This document shows, piece by piece, positions 1 to 50,094 of a stretch of DNA of 50,094 nucleotides. Made by a program: the position numbers and the translations under genes. The DNA lies in the NCBI GenBank assembly GCA_913048115.1, contig CAJWVI010000002.1, positions 1 through 50,094 on the forward strand. The letters run 5' to 3'. Source of the DNA: an uncultured Flavobacteriaceae bacterium. GTDB lineage: Bacteria; Bacteroidota; Bacteroidia; Flavobacteriales; Flavobacteriaceae. Each line of letters opens with the position of its first letter. Position 1 is the stretch's first letter. The notes beneath the pieces were generated by a model, which made no database searches, had not been told where the DNA came from, and was given only the letters and a program-made list of their open reading frames with translations.

Positions 1-60
1 ATGGAAAGAGCATTTAACAATATTAAGTAAATAAAAGCCCATAAAACGGTATATAAAAAA

Positions 61-109
61 TAGCAGTTAAGTGCAAACTACAAAGTTTGTGCTAACTGCT
101 ATTTTTTTT
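61..109 (+). terminator. Intrinsic terminator, plus strand
   Basis: Arms TAGCAGTTA (61-69) and TAACTGCTA (93-101) pair perfectly, with further partial pairing inside (AAC/GTT around 76-87), followed by a run of eight T at 102-109. It probably ends transcription of a plus-strand gene left of the window. Confidence 0.75.
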
Positions 110-452
110 AGCTTGAATGTAGTAGTATTCTTTTTGCTGCTTTTTCATATACCAAATGTTATTAAATACGGATATTAAATCTAAATTATGCCTGTTGCCT
201 CTCAATTAGATAGCAGATACTCACTCAAAAAGATTCTAAAGCAGATTTTAGGAGCTTTTACCGCTCTGTCTCCCTAGGGGTTAAAAATATTGGAACATAG
301 GGTCTAAATGGCTGTGGTCCTACTTTTGTGTTTCTCCAAAATAAGTAACTATGTAAAAACTAGAAGAGCGCGTTCTGGGAAAAAGCAGAAGATGAATTAG
401 AACAAACCAGTATCTATTCATGTATTTAAAACTTTAATAAAAGTCCTATTGT

Positions 453-487
453 AAAAAAACACCTTCTTAGTAGAAGGTGTTTTTTTT
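453..487. terminator. Bidirectional intrinsic terminator
   Basis: A-run, then ACACCTTC, a TTAGTA loop and GAAGGTGT followed by a T-run. The stem with A and T tracts on both sides can terminate in both directions. On the minus strand it lies 20 bp beyond the stop of the cupredoxin-T9SS gene. Confidence 0.8.
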
Positions 488-506
488 ATTTATGGTTGTC
501 TTTAAT

Positions 507-1094
507 TTACTTTTTCAGCAAACGGAAGGTCGCTTCCAAAGCACCATCAATAACTTTAACAAAGTACGTACCCGATTGTAAATGCGAAAGGTTTGCATCT
601 GTATAAGTTCCACTTCCAACCCCTTGAGCAACTTGCTTTCCATGAATGTCAAAAATACGATATGTATCTAATTGAAAGAGAGATCGTATGCGAACATTAT
701 CGGTTACTGGATTAGGGAAAAAAGTAATGTTTTCCTCAAATTTATCTTGTATAGACAATGCCTCTACTACTGTAATGGTTCCTAACATACCTGTTGGATG
801 AACTGAACAGATATAATCAATAACTGCCTCTACAGTAAAAGTATATTGGTATGTTTCTCCTATACCAACAAGGATTTGACTTCCAAAATCTCCTGGAGCA
901 TCACTCTCTCCTGGAGCAGCAACAACATCATGAGGAGATGGATTGGCCCAAGTCCAGATAATCGTATCTCCAGTTTCAATAGTAAAAGTAGCATCTGCTT
1001 CAGAAGTAGATTGGTCCCAGTTAACTTCAAAGGTCTGTTGGGCTGAAGCAAAAGAAGCTGAAAAAATTAGTAGCGTAAATAAAATTTGTTTCAT
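507..1094 (-). CDS. Secreted cupredoxin (plastocyanin-like) with T9SS C-terminal sorting domain
   Basis: The 195-residue protein has a Sec signal peptide (1-19, ending ASAQ), a single cupredoxin domain (about 20-112) and a type A Por/T9SS sorting domain (about 120-195, with FFPNP near its start, then FDIHGK and LQSGTYFVKV). A complete type 1 copper site is visible: His55 (SPHDV), Cys96, His99 and Met103 in CSVHPTGM. From family knowledge, such proteins carry electrons or bind copper; the sorting domain predicts export across the outer membrane and attachment at the cell surface, or release. It is a single gene between terminators and carB. The electron partner is unknown. The fold and sorting domain are clear; the physiological role is inferred. 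Confidence 0.88.
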   Translation of the reverse strand: MKQILFTLLIFSASFASAQQTFEVNWDQSTSEADATFTIETGDTIIWTWANPSPHDVVAAPGESDAPGDFGSQILVGIGETYQYTFTVEAVIDYICSVHPTGMLGTITVVEALSIQDKFEENITFFPNPVTDNVRIRSLFQLDTYRIFDIHGKQVAQGVGSGTYTDANLSHLQSGTYFVKVIDGALEATFRLLKK

Positions 1095-1194
1095 GATATT
1101 TTTTTTGCGGAATTATTAATATATTTAATTATTTAAAGTTTAAATTTAGTGAATTTATGAAAACAAACCAATTAAATTTAATTTATTAACACTC

Positions 1195-4047
1195 TTATTT
1201 ACTTAGGTACATTTTTCTTCTTGAATATAAATCTTGAAACTGATCATCTTCTAAATTATCAATAAACAAGATACTCTCACCCGTACTTTTCATCTCTGGC
1301 CCTAGTTGCTTGTTTACGTTTGGAAACTTATTGAAACTAAATACAGGCTGCTTAATAGCATACCCTTCTAATTTAGGGTTAAAATCAAAATCTTTTACTT
1401 TACTATGGCCAAGCATTACTTTGGTTGCATAATTTACATAAGGCTCTCCATAAGCCTTGGCTATAAAAGGAACCGTTCTAGAGGCTCTTGGGTTAGCCTC
1501 GATGATATAGACCATGTCATCCTTAACCGCAAATTGAATATTAATTAATCCTACTGTATTAAGTGCTTTGGCAATCTTTACAGTATGGTCTTTAATTTGT
1601 TGCATTACACCTTGAGTCAAGTCAAACGGTGGTAAGGTTGCGTTAGAGTCTCCTGAATGAATACCACAAGGCTCTATATGCTCCATCATACCAATGATAT
1701 AAACATCTTCTCCATCACAAATGGCATCTGCCTCTGCCTCTATTGCTCCGTCCAGATAATGATCCAACAATAGTTTATTGTTTGGGATTTTACGTAATAG
1801 ATCTACTACGTGCTCTTCCAGCTCTTTTTTATTAATAACAATTTTCATACCCTGACCTCCTAATACATAGGAAGGCCTAATAAGTAATGGAAAATCTAAT
1901 GTGTCTGCTAAGACTAGAGCCTCTTCTGTAGTTTCTGCAACACCAAACTCTGGATATGGAATACCTAAGTCTTTTAAAATCGTTGAGAAACTTCCTCTGT
2001 CTTCTGCAAGATCTAATGCTTGGAAACTAGTACCTAGAATTTTAACACCATAGCGCTCTAGCTTTTCTGCTAATTTCAAAGCAGTTTGTCCTCCTAATTG
2101 TACAATAACACCTTCTGGTTTTTCATGACGAATAATATCATAAATATGCTCCCAAAATACTGGCTCAAAGTATAATTTATCTGCCACATCAAAATCTGTA
2201 GAAACTGTTTCTGGGTTACAGTTTATCATAATGGTTTCATAGCCTATTTCTGAAGCTGCTAAAATTCCATGAACACAACAGTAATCAAATTCAATTCCTT
2301 GACCAATTCTATTTGGACCAGAACCCAGTACTATTATTTTCTTTTTTTGGGTTACCACACTATCATTTTCAACATAGCTGGTTCCATCAGGGAGTTCTAT
2401 ACTATTTTCGAAAGTAGAATAGTAATACGGTGTTTGCGCTTTAAATTCTGCCGCACAAGTATCTACCAATTTATAAACACGTTGTATGTTTAATTCTTCC
2501 CTTTTATTATATACCTGGCTTTCTAAACATTTTAGCATATGCGCTATTTGTCTGTCTCCGTAGCCTTTTTGTTTTGCTTCTAATAGTAACTCACGCGGCA
2601 ATGTTTCTAGTGTAAATCTTGAAATTTCTTTTTCCAGCAAATACAGCTCTTCATATTGCTTTAAAAACCACATGTCTATTTTTGTAATTTCATGTATGCG
2701 GCTCAAAGGTATTCCCATTTGGATAGCATCATAGATAACAAAAACACGATCCCAACTTGCATTTTTTAATTTATCAAGAATCTGCTCATAATTGGTATAG
2801 CTTTTTCCATCTGCACCCAGACCATTTCTCTTAATCTCCAGAGACTGTGTGGCTTTATGTAATGCTTCTTGAAAACTACGCCCAATCCCCATTACTTCTC
2901 CTACAGATTTCATTTGTAAACCAAGGGTCCTATCACTTCCTTCAAACTTGTCAAAATTCCAACGTGGTATTTTTACAATTACATAATCTAGTGTTGGCTC
3001 AAATAATGCAGAGGTAGACTTGGTAATTTGATTATCCAATTCATCTAAGTGATACCCAATTGCTAATTTTGAAGCAATTTTTGCAATAGGATATCCAGTT
3101 GCTTTAGAGGCTAAAGCAGAAGAACGCGATACCCGCGGGTTAATTTCAATGGCAATAATTTCTTCTTTATCATCTGGACTTACCGCAAATTGCACATTAC
3201 AACCTCCTGCAAAATCACCAATACTGCGCATCATATGGATAGCCATATCACGCATGCGTTGATAGGTTTTATCACTCAATGTCATTGCTGGGGCAACGGT
3301 AATAGAATCTCCAGTATGGATACCCATAGGATCCATATTTTCAATAGCACAAATAATAACTACGTTGTCATTTCTATCCCGCAATAATTCTAGTTCATAT
3401 TCTTTCCAGCCCATCATGGCTTTGTCTATCATTACCTCATGAATAGGAGACACTTCAAGTCCATGACGCAATAAATCGTCAAAATCTTCTTCTTTATACA
3501 CTATAGAAGCACCTGCTCCCCCTAAGGTGTAGGAGGCTCTAATAACCAATGGAAACCCAAATTCTTGGGCAATTTCTTTTCCTTTAAGGTATGATGTTGC
3601 TGTTGCTTGAGGCGCCATAGCAACCCCTATTTTCTCCATCAATAATCTAAACTTCTCTCTATCTTCTGTAATGTTAATGGCATCAATATCAACACCTATA
3701 ATATCTACTCCATGAGCTTCCCAAATTCCTTTTTCATCTGCCTCAATAGCCAAGTTTAAAGCTGTTTGCCCCCCCATAGTTGGTAGCACAGCATCAATTT
3801 GCGGATGTTCTTTAAGTATTTTTAGAATAGACTTAGTGGTTAGTGGCAATAAGTATATATGATCTGCCATGGCAGGATCAGTCATGATTGTTGCTGGATT
3901 CGAGTTAATCAAGACGGTTTCAATTCCATCCTCTCTCAGCGATCGTAGCGCCTGAGAACCAGAGTAATCAAATTCACAGGCTTGACCAATTACTATAGGG
4001 CCAGAACCAATAATTAAAATAGATTTAAGTGCAGTGTTTTTTGGCAT
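1195..4047 (-). CDS. carB: Carbamoyl-phosphate synthase large subunit, short form
   Basis: Makes carbamoyl phosphate from bicarbonate, ammonia from the CarA glutaminase and two ATP, for pyrimidine and arginine synthesis in the cytoplasm. The sequence shows the two homologous halves, each opening with a nucleotide-binding motif (ILIIGSGPIVIGQ near residue 10 and IIVLGSGPNRIGQG near 570) and each with an ATP-grasp domain. I chose ATG 4047 (950 aa, starting MPKNTALKS) over an upstream in-frame ATG at 4086, because family members start there and a TAATTTTG -7 box at 4071-4078 would put the longer start upstream of transcription. Odd: the chain ends soon after GESILFIDNLED, so the C-terminal allosteric MGS-like domain of the roughly 1073-residue E. 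coli enzyme is missing. carA is not in the window. Confidence 0.96.
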   Translation of the reverse strand: MPKNTALKSILIIGSGPIVIGQACEFDYSGSQALRSLREDGIETVLINSNPATIMTDPAMADHIYLLPLTTKSILKILKEHPQIDAVLPTMGGQTALNLAIEADEKGIWEAHGVDIIGVDIDAINITEDREKFRLLMEKIGVAMAPQATATSYLKGKEIAQEFGFPLVIRASYTLGGAGASIVYKEEDFDDLLRHGLEVSPIHEVMIDKAMMGWKEYELELLRDRNDNVVIICAIENMDPMGIHTGDSITVAPAMTLSDKTYQRMRDMAIHMMRSIGDFAGGCNVQFAVSPDDKEEIIAIEINPRVSRSSALASKATGYPIAKIASKLAIGYHLDELDNQITKSTSALFEPTLDYVIVKIPRWNFDKFEGSDRTLGLQMKSVGEVMGIGRSFQEALHKATQSLEIKRNGLGADGKSYTNYEQILDKLKNASWDRVFVIYDAIQMGIPLSRIHEITKIDMWFLKQYEELYLLEKEISRFTLETLPRELLLEAKQKGYGDRQIAHMLKCLESQVYNKREELNIQRVYKLVDTCAAEFKAQTPYYYSTFENSIELPDGTSYVENDSVVTQKKKIIVLGSGPNRIGQGIEFDYCCVHGILAASEIGYETIMINCNPETVSTDFDVADKLYFEPVFWEHIYDIIRHEKPEGVIVQLGGQTALKLAEKLERYGVKILGTSFQALDLAEDRGSFSTILKDLGIPYPEFGVAETTEEALVLADTLDFPLLIRPSYVLGGQGMKIVINKKELEEHVVDLLRKIPNNKLLLDHYLDGAIEAEADAICDGEDVYIIGMMEHIEPCGIHSGDSNATLPPFDLTQGVMQQIKDHTVKIAKALNTVGLINIQFAVKDDMVYIIEANPRASRTVPFIAKAYGEPYVNYATKVMLGHSKVKDFDFNPKLEGYAIKQPVFSFNKFPNVNKQLGPEMKSTGESILFIDNLEDDQFQDLYSRRKMYLSK

Positions 4048-4070
4048 GGTAACAAATTTTTTTACTATTT

Positions 4071-4078
4071 CAAAATTA
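4071..4078 (-). promoter_or_regulatory. carB -7 promoter box
   Basis: On the minus strand this reads TAATTTTG, matching the Bacteroidota -7 consensus TAnnTTTG, about 23 nt upstream of ATG 4047. No clear -33 TTG is seen at the usual spacing, so this rests on the -7 match and position. Confidence 0.45.
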
Positions 4079-4094
4079 CGATTCAATGGGGTAT

Positions 4095-4130
4095 AAAAAA
4101 AAGGTGTTGCTTATAAAAACAACACCTTTT
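4095..4130 (-). terminator. rpmH terminator
   Basis: AAAAGGTGTTG (4099-4109) pairs with CAACACCTTTT (4120-4130). On the minus strand the hairpin is followed by a T-run. It separates rpmH from carB. Confidence 0.8.
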
Positions 4131-4149
4131 ATTTATGACTTATCAACAT

Positions 4150-4311
4150 TTATCTTTTGTGACGAGTTTCAGAAGAAACAGAAATTTTCTTTCTTCCTTT
4201 TGCTCTACGAGCCGCTAATACTTTTCTACCGCTTACAGATGCCATGCGCTCTCTAAAACCGTGCTTATTTCTTCTCTTTCTTTTTGATGGCTGAAATGTT
4301 CTTTTACTCAT
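4150..4311 (-). CDS. rpmH: 50S ribosomal protein L34
   Basis: A 53-residue, very basic protein starting [19 protein letters not shown] and ending ETRHKR. The SKRTFQPS...HGFRERM core is the L34 signature. L34 is a late-assembling structural protein of the large ribosomal subunit. It stands alone here, with its own promoter (4398-4427) and terminator (4095-4130). The usual bacterial neighbours rnpA and dnaA are absent; the flanking genes are carB and a TPR-like membrane protein. Length matches the family. Confidence 0.97.
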
Positions 4312-4397
4312 GGTATATTATATTAAATCGTCTTGAAATCTTTATTAGTTTATGCTTTGTCTTGTCTACTCAATATAGTATACTGTGTAGGCGGCTG

Positions 4398-4427
4398 CAA
4401 AGATACAATCTTTTTTTAAACGTCAAA
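4398..4427 (-). promoter_or_regulatory. rpmH promoter
   Basis: On the minus strand TTTG (4427-4424), 18 bp, then TATCTTTG (4405-4398): an excellent match to the Bacteroidota -33/-7 pattern. The predicted leader to the rpmH ATG is about 80 nt. Confidence 0.7.
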
Positions 4428-4461
4428 CACCAAAATGTGAAATATTTTTAATTGTTTTCAT

Positions 4462-4469
4462 TACCTTTG
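4462..4469 (+). promoter_or_regulatory. -7 promoter box for the TPR-like membrane protein gene
   Basis: TACCTTTG matches TAnnTTTG and lies 22 nt upstream of ATG 4492. It is divergent from the rpmH promoter in the same intergenic region. Confidence 0.5.
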
Positions 4470-4491
4470 TTGACCTTAAAAAAAAGGCTTT

Positions 4492-5061
4492 ATGTTCCAT
4501 AAAAATTTAAAATTAGTAATTACAGTACTCCTTATTAGCGCAGGAGTTTGGCAATTTATAGAATCCTACATAGGTAATGGTATAATGTTCATACTACTAG
4601 CCTCCATATTTGTCTTCTTATACTTTAAAAATGAAATCATTCTATTGGCTTTTCTTAGGCTAAGAAAACAAGATTTTCCTGGCGCTAAAAAGTGGCTGGA
4701 TAGAATTAAAAACCCAGAAGCTTCTCTTGTCACAAAACAACAAGGGTATTATAACTACCTAAATGGCCTGATGGTCTCACAAACCAACATGAATGAGGCA
4801 GAAAAATATTTCAAAAAAGCAGTTTTGCTTGGTTTAAGCATGGATACAGATATGGCAATGACAAAATTAAACCTTGCAGGTATAGCAATGTCTAAAAACA
4901 GAAAACGTGAAGCCGAAATACTTCTCTCTGAGGCAAAAAAGCTTGACAAGCAAAACATAATGGAAGATCAAATAAAAATGATGAAAGACCAAATGAAACG
5001 CTCTGGACAACCAAAGCAACAATTTGGAGGCGGTCGTTCTGGCCGTGGTAGCAAACGCTAA
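4492..5061 (+). CDS. Conserved membrane protein with TPR-like region
   Basis: A 189-residue protein with two transmembrane segments (about 8-22 and 30-45), a basic loop (LRLRKQDF) and a helical region (about 55-160) with TPR-like spacing, including YLNGLMVSQTNMNEAEKYFKKAVLLG and a following LNLAGIAMSKNRKREAEILLSEAKKL repeat. The tail (from about 160) is rich in Gly, Gln and Arg and looks disordered. The topology suggests a membrane-anchored helical scaffold facing the cytoplasm, but the partner is unknown and no catalytic motif is seen. It is monocistronic, divergent from rpmH. Confidence 0.75.
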   Translation: MFHKNLKLVITVLLISAGVWQFIESYIGNGIMFILLASIFVFLYFKNEIILLAFLRLRKQDFPGAKKWLDRIKNPEASLVTKQQGYYNYLNGLMVSQTNMNEAEKYFKKAVLLGLSMDTDMAMTKLNLAGIAMSKNRKREAEILLSEAKKLDKQNIMEDQIKMMKDQMKRSGQPKQQFGGGRSGRGSKR

Positions 5062-5203
5062 TTAACAACCCTTTATTCGTAAAAAAAAACAAACCTTTAT
5101 TCATTAGAGTTGTTTTTCAACGGTTCTTTTCAACTAGTGGTCTAAAAATCAACAAGTACCGTAATGTTTTTTTCTACTTTGCAGCAATACTAACGATCTG
5201 CAT

Positions 5204-5908
5204 ATGAGTAGAAAACTACTATTTCTTGTTATTATTCTTTCTTTTTCGGTACAAAGCCAAGACCTTGAGCGCACACCTTTATTGTCTAAAACTATAGGCA
5301 ATAGCATAAAAGAGTATAGAAAAAACTCACAAGAGGCACATGCGAAAGGTGATTTCGATCTAGCCAATTCCTTGTTTGAATCCTTAATCAATAATGTAGT
5401 AAACGGCAGCACCCTAGACAACTTTAATATGCGTAAAGTCTCAGGAAGAACTCTTGAATTTTATGATTTTAAAAAACCTGTATTCTTAATGACATACGCC
5501 TCTTGGTGCACACCTGGCATTGGAGAGATACCTGCTTTAAATGAAATTGCAAGCAAATACTACAAAGATATTGAATTTGTAATTTTATATTGGGACACAA
5601 AAAAAAACATCAAGAAGATAGCAAGAAAATATAGTGCTAAAATTAAGGTAGTCTATGTAGATGAATCAGCCTACGCAAACAACAATATCATAAAGACACT
5701 AAAACACACACTTGGCTTTCCAACCTCATTGTTTATTGATGTAGATAAGAAAATTGTGGCTGTAGAAAGAGGCACTCAACATCACTATAAAGAGAAGTAC
5801 ATCACTTCTTTTAACTTAAATTACAGTTTTTTTTTGAAAGGTGTTTCTTTACTAAAACCTTTATATGAAGAAGATAAGGGCTTAGTGATGGATGCCCCCA
5901 AGCCATAA
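5204..5908 (+). CDS. Exported TlpA-like thioredoxin-fold protein with degenerate active site
   Basis: A 234-residue protein with an N-terminal signal peptide (1-18, ending VQSQ), a helical segment (about 25-75) and a thioredoxin-like domain (about 75-205). The fold is indicated by FLMTYASWC, IGEIPALNEIASKY, IEFVILYWD and GFPTSLFID with the conserved cis-Pro context. In active TlpA/ResA proteins the motif is WCxxC; here it is W101-C102-T-P-G, so the resolving cysteine is missing. It is therefore unlikely to be an ordinary thiol-disulfide oxidoreductase; a binding or mixed-disulfide role is possible. It is convergent with the MltD-like gene. The fold call is firm, the function is not known. Confidence 0.8.
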   Translation: MSRKLLFLVIILSFSVQSQDLERTPLLSKTIGNSIKEYRKNSQEAHAKGDFDLANSLFESLINNVVNGSTLDNFNMRKVSGRTLEFYDFKKPVFLMTYASWCTPGIGEIPALNEIASKYYKDIEFVILYWDTKKNIKKIARKYSAKIKVVYVDESAYANNNIIKTLKHTLGFPTSLFIDVDKKIVAVERGTQHHYKEKYITSFNLNYSFFLKGVSLLKPLYEEDKGLVMDAPKP

Positions 5909-5957
5909 TTTTAGTTTTGTGTTATTTAATACATAAAAACCAACACCCCTTTAAAGC

Positions 5958-6905
5958 TTAGTGTGTTTGGTAATACCCAGGTACTGGAATTTTTATTTTA
6001 TACTCTTTTCTAGATGCATTTTTTAAATACGTGTCGCGCAACCAAGGATTATGGATTTTTAAAATCTTGTAATTAATACCATGCTGTTTTGCGAATTTTG
6101 CAAAATCTTCTATTGGCGTGTTTACAATAACTGTGTTTGTAGGTATTGGGTAGTATAAGTCTTTTTCATTAATGTAAAAGCCATACTCCTGTGGGTTACT
6201 TAACACTTCTTTGAAGGCTAAAATTCTAAATACATACCTACCAGTTTCACTGTTGAGCAATAAGCTGTAATAATCAGTGGCGTCTTGACGCTCCATTTGT
6301 TTTTGAATTCCAGCATTTCCAAGATTGTATGCCGCTGCAGCATTTGTCCAGCTACCAAACAATTCCTTAGAGTGCACCAAGTATTGTGCCGCTACCTTTG
6401 TTGCTAATTCTAGATTATAACGCTCATCTACATAATTATTAATCTCAAGACCATATTCTTTTCCCGTCCCTTTCATGAATTGCCAAAAACCTGATGCACC
6501 CGCATGAGATTTTACGTTATCCAAACCGCTTTCTGCTACAGCCAAGTATTTAAAATCATCAGGGAGCTTGTATTTCTTTAATAAAAGTTCTATTTCAGGA
6601 AAAAAGCGATTGGCCTTTTTTATCATAAGCAACATGTTAGAATGCCAATACGTATTGACATGAATTTCTCTATCAAGACGCTCTCTTACATCGGCATCTT
6701 CAAGGGGTACCTGCTCCCCTGCGAAAGTCATATGGTTAGGAATGTTAAGCGCCTCCACCCTTAGCAATTGAGGAGGCTGACTTCCGTTTTCTGCAGGCAT
6801 ATTTAAGGTATTTTCTTTGGTCTTAGGAGATTGCGTTGCTTGAACAAATAGCCCAAAAACAACAATTACTATAGCAGCAAAACCAATTTTTGAAAATAGA
6901 TTCAT
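5958..6905 (-). CDS. MltD-like membrane-bound lytic transglycosylase
   Basis: Cleaves peptidoglycan glycan strands between MurNAc and GlcNAc, forming 1,6-anhydro ends. The 315-residue protein has an N-terminal hydrophobic signal or anchor (about 5-24) and an SLT domain with catalytic Glu125 in LAVAESGLDN, followed by ASGFWQFM and the NYVDERYNLELATKVAAQYL and AAYNLG motifs typical of family 1 transglycosylases. The C-terminal part (from about 245) has a single LysM-like stretch rather than the several LysM repeats of E. coli MltD. A TATCTTTA -7-like box at 6921-6928 precedes the ATG. It lies 57 bp downstream of the alpha/beta hydrolase gene, which may be co-transcribed. Confidence 0.9.
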   Translation of the reverse strand: MNLFSKIGFAAIVIVVFGLFVQATQSPKTKENTLNMPAENGSQPPQLLRVEALNIPNHMTFAGEQVPLEDADVRERLDREIHVNTYWHSNMLLMIKKANRFFPEIELLLKKYKLPDDFKYLAVAESGLDNVKSHAGASGFWQFMKGTGKEYGLEINNYVDERYNLELATKVAAQYLVHSKELFGSWTNAAAAYNLGNAGIQKQMERQDATDYYSLLLNSETGRYVFRILAFKEVLSNPQEYGFYINEKDLYYPIPTNTVIVNTPIEDFAKFAKQHGINYKILKIHNPWLRDTYLKNASRKEYKIKIPVPGYYQTH

Positions 6906-6920
6906 AATTTAAATTTTGAG

Positions 6921-6928
6921 TAAAGATA
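6921..6928 (-). promoter_or_regulatory. Possible -7 box of the MltD-like gene
   Basis: The minus strand reads TATCTTTA, one mismatch from TAnnTTTG, about 15 nt upstream of the ATG at 6905. It would allow transcription independent of the upstream hydrolase gene. Confidence 0.35.
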
Positions 6929-6962
6929 CCCAATATGGTAGCCAGCAATAAAAAAAAAGGCA

Positions 6963-7628
6963 TTAGTTATCCGCGATAATATCAACAAGTTTTTGACTTA
7001 TTAGCACAGCTTTATTTAGCAACATGATATGAGTCCCTCCAGGGATAATAATAGCATCTTTAACATTATGTATCGGGAACACTACATCATTATCACCATG
7101 AATATGGTATACATTTGATAATACCTGGGTACGCCTCCAATCTATCATGTTTTTGATAGCCCAGTCTAGATAGCGCTTGTCGCGTATGTGTAAAAATTCT
7201 TGATATATCTTCAATCTCTTTTTAGAACGAGGCCCCAAAGCATATTTTGTTAAATTCTCAGACTTTAACAATACCCCTGTCGGCAAAAGTTTATAGGCCC
7301 GTGTTTTTTGAGCAATTTTAAATCTCATTGGAAGCTCAAACTTAGTTTTAACACTAGAAATAATAATGAGCTTTTTTAATTTTAAAAAAAAACTCATCTC
7401 CTGTGCAACAACACCACCAAATGACACCCCAACCAAAACAGCATTATCATGTGTTACCAATGCTGCCATTCGTGCCGCGTAATCTGAAATAGTTTCTTGC
7501 CTATAAGGTATAAGCCAAGAAATAACATGTGTGGTGTAGTGGGATACTGGTAATTGTATGTTTTTAAAAATCTCTTTATCTGCTGCCAATCCTGGCACTA
7601 AATAAACATGAGTTGTTCTTGTATTCAT
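6963..7628 (-). CDS. Small alpha/beta hydrolase
   Basis: A 221-residue cytoplasmic alpha/beta-hydrolase-fold protein. YLVPGLAADKEIF is the oxyanion-loop region, Ser69 in GVSFGG is the nucleophile elbow, HGDND (177-181) supplies the acid and His200 in GGTHIML the base. The cap region is short. The substrate is unknown; such proteins are usually esterases or thioesterases. It starts 90 bp from the divergent pirin gene and is followed after 57 bp by the MltD-like gene. Confidence 0.82.
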   Translation of the reverse strand: MNTRTTHVYLVPGLAADKEIFKNIQLPVSHYTTHVISWLIPYRQETISDYAARMAALVTHDNAVLVGVSFGGVVAQEMSFFLKLKKLIIISSVKTKFELPMRFKIAQKTRAYKLLPTGVLLKSENLTKYALGPRSKKRLKIYQEFLHIRDKRYLDWAIKNMIDWRRTQVLSNVYHIHGDNDVVFPIHNVKDAIIIPGGTHIMLLNKAVLISQKLVDIIADN

Positions 7629-7718
7629 TGGTTTAAAACTCTAAAAGACGTTAAACACGTAGCTTTTTTCGTAAATTTACATATTATATATATTGAATTT
7701 AAAATTTCCTAATAGTAA

Positions 7719-8435
7719 ATGAACAAAGTTGTACACACAGCAGCCTCAAGAGGCACCGTACGTTTTGAATGGTTAAACGCAAAATACTCGTTTAGCTTCG
7801 GAAATTATTACAACCCTGAAAGATTAGGTTTTGGAGCTTTACGTGTGCTTAATGATGATCGTATTGCACCCGCTATGGGTTTTGGAAATCATCCCCACAA
7901 GAATATGGAGATTATTACCATACCACAATCTGGCTCCCTAAAACATAAAGATTCTATGGGTAACCAGGGTGTTATTGAGGCTGGAGATATCCAGGTGATG
8001 AGCGCTGGCAGTGGCATTGAACACAGCGAGGTAAATGCAAGCAACCACGAAGCCCTTGAATTGTTTCAGCTTTGGATTCATTGTGAAACCCAAAACGTTT
8101 CACCGCGCTATGTACAAAAAAAAATTGCCCCATTGCTAGTTAAAAATGCTTTTACAACAATTGTCAAGCCAAAAGAAATAGCCCTTGAAGATGAAATTTG
8201 GATTCACCAACAAGCATATATAAGCCTAGGGTATTTTAATAGTACTACAGAAACAACATACACTTTAAAGCAAAAAAAAAACGGTATATACATATTAGTA
8301 ATAGAAGGGTCTCTTTTGGTAGCCAATGAATCTTTACACCATAGAGATGCTGTTGGACTCTGGGACATACCTAATATCACAATGACTGTAGCAGAAAATA
8401 GTCGCATTCTTATCGTAGAGGTTCCTATGAACTAA
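7719..8435 (+). CDS. Pirin family protein (YhhW/quercetinase type)
   Basis: A 238-residue bicupin. The N-terminal cupin keeps the complete metal ligand set: His58 and His60 in GFGNHPHKNMEI, His102 and Glu104 in SGIEHSEVN. The second cupin (about 145-238) is degenerate. Bacterial pirins of this kind bind Fe or Ni, and some cleave quercetin; others act as redox sensors or bind metabolic enzymes. Length fits the family. It is followed after 35 bp by the GNAT gene, possibly one transcript. Confidence 0.92.
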   Translation: MNKVVHTAASRGTVRFEWLNAKYSFSFGNYYNPERLGFGALRVLNDDRIAPAMGFGNHPHKNMEIITIPQSGSLKHKDSMGNQGVIEAGDIQVMSAGSGIEHSEVNASNHEALELFQLWIHCETQNVSPRYVQKKIAPLLVKNAFTTIVKPKEIALEDEIWIHQQAYISLGYFNSTTETTYTLKQKKNGIYILVIEGSLLVANESLHHRDAVGLWDIPNITMTVAENSRILIVEVPMN

Positions 8436-8470
8436 CACAAAATGCACAAAAACTTTAAATTAATCTACTT

Positions 8471-8770
8471 ATGATAGAAGATGTAGAAATTACCGATAAT
8501 GAATTTTTACGCCAATTTGAACTTGAAATTGGTCATAATATGGCACGCATTGAATACGCACTTCAAGACCGTAAGATATTTCTAACCAAATACGAAATGC
8601 CTGAAGATCTTGAAGAGCAAGGTTTTCGTGATATCTTCATTAAAGCTGTTTTTGACGAAGTACGTAATCGAGGTATTAGTGTGATGCCTACTAGCCCAGA
8701 AGTTGTTGGGTTTTTACGTAAAAACAGACGAAAGTACAAAGACTTACTTCCAGTAGGTATAAATATATAA
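8471..8770 (+). CDS. Small GNAT-like N-acetyltransferase (COG2388/YjdJ type)
   Basis: A 99-residue protein that resembles the minimal GNAT family of COG2388: an N-terminal region with NMARIEYALQDRKIFLTKYEMPEDLEEQG and a helix with FIKAVFDEVRNRG followed by VMPTSPEVVGFLRKN, where the family binds acetyl-CoA. The acceptor is unknown. It follows the pirin gene by 35 bp and is convergent with mtaB. Confidence 0.8.
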   Translation: MIEDVEITDNEFLRQFELEIGHNMARIEYALQDRKIFLTKYEMPEDLEEQGFRDIFIKAVFDEVRNRGISVMPTSPEVVGFLRKNRRKYKDLLPVGINI

Positions 8771-8821
8771 ATAATTGATTTTAAGCAAAATAAACAACTA
8801 TATCTTTAGCAAGGCTTTATG

Positions 8822-10156
8822 TTAAGTAAATATAAAACGCACCAAGCCATCTTCATCAATTTCACAAAGTGATACATCGTGAAGTGTATTTACCAAAGCA
8901 GGGTCCCAGGGATGCTTTACCTTTACGTAGTTTTGTGTAAAGCCATGAATATATCCCTGTTTATTTTCACTTTCAAACAAAACAGTCAAGGTATTTCCCA
9001 GCTGAGTTTCATAGAAGGCACGACGTTTTTTTGCAGACAAACCACGTAACATTTTACTTCGCTTAGCGCGCAGTTTCTTAGGCACTACATTTTCCATAGT
9101 AGCAGCTGGCGTGTTTTCTCTTTCAGAATACGTGAACACATGAAGGTATGAAATCTCTAAGGTGTTCAAAAAGTTATAGGTCTCCAAGAACAATGCTTCT
9201 GTTTCTCCAGGAAAGCCTACAATTACATCTACACCAATACACGCATCTGGCATGATGCTTTTTATTCTAGTTACGCGATCTACATATACATTTGTCATAT
9301 ACCTACGGCGCATCAGTTTCAACAAGACATCACTACCGCTCTGCAATGGTATATGAAAATGCGGCACAAAGGTTTTAGACTGAGCCACAAAATCAATGGT
9401 TTCATTTTTAAGCAAATTAGGTTCTATCGAAGAAATCCTCAATCGATGAATCCCTTCAACTTCATCTAAGGCTTGACATAAATCAAAAAAAGTATGTTCA
9501 TGCTTTTTATTCCCAAACTCACCTTTACCGTAATCACCAATATTAACTCCTGTTAAGACGATCTCTTTAATGCCTTTGGCAGAAATTTCTGCAGCATTAC
9601 TCAAAACATTTTCAAGTGTATCACTCCTAGAGATACCGCGCGCCAAAGGTATTGTACAATAGGTACATTTATAATCACACCCATCTTGTACCTTTAAAAA
9701 AGCACGTGTGCGATCACCAATTGCGTAGGACCCTACGTAAAAGTCTGCGTCTTGAATCTCGCAGGAATGAATTTCTGCTCCATCGACAGCCCTACGTTCT
9801 GGATTGGCCAATAAATCATTTATATAAGAGGTGATGTTAAATTTTTCTGTGGCACCTAAAACCAGGTCCACACCAGCGACATCTGCTAGCTCTTCTGGCT
9901 TGAGTTGAGCGTAACACCCAATGGCTGCAACAAAAGCGTCTGGATTGCTTCTTTGAGCCTGCTTTACGATACTCTTAAAGCGCTTATCTGCATTCTCTGT
10001 AACACTACAGGTATTTATCACATACACATCTGCCGTCTCAGAAAAGTCTACACGCTCAAAGCCCTCGCTTGTAAAATCACGAGCAATCGTAGATGTTTCA
10101 CTAAAATTAAGCTTACATCCTAAGGTATAAAAAGCAGCTTTTTTAAGAATAGCCAT
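8822..10156 (-). CDS. mtaB: tRNA (t6A37) methylthiotransferase MtaB
   Basis: A radical-SAM enzyme converting t6A at position 37 of ANN-decoding tRNAs to ms2t6A. The 444-residue protein has the N-terminal UPF0004 domain with three cluster cysteines (Cys14 in TLGCKLN, Cys50 in NTCSVTENAD, Cys81 in GCYAQ), the radical-SAM motif C160-xxx-C164-xx-C167 in DGCDYKCTYCTIP, and a C-terminal TRAM-like region. TLGCKLN and the 444-aa length point to MtaB rather than MiaB or RimO. It lies 83 bp downstream of the GlmU-like gene on the same strand. Confidence 0.95.
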   Translation of the reverse strand: MAILKKAAFYTLGCKLNFSETSTIARDFTSEGFERVDFSETADVYVINTCSVTENADKRFKSIVKQAQRSNPDAFVAAIGCYAQLKPEELADVAGVDLVLGATEKFNITSYINDLLANPERRAVDGAEIHSCEIQDADFYVGSYAIGDRTRAFLKVQDGCDYKCTYCTIPLARGISRSDTLENVLSNAAEISAKGIKEIVLTGVNIGDYGKGEFGNKKHEHTFFDLCQALDEVEGIHRLRISSIEPNLLKNETIDFVAQSKTFVPHFHIPLQSGSDVLLKLMRRRYMTNVYVDRVTRIKSIMPDACIGVDVIVGFPGETEALFLETYNFLNTLEISYLHVFTYSERENTPAATMENVVPKKLRAKRSKMLRGLSAKKRRAFYETQLGNTLTVLFESENKQGYIHGFTQNYVKVKHPWDPALVNTLHDVSLCEIDEDGLVRFIFT

Positions 10157-10239
10157 ATGTTAAAAATATAGTGAATGTGTAGGTATTAGATTTGAGAAAA
10201 ACACGCGTTGCAAGGACAAAAGAGCTCTCTTCATAGTTT

Positions 10240-11415
10240 TTAGAAACTCCGCCACTCTTTACTTTGCTCAAACACTTCGTTTAAAATAGCTTCTTCTTGA
10301 GTATCAAAGTCAATACCACGCCTAGCCATTACCACTTTGGCAACATCAAAGGCTTTATTGGTATTGTAGGTTTCCATACCAGCAGGACCACCCCAAGTAA
10401 AACTTGGAATAAAGTTGCGAGGATACCCCGCACCAAAAATATTAGCACTCACACCAACTACAGTTCCTGTATTGAACATGGTGTTAATACCGCACTTACT
10501 ATGATCACCCATCATTAGGCCGCAAAACTGAGTGCCTGTTTTAGAAAACCGACCACTATCATAGTTCCATAAACGAACTTCTGCATAGTTATTTTTAAGA
10601 TTTGACGTATTAGTGTCTGCCCCTAGATTGCACCATTCTCCAAGGACCGAGTTTCCTAGGTAGCCATCATGACCTTTGTTAGAATAGCCCATCATAACAG
10701 AGTTAGCGACCTCTCCCCCTACCTTACAATGCGGCCCAATGGTTGTTGCTCCATAAATTTTGGCAGCCATTTTAACAGTTGCGTGATCACACAAGGCAAA
10801 AGGTCCACGTATCAAAGCGCCTTCCATAACTACAGCATCCTTACCAATATAGATAGGACCTTGTTCTGCGTTTAAAGAACATGATAGCAATACAGCTCCT
10901 TGTTCAATAAAAACACGCTCAGGATGAAAGACTACTACTGTTTCAGGAATAGGAGCTGATGTTCTCCCCTGGGTTAATACGTCAAAATCTCTTTGAATGG
11001 CCTCGTGATTTTTCTCAAAGATATCCCAAGTGTTTTCTATGCGCAATACATCATCCTCACGATACTGTGAAATCTCGAAAGCATCAAAGTCTATTTCTTG
11101 ATCCTCTGTGCTGTAAAAGGCCAAAGGTTCGTCTTTATAAAAAATTGCTTGATTTTCTTTTAAGTTTGTTATAAGTTGAACTAAATTTTCAGAAGGGCAA
11201 AAAGAAGCATTAATTAAAACATTATGATCCAACTCTACCATAGGAAACTTGTCTGCAAGGTAGTCTTCTGTTACCGTAGTGGTGGTAGAACCTAAAAACT
11301 TCTCCCACTTCTCACGAATGGTTAAAATACCTACTCGCACATCTGCCACAGGGCGCGTATAGGTAAAAGGCAATAACTGGTTGCGCACAGCGCCGTCAAA
11401 AAGGATATAATTCAT
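10240..11415 (-). CDS. GlmU-like UDP-GlcNAc pyrophosphorylase/acetyltransferase (Bacteroidota type)
   Basis: A 391-residue protein of the alternative GlmU family of Bacteroidota. The N-terminal part starts MNYILFDGAVRNQLLPFTYT and carries RPVADVRVGILTIREKW, the nucleotidyltransferase-like region; the C-terminal part (about 190-350) is a left-handed beta-helix built from hexapeptide-like repeats (IYIGKDAVVMEGALIRGP, then GGEVANSVMMGYSNKGHDGYLGN). It is expected to supply UDP-GlcNAc for peptidoglycan and outer-membrane glycans. It is shorter than E. coli GlmU (about 456 aa). A -7 box lies at 11447-11454. Which substrates are used is inferred from the family. Confidence 0.88.
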   Translation of the reverse strand: MNYILFDGAVRNQLLPFTYTRPVADVRVGILTIREKWEKFLGSTTTTVTEDYLADKFPMVELDHNVLINASFCPSENLVQLITNLKENQAIFYKDEPLAFYSTEDQEIDFDAFEISQYREDDVLRIENTWDIFEKNHEAIQRDFDVLTQGRTSAPIPETVVVFHPERVFIEQGAVLLSCSLNAEQGPIYIGKDAVVMEGALIRGPFALCDHATVKMAAKIYGATTIGPHCKVGGEVANSVMMGYSNKGHDGYLGNSVLGEWCNLGADTNTSNLKNNYAEVRLWNYDSGRFSKTGTQFCGLMMGDHSKCGINTMFNTGTVVGVSANIFGAGYPRNFIPSFTWGGPAGMETYNTNKAFDVAKVVMARRGIDFDTQEEAILNEVFEQSKEWRSF

Positions 11416-11446
11416 TCTGAAATATTAAATGTATAATACATGTTGC

Positions 11447-11454
11447 CCAAAAAT
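11447..11454 (-). promoter_or_regulatory. -7 box of the GlmU-like gene
   Basis: The minus strand reads TATTTTTG, matching TAnnTTTG, 31 nt upstream of ATG 11415. No -33 TTG at the ideal spacing was found. Confidence 0.45.
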
Positions 11455-11564
11455 AGTAATTTAACACAACATATTAAGCAGACACCTTGCATAAGACTAA
11501 GTATTAAAGGCTAATTATTTAATAATACATCACCAAACACAGACAACTTAACAGATCATAACAA

Positions 11565-11595
11565 AAAAAAGCCCACGATTTCTCGAAGGCTTCTT
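11565..11595 (-). terminator. rpmE2 terminator
   Basis: On the minus strand AAGCC pairs with GGCTT across an internal region with extra GA/TC pairing, followed by a run of eight T. It lies just after the rpmE2 stop. Confidence 0.6.
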
Positions 11596-11615
11596 ATATA
11601 TTGAATAACAAAAAA

Positions 11616-11897
11616 CTACTCTTTGTCCTCTACAGGAGCGGCAGCTGGTTTTTTGAATTTTGCATATTTGTTTTTGAACTTGTCAATACGTCCTGCAGTA
11701 TCAATCAATTTAGATTTTCCTGTGTAGAATGGGTGAGATGTTCTTGAGATCTCCATTTTTACCACTGGATACTCAACACCATCAACTTCAAGCGTTTCTT
11801 TTGTGTTTGCAGTAGACTTTGTTAAAAACACATCATCGTTTGACATATCTTTAAATGCTACTAATCTATAACTTTCCGGGTGGATACCTTTTTTCAT
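11616..11897 (-). CDS. rpmE2: 50S ribosomal protein L31, type B
   Basis: A 93-residue large-subunit ribosomal protein. It starts [20 protein letters not shown] and contains the L31 motif [28 protein letters not shown]. The CxxC zinc pairs of type A L31 are absent, so this is the zinc-independent type B paralogue, the usual form in Flavobacteriia. The C-terminal tail is Lys/Ala/Pro/Glu rich. It has its own promoter, a leader hairpin and a terminator. Confidence 0.97.
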
Positions 11898-11922
11898 CTT
11901 AAATCTCTTTAGTAAATTGTAA

Positions 11923-11940
11923 TTCCTGACCTTTCAGGAA
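11923..11940 (-). promoter_or_regulatory. Hairpin in the rpmE2 leader
   Basis: TTCCTGA (11923-11929) and TCAGGAA (11934-11940) form a perfect 7-bp stem with a 4-nt loop. It sits just inside the 5' end of the predicted rpmE2 transcript. It could stabilise the leader or bind a regulator such as L31; this is inference. Confidence 0.4.
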
Positions 11941-11949
11941 ATGCGTTTG

Positions 11950-11978
11950 CAAAAATAAATATATTTAGATAATCTGCA
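11950..11978 (-). promoter_or_regulatory. rpmE2 promoter
   Basis: The minus strand has TTG (11978-11976), 18 bp, then TATTTTTG (11957-11950), matching both Bacteroidota promoter elements. The predicted leader is about 50 nt. Confidence 0.65.
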
Positions 11979-12211
11979 ATGACTTTTTGTGTTTTTTTTG
12001 AATGATTTTAACTTGTGCTTTTTTGCTTAAGAAATTATTCCCCATACTCCCTTAGTATTGATTTCTTTAAGCTTATTTTAATACAACTGCAGCAGTTATT
12101 TAATAAATATTATTTCAAAAAACATATTGCTTTTTACTGCTTTATGATTGCCCATGATTAAGACCGTTGTTTGCATCTATATATTAATCTTAAAACGCAA
12201 TCCTAGACAAA

Positions 12212-13315
12212 ATGGATTGCCTACTTTTGCCAAAATTTAAAGACCCCATGATTAGCCCTCAAGAAATAAACAAACCAGAACCTATTGCTGTTGATAAAAA
12301 ACTAACACCCTTTAATCAAAAAATAGAGGTATTCCCTACCATCAAAGCACTAGAGCAAGGAAAAATGATACTTATCAATGAGCTTTATGGTGATGGTCTA
12401 AGCCTACTTCTAGAAATACATAAATACCTAAGAAAGAAAATACGCAACACTACTTTTAAAGAACAACATGACTATCGTACAGCGTATCGTAAGCTTTCAA
12501 ATAATATTGTTATAGAAATAGTCTCTCAAAAAATAACATTAAAAAAAGCACCTAGTATTGGTTGGCTAGAAGAGTTTTACCCAGAAAACAATCACTTTTT
12601 ACTCACATTGCCTCAAATACAGGGCCTTAATAGTGCATGGCAATGGTACAAAAATGGTATTTCTATACCGGTACTACGCAACAAAATACATCCATATTAT
12701 GGAACCTACTTCCCTACTCGTTTTGAACATTTAACCCTTTTTGATACTTGGCTTAAACACTACAAAGGGTCAAAAAAAACAGCCATAGACGTTGGGGTTG
12801 GTTGTGGTGTATTGTCTTTACAAATGGTACAGCATGGTTTTCAAAAGGTTTTTGCAACAGACATAAACCCAAATGCTATTGCTGGACTAACAAAATCGAT
12901 GGGCACCACAAAACTCTCTAGAAAGATTGATCTAAATTTAGGCAACCTCTTTGGCACCTTTGAAAAACAAACCGAATTAATTGTCTTTAATCCACCCTGG
13001 CTACCACAACCTCATGAGCTGGGCAGCATTGACCAAGCTATATACTACACAGACTCTTTGTTCCTTGACTTTTTTACAGAAGCTAAAAAAAGACTAGCCC
13101 CAGACGGAAAATTAGTTCTTATTTTCTCTAACCTTGCACAAATAACAAATGTAGCAAAGCAGCACCCTATAGAAATGGAGCTAGCCCAAGGAAATAGATA
13201 CCAATTAGAAAAAAAATACACAAAGTCTGTAAAACCCTCTTCTAGCAAAACAAAAAGAGATCAACATTGGCGGGCTCTAGAAACCGTAGAACTATGGGTA
13301 TTAAAACATTGTTAA
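12212..13315 (+). CDS. Class I SAM-dependent methyltransferase with NPPW motif
   Basis: A 367-residue protein. The SAM-binding domain is in the C-terminal half: TAIDVGVGCGVLSLQM is motif I, VFATDINPNAIAGL motif II and LIVFNPPWLPQP motif IV. NPP-aromatic is the signature of methyltransferases acting on planar or amide nitrogens (PrmC/HemK, RsmC and related types). The N-terminal half (about 20-190) is a separate domain not recognised. An alternative start is ATG 12248 (MISPQEINK). The substrate could be a protein glutamine, a nucleic-acid base or a small molecule. It is monocistronic and shares a bidirectional terminator with the convergent four-gene operon. Confidence 0.82.
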   Translation: MDCLLLPKFKDPMISPQEINKPEPIAVDKKLTPFNQKIEVFPTIKALEQGKMILINELYGDGLSLLLEIHKYLRKKIRNTTFKEQHDYRTAYRKLSNNIVIEIVSQKITLKKAPSIGWLEEFYPENNHFLLTLPQIQGLNSAWQWYKNGISIPVLRNKIHPYYGTYFPTRFEHLTLFDTWLKHYKGSKKTAIDVGVGCGVLSLQMVQHGFQKVFATDINPNAIAGLTKSMGTTKLSRKIDLNLGNLFGTFEKQTELIVFNPPWLPQPHELGSIDQAIYYTDSLFLDFFTEAKKRLAPDGKLVLIFSNLAQITNVAKQHPIEMELAQGNRYQLEKKYTKSVKPSSSKTKRDQHWRALETVELWVLKHC

Positions 13316-13485
13316 GGAGTTATTTAAAATAGTGTTGCCTTTCCTTGTTAAAGCTCATCAAACTAATTACCACTAAAATTAATTTATCTTCTTGACTCAA
13401 AACCTCTTGTTAAGCATCTTTACATAAAAAATAGTAATCATCAGAATATAAAGTTTTATACAAGAAAACTTTCAGTAATTATCAT

Positions 13486-13519
13486 AAAAAAAACCTTACA
13501 GACTTGTAAGGTTTTTTTT
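13486..13519. terminator. Bidirectional terminator between the methyltransferase gene and the four-gene operon
   Basis: Eight A, CCTTACA, a GACT loop, TGTAAGG and eight T. The perfect stem with tracts on both sides can end transcription from both convergent units. It lies 26 bp beyond the last stop of the four-gene operon. Confidence 0.85.
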
Positions 13520-13544
13520 GTCAATATGCTGGTTTTAATATAAC

Positions 13545-14663
13545 CTAATACCACCCTCTAATATTATAAACAGTTTTTGGTTGGTTTTTAGCCGCAGCAA
13601 CACCAATTTCTCTTGCAGCGCTGATTGCTGATTTTTTAAGCTCAAAACCTTGATTTTCGTCATAACTCTGGGCTCTATCGTATTTTTCATATGCCAAATC
13701 CCAATCTCTTTTATCGTCGGCATCAAGTTTCCCTGAAATACTAGCAAATAATTGCTTTGCTTGAATAGCACATTTTGAATCAGCAGAAACTTCTGAAAGA
13801 TACGAAGAAGCTAGTTTTGCGTCTCTATTAGCCCAAGCTCCTTGTGCTTTACCCATAGACTCTGCACATCTGTGACCTTCTATTTCAGTAAGAAGTTTTT
13901 GAGCTGCATCAAAGCATGAAACTTCTGGGAGTATTGAAACTAAATAAGAAGCAGATTCATCCCATTGATTATTAGTTTTTGCTACAGTGGCCTTTTGAAT
14001 ATTTTCTGCACACTCATTCTCTTGCTTCATCTTGAACACCTCCAGTGTTAAACCCTGGCAAGCCATATAACAGTCTTTACACACCTCAGGAACAGACAAT
14101 AAATCAGCCAAGGCTTTATCATATTCTTTTCTTTGTGCTTTACCAATGGCCTCTTTTTTAATGAAATCACACTTATCATTGTAATATTCCATTATTTTAG
14201 TTTTTCCATTAGCTATAAAGGCTTTAAACATAGGGTTTCTGGTCTTTATTTGTTTAAGAGCAGAAATATATGCCTTGGTGTCGCTGTTACCAACTCCTTT
14301 GACTGTCATCGTTTCTGATGCAAACAGAATACCTTCTATTCCATCACCAATATAGAAGTTAACCTCTAGAGTTAAGGCAACTTTTCTTGGAGGGCCAGGA
14401 AGTACTTCTTGAAACAAAACAGAGATGTTTGGAGTTATAATAAACCTAGAGTTTGTAGTTCCACCCAAACCATTCATTGTTACAATTTTATTCAGTTTGT
14501 TTTTCAACAAATTCATTGCAGCACTTGGTAGTCCATCTATTTGCTCTGAAACAAATGTAGAAAGTTGAATTCGTGCTGAATCGTCAGTCTTGCCTGCAGT
14601 GTTCTGACCCAAAGAAATGGAAACACAAAACAAAAACACGAAAGTTTTTAATAAATATTTCAT
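13545..14663 (-). CDS. Exported protein with three Cys-paired helical repeats; last gene of the four-gene envelope operon
   Basis: A 372-residue protein, function unknown. The signal peptide is about 1-19 (ends SLGQ). The N-terminal domain (about 28-160) is alpha/beta, with QLSTFVSEQIDGLPSAAMNLL, NSRFIITPNISVL and VALTLEVNFYIGDG followed by SDTKAYISALKQI; the arrangement recalls small periplasmic domains of CsgG/FlgT-type proteins. Then come three TPR-like repeats of about 40-50 residues, each with cysteines 30-32 residues apart: C165-C195, C218-C250, C266-C298. These could be disulfide-stapled helical hairpins. The C-terminus is lysine and tyrosine rich and ends in RGWY. It starts 11 bp after the preceding gene's stop. 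Confidence 0.78.
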   Translation of the reverse strand: MKYLLKTFVFLFCVSISLGQNTAGKTDDSARIQLSTFVSEQIDGLPSAAMNLLKNKLNKIVTMNGLGGTTNSRFIITPNISVLFQEVLPGPPRKVALTLEVNFYIGDGIEGILFASETMTVKGVGNSDTKAYISALKQIKTRNPMFKAFIANGKTKIMEYYNDKCDFIKKEAIGKAQRKEYDKALADLLSVPEVCKDCYMACQGLTLEVFKMKQENECAENIQKATVAKTNNQWDESASYLVSILPEVSCFDAAQKLLTEIEGHRCAESMGKAQGAWANRDAKLASSYLSEVSADSKCAIQAKQLFASISGKLDADDKRDWDLAYEKYDRAQSYDENQGFELKKSAISAAREIGVAAAKNQPKTVYNIRGWY

Positions 14664-14674
14664 CTTTTATAATA

Positions 14675-15640
14675 TTATTTAGAACCTAAATAAAGTTTTA
14701 CCTCACCTAGACCCACAGTTGTTAATTTGTTTTCAATCCCCATACCTTTTAGATACTTGCTTAAATCTTTAGCCCAAGTTCTAGCATCAAGACCTCTTAC
14801 TCTTCCTTTCTTTTCGTAGGTCATTGGAATTCTAACTTGTTCAAAATTCATCATTGTAGCTTCTGCATCCATTGTTGTGTATGATCCACCCACAGTGTTA
14901 TCATACATCCATTCTTCAATTAAGAATCCCAACTCATCATCCCCAAAATCTTCAGATTCTAAATCATAATCCCAATCATCCCAGACTCGTATTCCAATAG
15001 CACACTCTCTACCCTTCTCAAACCAACGTTCAAATGCGGTTTGAAGCTCCGATAAGAATTTATCAATATGTGAAGCAACTGCTTCCTCTAACAATACAGG
15101 TAGAGGACTAAAGCCGTCGGGAGCTCCTGTGCCAGAAGCCTGTGCTATTTGTTTACCAGTATAAGAATCTAATGCTTTTAAAATAAAAGTAACTGATTTT
15201 TCACCCATTGGAGTGGTATTTAGTGTCCATCCCAATTTTAAGATTATGTCAGCTTTAGCAACTTTCTTAAGCGCATCAATTGGAGACTCTGCAACTTGCG
15301 CACCTCCATACTTTGATGATCTCATAGCTTCTTCAGCAGCTGCGCTTTCAATTTTATCTAGCTGACTTTTAAGATTTTTGGCATCAAAATCTCTTTGACT
15401 CAACATACCATTGATCTGGGTAATAACTAAATCTAAATCTGTATCACGCTGCAATGCAACCCTGTATGAAGGAATGTCTTTTACAACACCTTGGTTATTG
15501 TATGATTCAGAATAATTGTTTTCAAAACACCAATTATCTGCAGGAACGACCATTAAAGTTGGTTTTTTTGCTTGAGAAAATGATATGCTAACAAAAAGCA
15601 ATAAAACTATTAGATATAATTTATGTATTTGATTTTTCAT
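14675..15640 (-). CDS. DUF6175-like exported protein with CsgG-like pattern; third gene of the operon
   Basis: A 321-residue protein with a signal peptide (1-24, ending SFSQA). It resembles the Bacteroidota DUF6175 family by recall, opening with KKPTLMVVPADNWCFENNY. The segment KVAKADIILKLGWTL followed by VTFILKALDSYTGKQIAQ has the beta-alpha layout and the typical phrase 'xxD-TGxxxA' of CsgG/FlgO/TolB-N-like periplasmic domains; that similarity is my inference. It also has a helical part (about 60-105) and a strongly acidic stretch (about 220-240, WDDWDYDLESEDFGDDEL). The function is unknown. It starts 12 bp after the preceding gene's stop and is followed after 11 bp by the Cys-repeat protein. 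Confidence 0.78.
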   Translation of the reverse strand: MKNQIHKLYLIVLLLFVSISFSQAKKPTLMVVPADNWCFENNYSESYNNQGVVKDIPSYRVALQRDTDLDLVITQINGMLSQRDFDAKNLKSQLDKIESAAAEEAMRSSKYGGAQVAESPIDALKKVAKADIILKLGWTLNTTPMGEKSVTFILKALDSYTGKQIAQASGTGAPDGFSPLPVLLEEAVASHIDKFLSELQTAFERWFEKGRECAIGIRVWDDWDYDLESEDFGDDELGFLIEEWMYDNTVGGSYTTMDAEATMMNFEQVRIPMTYEKKGRVRGLDARTWAKDLSKYLKGMGIENKLTTVGLGEVKLYLGSK

Positions 15641-15652
15641 TATCGTTTATTT

Positions 15653-16180
15653 TTAGAAACCACTGCTAAGTGACTTGATTATATTTTCTTTTTCTAAAGT
15701 TTTTCTTAGAAGATCAATATTAACTGTAACTAAAGTACCAATTCTATACTTTCTCTTTCCAAGTTTCTGGCGATCTGTCACATCCTTTACAACATTGACA
15801 TACTTAGCGAAACTATTTAAATCTTTCTTGCTAACACTATTAAAAAACTGCATAAAAAAATCTTTAAATTCAGCTTCTAAACCAGAAGATCTAGCTAGTG
15901 CAGGTTTTGACTTACATTTTCTTCCTTGAGCATTTACTCCTTGAAAAATAACTGCATGGACAGCATTTTTTGAGGCTTGAACCCTTGCAAGCCTCTCATC
16001 AGTTAATATAGAATAAACTTTTAGAGTGTATACTCCAGCAGCAGCTTCTCCCATACATTCTATATCATAATTCCATTTAGCCGTTTCAAGGTCTGCTTTC
16101 CTTTTTTTTCTTTTAGATTGTGCGTCTACAGAACCTATTGAGAAAAACAATATTCCAATAAAAATTAATAACTTTTTCAT
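15653..16180 (-). CDS. Small exported protein, LPP20/FlgP-like pattern; second gene of the operon
   Basis: A 175-residue protein with a signal peptide (1-20, ending VDAQ) followed by a very basic linker (SKRKKRKADLE). The body has TLKVYSILTDERLARVQASKNAV, then a long middle with FKDFFMQFFNSVSKKDLNSF, and ends YRIGTLVTVNIDLLRKTLEKENII. A strand, a helix of the AxxxA type and a closing strand are the layout of LPP20/FlgP-like domains; this is a weak resemblance, not a proven family. There is no lipobox cysteine at the signal cleavage site. Only 2 bp separate it from the preceding gene, so translation is probably coupled. Confidence 0.75.
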   Translation of the reverse strand: MKKLLIFIGILFFSIGSVDAQSKRKKRKADLETAKWNYDIECMGEAAAGVYTLKVYSILTDERLARVQASKNAVHAVIFQGVNAQGRKCKSKPALARSSGLEAEFKDFFMQFFNSVSKKDLNSFAKYVNVVKDVTDRQKLGKRKYRIGTLVTVNIDLLRKTLEKENIIKSLSSGF

Positions 16181-16182
16181 AT

Positions 16183-17493
16183 TTATTTTTTTTGCATAAT
16201 TAACATTCCTGAACTTAACTTCTTAGCCTTCCCTTTAAAGAGAGTCATATTAAAATCTTGCGGAGTATCATCTCCAGCTCCAAAACGATTATCCCAAATT
16301 TGTTTTTTATCAACTTTGATAGTTGCGATTTTTTTATAACCAATCATTTCATATGTTTCTGGATCTGCGATAGCTTCAAGAACTTCAAAACTTTCTCCAC
16401 CTTCTAGACCTTCTTTCATTCCAATCTGGGCATAAATTTTACCATCTTCAATTATAATTGGAGATTTTGGTTTAAAAATATCGTATTTTTTTTGAAGTTT
16501 CGCATAAACTTTATCTAGATTTCTTATTGTTGACAACTCAATAATTTGCTGTTCTGATCTTTTCTCTTTCAGAGAAAAGGTAACAAGACTAGTTGCTTTT
16601 TCTTCACCTATAAATTCAAAATCAACCGCTAAAGTAGAAAAATCTACTGCATCACCTTGGTTTTTTTTCTTACCCATGAGGTTGCCAAGGGCTAAAAAAG
16701 ACTCTTGGGTCCAGTCTAGTCTATATAGCCACGCAGTAGTCCAAACAGAATAACCCTCTCTTGTCTTTGTGTATGTTTTTTCAGATAACTTCAATGCCAT
16801 ATCTCTAGGAAGTCCTGATAGTTCATTTGCGGCTGCATCCGAAACAGCTTTTACTGCTAAAGCAACAGCTTCGTTTGATACAAAATTTAATTTCGTAAAA
16901 ACAACAAATGTGTTTTTTATTAAAAATTTACCTGTGTTTTTTAAGTCAGTTACACCTCGTACTGTTGTAGCAGCAACTGCTTTATCTTGCTCACTAGCGC
17001 TATATGCTCCTCTCTCACCAATAAGTGTAAGTGGATTATAATTTTCTTGGTCAAACTGGTCTAGAGCAAACCATTTGTTAACCATTTCAAAAGGTATTTT
17101 TTTTGTAGCTATAAATTTATCTATTTCATATTTAACTTGTGAGTTGTCAGCTATTATTCCAGCTGTAGCATCACTTGCTGCTCCACTAATTAATTTTCCA
17201 GCACCACTTTTTTTGATACCTAGCCGTTCTATTTCTTCATCTGTTAACCTAAAATCAGATAAGCTAAGAGAATTCAAATCAATTCTGTGATCATTATATT
17301 TATCAGGGAATGGCCAAGTTTGATATGCATTAGAAACAATATCAGAATTATCGAAAGCATCTCCAACAACCAATACATTATGGAGTGAACTTCTTTGATA
17401 TGACTGTACTTCTTCTTTGATTTTTTGCGCGGAAACCACTTGAATAGCTAATAATAAAATTAGCGATACAATGGTGTTTGTTTTGTTTTTCAT
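16183..17493 (-). CDS. Exported protein with FlgT-C-like end; first gene of the four-gene operon
   Basis: A 436-residue protein, function unknown. The signal peptide is about 1-22 (ends VVSAQ). An early motif is YQRSSLHNVLVVGDAFDN, then TWPFPDKYNDHRID. The middle (about 80-330) is helical and Ala/Lys rich with a CsgG-like alternation (FLIKNTFVVFTKLNFVSNE). The last about 100 residues contain DGKIYAQIGMKEGLEGGESFEVLE then GYKKIATIKV, like the SH3-like FlgT C-terminal domain (a 'G-x-Y/V-I-x-x-G-x-x-x-G-L/V-x-x-G-D/E' pattern). It is the leader gene, with 2 bp to the next. The upstream region has a perfect 14-bp palindrome (17562-17575). Confidence 0.75.
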   Translation of the reverse strand: MKNKTNTIVSLILLLAIQVVSAQKIKEEVQSYQRSSLHNVLVVGDAFDNSDIVSNAYQTWPFPDKYNDHRIDLNSLSLSDFRLTDEEIERLGIKKSGAGKLISGAASDATAGIIADNSQVKYEIDKFIATKKIPFEMVNKWFALDQFDQENYNPLTLIGERGAYSASEQDKAVAATTVRGVTDLKNTGKFLIKNTFVVFTKLNFVSNEAVALAVKAVSDAAANELSGLPRDMALKLSEKTYTKTREGYSVWTTAWLYRLDWTQESFLALGNLMGKKKNQGDAVDFSTLAVDFEFIGEEKATSLVTFSLKEKRSEQQIIELSTIRNLDKVYAKLQKKYDIFKPKSPIIIEDGKIYAQIGMKEGLEGGESFEVLEAIADPETYEMIGYKKIATIKVDKKQIWDNRFGAGDDTPQDFNMTLFKGKAKKLSSGMLIMQKK

Positions 17494-17561
17494 GATTTGT
17501 TTTGAATTAGTATTTAGTTTAATATTAATTATTTTTTACTTGACCTTAAAAAAAAATACAG

Positions 17562-17575
17562 GAAACTATAGTTTC
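17562..17575. promoter_or_regulatory. Perfect palindrome upstream of the four-gene operon
   Basis: GAAACTATAGTTTC is a perfect 14-bp palindrome, 69 bp upstream of the first ATG of the minus-strand operon. It may be an operator; the binding protein is unknown. Confidence 0.35.
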
Positions 17576-17756
17576 TTCTAAAAATAATAATGTGGAAATA
17601 TCTTAAATAAAAACGGACAAGATAGCCCATCTTTAGCCCAGATAATAAAATCTACCTAGCAGGAAATCTAATAGATATTTAGTGTTAGGATAACCAGGGT
17701 CACATTAAAAAATGTATTGTAAAACAAAAATTTAGCCTAAATAATAATTCTCACAA

Positions 17757-17778
17757 TATACTATGCATGCATAATATA
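17757..17778. promoter_or_regulatory. Candidate MarR operator
   Basis: A 22-bp palindrome with one mismatched pair, centred on ATGCATGCAT (17763-17772). It covers the expected -33 position of the marR promoter and ends 8 bp before its -7 box. This is the location expected for autorepression by MarR. Confidence 0.55.
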
Positions 17779-17785
17779 TTTAGAG

Positions 17786-17793
17786 TATCTTTG
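17786..17793 (+). promoter_or_regulatory. marR-fad operon -7 box
   Basis: TATCTTTG, a full match to TAnnTTTG, 30 nt upstream of the TTG start of marR. Confidence 0.6.
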
Positions 17794-17823
17794 ATTTTAA
17801 GTTAACCAAAGAATAAAGATTCA

Positions 17824-18273
17824 TTGAAAGAGAAGACGATAGATTATATACTAAGAGCCACATGGATGGCTGTTCAAAAAATGTATAATGAAAAAGCAGG
17901 TGCTAAAGGTAGTACCATGGCTACTGGTTTCGCACTCATAAGCATCGATCCAGAACAGGGCACTCCTTCTACTGCTTTAGGGCCTAAAATGGGCATCGAA
18001 GCAACTTCATTATCACGTACTTTAAAAAAAATGGAAGAACAGGGGCTTATACAGCGTCGGCCAAACCCAGAAGACGGCCGCGGGGTTTTAATACACTTAA
18101 CTCCTTTTGGAGTAGAAATGAGAGAATTCTCAAAGAGCGTTGTTTTTACCTTTGACGAGACTGTAAAAGAGCATATTTCTGAGGAAGAAATTAAAACATT
18201 CAAAAAAGTTGCTAGTACCATGATGGAACTCATCAACAACAAAAACATATACAAGAAAGTAATACATAATTAA
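17824..18273 (+). CDS. MarR family regulator of the beta-oxidation operon
   Basis: A 149-residue winged-helix regulator. A helix region (ATWMAVQKMYNEKA) is followed by the recognition helix SLSRTLKKMEEQGLIQRR and the wing, NPEDGRGVLIHLTPFG, typical of MarR (the D-x-R-G pattern is kept). The start is TTG at 17824; the next ATG (inside WMAVQ) would remove part of the dimerisation helix. It lies 5 bp before fadN, so it is the first gene of the operon. It probably represses the operon, with an acyl-CoA or fatty acid as a plausible ligand; a candidate operator sits in its promoter. The ligand is inferred from context only. Confidence 0.9.
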   Translation: MKEKTIDYILRATWMAVQKMYNEKAGAKGSTMATGFALISIDPEQGTPSTALGPKMGIEATSLSRTLKKMEEQGLIQRRPNPEDGRGVLIHLTPFGVEMREFSKSVVFTFDETVKEHISEEEIKTFKKVASTMMELINNKNIYKKVIHN

Positions 18274-18278
18274 ACAGT

Positions 18279-20687
18279 ATGTCTAAAAGAAGAATCAACA
18301 AAGTAGCCGTTGTAGGCTCAGGAATTATGGGAAGCGCTATCGCTTGCCATTTCGCAAACATTGGTGTAGAGGTCTTATTACTTGACATTGTACCCCGAGA
18401 ATTAACAGATACAGAAACAGCAAAAGGGCTCACTCTACAAAATAAAGTGGTGCGCAACCGCCTAGTAAACGATGCGCTTAAAGCATCGATAAAATCAAAG
18501 CCTGCTCCCTTATATAACACTGTTTTTGCAAAACGTATTTCAACTGGAAACCTAGAAGACGACATTACTAAAATAGGAAGTGTAGACTGGATTATTGAGG
18601 TAGTTGTAGAGCGTCTGGACATCAAACAGAAGGTGTTTGAAAACTTAGAAAAGCACAGAACACCTGGTACCTTAATTACATCAAACACTTCTGGTATTCC
18701 TATAGGGTTTATGAGTGAAGGACGTAGTGAAGATTTTCAGAAACATTTCTGCGGGACTCATTTTTTCAACCCGCCCCGATACTTAAAGTTGTTTGAAATA
18801 ATTCCTGGACCAAAGACAGATCCAGAAGTACTTGATTTCTTTAATAGCTATGGAGAACAGTTTTTAGGAAAAACCACCGTTATAGCAAAAGACACTCCAG
18901 CATTTATTGGAAACCGTATTGGAATCTTTTCAATCATGAGTTTATTCCATACCGTTAAAGAGATGGGATTAACAATTGAAGAGGTTGATAAACTATCTGG
19001 CCCCGTGATTGGTCGCCCAAAATCGGCAACCTTTAGAACTGTAGATTTGGTAGGTCTTGATACCTTAGTACATGTTGCTAACGGTATTAGAGAAAACTGC
19101 CCCACCGATGAGCGCTTGGCCTTATTCCAATTGCCAGATTTCATAGGCACCATGATGGAGAACAAATGGCTAGGAAGTAAAACCGGGCAAGGTTTTTATA
19201 AAAAAACAAAAAACGGGGAAGGTAAAACCGAAATATTAAGTCTAGACTTAAATTCGCTTGAATACAGAGCTCCACAAAAAGCTAAATTTGCTACACTAGA
19301 GCTTACCAAGTCCATAGATAATGTAACAGATCGTTTTACAGTGCTTGTAAATGGTAAAGACAAAGCAGGAACCTTTTATAGAAAAACATTGGCATCCTTA
19401 TTTGCATACGTAAGTAACCGTATTCCAGAAATATCAGATGAGCTTTACAAGATTGATGATGCCATGAAGGCTGGTTTTGGCTGGCAACATGGCCCATTCC
19501 AGATTTGGGACGCTATTGGTGTACAGGCTGGTATTAAAATCATGAAAGCCGAAGGACAACAACCTGCTCCTTGGGTTACTGAAATGATAGCTACTGGAAG
19601 TACTTCCTTTTACACTGTAAAACAAGGCGCTACTTATTTCTATGATATTCCTTCTAAAACACAAACCAAAGTCCCTGGACAAGATTCTTTTATCATACTA
19701 GACAATATTAGAGAATCTAGCGCAGTGTTTAAAAACAGTGGTGTTGTTATAGAAGACTTGGGTGATGGAATCTTAAACTGTGAGTTTAGATCAAAAATGA
19801 ATAGCATTGGCGGTGATGTTCTAGCTGGCATCAATAAAGCCATAGACCTAGCAGAAAAAGATTTTGACGGCTTAGTACTTGGTAACCAAGGAGCAAATTT
19901 CTCTGTAGGGGCTAATATTGGTATGATTTTTATGATGGCTGCAGAGCAAGAATATGACGAGCTAAATGCAGCTATTAGATATTTCCAAGATACGGTTATG
20001 CGTTTGCGCTACTGCTCTATTCCAACGGTAATGGCCCCTCATGGTATGACCCTGGGTGGTGGTTGTGAATTAACCTTGCACGCAGATCGTGTTGTTGCAG
20101 CTGCAGAGAGTTATATTGGACTGGTTGAGTTTGGTGTTGGAGTAATACCTGGCGGAGGTGGTTCTAAAGAAATGGCATTACGCGCTAGTGATATGTTCCA
20201 AAAGGGAGATGTTGAACTTAATGTATTGCAGGAGCATTTCTTAACCATTGGTATGGCAAAGGTATCTACCTCAGCACATGAGGCTTATGATTTAGACATT
20301 CTTAAACCAGGTAAAGACATCGTTGTTGTAAATACAGCTAGACAAATCGCTACAGCCAAAGCTGTAGCGAGGCAAATGGCAGATATGGGGTATACCAAGC
20401 CTGCAACTAGAAACGATGTGAAAGTCTTAGGAAAGCAAGCATTAGGCATGTTCCTGGCTGGAACAGACGCCATGAATGCTAGTCAATATATAAGTGAGCA
20501 TGATCAAAAAATCGCTAACAAACTAGCCTATGTAATGGCAGGTGGTGATTTAAGTGAACCCACCTTAGTAAGTGAGCAATATCTTTTAGACCTAGAGCGG
20601 GAAGCTTTCCTTAGTTTAACTGGAGAACGCAAAACCTTAGAACGTTTACAACACATGATTCAAAAAGGAAAACCGTTGAGAAATTAA
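18279..20687 (+). CDS. fadN: 3-hydroxyacyl-CoA dehydrogenase/enoyl-CoA hydratase fusion (FadN type)
   Basis: Bifunctional enzyme for the hydration and second oxidation step of fatty-acid beta-oxidation. In the 802-residue protein the dehydrogenase comes first (NAD motif VVGSGIMGSAIACHF at about 10-25, THFFNPPRYLKLFEIIPG in the middle and the C-terminal HAD repeat around 310-450) and the crotonase domain second (ANFSVGANIG, then HGMTLGGGCELTLHADRV and GVGVIPGGGGSKEMALR). This domain order is that of B. subtilis FadN, opposite to E. coli FadB. It is 5 bp after marR and 133 bp before the thiolase gene. Confidence 0.94.
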   Translation: MSKRRINKVAVVGSGIMGSAIACHFANIGVEVLLLDIVPRELTDTETAKGLTLQNKVVRNRLVNDALKASIKSKPAPLYNTVFAKRISTGNLEDDITKIGSVDWIIEVVVERLDIKQKVFENLEKHRTPGTLITSNTSGIPIGFMSEGRSEDFQKHFCGTHFFNPPRYLKLFEIIPGPKTDPEVLDFFNSYGEQFLGKTTVIAKDTPAFIGNRIGIFSIMSLFHTVKEMGLTIEEVDKLSGPVIGRPKSATFRTVDLVGLDTLVHVANGIRENCPTDERLALFQLPDFIGTMMENKWLGSKTGQGFYKKTKNGEGKTEILSLDLNSLEYRAPQKAKFATLELTKSIDNVTDRFTVLVNGKDKAGTFYRKTLASLFAYVSNRIPEISDELYKIDDAMKAGFGWQHGPFQIWDAIGVQAGIKIMKAEGQQPAPWVTEMIATGSTSFYTVKQGATYFYDIPSKTQTKVPGQDSFIILDNIRESSAVFKNSGVVIEDLGDGILNCEFRSKMNSIGGDVLAGINKAIDLAEKDFDGLVLGNQGANFSVGANIGMIFMMAAEQEYDELNAAIRYFQDTVMRLRYCSIPTVMAPHGMTLGGGCELTLHADRVVAAAESYIGLVEFGVGVIPGGGGSKEMALRASDMFQKGDVELNVLQEHFLTIGMAKVSTSAHEAYDLDILKPGKDIVVVNTARQIATAKAVARQMADMGYTKPATRNDVKVLGKQALGMFLAGTDAMNASQYISEHDQKIANKLAYVMAGGDLSEPTLVSEQYLLDLEREAFLSLTGERKTLERLQHMIQKGKPLRN

Positions 20688-20820
20688 TACCATTTTAATA
20701 TCCTGGACTCAGCCCTAATGATGGTTAAGCAGATGTTACTTTAAATAATTATTTAGCTAATAAAGCAAACACCTAACCAATACTCATAAAGTAGAGACTC
20801 CAAACAAATATAAATTTGAC

Positions 20821-22011
20821 ATGAAAACAGCATACATAGTAAAGGCATACCGCACCGCAGTTGGAAAAGCTCCAAAAGGAGTGTTCCGCTTTAAAAGAAC
20901 AGATGAATTGGCCGCAGAGACCATTAAATATATGATGGAAAAACTGCCAGAATTAGACCCAAAACGTATCGATGACGTTATTGTAGGTAACGCAATGCCA
21001 GAGGGTGCACAAGGTCTTAACATGGCACGTCTTATTTCTTTGATGGGCTTAGACATTGTGGATGTTCCTGGAGTAACTGTAAACCGTTTTTGTTCTAGTG
21101 GTATTGAAACTATTGGAATGGCAGTTGCAAAAATACAGTCTGGAATGGGCGATTGTATAATAGCAGGAGGAGCAGAATCAATGAGCAGTGTTCCAATGAC
21201 AGGTTTTAAACCTGAGCTAAATTATGATGTAGTACAATCTGGTCATGAAGACTATTACTGGGGCATGGGAAATACGGCAGAAGCTGTGGCCAAAGAGTTT
21301 AAAGTCTCTCGTGAAGATCAAGATGCCTTTGCATATCACTCTCACATGAAGGCATTAAAAGCACAGGCAGAAAATCGTTTTCAAGATCAAATAGTCCCTA
21401 TTACTGTAGATCAAACATTTATCAATCAAGCCGGTAAAAAAGAAACAAAAAGCTACATAGTTCATAAAGATGAAGGCCCAAGAGAAGGTACTAGTAAAGA
21501 AGCTTTAGCAAAACTCAGGGCTGTATTTGCCGCAGGAGGTAGTGTTACGGCTGGTAACTCATCACAAATGAGTGATGGTGCAGCCTTTGTAATGGTGATG
21601 AGTGAAGAAATGGTGAAAGAACTAAACCTTGAACCAATTGCAAGAATGGTAAACTATGCTGCTGCAGGAGTTGAACCGCGCATTATGGGAATTGGCCCTG
21701 TAAAAGCTATCCCAAAGGCATTGAAACAAGCTGGTTTAAAACAAGAAGACATTAAGCTTATTGAACTAAATGAAGCCTTTGCCTCACAATCTCTAGCAGT
21801 AGTAAGAGCATTAGACTTAAATCCAGATATTATAAACGTAAATGGTGGTGCTATTGCACTAGGGCACCCACTTGGATGTACAGGAGCTAAGCTGTCGGTA
21901 CAACTATTTGATGAGATGAGAAAGCGAGATATGGCGGGTGAGTATGGCATGGTAACAATGTGTGTAGGAACCGGTCAAGGTGCTGCTGGAATTTTTGAAT
22001 TTTTAAAATAA
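20821..22011 (+). CDS. fadA: Acetyl-CoA C-acyltransferase (3-ketoacyl-CoA thiolase)
   Basis: Releases acetyl-CoA from 3-ketoacyl-CoA, the last step of beta-oxidation. The 396-residue protein has the thiolase triad: Cys91 in NRFCSSG (nucleophile), His349 in GHPLGCTGAK and Cys381 in CVGTGQG, with NEAFASQS preceding. The length is standard. It lies between fadN and fadE. The 133-bp gap before it is the longest in the operon; a TAAATTTG sequence at 20811-20818 abuts the ATG but is too close to serve as a normal promoter. Confidence 0.95.
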   Translation: MKTAYIVKAYRTAVGKAPKGVFRFKRTDELAAETIKYMMEKLPELDPKRIDDVIVGNAMPEGAQGLNMARLISLMGLDIVDVPGVTVNRFCSSGIETIGMAVAKIQSGMGDCIIAGGAESMSSVPMTGFKPELNYDVVQSGHEDYYWGMGNTAEAVAKEFKVSREDQDAFAYHSHMKALKAQAENRFQDQIVPITVDQTFINQAGKKETKSYIVHKDEGPREGTSKEALAKLRAVFAAGGSVTAGNSSQMSDGAAFVMVMSEEMVKELNLEPIARMVNYAAAGVEPRIMGIGPVKAIPKALKQAGLKQEDIKLIELNEAFASQSLAVVRALDLNPDIINVNGGAIALGHPLGCTGAKLSVQLFDEMRKRDMAGEYGMVTMCVGTGQGAAGIFEFLK

Positions 22012-22053
22012 AAATACCCTCTACAGAGGAAATTGCAAATAAATAAAATTAAT

Positions 22054-23856
22054 ATGGCTATACAAGAAAATAAAAATATCCTTAGAGGAGGGCAATTTTT
22101 AGTAAAAGAAACAGACTGTAATGATATATTCACACCTGAAGATTTTAGTGAAGAACAGCGCATGATGAAAGAAGCTGTAATGGAATTTAATGATCGTGAG
22201 ATTATTATACACCGTTCCCGTTTTGAATCAAAAGATTTTGCACTTACAGAAGAGGTAATGCGTAAGGCTGGAGCACTTGGATTTTTGAGTGTTGCAGTAC
22301 CAGAAAAGTTTGGCGGTATGGGCATGGGCTTTGTTTCTACCGTATTAACCTGTGACTATATTTCTAGTGGAACAGGATCATTCTCTACCGCCTTTGGCGC
22401 ACATACTGGTATTGGAACCATGCCAATTACATTATATGGTACAGAAGAACAAAGAAATAAGTATGTTCCAAAACTTGCTAGTGGTGAGTGGTTTGGAGCT
22501 TACTGCTTGACAGAACCTAGTGCTGGTAGTGATGCAAACTCAGGAAAAACAAAAGCTGTACTAAGTGAAGATGGAACACATTATAACATCACTGGACAAA
22601 AAATGTGGATTTCTAACGCAGGGTTTTGTAGCGTGATGATCGTTTTTGCTCGTATTGAAGATGACAAAAACATTACTGGTTTCATTGTAGAAAATGACGC
22701 AACTAATGGAATTACCATGGGTGAGGAAGAACACAAGCTTGGGATTAGAGCCTCCTCTACACGCCAAGTATTCTTTAATGACACAAAAGTACCAATAGAA
22801 AACATGTTGGCAGGACGTGGTGAAGGATTTAAAATAGCTATGAATGCTTTAAATGTTGGACGAATTAAATTGGCTGCTGCTTGTTTAGATTCACAAAGAC
22901 GTATCGTTAGCGGAGCAACCCAATACGCTACACAGCGTAAGCAATTTGAAACTCCTATTTCAGAGTTTGGTGCTATTAAAGCTAAAATTGCAGAAATTAC
23001 AACCAACGCTTTTGTTGGAGAATCTGCTACGTACAGAGCTTCTAAAAATATCGAAGACAGAATTAATATTAGAATTTCTGAGGGAAATACACATCAAGAA
23101 GCAGAATTGAAAGGGGTAGAAGAATATGCTATTGAGTGTTCTATCTTAAAAGTAGCTGTTTCTGAAGATGTTCAAAATTGCGCCGATGAAGGAATCCAGA
23201 TTTTTGGTGGTATGGGCTTCTCTGAAGACACTCCAATGGAGGCTGCTTGGCGCGATGCACGTATTACTCGTATTTATGAAGGAACTAACGAGATTAACCG
23301 CATGCTTTCTGTAGGTATGTTGGTTAAGAAAGCCATGAAAGGCCATATAGACTTACTCGGTCCTGCACAGGCTGTAGCAGATGATCTTATGGGGATACCT
23401 TCTTTTGAAACACCAGATTTTTCTGAAACCTTAAGTGAAGAAAAAGACATGATCTCTAAATTAAAGAAAGTGTTTTTAATGGTTGCGGGTGCCGCGGTAC
23501 AGAAATTTGGACCAGAACTTGAAGAGCACCAACAAATGCTTTTGGCAGCTAGTGATATTTTAATAGAAATATACATGGCAGAGAGTGCTGTGTTGCGTGC
23601 TGAGAAAAACACCAAGCGAAGTTCAGAAAATGCAAACTATCATGTAGCTATGGCGCAATTGTATTTATACAATGCGGTAGACATCATAGAAACCAAAGCC
23701 AAGATGGCTATCATATCATTTGCGGAAGGTGACGAACAACGTATGATGCTTATGGGCTTAAGAAGATATGTAAAGTACCAGAATATGCCAAATATCGTTG
23801 GGCTTCGTAACATGATTGCAGAAAAGGTAAGCGCAGAAAACACATACCCTTTTTAA
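22054..23856 (+). CDS. fadE: Acyl-CoA dehydrogenase (FadE type, long form)
   Basis: FAD enzyme for the first oxidation of acyl-CoA. The 600-residue protein has the three-domain acyl-CoA dehydrogenase core: N-terminal helices, a middle domain (GAYCLTEPSAGSDANSG, then KMWISNAGF) and the C-terminal helical domain with QIFGGMGFSEDTPMEAAWRDA. The catalytic Glu lies in RIYEGTNEINR. An extra helical domain of about 150 residues at the C-terminus is shared with long-form FadE proteins. I chose ATG 22054 (MAIQENKN); an in-frame TTG at 22033 is less likely. It is 42 bp after the thiolase gene and ends the operon at a strong terminator. Confidence 0.94.
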   Translation: MAIQENKNILRGGQFLVKETDCNDIFTPEDFSEEQRMMKEAVMEFNDREIIIHRSRFESKDFALTEEVMRKAGALGFLSVAVPEKFGGMGMGFVSTVLTCDYISSGTGSFSTAFGAHTGIGTMPITLYGTEEQRNKYVPKLASGEWFGAYCLTEPSAGSDANSGKTKAVLSEDGTHYNITGQKMWISNAGFCSVMIVFARIEDDKNITGFIVENDATNGITMGEEEHKLGIRASSTRQVFFNDTKVPIENMLAGRGEGFKIAMNALNVGRIKLAAACLDSQRRIVSGATQYATQRKQFETPISEFGAIKAKIAEITTNAFVGESATYRASKNIEDRINIRISEGNTHQEAELKGVEEYAIECSILKVAVSEDVQNCADEGIQIFGGMGFSEDTPMEAAWRDARITRIYEGTNEINRMLSVGMLVKKAMKGHIDLLGPAQAVADDLMGIPSFETPDFSETLSEEKDMISKLKKVFLMVAGAAVQKFGPELEEHQQMLLAASDILIEIYMAESAVLRAEKNTKRSSENANYHVAMAQLYLYNAVDIIETKAKMAIISFAEGDEQRMMLMGLRRYVKYQNMPNIVGLRNMIAEKVSAENTYPF

Positions 23857-23862
23857 AATAAA

Positions 23863-23904
23863 AAAAATAAAAGCGCCACAGCTTCCTGTGGCGCTTTTAT
23901 TTTT
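23863..23904. terminator. Bidirectional terminator shared by the fad operon and the EEP gene
   Basis: AAGCGCCACA, a GCTTCC loop and TGTGGCGCTT, flanked by A and T tracts. The right arm overlaps the stop codon of the convergent minus-strand gene (23897-23899), so the terminator includes the end of that CDS. Confidence 0.88.
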
Positions 23905-25048
23905 TCACAACCTTTAGGGTTTCTAGCACGGTGCTTCCATCCCAAAAACGCACCATATAAAGACCACTGGCAAGATGCGAGATATCTATCTGAGATTGGC
24001 TTTGATGATCAATAACCTTCTGCTCAAGCAAAGCACCTAACATATTATAAATAGTAACCTTGTGTATTGGACCTGCACTTAGATTGTTAAAAAAGAGAAC
24101 GTCATCTATTGGGTTTGGAAATGCAATAACTTTGGTTTTAGGGTTTGTGCTACTTCCTAGTGTTTGTGAAATTGGCAACCGAATTCCTACTGGGCGATGA
24201 TCAGAGACATATTCATCATACTGGCTAAAGCCACCTTGAAGATACGCATCTATTTTTATAGTTTGTGTTACTGCATTTGGCATTGAGTTTAATTCAAAAA
24301 GCTCATTGCTAATTAAAATGTGATCTAAATGTGATGGCCAATTTGGAAATGACCAATTTGAAATACTCCCCTGGGCAATATTCATATCTGCAAAAAGGTA
24401 AGACGCTGGGTCATTCAAAAAAGGTGCAAATACATTATGAATGTCTGGATCAATTAGAACGTCATTTAAGTCTCCAACTACAAAAACAGCAGCATTAGCC
24501 AAATTGGTATCTATGTAATCTTTCATAAGTACATTAGCAGTAAAACGACGGGTTTCCTCATCCCAAGAATCTTCTGGTTCCAAAAGACCGTTCCCGCAGC
24601 ATTTATAGTGGTTATTTATAATAACAAAATCTTGATTTGCATAACTAACCTCAATTACCATTGGAAACCTAGGAAAGTTATTCCACTCTGGGGCTTGGGT
24701 AAACAGCTCGTAAGCGCTAGTAATCTCAACAACATCATGCCTGTAAATAAAGGCTAATCCTGCTCGATCTAGGGATTGAGAATATACGGTGTAATCATCC
24801 AGAAAAGTATCTAAATCTTCTAATACTTGATAATTCTGCACCTCCTGTATCGCAATGATATCTGCATCTAGTGCTTCAATAATTGCAAGAACGTATTGCA
24901 AGGTTGCAGGCTCATTTTTTGGGAAGTTTTCAATATTCCAGGTAACAACCTCAAAGGTTTCTTGTGTTCCAAACTCAAGATCATCTAATGTCTGAGCAAA
25001 TAATTGCAAAGGACTTAATAGAATTAAACATAGGAGTTTATTTATCAT
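23897..25048 (-). CDS. Secreted endonuclease/exonuclease/phosphatase-family protein with T9SS sorting domain
   Basis: A 383-residue protein: signal peptide (1-18, ending LFAQ), an EEP fold domain (about 30-290) and a Por sorting domain (about 300-383, with AFPNPIDDVLFFNNL, LLEQKVID and LASGLYMVRF). Catalytic motifs of the family are visible: VTWNIENFPKN (metal-binding Asn), IAIQEVQ (Glu), NNHYKC, VGDLNDV (Asp/Asn) and SDHRPVG (Asp-His). From the family it hydrolyses phosphodiester bonds, probably extracellular DNA or RNA, though phosphatase activity is possible. The T9SS domain places it at the surface or outside. Its -7 box almost touches the ATG. Confidence 0.92.
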   Translation of the reverse strand: MINKLLCLILLSPLQLFAQTLDDLEFGTQETFEVVTWNIENFPKNEPATLQYVLAIIEALDADIIAIQEVQNYQVLEDLDTFLDDYTVYSQSLDRAGLAFIYRHDVVEITSAYELFTQAPEWNNFPRFPMVIEVSYANQDFVIINNHYKCCGNGLLEPEDSWDEETRRFTANVLMKDYIDTNLANAAVFVVGDLNDVLIDPDIHNVFAPFLNDPASYLFADMNIAQGSISNWSFPNWPSHLDHILISNELFELNSMPNAVTQTIKIDAYLQGGFSQYDEYVSDHRPVGIRLPISQTLGSSTNPKTKVIAFPNPIDDVLFFNNLSAGPIHKVTIYNMLGALLEQKVIDHQSQSQIDISHLASGLYMVRFWDGSTVLETLKVVKK

Positions 25049-25052
25049 GCTA

Positions 25053-25060
25053 CAAAAATA
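25053..25060 (-). promoter_or_regulatory. -7 box of the EEP gene, next to the start codon
   Basis: The minus strand reads TATTTTTG, only 4 nt before ATG 25048. If used, transcription would start at or near the ATG and give a leaderless mRNA. No -33 TTG at the ideal spacing is seen. Confidence 0.35.
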
Positions 25061-25177
25061 ACTATTTAACTAGCATTTGCATCACAATTAGTTTTTTCTT
25101 AAACTAAAATTCTAAAACATTGAAAGCAAGCAGGAAATTACACATTCTTCGTATCTTGGTTCTCAAATTATAATGTT

Positions 25178-26056
25178 ATGAAAATCCTGCTGTTTTTTTT
25201 ATTATGTGCACTTAACACTTCCATTGCGCAGCCAAACCTAGATATATACGTCATAGATTTCACCCTTACAGATGAACAGATGAATATCACTAACTTAGAA
25301 AATATATCAAACAATATTGGATACGATAGCCAACCTTCTTTTATAAATAACAAGAAAATAATCTACGCAGGTACTCAAGATAAACAAACAGAAATTATGA
25401 TGTATAACCTAGAGACACATCAAACCAATACACTTCATGCCACCACATTAGGTAGTGAGTACTCGCCACAACAATTTCCTACATCAAACCAAATTGCAGC
25501 AGTACGCCTTGACACCAATGGTCTACAACGTTTATACGCATACAGCACTACCGCTAACAACAAAGAAAGTTCAACAAGGTTATTAGATAACCTAGAAGTT
25601 GCTTATTTTGCTTTTCATGATAATGACCGTATTGTAGCCTCTGTATTGGGTGCAAACCAATTAAACTTGGTTATTGCTAATTTAAAAACAAAAGAAGTCA
25701 TGAGTTACATAAAAAACTCAGGGCGCTCTATCCATAACATCCCAGAGAGTTCTTCTGTAAGCTACACCCTAACCAATGAAGATAAAAATATGGAGGTCTA
25801 TATAGTGGATATAGATATAAGCGGTGATAGTTTTTTTGTTTGCCAACTTCCTGTTGGCGTACAAGATCATTGTTGGATTAATAACACGCAGCTCTTATTA
25901 GGAAGCGGCTCAAAACTATATCTATATGATATGTTTGGAGCCCAACAGTGGAAAGAAGTTGCAGATGTTTCTGGCTATAATATTTCAGAAATAAACCGCA
26001 TCACTGTAAGTCCAGATGGAAAAAAAATAGCTCTTGTTGCCAATGGTCCTCAATAG
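25178..26056 (+). CDS. Exported WD40-like (PD40) beta-propeller protein
   Basis: A 292-residue protein with a signal peptide (1-18, ending SIAQ) and repeated PD40/TolB-type blades: GYDSQPSFINNKKIIYAGTQDKQTEIMMYNLET, then SPQQFPTSNQIAAV with YAYST, and near the end RITVSPDGKKIALVANG. From family knowledge such propellers bind partners or glycans in the periplasm or at the surface. No catalytic residue is evident. It precedes the M28 peptidase gene by 108 bp on the same strand, so they may be expressed together. Confidence 0.8.
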   Translation: MKILLFFLLCALNTSIAQPNLDIYVIDFTLTDEQMNITNLENISNNIGYDSQPSFINNKKIIYAGTQDKQTEIMMYNLETHQTNTLHATTLGSEYSPQQFPTSNQIAAVRLDTNGLQRLYAYSTTANNKESSTRLLDNLEVAYFAFHDNDRIVASVLGANQLNLVIANLKTKEVMSYIKNSGRSIHNIPESSSVSYTLTNEDKNMEVYIVDIDISGDSFFVCQLPVGVQDHCWINNTQLLLGSGSKLYLYDMFGAQQWKEVADVSGYNISEINRITVSPDGKKIALVANGPQ

Positions 26057-26164
26057 CAGTTTTGTAAATAAATTTATTAATCATTATAAGGCGCTCCAAA
26101 CTAAAAGTATTAGATTTTAGAAGCCTGTTTCTTTTGCTTATTTTTATAGCAAACAATACCGTAA

Positions 26165-27496
26165 ATGAAATATTACTTCCTTGCATTAGCTTTGTTTATC
26201 TATACCGCTTCGCTAGCTCAAACAGACGCACGTTTGTATGATATTATAAACACCGTATCTGCAAAAAACATGGAAGCAGACATTACTACCCTTGCCAATT
26301 TTGGAACTAGAAATACCTTTAGTGATACTATAAGCAACTCAAGAGGGATTGGAGCTGCACGCCGATGGATTAAAGCTGAGTTTGATGAAATTTCAAAAAA
26401 CTGTAATGATTGTTTAGATGTTTTTTATCAAAAAGATTTGGTGAAGGCAGAAGAAAACACAAGAGTCTCTAAAGATGTATGGGTTGTGAATGTTGTAGCC
26501 ATTCAAAAAAGTAAGACCCAATCAAACCGGTATATCATCATGAGTGGTGATATAGATTCTCGCAATAGTGATGCCGGTGATTTCACTAAAGATGCACCTG
26601 GAGCCAATGATAACGCAAGTGGTATGGCTGGCGCTATAGAAGCAGCTAGGGTATTAAGCTCCTACAGGTTTAATGCAAACATTGTATACCTTGGCTTGAG
26701 TGGTGAAGAACAAGGTTTGTTTGGTGGTGCTGGTTTTGCAGCGTATGCTAAAGAAAAAAGTTGGGATATCATTGGGGTTATTAACAATGATATGATTGGC
26801 AACATTAAAGGGGTAGATGGTGTTATAAGCAATGTAGATTTTAGGATTTTTTCTGAACCTGTTCCTCCTACTGAAACAGAAAAACAACGCAGACTAAGAA
26901 GGTTTTATGGCGGAGAGGTAGATGGCGTTTCAAGACAATTGGCGCGTTATGTTCATAAAACTACCAAAACATACATGCCAGAAATGAACCCAATGATGAT
27001 CTATAGACTAGATCGATTTGGGCGTGGAGGACACCACAGGCCGTTTAATGATTTAGGCTACCCAGCCATACGTATTATGGAGGCCCATGAGAATTACACA
27101 CAACAACACCAAGATATTCGAACAGAGAATGGTATTGAGTATGGAGATAAGATAAAATTTGTAAACTTTGAATATGCAAAAAAACTAACTGCTGTAAATG
27201 CAATAGTGATGGCAAGTCTTGCTTGGGCACCCGCGCCTCCAACTGGTGTAGCTATTGGCGGTATTGTTCAACCCGCTGCAAAATTTAAATGGAAGAAAAG
27301 CGCTGATGCTATAGGCTATAAAATTTATTGGAGAGACACAACATCCCCTTCTTGGGATTATAGTAGGTTTGTAGGCAATCAAGCCGCATTTTTATTAAAC
27401 GGTATTGTTATCGACAACTACTTTTTTGGTATTGCAGCCGTTGGAAAAGATGGACATGAGAGTGTTGTTGTATTTCCTAGTGCGACTTTTAGATAA
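26165..27496 (+). CDS. Exported M28-family zinc peptidase
   Basis: A 443-residue protein: signal peptide (1-18, ending LAQ), an M28 catalytic domain (about 35-345) and a C-terminal fibronectin-III-like domain (about 355-443, WAPAPPTGVAIGG then KWKKSADAIGYKIYWRD). Metal-site motifs: GANDNASG (Asp), SGEEQGLFG (Glu pair), NNDMIGN (Asp) and ENYTQQHQD (His). The first ligand, normally His in GHxDS, is Asp here (GDIDSR, Asp129). I recall such a variant in some M28 members, so activity may persist. It is 25 bp before the M1 peptidase gene, suggesting a peptide-degrading operon. Confidence 0.86.
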   Translation: MKYYFLALALFIYTASLAQTDARLYDIINTVSAKNMEADITTLANFGTRNTFSDTISNSRGIGAARRWIKAEFDEISKNCNDCLDVFYQKDLVKAEENTRVSKDVWVVNVVAIQKSKTQSNRYIIMSGDIDSRNSDAGDFTKDAPGANDNASGMAGAIEAARVLSSYRFNANIVYLGLSGEEQGLFGGAGFAAYAKEKSWDIIGVINNDMIGNIKGVDGVISNVDFRIFSEPVPPTETEKQRRLRRFYGGEVDGVSRQLARYVHKTTKTYMPEMNPMMIYRLDRFGRGGHHRPFNDLGYPAIRIMEAHENYTQQHQDIRTENGIEYGDKIKFVNFEYAKKLTAVNAIVMASLAWAPAPPTGVAIGGIVQPAAKFKWKKSADAIGYKIYWRDTTSPSWDYSRFVGNQAAFLLNGIVIDNYFFGIAAVGKDGHESVVVFPSATFR

Positions 27497-27521
27497 AAAA
27501 ATAATACACAGACCATTTTAC

Positions 27522-29150
27522 ATGAGAAACCTTCTATTTACTTTTGCAGCACTCAGTATCTGTTTTATAACAGATGCACAAGAAACATTTACAAAAGCAG
27601 ATGAGCTAAGAGGTTCTATTACCCAGCAACGAGCTTGGTGGGATCTTCAGCATTATAAAATAGAAGTAGAAGTACTTCCCGAAAAAAAAGCACTTAAAGG
27701 CACAAACACAATTACTTACACCGTAGTAACACAGCAAAAGGTCATGCAAATAGATTTGCAAGAGCCTATGAATATTGATAAGGTTAGTCAAAATAACAGA
27801 ATCCTCAAAGTAGAAAGGTTAGGGAATGTACATTACATCGAGCTATTACAAAAACAAAAAATTGGCACAGAAAACACCCTTGTAATTCAGTTTTCAGGGG
27901 CTCCCACTCAGGCCTTAAATGCACCTTGGGATGGTGGGCTTGTATGGCAGAAAGACATGAATGAAAAACACTTTATTGCAAGTGCAAACCAAGGCATTGG
28001 CGCTAGTGTATGGTGGCCGGTAAAAGACCATCCTGCAGATGAGCCAGACAAGGGTGTTGATCTTTATATAACCGCCCCAAAAGACCTAGTGGCTGTTGGT
28101 AACGGTAGGCTTATAGAGCAAATAGTAAACAAAAACACGAAAACATGGCATTGGCAGGTAACCAACCCAATTAACAGCTATGGTGTAAATATTAATGTAG
28201 GTGATTATGTTCATTTCTCAGAAACCTTTGAGGGTCTTAATGGAGCCTTAGATATGAGTTATTGGGTTTTGCGAGATCATCTTGAAAAAGCAAAAAAACA
28301 ATTTAAACAAGCCCCTTTGATGATGCAGGCCTTTGAATATTGGTTTGGCCCCTACCCCTTTTATGAAGATAGTTTTAAACTAGTTGAGGCTCCTTATTTG
28401 GGAATGGAACACCAAAGTAGCGTAACCTATGGAAACAATTTTGAGAACGGTTACCTTGGAAGAGATTTATCAGGTACGGGTTGGGGACTGCTTTTTGATT
28501 TTATTATTATTCATGAAGCAGGCCATGAATGGTTTGCTAACAATATCACCAATAAAGATGTAGCAGATATGTGGATTCATGAGGGGTTTACAGCCTATTC
28601 AGAAAATCTATACCTCAACTATCATTTCAGTAAAAAAGCCGCTAGTGAATATGTTATTGGTACCAAAAGCAGCATCCAAAATGATCGTCCAATAATAGGA
28701 ACCTACAATAAAAATAACCGTGGTAGCAATGACATATACTACAAAGGAGCCAATATTCTACACACAATACGCCAACTCATTGATGATGATCAAAAATGGC
28801 GTAGTATCCTTCGTGGGCTTAACAAAGACTTTTACCATCAAACAGTCACCAGCAAGCAGGTGGAGGAGTATATTTCAGAAAAAAGCGGAATTGATCTAAG
28901 GCATTTCTGGGAACAATATTTACGTACTACCCTCATACCTAAGCTTGAATACAACTATAGTGGCAAGCAACTAAAATATAGGTATGTAGATATTATAGTG
29001 GGCTTTGATATGCCTATACAAATCAACATCAATGGAAAAACTAAATGGATACAACCAACGGGAGATTGGAAAACTTTTGTAAACAATAATGACATTAAAA
29101 GCTGTAGTGTAAAGCAAGACTTTTTAATTACAGCACAAGTAATAGAGTAA
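27522..29150 (+). CDS. Exported M1-family metallopeptidase
   Basis: A 542-residue protein with a signal peptide (1-20, ending ITDAQ), an N-terminal beta domain and the M1 catalytic domain: LGMEHQSSV at the place of GxMEN, and H331-E332-A-G-H335 followed by E354 (HExxH-18-E), completing the zinc site. There is no long C-terminal ARM domain, so it is a short form. I chose ATG 27522, which gives a clean signal peptide 25 bp after the M28 stop; a longer frame upstream from 27405 overlaps the M28 gene and lacks a signal. It probably cleaves N-terminal residues of peptides in the periplasm. Confidence 0.9.
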   Translation: MRNLLFTFAALSICFITDAQETFTKADELRGSITQQRAWWDLQHYKIEVEVLPEKKALKGTNTITYTVVTQQKVMQIDLQEPMNIDKVSQNNRILKVERLGNVHYIELLQKQKIGTENTLVIQFSGAPTQALNAPWDGGLVWQKDMNEKHFIASANQGIGASVWWPVKDHPADEPDKGVDLYITAPKDLVAVGNGRLIEQIVNKNTKTWHWQVTNPINSYGVNINVGDYVHFSETFEGLNGALDMSYWVLRDHLEKAKKQFKQAPLMMQAFEYWFGPYPFYEDSFKLVEAPYLGMEHQSSVTYGNNFENGYLGRDLSGTGWGLLFDFIIIHEAGHEWFANNITNKDVADMWIHEGFTAYSENLYLNYHFSKKAASEYVIGTKSSIQNDRPIIGTYNKNNRGSNDIYYKGANILHTIRQLIDDDQKWRSILRGLNKDFYHQTVTSKQVEEYISEKSGIDLRHFWEQYLRTTLIPKLEYNYSGKQLKYRYVDIIVGFDMPIQININGKTKWIQPTGDWKTFVNNNDIKSCSVKQDFLITAQVIE

Positions 29151-29227
29151 AAGTATAATGAGGTTGTTTAAGAAACAGGAATGAGTAAAAACGCTTACCA
29201 TTTACACCCTATAAAACAGCTGTTTCT

Positions 29228-29845
29228 TTATAGTGCTAAGCTCCCCTTACCTTCACGAATTAAAACAGGCTCACTACCTGTAAGATCTATAACTGTTGAG
29301 GCTACATTTCCTCCATAACCACCGTCTATAACAACATCTACAAGATGTTTCCATTTTTCAAAAATAAGTTCTGGATCTGTTGTATATTCTATAAGCTCAT
29401 CTTCGTCTTTGATAGACGTTGATACAATAGGATTGCCCAATTCATGTACTATAGCTTGAACAATAGTATTGTCTGGTACACGTATTCCTACTTCTTTTTT
29501 CTTCTTGAAAACACTAGGGAGGTTATTATTACCAGGCAATATAAAAGTATAAGGGCCTGGCAAAGCTCTTTTTAATAGTTTAAAGGTAGTGGTGTCTATT
29601 TGTTTTACATAGTCTGACAAATTACTCAAGTCTTTACAAACAAAAGAAAAATTAGCCTTTGCTAGTTTTACCTTTTTAATTTGAGCCACTCGCTCTAATG
29701 CACGGTTATTTGTGATATCACACCCTAAAGCATATACCGTATCACTAGGGTAGATAATCAAGCCTCCGCCTTTTAAGATTTTGACAACCTTTGAGATATC
29801 CCTCTCATTTGGGTTGTCCTGGTATATTTTAATAAATGATGCCAT
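29228..29845 (-). CDS. YrdC/YciO-family protein (threonylcarbamoyl-AMP synthase-like)
   Basis: A 205-residue single-domain YrdC-fold protein. Visible motifs: GGLIIYPSDTVYALGCD, the LERVAQIKKVKLAKANFSFVCKDLSNLSDY region, LPGPYTFILPG and GNPIVSTSI. The family makes threonylcarbamoyl-AMP from Thr, bicarbonate and ATP for t6A37 of tRNA. The segment around FSFVCKDLS resembles the YciO branch more than TsaC, and the SUA5 extra domain is absent, so the exact role is uncertain. It is 12 bp downstream of the uvrD stop and co-transcribed with it. Confidence 0.85.
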   Translation of the reverse strand: MASFIKIYQDNPNERDISKVVKILKGGGLIIYPSDTVYALGCDITNNRALERVAQIKKVKLAKANFSFVCKDLSNLSDYVKQIDTTTFKLLKRALPGPYTFILPGNNNLPSVFKKKKEVGIRVPDNTIVQAIVHELGNPIVSTSIKDEDELIEYTTDPELIFEKWKHLVDVVIDGGYGGNVASTVIDLTGSEPVLIREGKGSLAL

Positions 29846-29857
29846 CTGTATATTGAG

Positions 29858-32176
29858 TTACTGGATAACGTTCAACTTCGCAAATCGAAGTAATAATTTT
29901 TTAAGCCCACCATTTTCAAAATCAATTTCTGCTTTGGTATCTGCACCAACGCCTTCTATTTTGGTGATTTTTCCTTTTCCGAACCGAACATGTTCTACCC
30001 TTGTGCCAATAACAAGATTTGCTGCTGCGGGATCAAAGTTTTTCTCAGCGCTACTTACCACAGGTTTCAACCTGCGGAGCTTTCGCAATTGTTCTTCGTT
30101 TGGTCCTGTAGGTGCATTTGAGGATACTGGCTTACTTAAACGTAACTTACTCTTATCTACCTCACCAAATATATCTGCGTCCAACAAAGGCTTATAGCGA
30201 TGCTCTGTAATGGGTGTTAGGTATTCTAAGTAAGAGGCGTCAATTTCTTCAATAAATCTACTAGGCTCTGCATCTATTAACTTACCCCATCTGTATCGAG
30301 ATTGAGAGTACGTTAAATATGCTTGTGTTTCGGCTCTGGTAAGGGCTACATAAAACAACCTTCGCTCCTCCTCTAACTCTTCTCTGGTGTTCATACTCAT
30401 TCCACTAGGAAATAAGTCTTCTTCCATACCAACAATATACACGTAAGGAAACTCCAGACCTTTAGCTAGGTGAATGGTCATCAGCGCTACACGGTCATCG
30501 TCTCCTTTATCATTATCAAGATCTGTTGCCAAGGCCACATCTTCCATAAATTCTGAAAGAGATCCAGTAGTATCTGCTAGTTCTTTTTGCTCCTCCACAA
30601 AGTCACGCATACCATTGAGAAGTTCTTCAATGTTCTCTATACGTGCAATACCCTCTGGAGTCCCATCTTTTTTAAGATCAGTGAGTAAACCTGTTTTCTT
30701 AGCAACATATTCTGCCATCTGAAAAGCATCATAGGTCTCATTTAACACCTGAAAACTTTTCACCATAGTAACAAAATCTAAAAGCTTACCCTGTGTGCCT
30801 TTGTTGATGTTAAGTTCTAGTTTACTTATGTTTTCCATGACTTCAAACATAGATCTACCATAATGATTGGCGGCAACCATAAGACGCTCTATTGTTGTTT
30901 GACCTATACCTCTTGCTGGGTAATTAACAACCCGCTTAACGGCTTCTTCGTCTTTTGGATTAAGTACTAGGCGTAAATAATACAATACATCTTTAATCTC
31001 TTTGCGCTGGTAAAAACTGAGCCCTCCATAGATACGGTACGGGATGTCTTTTTTACGCAAAGCGTCCTCCATAGCACGAGACTGGGCATTAGTTCTGTAT
31101 AGAATAGCAAAATCTCCATTTTGAAGTTGGCCATTCATTTTAGTTTCAAAAATATTACTGGCTACAAAACGGCCTTCGTCACCATCAGTCATGGTTCGGT
31201 TTACCATGATTTTTGGACCTTCGTCATTGGCCGTCCAAACAACCTTGTCTAATCGGGTTTTGTTTTTTTCAATAATACTGTTGGCTGCGTTTACAATATT
31301 CTTGGTAGATCTATAGTTTTGCTCAAGTCTGTAGGTCTTTACATCATCATAATCTTTCTGGAAGTTTAAAATATTATTAATGTTGGCACCACGAAAGGCA
31401 TAAATGCTTTGTGCATCATCCCCAACCACACAAATATTTTGAAATTTATCACTTAAAGCTCGAACAATTAAATATTGGCTATGGTTGGTGTCTTGATACT
31501 CATCTACTAAGATGTACCGAAACCTGTTTTGATACTTTGCTAAAACCTCAGGGAAGCGAGTTAATAACTCATTGGTTTTCAATAACAAATCGTCAAAATC
31601 CATAGCGCCTGCTTTAAAACACTTATCCACATAGCTTTTATAAATATCTCCCAAACGCGGCATCTTAGCCATAGCGTCTGCCTCCATAAGTTCTGGGTTA
31701 TTAAAATAAGCCTTTACAGTAACTAGACTGTTTTTATAACTCGATATTCTAGAATACACCTGTTTGTATTTGTAGATTTCTTTATCCAGGTGCATTTCTT
31801 TAATCACAGAGCGAATAACACTTTGAGAATCTTGTGTGTCATAAATAGTGAAGTTGGAGGGATAGCCAAGTTTGCTAGCTTCCATACGCAGTATCTTAGC
31901 AAAGATACTATGAAAGGTTCCCATCCATAGGTTCTTGCCTTCACTGGGTCCAACAATACTAGAAATACGCTTTTTCATTTCACGCGCAGCTTTGTTGGTA
32001 AAGGTGAGCGCTAAAATATTAAATGGGTCAACGCCTTTTGACATTAAAAAAGCAATTCTATAGGTAAGTACCCGTGTTTTACCAGAGCCGGCTCCGGCAA
32101 TTACAATCATAGCACCATCCTTTTGAATTGTTGGTGCTAATTGAGCTTCGTTTAATTGTTTTAAATATTCTTCCAA
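29858..32176 (-). CDS. UvrD/PcrA-type DNA helicase
   Basis: ATP-dependent 3'-5' superfamily 1 helicase for DNA repair and replication restart. Visible motifs are Walker A AGAGSGKT followed by LTFTNKAAREMKKRI, the box YILVDEYQDTN, QNYRST, VALMTIHLAKGLEFPYVYIVGMEEDLFP and FYVALTRA. The C-terminus has the short beta region GTRVEHVRFGKGKI. I place the start at TTG 32176 (772 aa, beginning MEEYLKQLNEAQ), where family members start. The in-frame ATG at 32284 adds 36 hydrophobic residues without family resemblance, and a TTTTG-N16-TATTTTG promoter-like pair lies between the two. It is followed after 12 bp by the YrdC/YciO gene. Confidence 0.93.
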   Translation of the reverse strand: MEEYLKQLNEAQLAPTIQKDGAMIVIAGAGSGKTRVLTYRIAFLMSKGVDPFNILALTFTNKAAREMKKRISSIVGPSEGKNLWMGTFHSIFAKILRMEASKLGYPSNFTIYDTQDSQSVIRSVIKEMHLDKEIYKYKQVYSRISSYKNSLVTVKAYFNNPELMEADAMAKMPRLGDIYKSYVDKCFKAGAMDFDDLLLKTNELLTRFPEVLAKYQNRFRYILVDEYQDTNHSQYLIVRALSDKFQNICVVGDDAQSIYAFRGANINNILNFQKDYDDVKTYRLEQNYRSTKNIVNAANSIIEKNKTRLDKVVWTANDEGPKIMVNRTMTDGDEGRFVASNIFETKMNGQLQNGDFAILYRTNAQSRAMEDALRKKDIPYRIYGGLSFYQRKEIKDVLYYLRLVLNPKDEEAVKRVVNYPARGIGQTTIERLMVAANHYGRSMFEVMENISKLELNINKGTQGKLLDFVTMVKSFQVLNETYDAFQMAEYVAKKTGLLTDLKKDGTPEGIARIENIEELLNGMRDFVEEQKELADTTGSLSEFMEDVALATDLDNDKGDDDRVALMTIHLAKGLEFPYVYIVGMEEDLFPSGMSMNTREELEEERRLFYVALTRAETQAYLTYSQSRYRWGKLIDAEPSRFIEEIDASYLEYLTPITEHRYKPLLDADIFGEVDKSKLRLSKPVSSNAPTGPNEEQLRKLRRLKPVVSSAEKNFDPAAANLVIGTRVEHVRFGKGKITKIEGVGADTKAEIDFENGGLKKLLLRFAKLNVIQ

Positions 32177-32284
32177 GGGTGTTTTTAAAATTTTAAAGAA
32201 CCAAAATAGTTTTGGAAATGTGACAAAATAAGGCAATGCATTGACTGTGAAAATACGTAAAAGGAAGGAATAGTACTCAATCAT

Positions 32285-32330
32285 ATTTCAGAATTTATAA
32301 ACAAAAAACCAATGGTTTAATTTCTGAAAT
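32285..32330. repeat. Nested inverted repeat between uvrD and the M20 gene
   Basis: Outer arms ATTTCAGAA (32285-32293) and TTCTGAAAT (32322-32330) enclose an inner hairpin AAACC-AAT-GGTTT (32306-32318). There is no T-run on either side, so it is not a standard terminator. It lies between divergent genes and may be a regulator site. Confidence 0.4.
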
Positions 32331-32377
32331 TTGAATATCTTTAAAGCATTAACTTTAATTATGAACCCGCTATTCTT

Positions 32378-33658
32378 ATGAAAAAATACCATTCCTTTTT
32401 ACTACTATTACTTACAGTATGTACCGCTAATGCTCAAATGGATCAAAGCATCCTTAAAGACATCCAAAATATAGAGTCGCAAATAATTGATTGGCGTCAT
32501 TACTTTCATGAAAACCCCGAGCTCTCTAACCGTGAGTTTAAAACGGCAGATAAGATAGCGCAACATTTAAAAGCTTTAGGTATGGAGGTGCAAACTGGTG
32601 TGGCAAAAACGGGTGTAGTTGCTTTACTTAAAGGAAACAAACCTGGAAAGGTCGTTGCTCTAAGAGCAGATATTGATGGGCTTCCAGTAACAGAACGTAA
32701 TAATCTTGAATATAAAAGTAAAGTGCGAGCTACTTTTCTAGGCACAGAGACAGGCGTGATGCATGCCTGTGGTCATGACACGCACATTGCTATTTTAATG
32801 GGTGTTGCAGAGGTTTTAAGCAAACACAAAGATAAAATTAATGGTACTATTAAATTTATTTTTCAACCAGCAGAGGAAGGACCACCTCCCGGTGAGCAGG
32901 GCGGTGCAAAGCTTATGGTAAAAGAAGGTGTGTTAGAAAATCCTAAAGTAGACGCTATTTATGGACTGCATATTAATAGCGGAACACCTGTTGGAACTAT
33001 TACACTAAAACCAGAAGGTATTATGGCCGCTGTAGAACGTTTTGTGGTGAATGTGCAAGGAAAAGGATCTCATGGGTCTGCTCCCTGGAGTGGAGTAGAT
33101 CCTATTTTAATTTCAGCAAAAATTATTGACGGTTTTCAAACTATTATCTCAAGAGAGTCTTATCTCATTGAGGCGCCTGCAGTTATCACCGTTGGAAAAA
33201 TAACTAGTGGAACTCGCTTTAATGTAATTCCAGAAAGTGCAGAAATGATTGGAACCGTACGCACCTTAAACCCACAGATGAGAACTATGATCATTAGACG
33301 CATGACAGAAATGGCAAGTGACATAGCAAAGGCCTATGGAGGAACTGCCACTATAGATTGGCAGAATAACACTATTGTAACCTATAATGATCCTGCCCTA
33401 ACTACAAAGGCAATTAGCACCTTAAAAAAGGTAGCTGGAGATGACAAGGTACTGGGCATGAAGGCAGTTACGGGAGGAGAAGACTTTAGTTATTTTCAAG
33501 AAAAAATACCTGGCGTATACTTTTTCCTTGGAGGGATGACACCCGGTAATAAAAAACCTTACCCGCATCACACTCCAGATTTTCAAATAGACGATGCTGG
33601 GATGTTGCTAGGTGTTAAGTCATTAACGCAACTAGCCTTAGATTTTTTAAATCAATAA
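32378..33658 (+). CDS. Exported M20D-family amidohydrolase
   Basis: A 426-residue protein: a signal peptide (1-19, ending ANAQ) and an M20D hydrolase body. Motifs include VALRADIDGLPVTE, MHACGHDTHIAILMG (metal ligands), FIFQPAEEGPPPGEQGG and, near the end, TGGEDFSYFQEKIPGVYFFLGG. The family (hippurate, indole-3-acetyl-amino-acid and N-acyl amino acid hydrolases) cleaves N-acylated amino acids with two zinc or manganese ions. Export to the periplasm is predicted. Divergent from uvrD; a TATCTTTA box (32336-32343) is a weak promoter candidate. Confidence 0.9.
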   Translation: MKKYHSFLLLLLTVCTANAQMDQSILKDIQNIESQIIDWRHYFHENPELSNREFKTADKIAQHLKALGMEVQTGVAKTGVVALLKGNKPGKVVALRADIDGLPVTERNNLEYKSKVRATFLGTETGVMHACGHDTHIAILMGVAEVLSKHKDKINGTIKFIFQPAEEGPPPGEQGGAKLMVKEGVLENPKVDAIYGLHINSGTPVGTITLKPEGIMAAVERFVVNVQGKGSHGSAPWSGVDPILISAKIIDGFQTIISRESYLIEAPAVITVGKITSGTRFNVIPESAEMIGTVRTLNPQMRTMIIRRMTEMASDIAKAYGGTATIDWQNNTIVTYNDPALTTKAISTLKKVAGDDKVLGMKAVTGGEDFSYFQEKIPGVYFFLGGMTPGNKKPYPHHTPDFQIDDAGMLLGVKSLTQLALDFLNQ

Positions 33659-33797
33659 AATAATCTAGTTGCTACCTATAAACAGATTATATTTAAACAA
33701 AAAAACTAAGGGTAAACTACATGTGTAATCATTGCATTAAACAATAAAAACCAAACACGTTGGTTATACCCTCTTACTTATTGAAAACACACCCATT

Positions 33798-34319
33798 ATG
33801 GAATCTCAAGCACTACTACCTTATTTTGCCTCTTTACTCTCTGCTATTATCGTGGGGGTCATTGCCTATCTTTTTTTTAAAACACATACAGATAATGAAG
33901 AAGGACGCAGGCGGTTTTTAATTCACAAAGACGCGCAGGGAAAAATACTCCCCCTACGCCTACAGGCTTATGAACGTGTTGTACTACTACTTGAACGCAT
34001 AGACCCTAACAGCTTGTTGATTCGTATAAAACCAACAAGCAATGATCTTAATAAGTATGAAGATGATCTTATAAGAAGTATCGAAGACGAGTTTGTACAT
34101 AACTTAACGCAACAAATTTATTTATCTGTAGAGTCTTGGAACGTAACTAAAACTACAAAAAACACTACCATACAAATCATTAGACAAACGGCCATGAATG
34201 AAAAGATTGAAACAGCAGACAAACTTAGGGAAGCTGTATTAAATCATTTTATGGGAGCAATAACACCTTCGCAAAAAGGACTTTTGTACGTAAAGAAAGA
34301 AATTCACGAGCTCTTTTAA
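33798..34319 (+). CDS. Membrane-anchored conserved protein of unknown function
   Basis: A 173-residue protein with one transmembrane helix near the N-terminus (about 8-27) and a cytoplasmic helical body containing LRLQAYERVVLLLERIDPNSLLIRI, then DEFVHNLTQQIYLSVESWNVTKTTKNTTIQIIRQTA. No catalytic motif is seen. It looks like a single-pass protein conserved in Flavobacteriia, but I cannot name the family. It is convergent with the M1 gene with a gap of 18 bp, and 139 bp after the M20 gene. Confidence 0.75.
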   Translation: MESQALLPYFASLLSAIIVGVIAYLFFKTHTDNEEGRRRFLIHKDAQGKILPLRLQAYERVVLLLERIDPNSLLIRIKPTSNDLNKYEDDLIRSIEDEFVHNLTQQIYLSVESWNVTKTTKNTTIQIIRQTAMNEKIETADKLREAVLNHFMGAITPSQKGLLYVKKEIHELF

Positions 34320-34337
34320 GACTTGAAACTGTCTTCA

Positions 34338-36407
34338 CTAATGTTTTATTACAAAACCGATACGCTCAAGGTAAGATATTTCAGCAGGGGTTGCATTGTT
34401 TGCAGCCTCTACCACTACCCTTTTTAAAGACTCTTGTTTCAAAATTGTGTCTAGGTGTTTTCTTGCCGCATCTCTAAAGCGCCAGTAATGATGCGTTGTT
34501 GCTTGCAACAAACTCTCTATGGTTTCAAGGTCCCAAAGCGATAGTGTATCAATATAATCGAAGGCTATTTCTCTAAGCTCAAAGCTATAGGTAGCACTTG
34601 CATACCCCTTTAACTCTTTTACAAAAGAAGCATGGCTATCTTGCTCATAGCCCTTTGTATTGATAGCCAATACCAACCACAACTGCCTTAAGTTTCTATC
34701 TTGAAACCCAATACTTGTCTTAGTTAAGTCTAAATATCGCGCCCTGTTTTCTGGAAAATAGCGCCATAATTTTAGTAATGCTGTTTCCTGGGTTACATAA
34801 GATGGATCTTCTAATAGACCTTCAAAATCAAGCTGTATGGCTTTTGGTATAGAATCTTCTTGCGACAAGGCAATAGCCTGACGTACAAATAAATTTTCGC
34901 TATTAAAGGCTATTTTGTACAATGGTAATACATCAGCAAAGGGTTCTCTAGATAATTGATAAACGGCTTCTTGGCCTATATAATCGTTGGGAGATGTAAG
35001 GGCAGTTTCTAAAAATATTTTTTTATCAATAAAGGCTTCTGGTGCAAGAGAAGCAATCTCAAAATAAGACTTCATAAAAGCAGAAGCCACTAAGGACCTA
35101 TAAGCCTGTGTTGCCTTGAAGTCAGCTTGTTGCAGCCAGTCTTTCTGCCATTGTGAAACATCTATGGAAGTATGGGCTTTAATTTCTGCTATAAATTGAG
35201 TTGTATTCACGTTTTTAAATTGGTATTTGTTTAAGTAACTTTTTATAGCAGCGCTAAAAGAGGCTTCACCAATAGCCTCACGCAACAAATGCAAGGCCCA
35301 AGCTCCTTTCTCATAAAAAGTCAAGGAAGAAGCCTTAGCATCTAGCATAGACTGTCCTTTTCCTTGCTCACTAAGAGCCATTAACCTGTTGGCAGATTCA
35401 AACAACTTCCAGTAATAATAATCATCTCCAAATAGCTCTCGCTCTGCCAGTAAAGCATAATAGGTAGCAAAACCTTCGTGCAACCAATGGTGGGTGCCAG
35501 AAGTCTCTGTAACCAAATTACCAAACCATTGATGTGCTAATTCATGAGCGTTTACCTTTACATAATTTCTATCTTTAAACCCTATACTATCTACCACAAA
35601 GGCTTTAGAAAAAAAGGTGCATCCCGTGTTCTCCATACCCGCATATAGAAAATCACGAACAGGAACTTGCTTATAGTTTTGCCAAGGATACGCTACCCCT
35701 ATTTCAGCCTCAAGAAAATCAAATAATTTTTTGCTATAGCGGTAGGTAGACTCCAAATGTAACGTGTCTTGCACGTCTATGTAATGCTCTAGGGAAATAC
35801 CACTCTTAGAAAACATCTTAGTGGAGCTATAGTTTCCAATAGTAAATGCCACCAGGTAACTCGACATTGGTTGTTTCATATCAAAAAACCAAGAAGTAAG
35901 GCCTTGGGAGTCAATCTTTTTTATCAAGCTACCATTACTAACAACAGTCTTGCCCTTTGGGGCTAAAATGGTAAGATCAAACTCAATCTTATCATTCATA
36001 TCATCAAGACTTGGAAGCCAATGAGATGTATTTTTACCTTGCCCTTGGGTCCAGATTTGCTCTCCAACAAAGTAGAGTGCTTTGTTAGGAGTCGCCGCAT
36101 ACTCAAAATTAACACTATAGGTTGTGCCTTTTTTAAAAGCACCCTCAAGCCAAACCTTATCTTTCGTAAAACGAACCATTATAGCTGTATTAGCGCTTTT
36201 ACTAGCAGCCTCAGGCTCCATTGCTACTGCATCAAGATATACCTCTTGGGTGTCTTTTAATATCAAAAAGGTAACAGTAACCCTCCCGTGAATTTGTTTT
36301 TCAGATAAACTAGGGCGTACTTCTGCCGAAATACGTATAATATCAACCACTTGTGTTTGTTGAGAATAAGCAAGAAACGGAAAAAATAAAAAAAGAAGAT
36401 ATTTCAT
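34338..36407 (-). CDS. Exported M1-family aminopeptidase
   Basis: A 689-residue protein with a signal peptide (1-15, ending AYSQ). The N-terminal beta-sandwich domain is followed by the catalytic domain with YAGMENTG (substrate N-terminus recognition) and HELAHQWFGN, H288-E289-x-x-H292 with E311 18 residues on. The C-terminal part (from about 430) is an alpha-helical ARM/HEAT-like region. It removes N-terminal amino acids from peptides, probably in the periplasm. It is longer than the M1 at 27522 and is not a close paralogue. It is divergent from recG with 46 bp between the ATGs, so promoters must overlap. Confidence 0.92.
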   Translation of the reverse strand: MKYLLFLFFPFLAYSQQTQVVDIIRISAEVRPSLSEKQIHGRVTVTFLILKDTQEVYLDAVAMEPEAASKSANTAIMVRFTKDKVWLEGAFKKGTTYSVNFEYAATPNKALYFVGEQIWTQGQGKNTSHWLPSLDDMNDKIEFDLTILAPKGKTVVSNGSLIKKIDSQGLTSWFFDMKQPMSSYLVAFTIGNYSSTKMFSKSGISLEHYIDVQDTLHLESTYRYSKKLFDFLEAEIGVAYPWQNYKQVPVRDFLYAGMENTGCTFFSKAFVVDSIGFKDRNYVKVNAHELAHQWFGNLVTETSGTHHWLHEGFATYYALLAERELFGDDYYYWKLFESANRLMALSEQGKGQSMLDAKASSLTFYEKGAWALHLLREAIGEASFSAAIKSYLNKYQFKNVNTTQFIAEIKAHTSIDVSQWQKDWLQQADFKATQAYRSLVASAFMKSYFEIASLAPEAFIDKKIFLETALTSPNDYIGQEAVYQLSREPFADVLPLYKIAFNSENLFVRQAIALSQEDSIPKAIQLDFEGLLEDPSYVTQETALLKLWRYFPENRARYLDLTKTSIGFQDRNLRQLWLVLAINTKGYEQDSHASFVKELKGYASATYSFELREIAFDYIDTLSLWDLETIESLLQATTHHYWRFRDAARKHLDTILKQESLKRVVVEAANNATPAEISYLERIGFVIKH

Positions 36408-36453
36408 AAAAGGATACTAGTAAATGTGTTGCCAAATTAAGTAAATTCGTTGT

Positions 36454-38559
36454 ATGAATGCTAACTTTTTACAAACACCCATAGAATATCTTAAAGGCGT
36501 TGGGCCTAATAGGGCAGATTTGTTAAAAAAAGAGTTAGGAATTTTTACTTTTCAAGATTTATTAAATCTTTTTCCAAATAGATACCTTGATAGAACTCAA
36601 TACTATAAAATACAAGAACTACAACGCAATAGTGCTGATGTTCAGGTTATAGGAAGAATCACACATCTAAAAACAGTAGACCAAAAACGCGGCAAACGCC
36701 TTGTAGCTACCTTTAAAGATGCCAACGGCATGATGGAACTAGTTTGGTTTAGGGGCCATAAATGGATAAAAGAAAACCTAAAACTTAATGAAACCTATGT
36801 AGCCTTTGGAAAGACAAACTGGTTTAATGGCACCTATGCAATGCCGCATCCAGAACTAGAACTATTAAAAGAACACCAAAGTAAGCTACGCTCTGCCCTA
36901 CAACCTATATATCCCTCTACAGAGAAGCTAGGCAATAGCGGAATTACCAATAGAGTAGTAAATGGCCTGATGGAACAACTATTTTTAGAACTTAAAAATT
37001 CATTTGTAGAAACACTCTCACCAAACATACTCGAGTCTTTGCAATTGATGTCAAAGAGCAAAGCAATATTTAATATTCATTTTCCAGAAAATGGTGAAGA
37101 ATTAGCAAAGGCAACGTATCGTTTAAAATTTGAAGAATTATTTTTTATACAGTTGCAATTATTACTTAAAAATTTAGTGCATAAAAGCAAAATAAAAGGC
37201 TACCCTTTCACCAAAATAGGTGACCACTTTAACAGCTTTTATAAAGATAATTTACCCTTTGATTTAACTGGCGCACAAAAGAGAGTAATCAAAGAAATAC
37301 GACATGATTTAGGAAGCAATGCGCAAATGAACCGCTTATTGCAAGGAGATGTAGGTAGCGGAAAGACCATTGTAGCCCTATTATCAATGCTAATAGCTAT
37401 TGACAACGGTTTCCAAGCCTGTTTAATGGCTCCGACTGAAATTTTGTCAGTCCAGCACTACAACGGATTAAAAGAATTATGTAACTCACTAAATATCAGT
37501 ATATCAATACTTACTGGGTCAACAAAGACTTCAAGAAGAAGGGAGATTCATGAAGCCTTAGAAAATGGTGATTTAAACATCCTAATAGGCACCCATGCCC
37601 TACTTGAAGATAAAGTGAAATTTAAAAACTTAGGGCTTGCTGTAATAGATGAACAACACCGTTTTGGAGTAGCTCAAAGAAGTAAATTATGGCACAAAAA
37701 CAAATACCCTCCACATGTATTAGTCATGACGGCTACTCCTATTCCACGCACCCTTGCTATGAGCGTTTATGGAGACCTAGACATTAGCGTTATTGACGAG
37801 CTTCCACCTGGAAGAAAAGATATAAAAACAGTGCATCGCTTTGACGCCAATAGACTAAAAGTTTTTAAGTTCATCAAAGATGAAACTGCTTTAGGCAGGC
37901 AGGTTTACATTGTCTACCCACTTATTCAAGAAAGTGAAGTACTCGATTACAAAGATTTGATGGATGGTTATGAAAGTATTTCTAGAGAATTTCCGCAACC
38001 AAAATATCAAATTTCTATTGTACACGGTAAAATGAAACCAGCAGATAAAGAGTTTGAAATGAATCGCTTTATAAAAGGAGAAACTCAAATCATGGTAGCA
38101 ACTACAGTTATTGAAGTTGGAGTAAATGTTCCTAATGCCTCGGTCATGATTATTGAAAGCGCAGAACGCTTTGGGCTATCTCAATTACATCAACTAAGAG
38201 GACGCGTAGGACGTGGCGCAGAGCAAAGCTATTGCATCTTAATGACAAGCCATAAACTATCTCTTGATGCAAAAACTCGCTTAGAAACTATGACACGCAC
38301 CAGTGATGGTTTTGAAATTGCTGAGGTAGATCTTAAACTTAGAGGGCCCGGAGACATCATGGGAACACAGCAAAGCGGGGTCTTAAACCTAAGAATAGCA
38401 GACATTATAAAAGATACACACATCTTAAAAATAGCAAGAAGCTATGCAAGTCAAACCCTTAAAGAAGACCCCTCATTGATGCTTCCCAAAAATGAAAACA
38501 TTAAAAACACCTACGCACAAATAGCTAAGTATAAAAATATCTGGAATTACATATCTTAA
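36454..38559 (+). CDS. recG: ATP-dependent DNA helicase RecG
   Basis: Remodels stalled forks and Holliday junctions. The 701-residue protein starts MNANFLQTPIEYLKGVGPNRA, the typical RecG N-terminus, followed by the wedge/OB domain (VIGRITHLKTVDQKRGKRL). Helicase motifs: LLQGDVGSGKT (Walker A), LMAPTEIL, VIDEQHRFGVAQR, MTATPIPRT, and in the second domain VATTVIEVGVNVPNA and QLHQLRGRVGRG. LRGPGDIMGTQQSG belongs to the C-terminal motif. Length is normal. It is followed by pheT, which has its own -7 box. Confidence 0.97.
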   Translation: MNANFLQTPIEYLKGVGPNRADLLKKELGIFTFQDLLNLFPNRYLDRTQYYKIQELQRNSADVQVIGRITHLKTVDQKRGKRLVATFKDANGMMELVWFRGHKWIKENLKLNETYVAFGKTNWFNGTYAMPHPELELLKEHQSKLRSALQPIYPSTEKLGNSGITNRVVNGLMEQLFLELKNSFVETLSPNILESLQLMSKSKAIFNIHFPENGEELAKATYRLKFEELFFIQLQLLLKNLVHKSKIKGYPFTKIGDHFNSFYKDNLPFDLTGAQKRVIKEIRHDLGSNAQMNRLLQGDVGSGKTIVALLSMLIAIDNGFQACLMAPTEILSVQHYNGLKELCNSLNISISILTGSTKTSRRREIHEALENGDLNILIGTHALLEDKVKFKNLGLAVIDEQHRFGVAQRSKLWHKNKYPPHVLVMTATPIPRTLAMSVYGDLDISVIDELPPGRKDIKTVHRFDANRLKVFKFIKDETALGRQVYIVYPLIQESEVLDYKDLMDGYESISREFPQPKYQISIVHGKMKPADKEFEMNRFIKGETQIMVATTVIEVGVNVPNASVMIIESAERFGLSQLHQLRGRVGRGAEQSYCILMTSHKLSLDAKTRLETMTRTSDGFEIAEVDLKLRGPGDIMGTQQSGVLNLRIADIIKDTHILKIARSYASQTLKEDPSLMLPKNENIKNTYAQIAKYKNIWNYIS

Positions 38560-38679
38560 TTGCCCAATGAAACCGGGCTCACCTACTAAAATACTTCCCA
38601 AATCCTATCCAAAAACGCAATTTTAAAAGCGCATCAAACTTTTCAAGGTATTCTAAAGTATAAAAAGCCATGGTATTGT

Positions 38680-38687
38680 TATATTTG
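38680..38687 (+). promoter_or_regulatory. pheT -7 box
   Basis: TATATTTG matches TAnnTTTG, 25 nt upstream of ATG 38712. It supports the shorter pheT start and excludes ATG 38670. Confidence 0.45.
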
Positions 38688-38711
38688 CTGCTCTTTAAGG
38701 AAAAATGCATT

Positions 38712-41138
38712 ATGAAAATTTCATACAATTGGCTTAAACAATTCATTAACACTAATTGGAATGCCGAGCAAACAGGAGCGCTATTAACAGACTTAGGTCT
38801 TGAAATAGAGGGTATTACTCCATTTTCTTCTGTCCTTGGCGGGCTAGAAGGTATTATCGTTGGCCATGTAATCTCGTGTGAGCAACATGGAAACGCAGAC
38901 CGTTTAAAAGTTACTAAAGTAGATTTAGGATCTGGTGAACCGTTGCAAATTGTGTGTGGAGCTCCTAATATTGCAGCAGGACAAAAAGTACCTGTGGCAA
39001 CCATAGGCACAACGCTATATGACGCTGATGGAAATCCTTGGGAGATTAAAAAAGGTAAAATTAGAGGAGAAGTAAGCCAAGGAATGATATGCGCAGAAGA
39101 TGAGCTTGGGCTTGGAAACGCTCATGATGGAATCATGATCTTAGACCAAAAAATAGCTGCAGGAACTCCTGCAAGCGAGGTTTTGGCCGTTGAAAATGAC
39201 ATTGTTTTTGAAATAGGATTAACTCCTAATCGCGCAGATGCTATGAGCCACTTGGGTGTTGCCCGCGACCTTCGAGCTGGTTTAAAACAAAAGGATATTT
39301 CCTTAGAATTAATAACGCCTTCTACATCCAATTTTAAGATCGAAAACAGAACTTTAAAAATGGAGGTTCAGGTTGAAAATAATGCGCTATCCCCACGCTA
39401 TTGCGGTGTAACAATTAGCGATATTGTAATTAAAGAGTCTCCAGATTGGTTGAAAAATAGATTAAAAGCTATAGACTTAGCGCCTATAAACAATGTAGTA
39501 GATGCTACAAATTATGTGTTACATAGTCTTGGGCAACCCTTACACGCCTTTGATGCAAAAAAAATATCAGGAAACGAAATCAACGTAAAAACCTTACCAA
39601 CTGGAACTAAATTCACAACCCTAGATGGTGTAGAGAGAGAATTGCACCAGGAAGACTTGATGATCTGTGATGCAGAAAAACCAATGTGTATTGCAGGTGT
39701 TTTTGGAGGATTTGACAGTGGTGTTACCAACACTACAACAAGTATATTTTTAGAAAGCGCCTATTTTAATGCTGTAAGTGTTCGTAAAACGGCGAAGCGT
39801 CATGGGCTCAATACGGATGCATCTTTCCGTTTTGAGCGTGGTATTGATCCTAACACCACAAAATATGCACTTAAGCATGCTGCAATACTTATCTGTGAGT
39901 TAACTGGCGGAAATATAACCAGTGATATTGTTGATGTCTATCCAAAGAAAATAGAAGACCATCAAGTGTTTTTAAACTTCGATAAGGCTACGGCTCTTAT
40001 TGGCCAAGAAATAGAAAGAGAAACTATTAAAAACATCCTTTCTTCACTAGAAATAAAGGTAAATAACGTAACAGAGGCGGGCATTGGAATGACCATCCCA
40101 GCCTACAGGAATGACGTAACAAGACAAGCAGATGTTATTGAAGAAATTTTACGTGTCTATGGATACAATAACATTGGAGTATCTTCAAAACTAAACGCAT
40201 CTATAGCCAGTACTGTTGGTGTTAAAGACTTCGAGGTACAAAACAAAATAGCCGCACAGTTAACTTCTTTAGGGTTTTTTGAAATGCTAAACAACTCCTT
40301 AACATCTCCAAAATACACATCACTAACACAGACCATGAGTGATGAACATAGCGTCACCATACTCAATCCATTAAGCAATGAATTGTCTGTAATGCGACAG
40401 TCAATGCTCTTTGGCGGCCTAGAGTCTTTGGCATACAACACCAATCGCAAAGCTTCAAACGTAAAGCTTTTTGAGTTTGGAAATACCTACAAAAACTTCC
40501 CTAGTGCAAGAGAAGAAAAGAAACACTTATCACTGTTAATCACTGGAAACAAAACAGAAAACAGCTGGGCTACCGATACAGGGAAAGGAGACTTCTTTTT
40601 CTTTAAAGGCATTGTCACTGAGGTTTTAAACAGGTTAGGCCTTTCTAATATCTCAGAAAAAGAAGTGAAAAGCGATTTGTTCTCTGAAGGACTTACACTT
40701 TCATCAAAGAACAAGACCCTAGTTTGTTTTGGTGTGGTTTCAAAAAAAGCAACCAAGCATTTTGGAATTGACCCAGAGGTATTTTATGCAGATTTTGAAT
40801 GGAGCACTATACTAACACTATTAAACACAGATAATTTTTTAATACAACCACTTTCAAAATTCCCGAAAGTAAAACGTGATTTTGCTTTATTAATTGATGA
40901 GGCTGTTGCCTTTGGAGACCTTAAAAACACTGCGTTTAAAACAGAAAAAAGCTTACTCAAAGAAGTGCATCTTTTTGATGTGTATACAGGTAAAAAGCTG
41001 CCTGATGGTAAAAAATCATATGCACTTAGCTTTACCCTACAAGACGAAAACAAAACTCTTACCGACAAGCAGATTGATAAAATCATGAATAAATTGCAAC
41101 AACGTTTTGAAAAAGACTTTGGCGCGACCCTTAGATAG
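38712..41138 (+). CDS. pheT: Phenylalanine--tRNA ligase beta subunit
   Basis: Beta subunit of the alpha2-beta2 phenylalanyl-tRNA synthetase. The 808-residue protein has an EMAP/OB tRNA-binding domain near the N-terminus (IIVGHVISCEQHGNADRLKV, then CGAPNI), the B3/B4 editing domain (IKESPDWLKNRLKAIDLAPINNVVDATNYVLHSLGQPLHAFDA), the B5 domain (about 400-475), the catalytic-like core and the C-terminal anticodon-binding FDX-ACB domain (LSKFPKVKRDFALLIDEAV, HLFDVYTGKKLPDGKKSYAL). I chose ATG 38712 (MKISYNWLKQF), the family start. pheS is not adjacent in the window. Confidence 0.97.
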   Translation: MKISYNWLKQFINTNWNAEQTGALLTDLGLEIEGITPFSSVLGGLEGIIVGHVISCEQHGNADRLKVTKVDLGSGEPLQIVCGAPNIAAGQKVPVATIGTTLYDADGNPWEIKKGKIRGEVSQGMICAEDELGLGNAHDGIMILDQKIAAGTPASEVLAVENDIVFEIGLTPNRADAMSHLGVARDLRAGLKQKDISLELITPSTSNFKIENRTLKMEVQVENNALSPRYCGVTISDIVIKESPDWLKNRLKAIDLAPINNVVDATNYVLHSLGQPLHAFDAKKISGNEINVKTLPTGTKFTTLDGVERELHQEDLMICDAEKPMCIAGVFGGFDSGVTNTTTSIFLESAYFNAVSVRKTAKRHGLNTDASFRFERGIDPNTTKYALKHAAILICELTGGNITSDIVDVYPKKIEDHQVFLNFDKATALIGQEIERETIKNILSSLEIKVNNVTEAGIGMTIPAYRNDVTRQADVIEEILRVYGYNNIGVSSKLNASIASTVGVKDFEVQNKIAAQLTSLGFFEMLNNSLTSPKYTSLTQTMSDEHSVTILNPLSNELSVMRQSMLFGGLESLAYNTNRKASNVKLFEFGNTYKNFPSAREEKKHLSLLITGNKTENSWATDTGKGDFFFFKGIVTEVLNRLGLSNISEKEVKSDLFSEGLTLSSKNKTLVCFGVVSKKATKHFGIDPEVFYADFEWSTILTLLNTDNFLIQPLSKFPKVKRDFALLIDEAVAFGDLKNTAFKTEKSLLKEVHLFDVYTGKKLPDGKKSYALSFTLQDENKTLTDKQIDKIMNKLQQRFEKDFGATLR

Positions 41139-41164
41139 GTAAATCGTTTAATAACAGTAAAAAG

Positions 41165-41197
41165 AGTTCCTTTTTGATAAAGAACTAAAAAGGAACT
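41165..41197. repeat. Perfect 11-bp inverted repeat between pheT and the PIG-L gene
   Basis: AGTTCCTTTTT (41165-41175) and AAAAAGGAACT (41187-41197) are perfect complements with an 11-nt loop. No T-run follows, so it is an atypical terminator for pheT. The right arm falls at the expected -33 position of the PIG-L promoter, so it could also be an operator. Confidence 0.5.
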
Positions 41198-41218
41198 ATG
41201 TATGGATTAAGATTTGAA

Positions 41219-41226
41219 TATCTTTG
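41219..41226 (+). promoter_or_regulatory. -7 box of the PIG-L gene
   Basis: TATCTTTG matches TAnnTTTG, 32 nt upstream of ATG 41258. Confidence 0.55.
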
Positions 41227-41257
41227 ATACGCACCCTTTTTATAATAAAATCAACCT

Positions 41258-43744
41258 ATGAGAATTATCTTTTTGGCTGCTATACTTGCAATAACATCGA
41301 CCGCCCGTCTCTATGGACAACTACCAGAAAAGCCCACAACCTCAGAAATTTACCATACATTACAAAAACTAAACTTTCTAGGGAGTGCTTTGTATGTAGC
41401 AGCGCATCCTGATGATGAAAACACAAGGCTTATTTCTTATTTAGCGAACGATGTTCATGCTAGAAGTGCATACCTATCTCTCACCCGAGGGGATGGAGGT
41501 CAAAACCTAATTGGTCCTGAGATTAGAGAACTCTTAGGAGTCATTCGTACCCAAGAACTACTTGCTGCACGTCGTACCGATGGTGGAGAACAACTATTTA
41601 CAAGAGCGAATGATTTTGGATACTCCAAACACCCAGATGAAACACTAGCCATTTGGAATAAAGATGAAGTTTTAAGTGACGTAGTGAGAGCTATTAGAAA
41701 ATTTAAACCAGATATAATTGTCAATAGATTTAACCATAGAAATCCAGGGAGTACCCATGGACATCATACTGCTTCTGCAATGTTAAGTTTTGAAGCTTTT
41801 GATTTGGCTAGTGACCCAACAAAATACCCAGAAACAGCTATAGAATTTGGTTTATGGCAACCAAAAAGACTGCTATTTAACACCTCTTGGTGGTTTTATG
41901 GAAGTAAAGATGCCTTTAAAAAGGCAGACAAGTCTAATCTAGTTTCTGTAGAAACAGGCAACTATTACCCAGCCCTAGGACACTCTAATGGAGAAATTGC
42001 ATCACTAAGTAGAAGTATGCATAAATCACAAGGCTTTGGAAGCACAGGAAGTCGTGGCAAGCAAACAGAATACCTTGAGTTTTTAAAAGGAACTTTCCCA
42101 AAAGATCCTTCTTCCCTATTTGATGGGATTAATACCACATGGTCAAAAATAGACGGTGGTGTTGCAATTGGAGCTATTCTAAATCCTCTTGTAGAGAATT
42201 TCAATTTTAAAAACCCATCGGCAATGGTACCTCAGCTAGTAGCTGCTTATGAATTATTGAAACAATCTAAAAAAGGGCATTGGCGCTCCATTAAATTAAA
42301 GGAATTAGAACATCTTATTTTAGCTAGTAGTGGCATTTTTCTAGAAGCTGTTTCAACCACAGAGAGCATTAACCCTGGAGGCAACTTTACACTAAAACTA
42401 GAGGCTGTTAATAGAAGCACTAACAACGTGATACTCTCTGGTGTCACTACTAGTTCTGGAAAGGTTATTTTTAGTAAAGAGACCCTATTAAAAAACAATG
42501 ATAAAGTAGTATTTGAAACACAAGTAACTTCTAAAAGCAAAGTACCCTCTGCACCGTATTGGTTAAAAACTAAAGGCTCTTTAGGGATGTACAATGCGCC
42601 AAAAGAAATGATTGGCCTTCCCGAAACACCAGCTCCAGAGCAAGTTGTTTTTTCTTTGAGAATTGGTAACACCTCCATTAAGATAATTAAAGATGTTGTT
42701 TATAAATTTAATGACCCAGTCGCTGGTGAAGTCTACAGGCCTTTTCAAGTGCTTCCAGAGGCATCCGCTAGCATTGCAAAAAAAGTACTCATCTTTGCTG
42801 ATCAAAACCCACAAAAAGTAGCTGTCACTGTTAGAGCTGGTAGAGACACCCTAGAGGGTACACTCCAGCTAAACGCTCCAAAAGGATGGGATGTTTCTTC
42901 ATCGCAAATTTTTAACTTAGAGCGTCAAGGAGAAACCACGACACTTTTCTTTGAGGTAAGCCCCCCTAAAGACCAAAGCGAAGGATATTTGAGACCTTTG
43001 ATACAAATTGGAGATCGTTATTATGACAAAGAATTAATACAAATAGAGTATGATCATATTCCATATCAATCTGTATTGTTACCTAGTGAGGCTAAGGTGG
43101 CTAGAATAGACATAAAAAAGAAAGGTCAATACATTGGATACATTCAAGGAGCGGGTGATGCTATCCCTGAGAGTTTAGAACAAATAGGATACAAAGTAAA
43201 CATGCTTGATGTTGCTGAAATTTCGGCAGAGAATTTAAAACAATATGATGCTGTTGTGGTTGGCATTAGAGCTTACAATACAATTCCAGCCCTAGCTTTT
43301 GCTCAAAAAGAATTGAACAAATATGTGGAGCAAGGTGGTACTATGGTAGTACAATACAACACAAGCCACAGACTGGTTACTAAAGAGCTAGCCCCTTTCC
43401 CGATATCGCTCTCTAGAGACCGTGTCACTGATGAGTTTGCAGCAGTTACTATTTTAGATAAAACACATCCAGTAGTAAACAGCCCTAACAAAATAACATC
43501 ATTAGATTTTGAGAACTGGGTTCAAGAACGCGGTTTGTATTTCCCAAATAAGTGGGCAGAGGCCTTTACTCCTATTTTGGGAATGAATGATCCAGGAGCA
43601 GATCAAACAAAAGGATCTCTTTTGGTAGCTAGCTATGGCAAGGGACATTATGTATATACAGGTTTAAGTTTTTTTAGAGAACTTCCTGCAGGTGTTCCAG
43701 GAGCATACAGGTTATTTGCTAATATTATTTCTATTGGAAAATAG
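41258..43744 (+). CDS. Large exported PIG-L family deacetylase
   Basis: An 828-residue protein with a signal peptide (about 1-20). The N-terminal PIG-L domain (about 30-290) has H50-P-D-D-E in ALYVAAHPDDENTRL and the metal motif HGHHTASAM. From the family, it removes N-acetyl groups from glycans or glycan-like substrates. The remaining about 540 residues hold beta-rich domains (about 330-600) and a C-terminal GATase-like region (about 600-828, YIGYIQGAGDAIPESLEQIGYKVNML then YDAVVVGIRAYN). This multidomain form is much longer than bacillithiol BshB (about 240 aa). It is upstream of the small membrane peptide and the SSS symporter. Confidence 0.9.
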   Translation: MRIIFLAAILAITSTARLYGQLPEKPTTSEIYHTLQKLNFLGSALYVAAHPDDENTRLISYLANDVHARSAYLSLTRGDGGQNLIGPEIRELLGVIRTQELLAARRTDGGEQLFTRANDFGYSKHPDETLAIWNKDEVLSDVVRAIRKFKPDIIVNRFNHRNPGSTHGHHTASAMLSFEAFDLASDPTKYPETAIEFGLWQPKRLLFNTSWWFYGSKDAFKKADKSNLVSVETGNYYPALGHSNGEIASLSRSMHKSQGFGSTGSRGKQTEYLEFLKGTFPKDPSSLFDGINTTWSKIDGGVAIGAILNPLVENFNFKNPSAMVPQLVAAYELLKQSKKGHWRSIKLKELEHLILASSGIFLEAVSTTESINPGGNFTLKLEAVNRSTNNVILSGVTTSSGKVIFSKETLLKNNDKVVFETQVTSKSKVPSAPYWLKTKGSLGMYNAPKEMIGLPETPAPEQVVFSLRIGNTSIKIIKDVVYKFNDPVAGEVYRPFQVLPEASASIAKKVLIFADQNPQKVAVTVRAGRDTLEGTLQLNAPKGWDVSSSQIFNLERQGETTTLFFEVSPPKDQSEGYLRPLIQIGDRYYDKELIQIEYDHIPYQSVLLPSEAKVARIDIKKKGQYIGYIQGAGDAIPESLEQIGYKVNMLDVAEISAENLKQYDAVVVGIRAYNTIPALAFAQKELNKYVEQGGTMVVQYNTSHRLVTKELAPFPISLSRDRVTDEFAAVTILDKTHPVVNSPNKITSLDFENWVQERGLYFPNKWAEAFTPILGMNDPGADQTKGSLLVASYGKGHYVYTGLSFFRELPAGVPGAYRLFANIISIGK

Positions 43745-43762
43745 ATTTTAAATAATAAAATC

Positions 43763-43888
43763 ATGAAAGAACAAAACAACACCCAACCCAAAGAACGGTT
43801 TGTGTGGAAACGAAAATTTACGGGCGTCTTACTTGTTAATGCGATGTACGTTGTTCTCTTTTATTTACTAATGAAACACTTTGCCTAG
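43763..43888 (+). CDS. 41-residue single-TM peptide linked to the symporter
   Basis: A small ORF: a basic, hydrophilic N-terminus (MKEQNNTQPKERFVWKRKF) and one transmembrane helix (about 20-37, GVLLVNAMYVVLFYLLMK). Its TAG stop (43886-43888) is immediately followed by the ATG of the symporter, and it starts 18 bp after the PIG-L stop, so all three are probably one transcript. It could be a small auxiliary subunit, like the small partners of some SSS transporters (for example the DUF4212 arrangement), although it is shorter than those. Coding status rests on position and the hydrophobic pattern. Confidence 0.72.
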   Translation: MKEQNNTQPKERFVWKRKFTGVLLVNAMYVVLFYLLMKHFA

Positions 43889-45601
43889 ATGCAGCAGATA
43901 GATTGGTATATCCTTATAGGAACGTTATTGTTTATTGTATTATATGGCACCTACAAATCACGTGGCAGTCAAAATGTTACAGATTATTTAAAAGGAGGTA
44001 GCAACTCTAGATGGTGGACTATTGGCCTTAGTGTTATGGCCACACAGGCTAGTGCTATTACATTTCTTTCTACACCAGGACAAGCATTTCATAGCGGGAT
44101 GGGCTTTGTACAATTCTATTTTGGATTGCCCATTGCAATGGTTATAATATGCCTGGTTTTTATTCCTATTTATCATAGACTCAAAGTATTTACTGCCTAT
44201 GAGTATCTGGAAACTCGGTTTGATCTTAAAACAAGAACCTTAACCGCAATCCTGTTTTTAATACAGCGAGGTTTGGCAGCGGGTATCACCATCTTTGCCC
44301 CTGCTATTATTTTATCTGCAGTATTGGGTTGGAATTTGGTATTGCTAAATGTTATTATTGGGGTATTGGTTATTATCTATACGGTAAGTGGCGGTACAAA
44401 AGCAGTAAGTGTAACCCAAAAGCAACAAATGGGAATCATCTTTGCAGGAATGTTTTTAGCCTTTTTGTTGATTTTAAATTACCTACCCCTAGACATTACA
44501 TTTACCAAGGCGATGGAAATTGCAGGTGCTAGCGGAAAGATGGAAATTTTGGATTTCTCATTTGATTTTGACAACAAATACACTTTTTGGAGCGGAATCA
44601 TTGGAGGTACTTTTTTAGCGCTCTCTTACTTTGGTACAGACCAAAGCCAGGTACAACGTTATTTAAGTGGTAAATCAATGAAAGAGATGCAAATGGGTTT
44701 AATTTTTAATGGCCTCTTGAAAATTCCTATGCAGTTCTTTATCCTTCTTGTAGGGGTTATGGTTTTTGTCTTTTACCAATTTAACAGCTCTCCATTACAT
44801 TTTAACCCAAGTGCCGTAAATGAGGTCATGAATTCTCAATATGCAGAAGATTATCGTGCACTTCAATTTAAAAAAAACACTTTGGAGGTAGCGATCAAAG
44901 AACAACAGTTAGATTATGCTGTACTTAGTGGTGAGAGTGAAAAAGCAACTGCACTTTTGGCTATTAAAAACTTACAGACACAAGAAACAGTTCTAAGGTC
45001 AAGATCTAAAGATCTCATAAAAAAAGCAAATCCAGACGCAGAGACAAATGATAAAGATTATGTGTTCATACACTTTATATTAAACAACCTCCCGCGAGGT
45101 TTGATTGGTTTACTCTTAGCTGTTATTTTAAGTGCAGCAATGTCTTCAACAGCCTCAGAACTTAATGCATTAGGCTCTACAACCACTATTGACCTATATA
45201 AGCGTAATAACCAAGGTAGAAGTGACAAACACTACCTAAAGGCCTCTAAAGGCTTTACAATGTTATGGGGTATACTAGCGATCTTGGTAGCTTGTGTGGC
45301 GAACTTATTTGAAAATTTAATAGAGTTGGTAAATATTATAGGTTCTATTTTCTACGGAAATGTTTTAGGGATCTTCTTGTTGGCATTTTTCTTTACCTAC
45401 GTTAAGAGTAAAGCCGTATTTATTGCAGCCATCATCACCCAAGGCCTTGTTGTATATATCTGGTGGATTGACCTTATGCCTTATTTATGGTTAAATCTAG
45501 TAGGGTCTGCATTGGTTATTGCAATTGCCTTTATTTTACAATGGGTGCTAAAAAACGAGAATAATACATCTGAGCCTCTTGGAGAGATAGAAAAACAGTA
45601 A
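43889..45601 (+). CDS. SSS-family sodium/solute symporter
   Basis: A 570-residue polytopic inner-membrane protein with about 13 transmembrane helices. Family features include the early GGSNSRWWTIGLSVMATQASAITFLSTPGQAF, IYTVSGGTKAVSVT, and LGSTTTIDLYKR near the end. It imports a solute with sodium ions; the pairing with a glycan deacetylase suggests a sugar or amino sugar, by inference. A hydrophilic insertion (about 310-395, FNPSAVNEVMN to KANPDAETNDKD) contains a long charged helical segment. It begins directly at the stop codon of the 41-residue peptide. Confidence 0.92.
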   Translation: MQQIDWYILIGTLLFIVLYGTYKSRGSQNVTDYLKGGSNSRWWTIGLSVMATQASAITFLSTPGQAFHSGMGFVQFYFGLPIAMVIICLVFIPIYHRLKVFTAYEYLETRFDLKTRTLTAILFLIQRGLAAGITIFAPAIILSAVLGWNLVLLNVIIGVLVIIYTVSGGTKAVSVTQKQQMGIIFAGMFLAFLLILNYLPLDITFTKAMEIAGASGKMEILDFSFDFDNKYTFWSGIIGGTFLALSYFGTDQSQVQRYLSGKSMKEMQMGLIFNGLLKIPMQFFILLVGVMVFVFYQFNSSPLHFNPSAVNEVMNSQYAEDYRALQFKKNTLEVAIKEQQLDYAVLSGESEKATALLAIKNLQTQETVLRSRSKDLIKKANPDAETNDKDYVFIHFILNNLPRGLIGLLLAVILSAAMSSTASELNALGSTTTIDLYKRNNQGRSDKHYLKASKGFTMLWGILAILVACVANLFENLIELVNIIGSIFYGNVLGIFLLAFFFTYVKSKAVFIAAIITQGLVVYIWWIDLMPYLWLNLVGSALVIAIAFILQWVLKNENNTSEPLGEIEKQ

Positions 45602-45630
45602 GAGTGCCCTAATAAAATACATGTTAAATA

Positions 45631-45671
45631 AAAATTCCTCTCAAGCACTATAAGGTTGAGAGAAATTTTTT
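45631..45671 (+). terminator. Terminator after the symporter gene
   Basis: CTCTCAA (45638-45644) pairs with TTGAGAG (45656-45662), extended by AATT/AATT, and a T-run follows. On the minus strand it may also serve the DUF2911 gene. Confidence 0.7.
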
Positions 45672-45685
45672 ATGTGAATACTAAA

Positions 45686-46528
45686 TTAATTAGCGCCCCA
45701 CTCTTTCAAAGACTTTTTGTTTAATGCAACATAATCCATATTCCCTGCTGCTTGTGCTTGAACCATAGAAGCTTTAGCTGCTTTAATTGCACCTTTGGTA
45801 TCACCTGATTTTGCATAAATTAAAGACTGTTGTCTCTTGTACCAATAAGCTTTGCCATTTAAAGTTACGGCTGTGTCAATCCAGGTTTTTGCTTGGTCGA
45901 TGTCTTTACCCGTTTCTAGATAATACACAGCTGCACTGTAATAATCACCTCCGCTTGGAGCTCCCATCACTTTATCAATACTAGCAGACACTTTTTCATC
46001 AGTCATTACTTTAAACCCAACGGTTACATATGTTTTATCCCAAATAATTTCAAGGTTTGCCCCGTCATTTTTAAGATTATTTATAGACATGGTAAAAGTT
46101 TCAACACTAGAGGGCATGGCATATGTTTTTGCCACAACTTTAGCTGCTACTTTACTATCATCCCAGGCTTCTGGAGTACCCCAGTTTTGGGTATCTGTAT
46201 AAAAGTAAACCTCCCAGTTTGCTGCACCTGGTTTTGTGAAAATTGCATAGGTCCCAGCTTTTACTGCTGTATCACCAATGATGACATCATCACCAAAGGT
46301 AATGATAGAGTTTTGGTTTGCACCGGTACGCCACATAGCATCAAAAGGAACTAAATCACCAAAAATAGCACGTCCTTTTACAGAAGGTCTTGAGTATACT
46401 AATGTAACATCTGTTAACCCAACCATCTGTTCAAGGGTTTGCAATGGACTTGGCGCGGGTGTTTTTATTTGAGCATTAACTGCTAGTGTCATCATGAACA
46501 TTGCAGTATATAAAATTACTTTTTTCAT
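45686..46528 (-). CDS. DUF2911 exported protein
   Basis: A 280-residue protein with a signal peptide (1-19, ending AVNAQ). The DUF2911 signature is clear: VTLVYSRPSVKGRAIFGDLVPFDAMWRTGANQN, FGDDVIIGDTAVKAGTYAIFTKP and WGTPEAWDDSKVAAKV. The C-terminus (from about 190) has a TPR-like repeat (SAAVYYLETGKDIDQAKTWIDTAV). The family is common in Bacteroidota; its function is unknown. It is divergent from the aquaporin gene. Confidence 0.93.
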   Translation of the reverse strand: MKKVILYTAMFMMTLAVNAQIKTPAPSPLQTLEQMVGLTDVTLVYSRPSVKGRAIFGDLVPFDAMWRTGANQNSIITFGDDVIIGDTAVKAGTYAIFTKPGAANWEVYFYTDTQNWGTPEAWDDSKVAAKVVAKTYAMPSSVETFTMSINNLKNDGANLEIIWDKTYVTVGFKVMTDEKVSASIDKVMGAPSGGDYYSAAVYYLETGKDIDQAKTWIDTAVTLNGKAYWYKRQQSLIYAKSGDTKGAIKAAKASMVQAQAAGNMDYVALNKKSLKEWGAN

Positions 46529-46625
46529 AGGGTATTGTTAAAGGTTCGTATTTCAGTAAAAATACAAAAAAACATGCTATACCTCTTTATTGATAAAAGC
46601 TTTAAAGACATTCCATTTTCTGTAG

Positions 46626-46633
46626 TACCTTTG
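46626..46633 (+). promoter_or_regulatory. -7 box of the aquaporin gene, next to the start codon
   Basis: TACCTTTG matches TAnnTTTG exactly and is 4 nt before ATG 46638. Transcription would start at or very near the ATG, so a leaderless mRNA is predicted. No -33 TTG at the ideal spacing was seen. Confidence 0.5.
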
Positions 46634-46637
46634 TAAT

Positions 46638-47303
46638 ATGACAAAACGTTTTATTTCAGAAACAATAGGAACCTTTGCACTTGTCTTTTGCGGCACTGGA
46701 GCTATGGTAATTAATGACTTCACAGATGGTACAGTAACACACGTAGGAGTTGCAATTACTTTTGGTCTTATTGTTATGGGTATGATCTATGCCTTTGGAG
46801 ATATTAGTGGCGCACACATGAATCCTGCAGTTACCATTGGTTTTGCCTATGCTAAAAAATTTCCATGGAAAGAAGTTCCGCTATATGTTTTAGCGCAGCT
46901 CATTGGCGCTTTTGTAGCAAGTGGCTTATTGTTATATTTATTTCCAGAGAGTCAAACCCTTGGAGCAACGCTCCCGCAACTCTCTGCACTGAAAGTGTTT
47001 ATTTTTGAAATTATACTTTCCTTTTTCTTGATGGTTGTAATTATAAATGTGTCTACGGGATCTAAAGAAATTGGCGTTGTAGCTGGTATAGCCATTGGTA
47101 GTGTTGTCTTGTTAGAGGCAATGTTTGCTGGCCCCATTACAGGTGCATCTATGAATCCTGCTCGCTCTATAGCCCCTGCAGTTGTTTCTGGAAATCTTGC
47201 AGATTTATGGATTTATATCTTTGCCCCTATTATAGGCTGTTTGCTTGCTGTGATGAGCTGTAAGCTGGTAAAAAATGAGCAATGCTGTGATGAAGATTGC
47301 TAA
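46638..47303 (+). CDS. Aquaporin (MIP family)
   Basis: A 221-residue membrane protein with six transmembrane helices and two half-helices. Both NPA motifs are present: SGAHMNPAVTIG and TGASMNPARSIAP. The first, ETIGTFALVFCGTGAMV, is the canonical aquaporin helix 1, which supports the start. It conducts water or small neutral solutes; a water-type channel (AqpZ-like) is more likely than a glycerol facilitator, but this was not tested against selectivity-filter residues. Odd: a C-terminal tail with four cysteines (EQCCDEDC). Confidence 0.95.
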   Translation: MTKRFISETIGTFALVFCGTGAMVINDFTDGTVTHVGVAITFGLIVMGMIYAFGDISGAHMNPAVTIGFAYAKKFPWKEVPLYVLAQLIGAFVASGLLLYLFPESQTLGATLPQLSALKVFIFEIILSFFLMVVIINVSTGSKEIGVVAGIAIGSVVLLEAMFAGPITGASMNPARSIAPAVVSGNLADLWIYIFAPIIGCLLAVMSCKLVKNEQCCDEDC

Positions 47304-47520
47304 GTACACCAAAATCCAGAAGTTTAATAATTTTCTCAAAATTGTGACGCTAGGTATAAAGAATATGCAGAATAACACTGTTCAATATTTTTGATAAAAC
47401 CTAAAACAAAATATTTTTGCAGTATCTTGCAAAGTATCATAGAAAGGACCCAACACCCTATTATAATGTAGGCTCCATTTTAGAAAAAAAATATTGAAAC
47501 CTTCGTTTTGACTATTATTT

Positions 47521-47982
47521 ATGAAAATATACACCTTACATTCTAAGCAAAAACTACCTATAAGCAAACAACGCGCTTGGGAGTTTTTATCAGACCCAAA
47601 TAATCTTAAAGTTATCACACCACAATACATGGGTTTTGTAATAAAATCTGGGGCAGACAGACCTATGTTTGCTGGGCAATTCATACAATATATTGTAACA
47701 CCATTATTTGGCATCAAAACAAGCTGGGTAACAGAAATTACTCAAGTTAAGGAAGGTGTTTATTTTGTAGATGAACAACGTTTTGGCCCTTATGCATTGT
47801 GGCATCACAAACATTTTATCAAAGAAATTCAGGGCGGTGTGGAGATGGAAGATATTATAGACTATAAAGTACCCCTGGGTTGGCTAGGACAGTTGGTGCA
47901 CCCAATTATAGTAAAGCCAAAACTCAATGAAATATTTGAATACAGAAAAAAGAAATTAACCGAACTTTTTGGAACGCTCTAA
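47521..47982 (+). CDS. SRPBCC-fold protein
   Basis: A 153-residue protein of the START/Bet v 1-like SRPBCC superfamily, with YTLHSKQKLPISKQRAWEFLSDPNNLKVITPQYMGF at the start, a central strand region (TSWVTEITQVKEGVYFVDEQRFGPYALWHHKHFIKE), then the closing long helix (VKPKLNEIFEYRKKKLTELF). It probably binds a hydrophobic ligand. Its place 24 bp before an SDR gene and next to a photolyase suggests a role in stress or pigment metabolism, which is inferred. Confidence 0.85.
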   Translation: MKIYTLHSKQKLPISKQRAWEFLSDPNNLKVITPQYMGFVIKSGADRPMFAGQFIQYIVTPLFGIKTSWVTEITQVKEGVYFVDEQRFGPYALWHHKHFIKEIQGGVEMEDIIDYKVPLGWLGQLVHPIIVKPKLNEIFEYRKKKLTELFGTL

Positions 47983-48006
47983 ATTGTTTACAAAACCTAA
48001 AATACT

Positions 48007-48699
48007 ATGAAAAATATACTCCTTATTGGTGGCTCTTATGGAATTGGCGCCGCAATAGCAGACCAACTCAAAGACAATCACAACGTTTTTGTTGCTTCAA
48101 GAACACAAGAGGATATTCCACAGGGTGTTACTCACATTACATTTGATGTACTAACAGATGATATCTCAACACTACCATTACCAGATCAAATAGATGGTTT
48201 GGTGTATTGTCCGGGTAGTATTAACCTAAAGCCTTTTAAGCGTATTAAACCTCAAACATTTCAAGAAGATCTAGAGCTTAACTTTATATCTTTAGTGAGG
48301 GTTTTACAAGGCTTACTACCTAAATTAATAGCTTCAAACCAAGCAAGCTTAGTGTTTTTTAGCACCGTTGCTGTAAAAATTGGAATGCCATTTCACACCA
48401 GCGTCTCTGCATCAAAAGGGGCTATTGAAGGATTTGCAAAGTCATTGGCGGCAGAGTATGCTCCAAAAATGAGAGTAAATGTTATTGCACCATCATTAAC
48501 AGACACTCCTTTGGCTGGACGTTTACTTTCTAGTGAAGATAAAAAAGAAAAGATGGGAGAATTACACCCCTTAAAAAGAATTGGTACTGTAGATGATATC
48601 GCAAATATTGCTTGTTTTTTACTTACAGATCAATCTAGTTGGATGACAGGTCAAGTACTTGGTGTGGATGGTGGAAAATCAACACTTCAAACACAATAA
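48007..48699 (+). CDS. Short-chain dehydrogenase/reductase-like protein lacking the catalytic Tyr
   Basis: A 230-residue SDR fold with the cofactor motif LIGGSYGIGAA (GxxxGxG, 8-14), the CPGS loop (near 68-71, counterpart of NNAG), Ser119 and Lys137 in VSASKGAIEGFAKSLAAE. The active-site Tyr, expected at 133, is Val (S132-V133-S134-A135-S136-K137). Classical reductase chemistry is therefore doubtful; cofactor binding or a different activity is possible. It is 24 bp after the SRPBCC gene and the photolyase follows directly (TTG start at 48701), suggesting one operon. Confidence 0.86.
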   Translation: MKNILLIGGSYGIGAAIADQLKDNHNVFVASRTQEDIPQGVTHITFDVLTDDISTLPLPDQIDGLVYCPGSINLKPFKRIKPQTFQEDLELNFISLVRVLQGLLPKLIASNQASLVFFSTVAVKIGMPFHTSVSASKGAIEGFAKSLAAEYAPKMRVNVIAPSLTDTPLAGRLLSSEDKKEKMGELHPLKRIGTVDDIANIACFLLTDQSSWMTGQVLGVDGGKSTLQTQ

Positions 48700-48700
48700 T

Positions 48701-50032
48701 TTGGCAGACACTGTAAATATATTTTGGTTTAGACGTGATTTACGTCTTGAAGATAATGTTGGATTTTCTAATGCACTACGTGGAAAACATCCTGTGGTAC
48801 CAATTTTTATTTTTGATACTGAAATTTTAGACAAATTATCACAGGATGATGCTAGAGTAACTTTTATTTACAACACCATTCAAGCATTAAGAACTACATT
48901 ACAAGAGCATGGAAGTAGTCTAGCTATATATTACGGCAAACCTATCGAGGTCTTTAAAAAAATCCAGGAAGAATATGCCTTACAAAATGTAATTACCAAC
49001 AGAGATTATGAGGTATATGGCCAACAAAGAGACCTTGCTATTAAAGATTACCTAGCAACAATTGCTCAAAGTAAAGAAAGTGATACTACTATTGGTTTTT
49101 ACGACTATAAAGACCATGTTGTTTTTGAAAAAGATACTATTGTAAAAGATGACGGTACTCCTTATGTGGTTTACACTCCTTTTAAAAATAAATGGAAAAG
49201 TGCCTTTCTGCCAGAAAAACATTTAAAAGACTATCAAACAAGTCCTTATTTTGGAAACCTGTATCAAGACACCTCGATGCCAACACTAACATTGGAACAA
49301 ATGAATTTTGTTCCATCGAGTATTAAGGTTCCAAAACACAGAACATCTCCTGCGCTTATACAAAACTACGAAGACACTCGTAATTTCCCGGCCATAGATG
49401 GAACCTCTCATCTAGGACCCCATTTACGCTTTGGTACAGTAAGTGTTAGAACCATGATGAGAAAAGCAATCTCAGAAAAAAATGAAATATTTTGGAGTGA
49501 GCTTATTTGGAGGGAGTTTTTTATGCAAATATTTTGGCATTTCCCAAACACACAAGAAAAAGCTTTTAGACCAAAGTATGACCGTATTGAATGGCGTAAT
49601 AATGAAGAGGAGTTTGAACATTGGAAAAATGGAACTACAGGCTACGCGATGGTTGATGCTGGAATACGTGAACTAAACAAAACAGGCCACATGCATAATA
49701 GAGTACGCATGCTTGTTGCTAGTTTTTTATGCAAGCACCTTTTAATTGACTGGCGCTGGGGCGAGACTTACTTTGCTTCTAAGCTGCTGGATTATGAAAG
49801 ATCCAGCAATGTCGGTAATTGGCAATGGGCGGCAGGTAGCGGCGTTGATGCAGCTCCTTATTTTAGGATTTTCAACCCAATCACTCAGGCCGATAAATTT
49901 GACAAAGATAAAAAGTATATTAAAAAATGGGTGCCAGAGTATAATACAGAAAAGTACACTCCAATGATAGTTGACCACAAAGTAGCTCGTGAAAGATGCC
50001 TTGAAACCTACAAAAAAGGCATAAATGAGTAA
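48701..50032 (+). CDS. Cryptochrome/photolyase family protein
   Basis: Light-driven DNA repair flavoprotein, probably a class I CPD photolyase. The 443-residue protein has an N-terminal antenna domain (VNIFWFRRDLRLEDN) and a C-terminal FAD domain with TSHLGPHLRFGTVSVRT, LIWREFFMQIFWHFPN, HMHNRVRMLVASFLCKHLL, and YERSSNVGNWQWAAGSGVDAAPYFRIFNP. I place the start at TTG 48701, one base after the SDR stop, because the conserved part starts there; an in-frame ATG at 48659 would overlap the SDR and add 14 residues without family resemblance. The class is not certain from sequence by eye. Confidence 0.93.
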   Translation: MADTVNIFWFRRDLRLEDNVGFSNALRGKHPVVPIFIFDTEILDKLSQDDARVTFIYNTIQALRTTLQEHGSSLAIYYGKPIEVFKKIQEEYALQNVITNRDYEVYGQQRDLAIKDYLATIAQSKESDTTIGFYDYKDHVVFEKDTIVKDDGTPYVVYTPFKNKWKSAFLPEKHLKDYQTSPYFGNLYQDTSMPTLTLEQMNFVPSSIKVPKHRTSPALIQNYEDTRNFPAIDGTSHLGPHLRFGTVSVRTMMRKAISEKNEIFWSELIWREFFMQIFWHFPNTQEKAFRPKYDRIEWRNNEEEFEHWKNGTTGYAMVDAGIRELNKTGHMHNRVRMLVASFLCKHLLIDWRWGETYFASKLLDYERSSNVGNWQWAAGSGVDAAPYFRIFNPITQADKFDKDKKYIKKWVPEYNTEKYTPMIVDHKVARERCLETYKKGINE

Positions 50033-50062
50033 AAAAAAATAACAGCATGCTGTTTTTTTTTT
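50033..50062 (+). terminator. Terminator after the photolyase gene
   Basis: The palindrome AACAGCATGCTGTT (50041-50054) with a nine-A run on the left and a T-run on the right begins one base after the stop. Confidence 0.7.
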
Positions 50063-50094
50063 AAACACCTTGTGTGTAATCCTTATTTATATGA

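Follow-up and report, generated by a model that had tools for sequence, protein, structure and literature searches.

A conserved four-gene module of exported proteins in Bacteroidota, with predicted CsgG-type folds and a possible role in an envelope assembly

Do four adjacent genes for exported proteins encode an envelope assembly of the FlgO/FlgP/FlgT type in an organism where no flagellar gene is in view? The question is raised by a locus in a 50,094-nucleotide stretch of DNA from an uncultured Flavobacteriaceae bacterium, the whole of which is termed the window here. A first-pass annotation of the locus described a tight minus-strand operon of four genes, each encoding a signal peptide, with a bidirectional terminator at its end, and proposed that the products may form such an assembly. 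The features are as follows.

16183..17493, minus strand: gene A, 436 aa, ATG start (ORF list)
15653..16180, minus strand: gene B, 175 aa, ATG start, small exported protein
14675..15640, minus strand: gene C, 321 aa, ATG start, DUF6175 (PF19672)
13545..14663, minus strand: gene D, 372 aa, ATG start
13486..13519, no strand assigned: bidirectional hairpin terminator, 15-bp stem, 4-nt loop, A/T-rich base

The intergenic gaps A-B, B-C and C-D are 2, 12 and 11 bp. The hairpin is a perfect 15-bp inverted repeat with a predicted folding energy of −15.6 kcal/mol (z = −4.8), and 0 of 200 shuffled sequences are equally stable. It carries runs of A and of T at its base and is thus usable on both strands; a simple terminator scan does not report it. 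A methyltransferase gene (12212–13315, plus strand) is convergent with the operon. The open reading frames and the hairpin folding confirm the annotated layout. No long repeat flanks the operon on both sides within positions 13316–17823. The Bacteroidota promoter motif is TTTG-N17-24-TAnnTTTG. It occurs three times in the window, where 90 of 100 shuffled sequences have as many, and is not present upstream of A.

All four proteins show a signal-peptide-like N-terminus, as judged from the sequence. At the cleavage place, a glutamine is invariant among C homologues (Q23) and is found in at least 90% of the homologues of A (Q23) and D (Q20). An export pattern consisting of a hydrophobic run followed by A/S/G/N/C-Q is matched by 49 of 58 A, 70 of 92 B, 53 of 55 C and 62 of 62 D sequences.

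Gene order was compared in 80 named loci collected through homologues of C. A and B are immediately upstream of C in 75 loci, D is immediately downstream in 78, and the median gaps between module genes are 12–16 bp. In most of these loci the four families reappear in an unchanged order, so the open reading frames represent more than chance. Thus A-B-C-D is a conserved gene module across Bacteroidota, and the four genes are conserved together, as the first-pass annotation supposed. The loci are found in records, many of them metagenome-assembled genomes, titled Flavobacteriaceae, Flavobacteriales, Chitinophagales, Saprospiraceae, Bacteroidales, Alistipes and Dysgonamonadaceae. In four distant loci (G154, G158, G307 and G109) B-C-D is retained and the first gene is different or divergent. 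The distribution is sparse, with DUF6175 present in 12 of 296 genomes of the phylum and 5 of 59 relatives, and at one locus congeners differ in the presence or absence of the operon. Plasmid sequences show no match to the module, phage sequences a match in one unannotated 9-kb record, and PHROGs a single match to the window proteins at E = 0.084.

The neighbours of the module, 704 non-module open reading frames of more than 120 aa in the 80 loci, were grouped by clustering. The largest cluster, of ABC-ATPase type by its look, has 22 members in 19 loci at scattered places. Two clusters occupy a fixed place: a DUF3575-type gene that follows D in 9 loci (all 8 members tested exceed the cut-off) and, in 7 loci, a gene upstream of A whose product looks exported. 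Because 9 of the 80 loci is the most that any neighbour reaches at a constant position, no partner machine is named here.

Gene A encodes a signal peptide, a CsgG/FlgT-M-like alpha/beta core with a helical insert (approximately positions 32–340) and an SH3-like barrel resembling FlgT-C (approximately 343–436). The AF2 model has a pLDDT of 81 and a pTM of 0.80. In Foldseek searches of the AlphaFold models against 350,542 PDB chains, the best hits to A are the LPHT ring (8z5n, rank 1, E = 4.1e-5, prob 1.00) and FlgT (3w1e, rank 2, E = 2e-4, prob 0.99), the next best being at E = 0.08; both are loose matches, with TM-scores of 0.17–0.24 and an rmsd of 16–17 Å. The VIA tool, in which models that lack a clear match commonly have a best Z of 7–8, gives CsgG at Z = 9.4 and FlgT at Z = 8.3 with an rmsd of 11 Å; values close to that of FlgT are also reached by LptE (Z = 8.3), F1-ATPase barrels (Z = 7.7) and a Maf-type fold (Z = 6.9). 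Against the FlgT-C profile the barrel scores 62.9%, and the maximum in 49 negative families is 0.8%. A Pfam scan shows a FlgT_C match at E = 0.093 in one of 43 A members.

The first strand of the A model, at positions 35–43, directly follows the signal peptide, and the VIA alignment starts at FlgT residue 96; FlgT-N presumably lies ahead of this aligned part. Pfam gives no FlgT_N match in A at E up to 1, and FlgT_N is absent among the best 25 of 28 families for the 43 A members. The model of A thus predicts a CsgG-type core and then a barrel of SH3 type, arranged as FlgT-M and FlgT-C are in FlgT, with the barrel supported by profile as well. The FlgT-C-like SH3 domain noticed by eye at the C-terminus of A holds in this predicted form. 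In five other loci (L017, L020, L024, L072 and L085) the C-terminal regions of A have, by eye only, the look of an outer-membrane barrel; the profile of the DUF3575-type gene does not match them.

C is a full-length match to Pfam DUF6175 (E = 2.8e-102, 342.2 bits against a cut-off of 23, model positions 1–293), which Pfam describes as a family of unknown function. Its model (pLDDT 86.9, pTM 0.77) displays a CsgG/PelC/FlgT-M-like alpha/beta domain at approximately positions 20–210 and a second alpha/beta domain at approximately 211–318, the latter barely covered by the fold searches. The top Foldseek hits are GNA1162 and PelC (ranks 1–2), CsgG, the LPHT ring and FlgT, all with E < 0.001. For the N-terminal domain against PelC/GNA1162, E is 3.8e-4 to 7.4e-4 and TM by target 0.45–0.56. 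VIA gives CsgG (Z = 10.5), PelC (Z = 9.7) and FlgT (Z = 9.0), with LptE at up to Z = 9.0 and TolB and others at 7–9. The profile of C scores 0.2% against FlgT and only 14.1% against CsgG, and none of A-D in the window has a CsgG Pfam match. A CsgG-type core is predicted in C from the model, in keeping with the CsgG/FlgO-like strand pattern noted earlier.

These folds are open to two other readings. The four proteins could be an adaptor or regulator set, CsgG-fold partners like PelC, LpoB or LptE that serve polysaccharide, peptidoglycan or lipid export at the outer membrane and not a motor. GNA1162, PelC and LptE among the matches of C point this way, as does the first gene of locus G154, whose match to LpoB (E = 1.9e-4) falls just short of the cut-off and that to CsgG (E = 2.2e-4) just passes it; but only the DUF3575-type gene reaches 9 of 80 loci at a fixed place among the clustered neighbours, and we consider this reading unlikely, if a serious one. 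Alternatively A or C would be a CsgG-like outer-membrane pore for a specific substrate, gated or guided by B and D, as the top VIA match of both to CsgG might suggest. CsgG has a pair of extra transmembrane beta-hairpins. However, by our reading of secondary structure the A and C models lack this pair, and among the clustered neighbours no substrate-like gene keeps a fixed place in over 9 of the 80 loci. A secretion channel is improbable.

B was proposed to be LPP20/FlgP-like, and this part of the first-pass annotation is not supported. LPP20 (PF02169) gives no match in B at E up to 1, is absent among the best 25 of 34 families for 69 B homologues, and the B profile scores 0.1% against the FlgP set. 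The FlgO and FlgP reference sets are BLAST clusters found beside flgT; on a Pfam check FlgO is matched by 2 of 2 tested and LPP20 by 2 of 2, one below the cut-off. LPP20 is found on a gene adjoining a B-C fusion in the distant loci L018 and L020 (2 of 2 tested). A likeness of B to FlgT-N was also tried: scores of 52% and then 74% were obtained with signal peptides included, and 3.3% (negatives up to 3.1%) once these were cut, so B is not claimed as FlgT-N. Against a single FlgT_N-bearing protein (L120) B scores 34.8%. Several cross-matches among A, B, C and D likewise fall in the first ~30 residues, which are signal peptides.

In other loci B is often duplicated, and the second copy mostly carries a lipobox pattern (24 of 31 two-B loci). 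In another class B and C are fused: both profiles match 6 of 6 fusion proteins tested (family f28), and by hhalign B and C score 95.5% and 92.8% against a fusion alignment of only three sequences, made with a strict pattern. This alignment scores at most 0.6% against FlgT, FlgO, FlgP and CsgG and 1.1% against L120. A seventh distant protein (L024) shows no match to the B profile (E = 0.88).

D consists of an N-terminal alpha/beta region followed by a region with weak TPR-type matches, and displays four conserved cysteines (positions 165, 198, 218 and 298). Its score against the FlgT-M profile is 19.4%, against 4.4%, and at the level of sequence profiles the alpha/beta region is weakly FlgT-M-like; the short alpha/beta domain and cysteines reported earlier are borne out.

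NCBIfam has 0 matches for the four window proteins, and A, B and D have no Pfam family match either. Pfam scans of individual A, B and D members give scattered weak matches. The commonest, set aside as guides to function, are HTH_CodY for B (22 of 69 members, E = 0.0012 at best) and ARM_TT21 for D (25 of 51 members, E = 1.6e-5 at best). When the alignments of A, B, C and D were searched against PDB profiles no relative emerged, and matches to, for example, eL14 and a WD40-type design were judged chance. PADLOC has 0 matches for the four proteins at E up to 0.1, which leaves room for an undescribed defence system. In the literature searched DUF6175 is not mentioned, LPP20, CsgG and Bacteroidetes do not occur together, and none of the titles or abstract openings listed describes the module. 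In PMC12611786, CsgG is confined to the reference list.

The presence of flagella was judged by one flagellar export marker, FlhA (PF00771). It is absent from the source genome (G000, 90% complete) and, with this genome counted, missing in 15 of 17 DUF6175 genomes; of the 15, G298 and G307 are less than 90% complete. The other two genomes have FlhA. These two, with the LPHT ring and FlgT as best Foldseek matches of A, would fit a module that is genuinely part of a flagellar H-ring or a relic of a flagellum since lost; the module genes are intact and conserved, the FlhA distribution largely refutes this reading, and we regard it as very improbable indeed. A collar of the type IX secretion (T9SS) or gliding apparatus might be proposed instead, as 16 of the 17 DUF6175 genomes have SprA (the exception, G307, is 80% complete). 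But SprA is also present in 5 of 5 DUF6175-free genomes, and the sparse DUF6175 cannot be a core T9SS part; this explanation is quite doubtful.

The co-travelling exported proteins, two of which are predicted to resemble collar or channel proteins, suggest an undescribed envelope assembly. Of the FlgO/FlgP/FlgT-like assembly first proposed, the co-conservation, the predicted folds of A and C and, weakly, D remain, and B as LPP20/FlgP does not. The reading we consider the most likely, with belief and doubt evenly balanced, is a self-contained cassette for an outer-membrane-associated periplasmic collar that serves an envelope machine not named here. By analogy with FlgT/FlgO/FlgP, CsgG and PelC, A, C and probably D, as subunits with the CsgG fold, would sit next to one another and make up a ring or collar beneath the outer membrane. 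Subunits of the B type, which bear a lipobox in many loci, may anchor it to the membrane, and the A barrel, with N-terminal extensions in some species, may dock partners. The collar could then act as scaffold for another, non-flagellar envelope machine. Links to the outer membrane are the lipobox in second B copies and the DUF3575 gene after D. More tentatively, the module is possibly a flagellum-independent relative of the H-ring, a heteromeric CsgG-fold outer-membrane collar carried as an exchangeable cassette in Bacteroidota and related classes and scaffolding an envelope machine. If so, the outer rings of flagella would be one case of a broader set of envelope collars open to reuse. Three families that have no model in Pfam or NCBIfam and a fourth that is a DUF are joined here in one conserved unit, with a predicted fold given to A and C. 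The module is a direct test case for FlgT/FlgO/FlgP-type collars outside flagella and bears on the evolution and reuse of outer-membrane scaffolds of molecular machines.

FlgO and FlgP are described as outer-membrane lipoproteins and FlgT as a periplasmic protein, the three together making up the H-ring. The module resembles this Vibrio-type motor ring in the predicted core and SH3-like barrel of A, in exported proteins encoded together and in lipobox-bearing members in many loci. It differs in that A has no FlgT-N domain and a different domain placement (rmsd 11 Å, TM ~0.2), B, C and D are separate families, no FlgP-like protein is found in the operon and FlhA is missing in 15 of 17 DUF6175 genomes. 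The predicted core of A (Z = 9.4) and of C (Z = 10.5) has the fold of the curli secretion channel CsgG; however, A has an extra barrel, C a second domain, and neither these nor B or D match CsgG in Pfam. The lipoproteins PelC, solved as a dodecamer, and GNA1162 are similar to the N-terminal domain of the C model, but C in the window lacks a lipobox, and it differs further in its second domain and in its adjacency or fusion to B. Within DUF6175, C is a full-length member.

The four minus-strand genes A, B, C and D, encoding 436, 175, 321 and 372 aa, form one unit, and re-examination of the window sequence upheld the spacing (2, 12 and 11 bp) and the closing hairpin (13486–13519) described in the first-pass annotation. 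C is a DUF6175 protein (E-value = 2.8e-102 in a Pfam profile search of the window proteins). Among the window proteins searched, A, B and D gave sub-threshold or no Pfam matches and no NCBIfam match. The operon has ordinary neighbors in the window. One flank encodes a methyltransferase, ribosomal protein L31 and a sugar nucleotidyltransferase; on the opposite flank, at 17824–22011, a MarR regulator gene stands next to genes for 3-hydroxyacyl-CoA dehydrogenase and thiolase, a cluster of the usual kind for fatty-acid oxidation.

Relatives of C were sought with an alignment of C across contigs from one genome per species (84,980 species), and at least 502 stretches encode one. The best 80 of these, 49–95% identical, were analyzed, with A, B, C and D called by iterative profiles, one per gene. 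The proposal that the four genes form a module is borne out by gene neighborhood: in 75 of the 80 loci C is directly preceded by A and at least one B, and in 78 it is directly followed by D. These counts measure linkage to C and not frequency, since the loci were picked by C similarity. Median intergenic gaps are 12–16 bp. The 75 include L058, where A and B are fragmented. Outside them are L041, whose upstream part is lost at a contig end; L038, L064 and L065, with A upstream but B uncalled or the run broken by an opposite-strand ORF; and L109, where A and B are both absent within about 4 kb. DUF6175 is found in 12 of 296 genomes evenly sampling the phylum and in 5/59 genomes of relatives.

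Some single loci are unusual. A Cellvibrionales MAG contig (L070, DGPR01000040.1) carries A-B-C-D with a C 53% identical to that of the window, possibly by binning contamination. A 9-kb human-faecal record filed as 'Bacteriophage sp.' (L190, MT836698.1), which we read as bacterial DNA, has the order A, B, a 192-aa gene, B, C, D. L072 and L085 show a second divergent set, A(589/591 aa)-B-B, downstream of the first operon's D; the C-terminal region of this A resembles, by eye, an outer-membrane barrel.

Comparison of the window with two other genomes points to gain, loss or relocation of the operon as a whole. It lies between the methyltransferase and MarR genes in the window (11616–18273) and between the methyltransferase and L31 genes in G298 (L030), while the congener G305 (L189) has the neighborhood without it: MarR, the methyltransferase in two ORFs, and L31. 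Within one genus the operon is thus present or absent at one locus, and the two carriers have it on different sides of the methyltransferase. The surrounding window sequence shows no long repeat flanking the operon at both ends.

B occurs in two copies in 31 loci (counting two L058 fragments) and in three copies in 2. A lipobox pattern, scored by a simple sequence match and not a predictor, is present in 24/31 second copies, 1/31 first copies and 10/44 single B genes.

In G154, G158, G307 and G109, B-C-D is kept and the first gene is different or divergent. The G154 first gene falls under the LpoB cut-off (E-value = 1.9e-4, 21.8 bits; cut-off 22.3) and over that of CsgG (2.2e-4, 21.0 bits; cut-off 20.8). 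DUF6175 is carried by 9/9 genomes of f28, a family of another class. There C bears an N-terminal B-like domain, matched by the B profile in 6/6 proteins tested (E-values 7e-8 to 1.5e-4); in the L020 fusion the B profile covers residues 57–162 and DUF6175 171–376. Fusion of B and C in one protein argues that they work together. The gene next to the fusion has an LPP20 domain over cut-off in L018 (6.7e-6) and L020 (1.2e-7), and four such proteins, from L018, L019, L020 and L024, have a D-like C-terminal part (79–80% by profile; negatives at most 9–11%).

Alignments of FlgT, FlgO, FlgP and CsgG from gammaproteobacterial genomes were compared with the module by hhalign, with signal peptides cut off and 49 neighbor families as negatives. 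The FlgT-C-like end of A noted earlier is recovered: the C-terminal barrel, aligned from close members and hand-cut distant ones, matches FlgT-C at 62.9% (negatives ≤0.8%). Full-length A matches FlgT at the same place at 4.1% (negatives ≤1.5%). D reaches 19.4% against FlgT-M (negatives 4.4%) and C 14.1% against CsgG (negatives 4.1%); C against FlgT gives 0.2%. B against FlgT-N (3.3%) is level with negatives (3.1%), and at 0.1% against FlgP its suggested FlgP likeness is not sustained. B does reach 34.8% against a single FlgT_N-bearing protein, L120. In this protein (G410; FlgT_N E-value = 2.2e-6) the FlgT_N part is followed, by eye, by two more domains, the first of them CsgG-like, a layout resembling the B-C fusions. 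L120 is a possible bridge between FlgT and the module.

Models of A (pLDDT 81, pTM 0.80) and C (86.9, 0.77) were built with AlphaFold2 from 43-sequence alignments. Against 350,542 PDB chains, Foldseek ranks for A 8z5n_0 of the LPHT ring first (4.1e-5), 3w1e (FlgT) second (2e-4) and TraT third (0.08). The 8z5n title names no chain; we take 8z5n_0 for FlgT on the strength of its length (352 residues) and its 3w1e-like match. TM-scores to both are low (0.17–0.24; rmsd 16–17 Å). By VIA, A gives Z 9.4 with CsgG (165 residues, 5.2 Å), 8.3 with LptE and 8.3 with FlgT (230 residues, A 32–436 on FlgT 96–354, rmsd 11 Å), and its residues 340–436 give 7.7 with F1-ATPase barrels. VIA itself warns that models lacking a clear match typically reach a best Z of 7–8; support for A therefore comes from Foldseek ranks 1–2, domain order and barrel profile jointly. 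The CsgG-like reading of C agrees with its predicted fold: Foldseek lists GNA1162 (3.8e-4), PelC (6.5e-4), CsgG (6.9e-4), LPHT ring (8.3e-4) and FlgT (9.9e-4), and VIA Z is 10.5 for CsgG, 9.7 for PelC and 9.0 for both FlgT and LptE, searches that hardly reached the second domain (211–318).

The flagellar export marker FlhA is missing from 15 of 17 DUF6175 genomes, the window's genome among them, and present in G109 and G243. The T9SS marker SprA is found in 16/17, and also in 5/5 DUF6175-free genomes tested. Thus the module is untied to flagella and has no specific tie to T9SS.

The Q-rule governs exported Bacteroidota proteins, as outlined in passages of PMC5837995 and PMC10653852, and the module proteins mostly fit it. 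In 9 loci the gene two places after C belongs to one BLAST cluster; 8/8 members tested exceed the DUF3575 cut-off, the incomplete L101 being the ninth, and several show weak outer-membrane-barrel matches. Long N-terminal forms of A match DUF2846 in 3/7 tested, all under cut-off (L043 1.6e-4, L059 9.2e-7, L104 8.1e-5). A small exported-looking gene occupies the same spot upstream of A in 7 loci, e.g. L042:4962–5384.

The module is predicted to comprise two proteins of CsgG fold, one of which has its domains in the order seen in FlgT, and in many loci lipobox-bearing partners. A collar-like assembly outside flagella would be the simplest mechanism, with assembly, location and partner all putative. 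The module is not FlgT, because it lacks FlgT-N and most carriers lack the flagellum, but it may work in a similar way.
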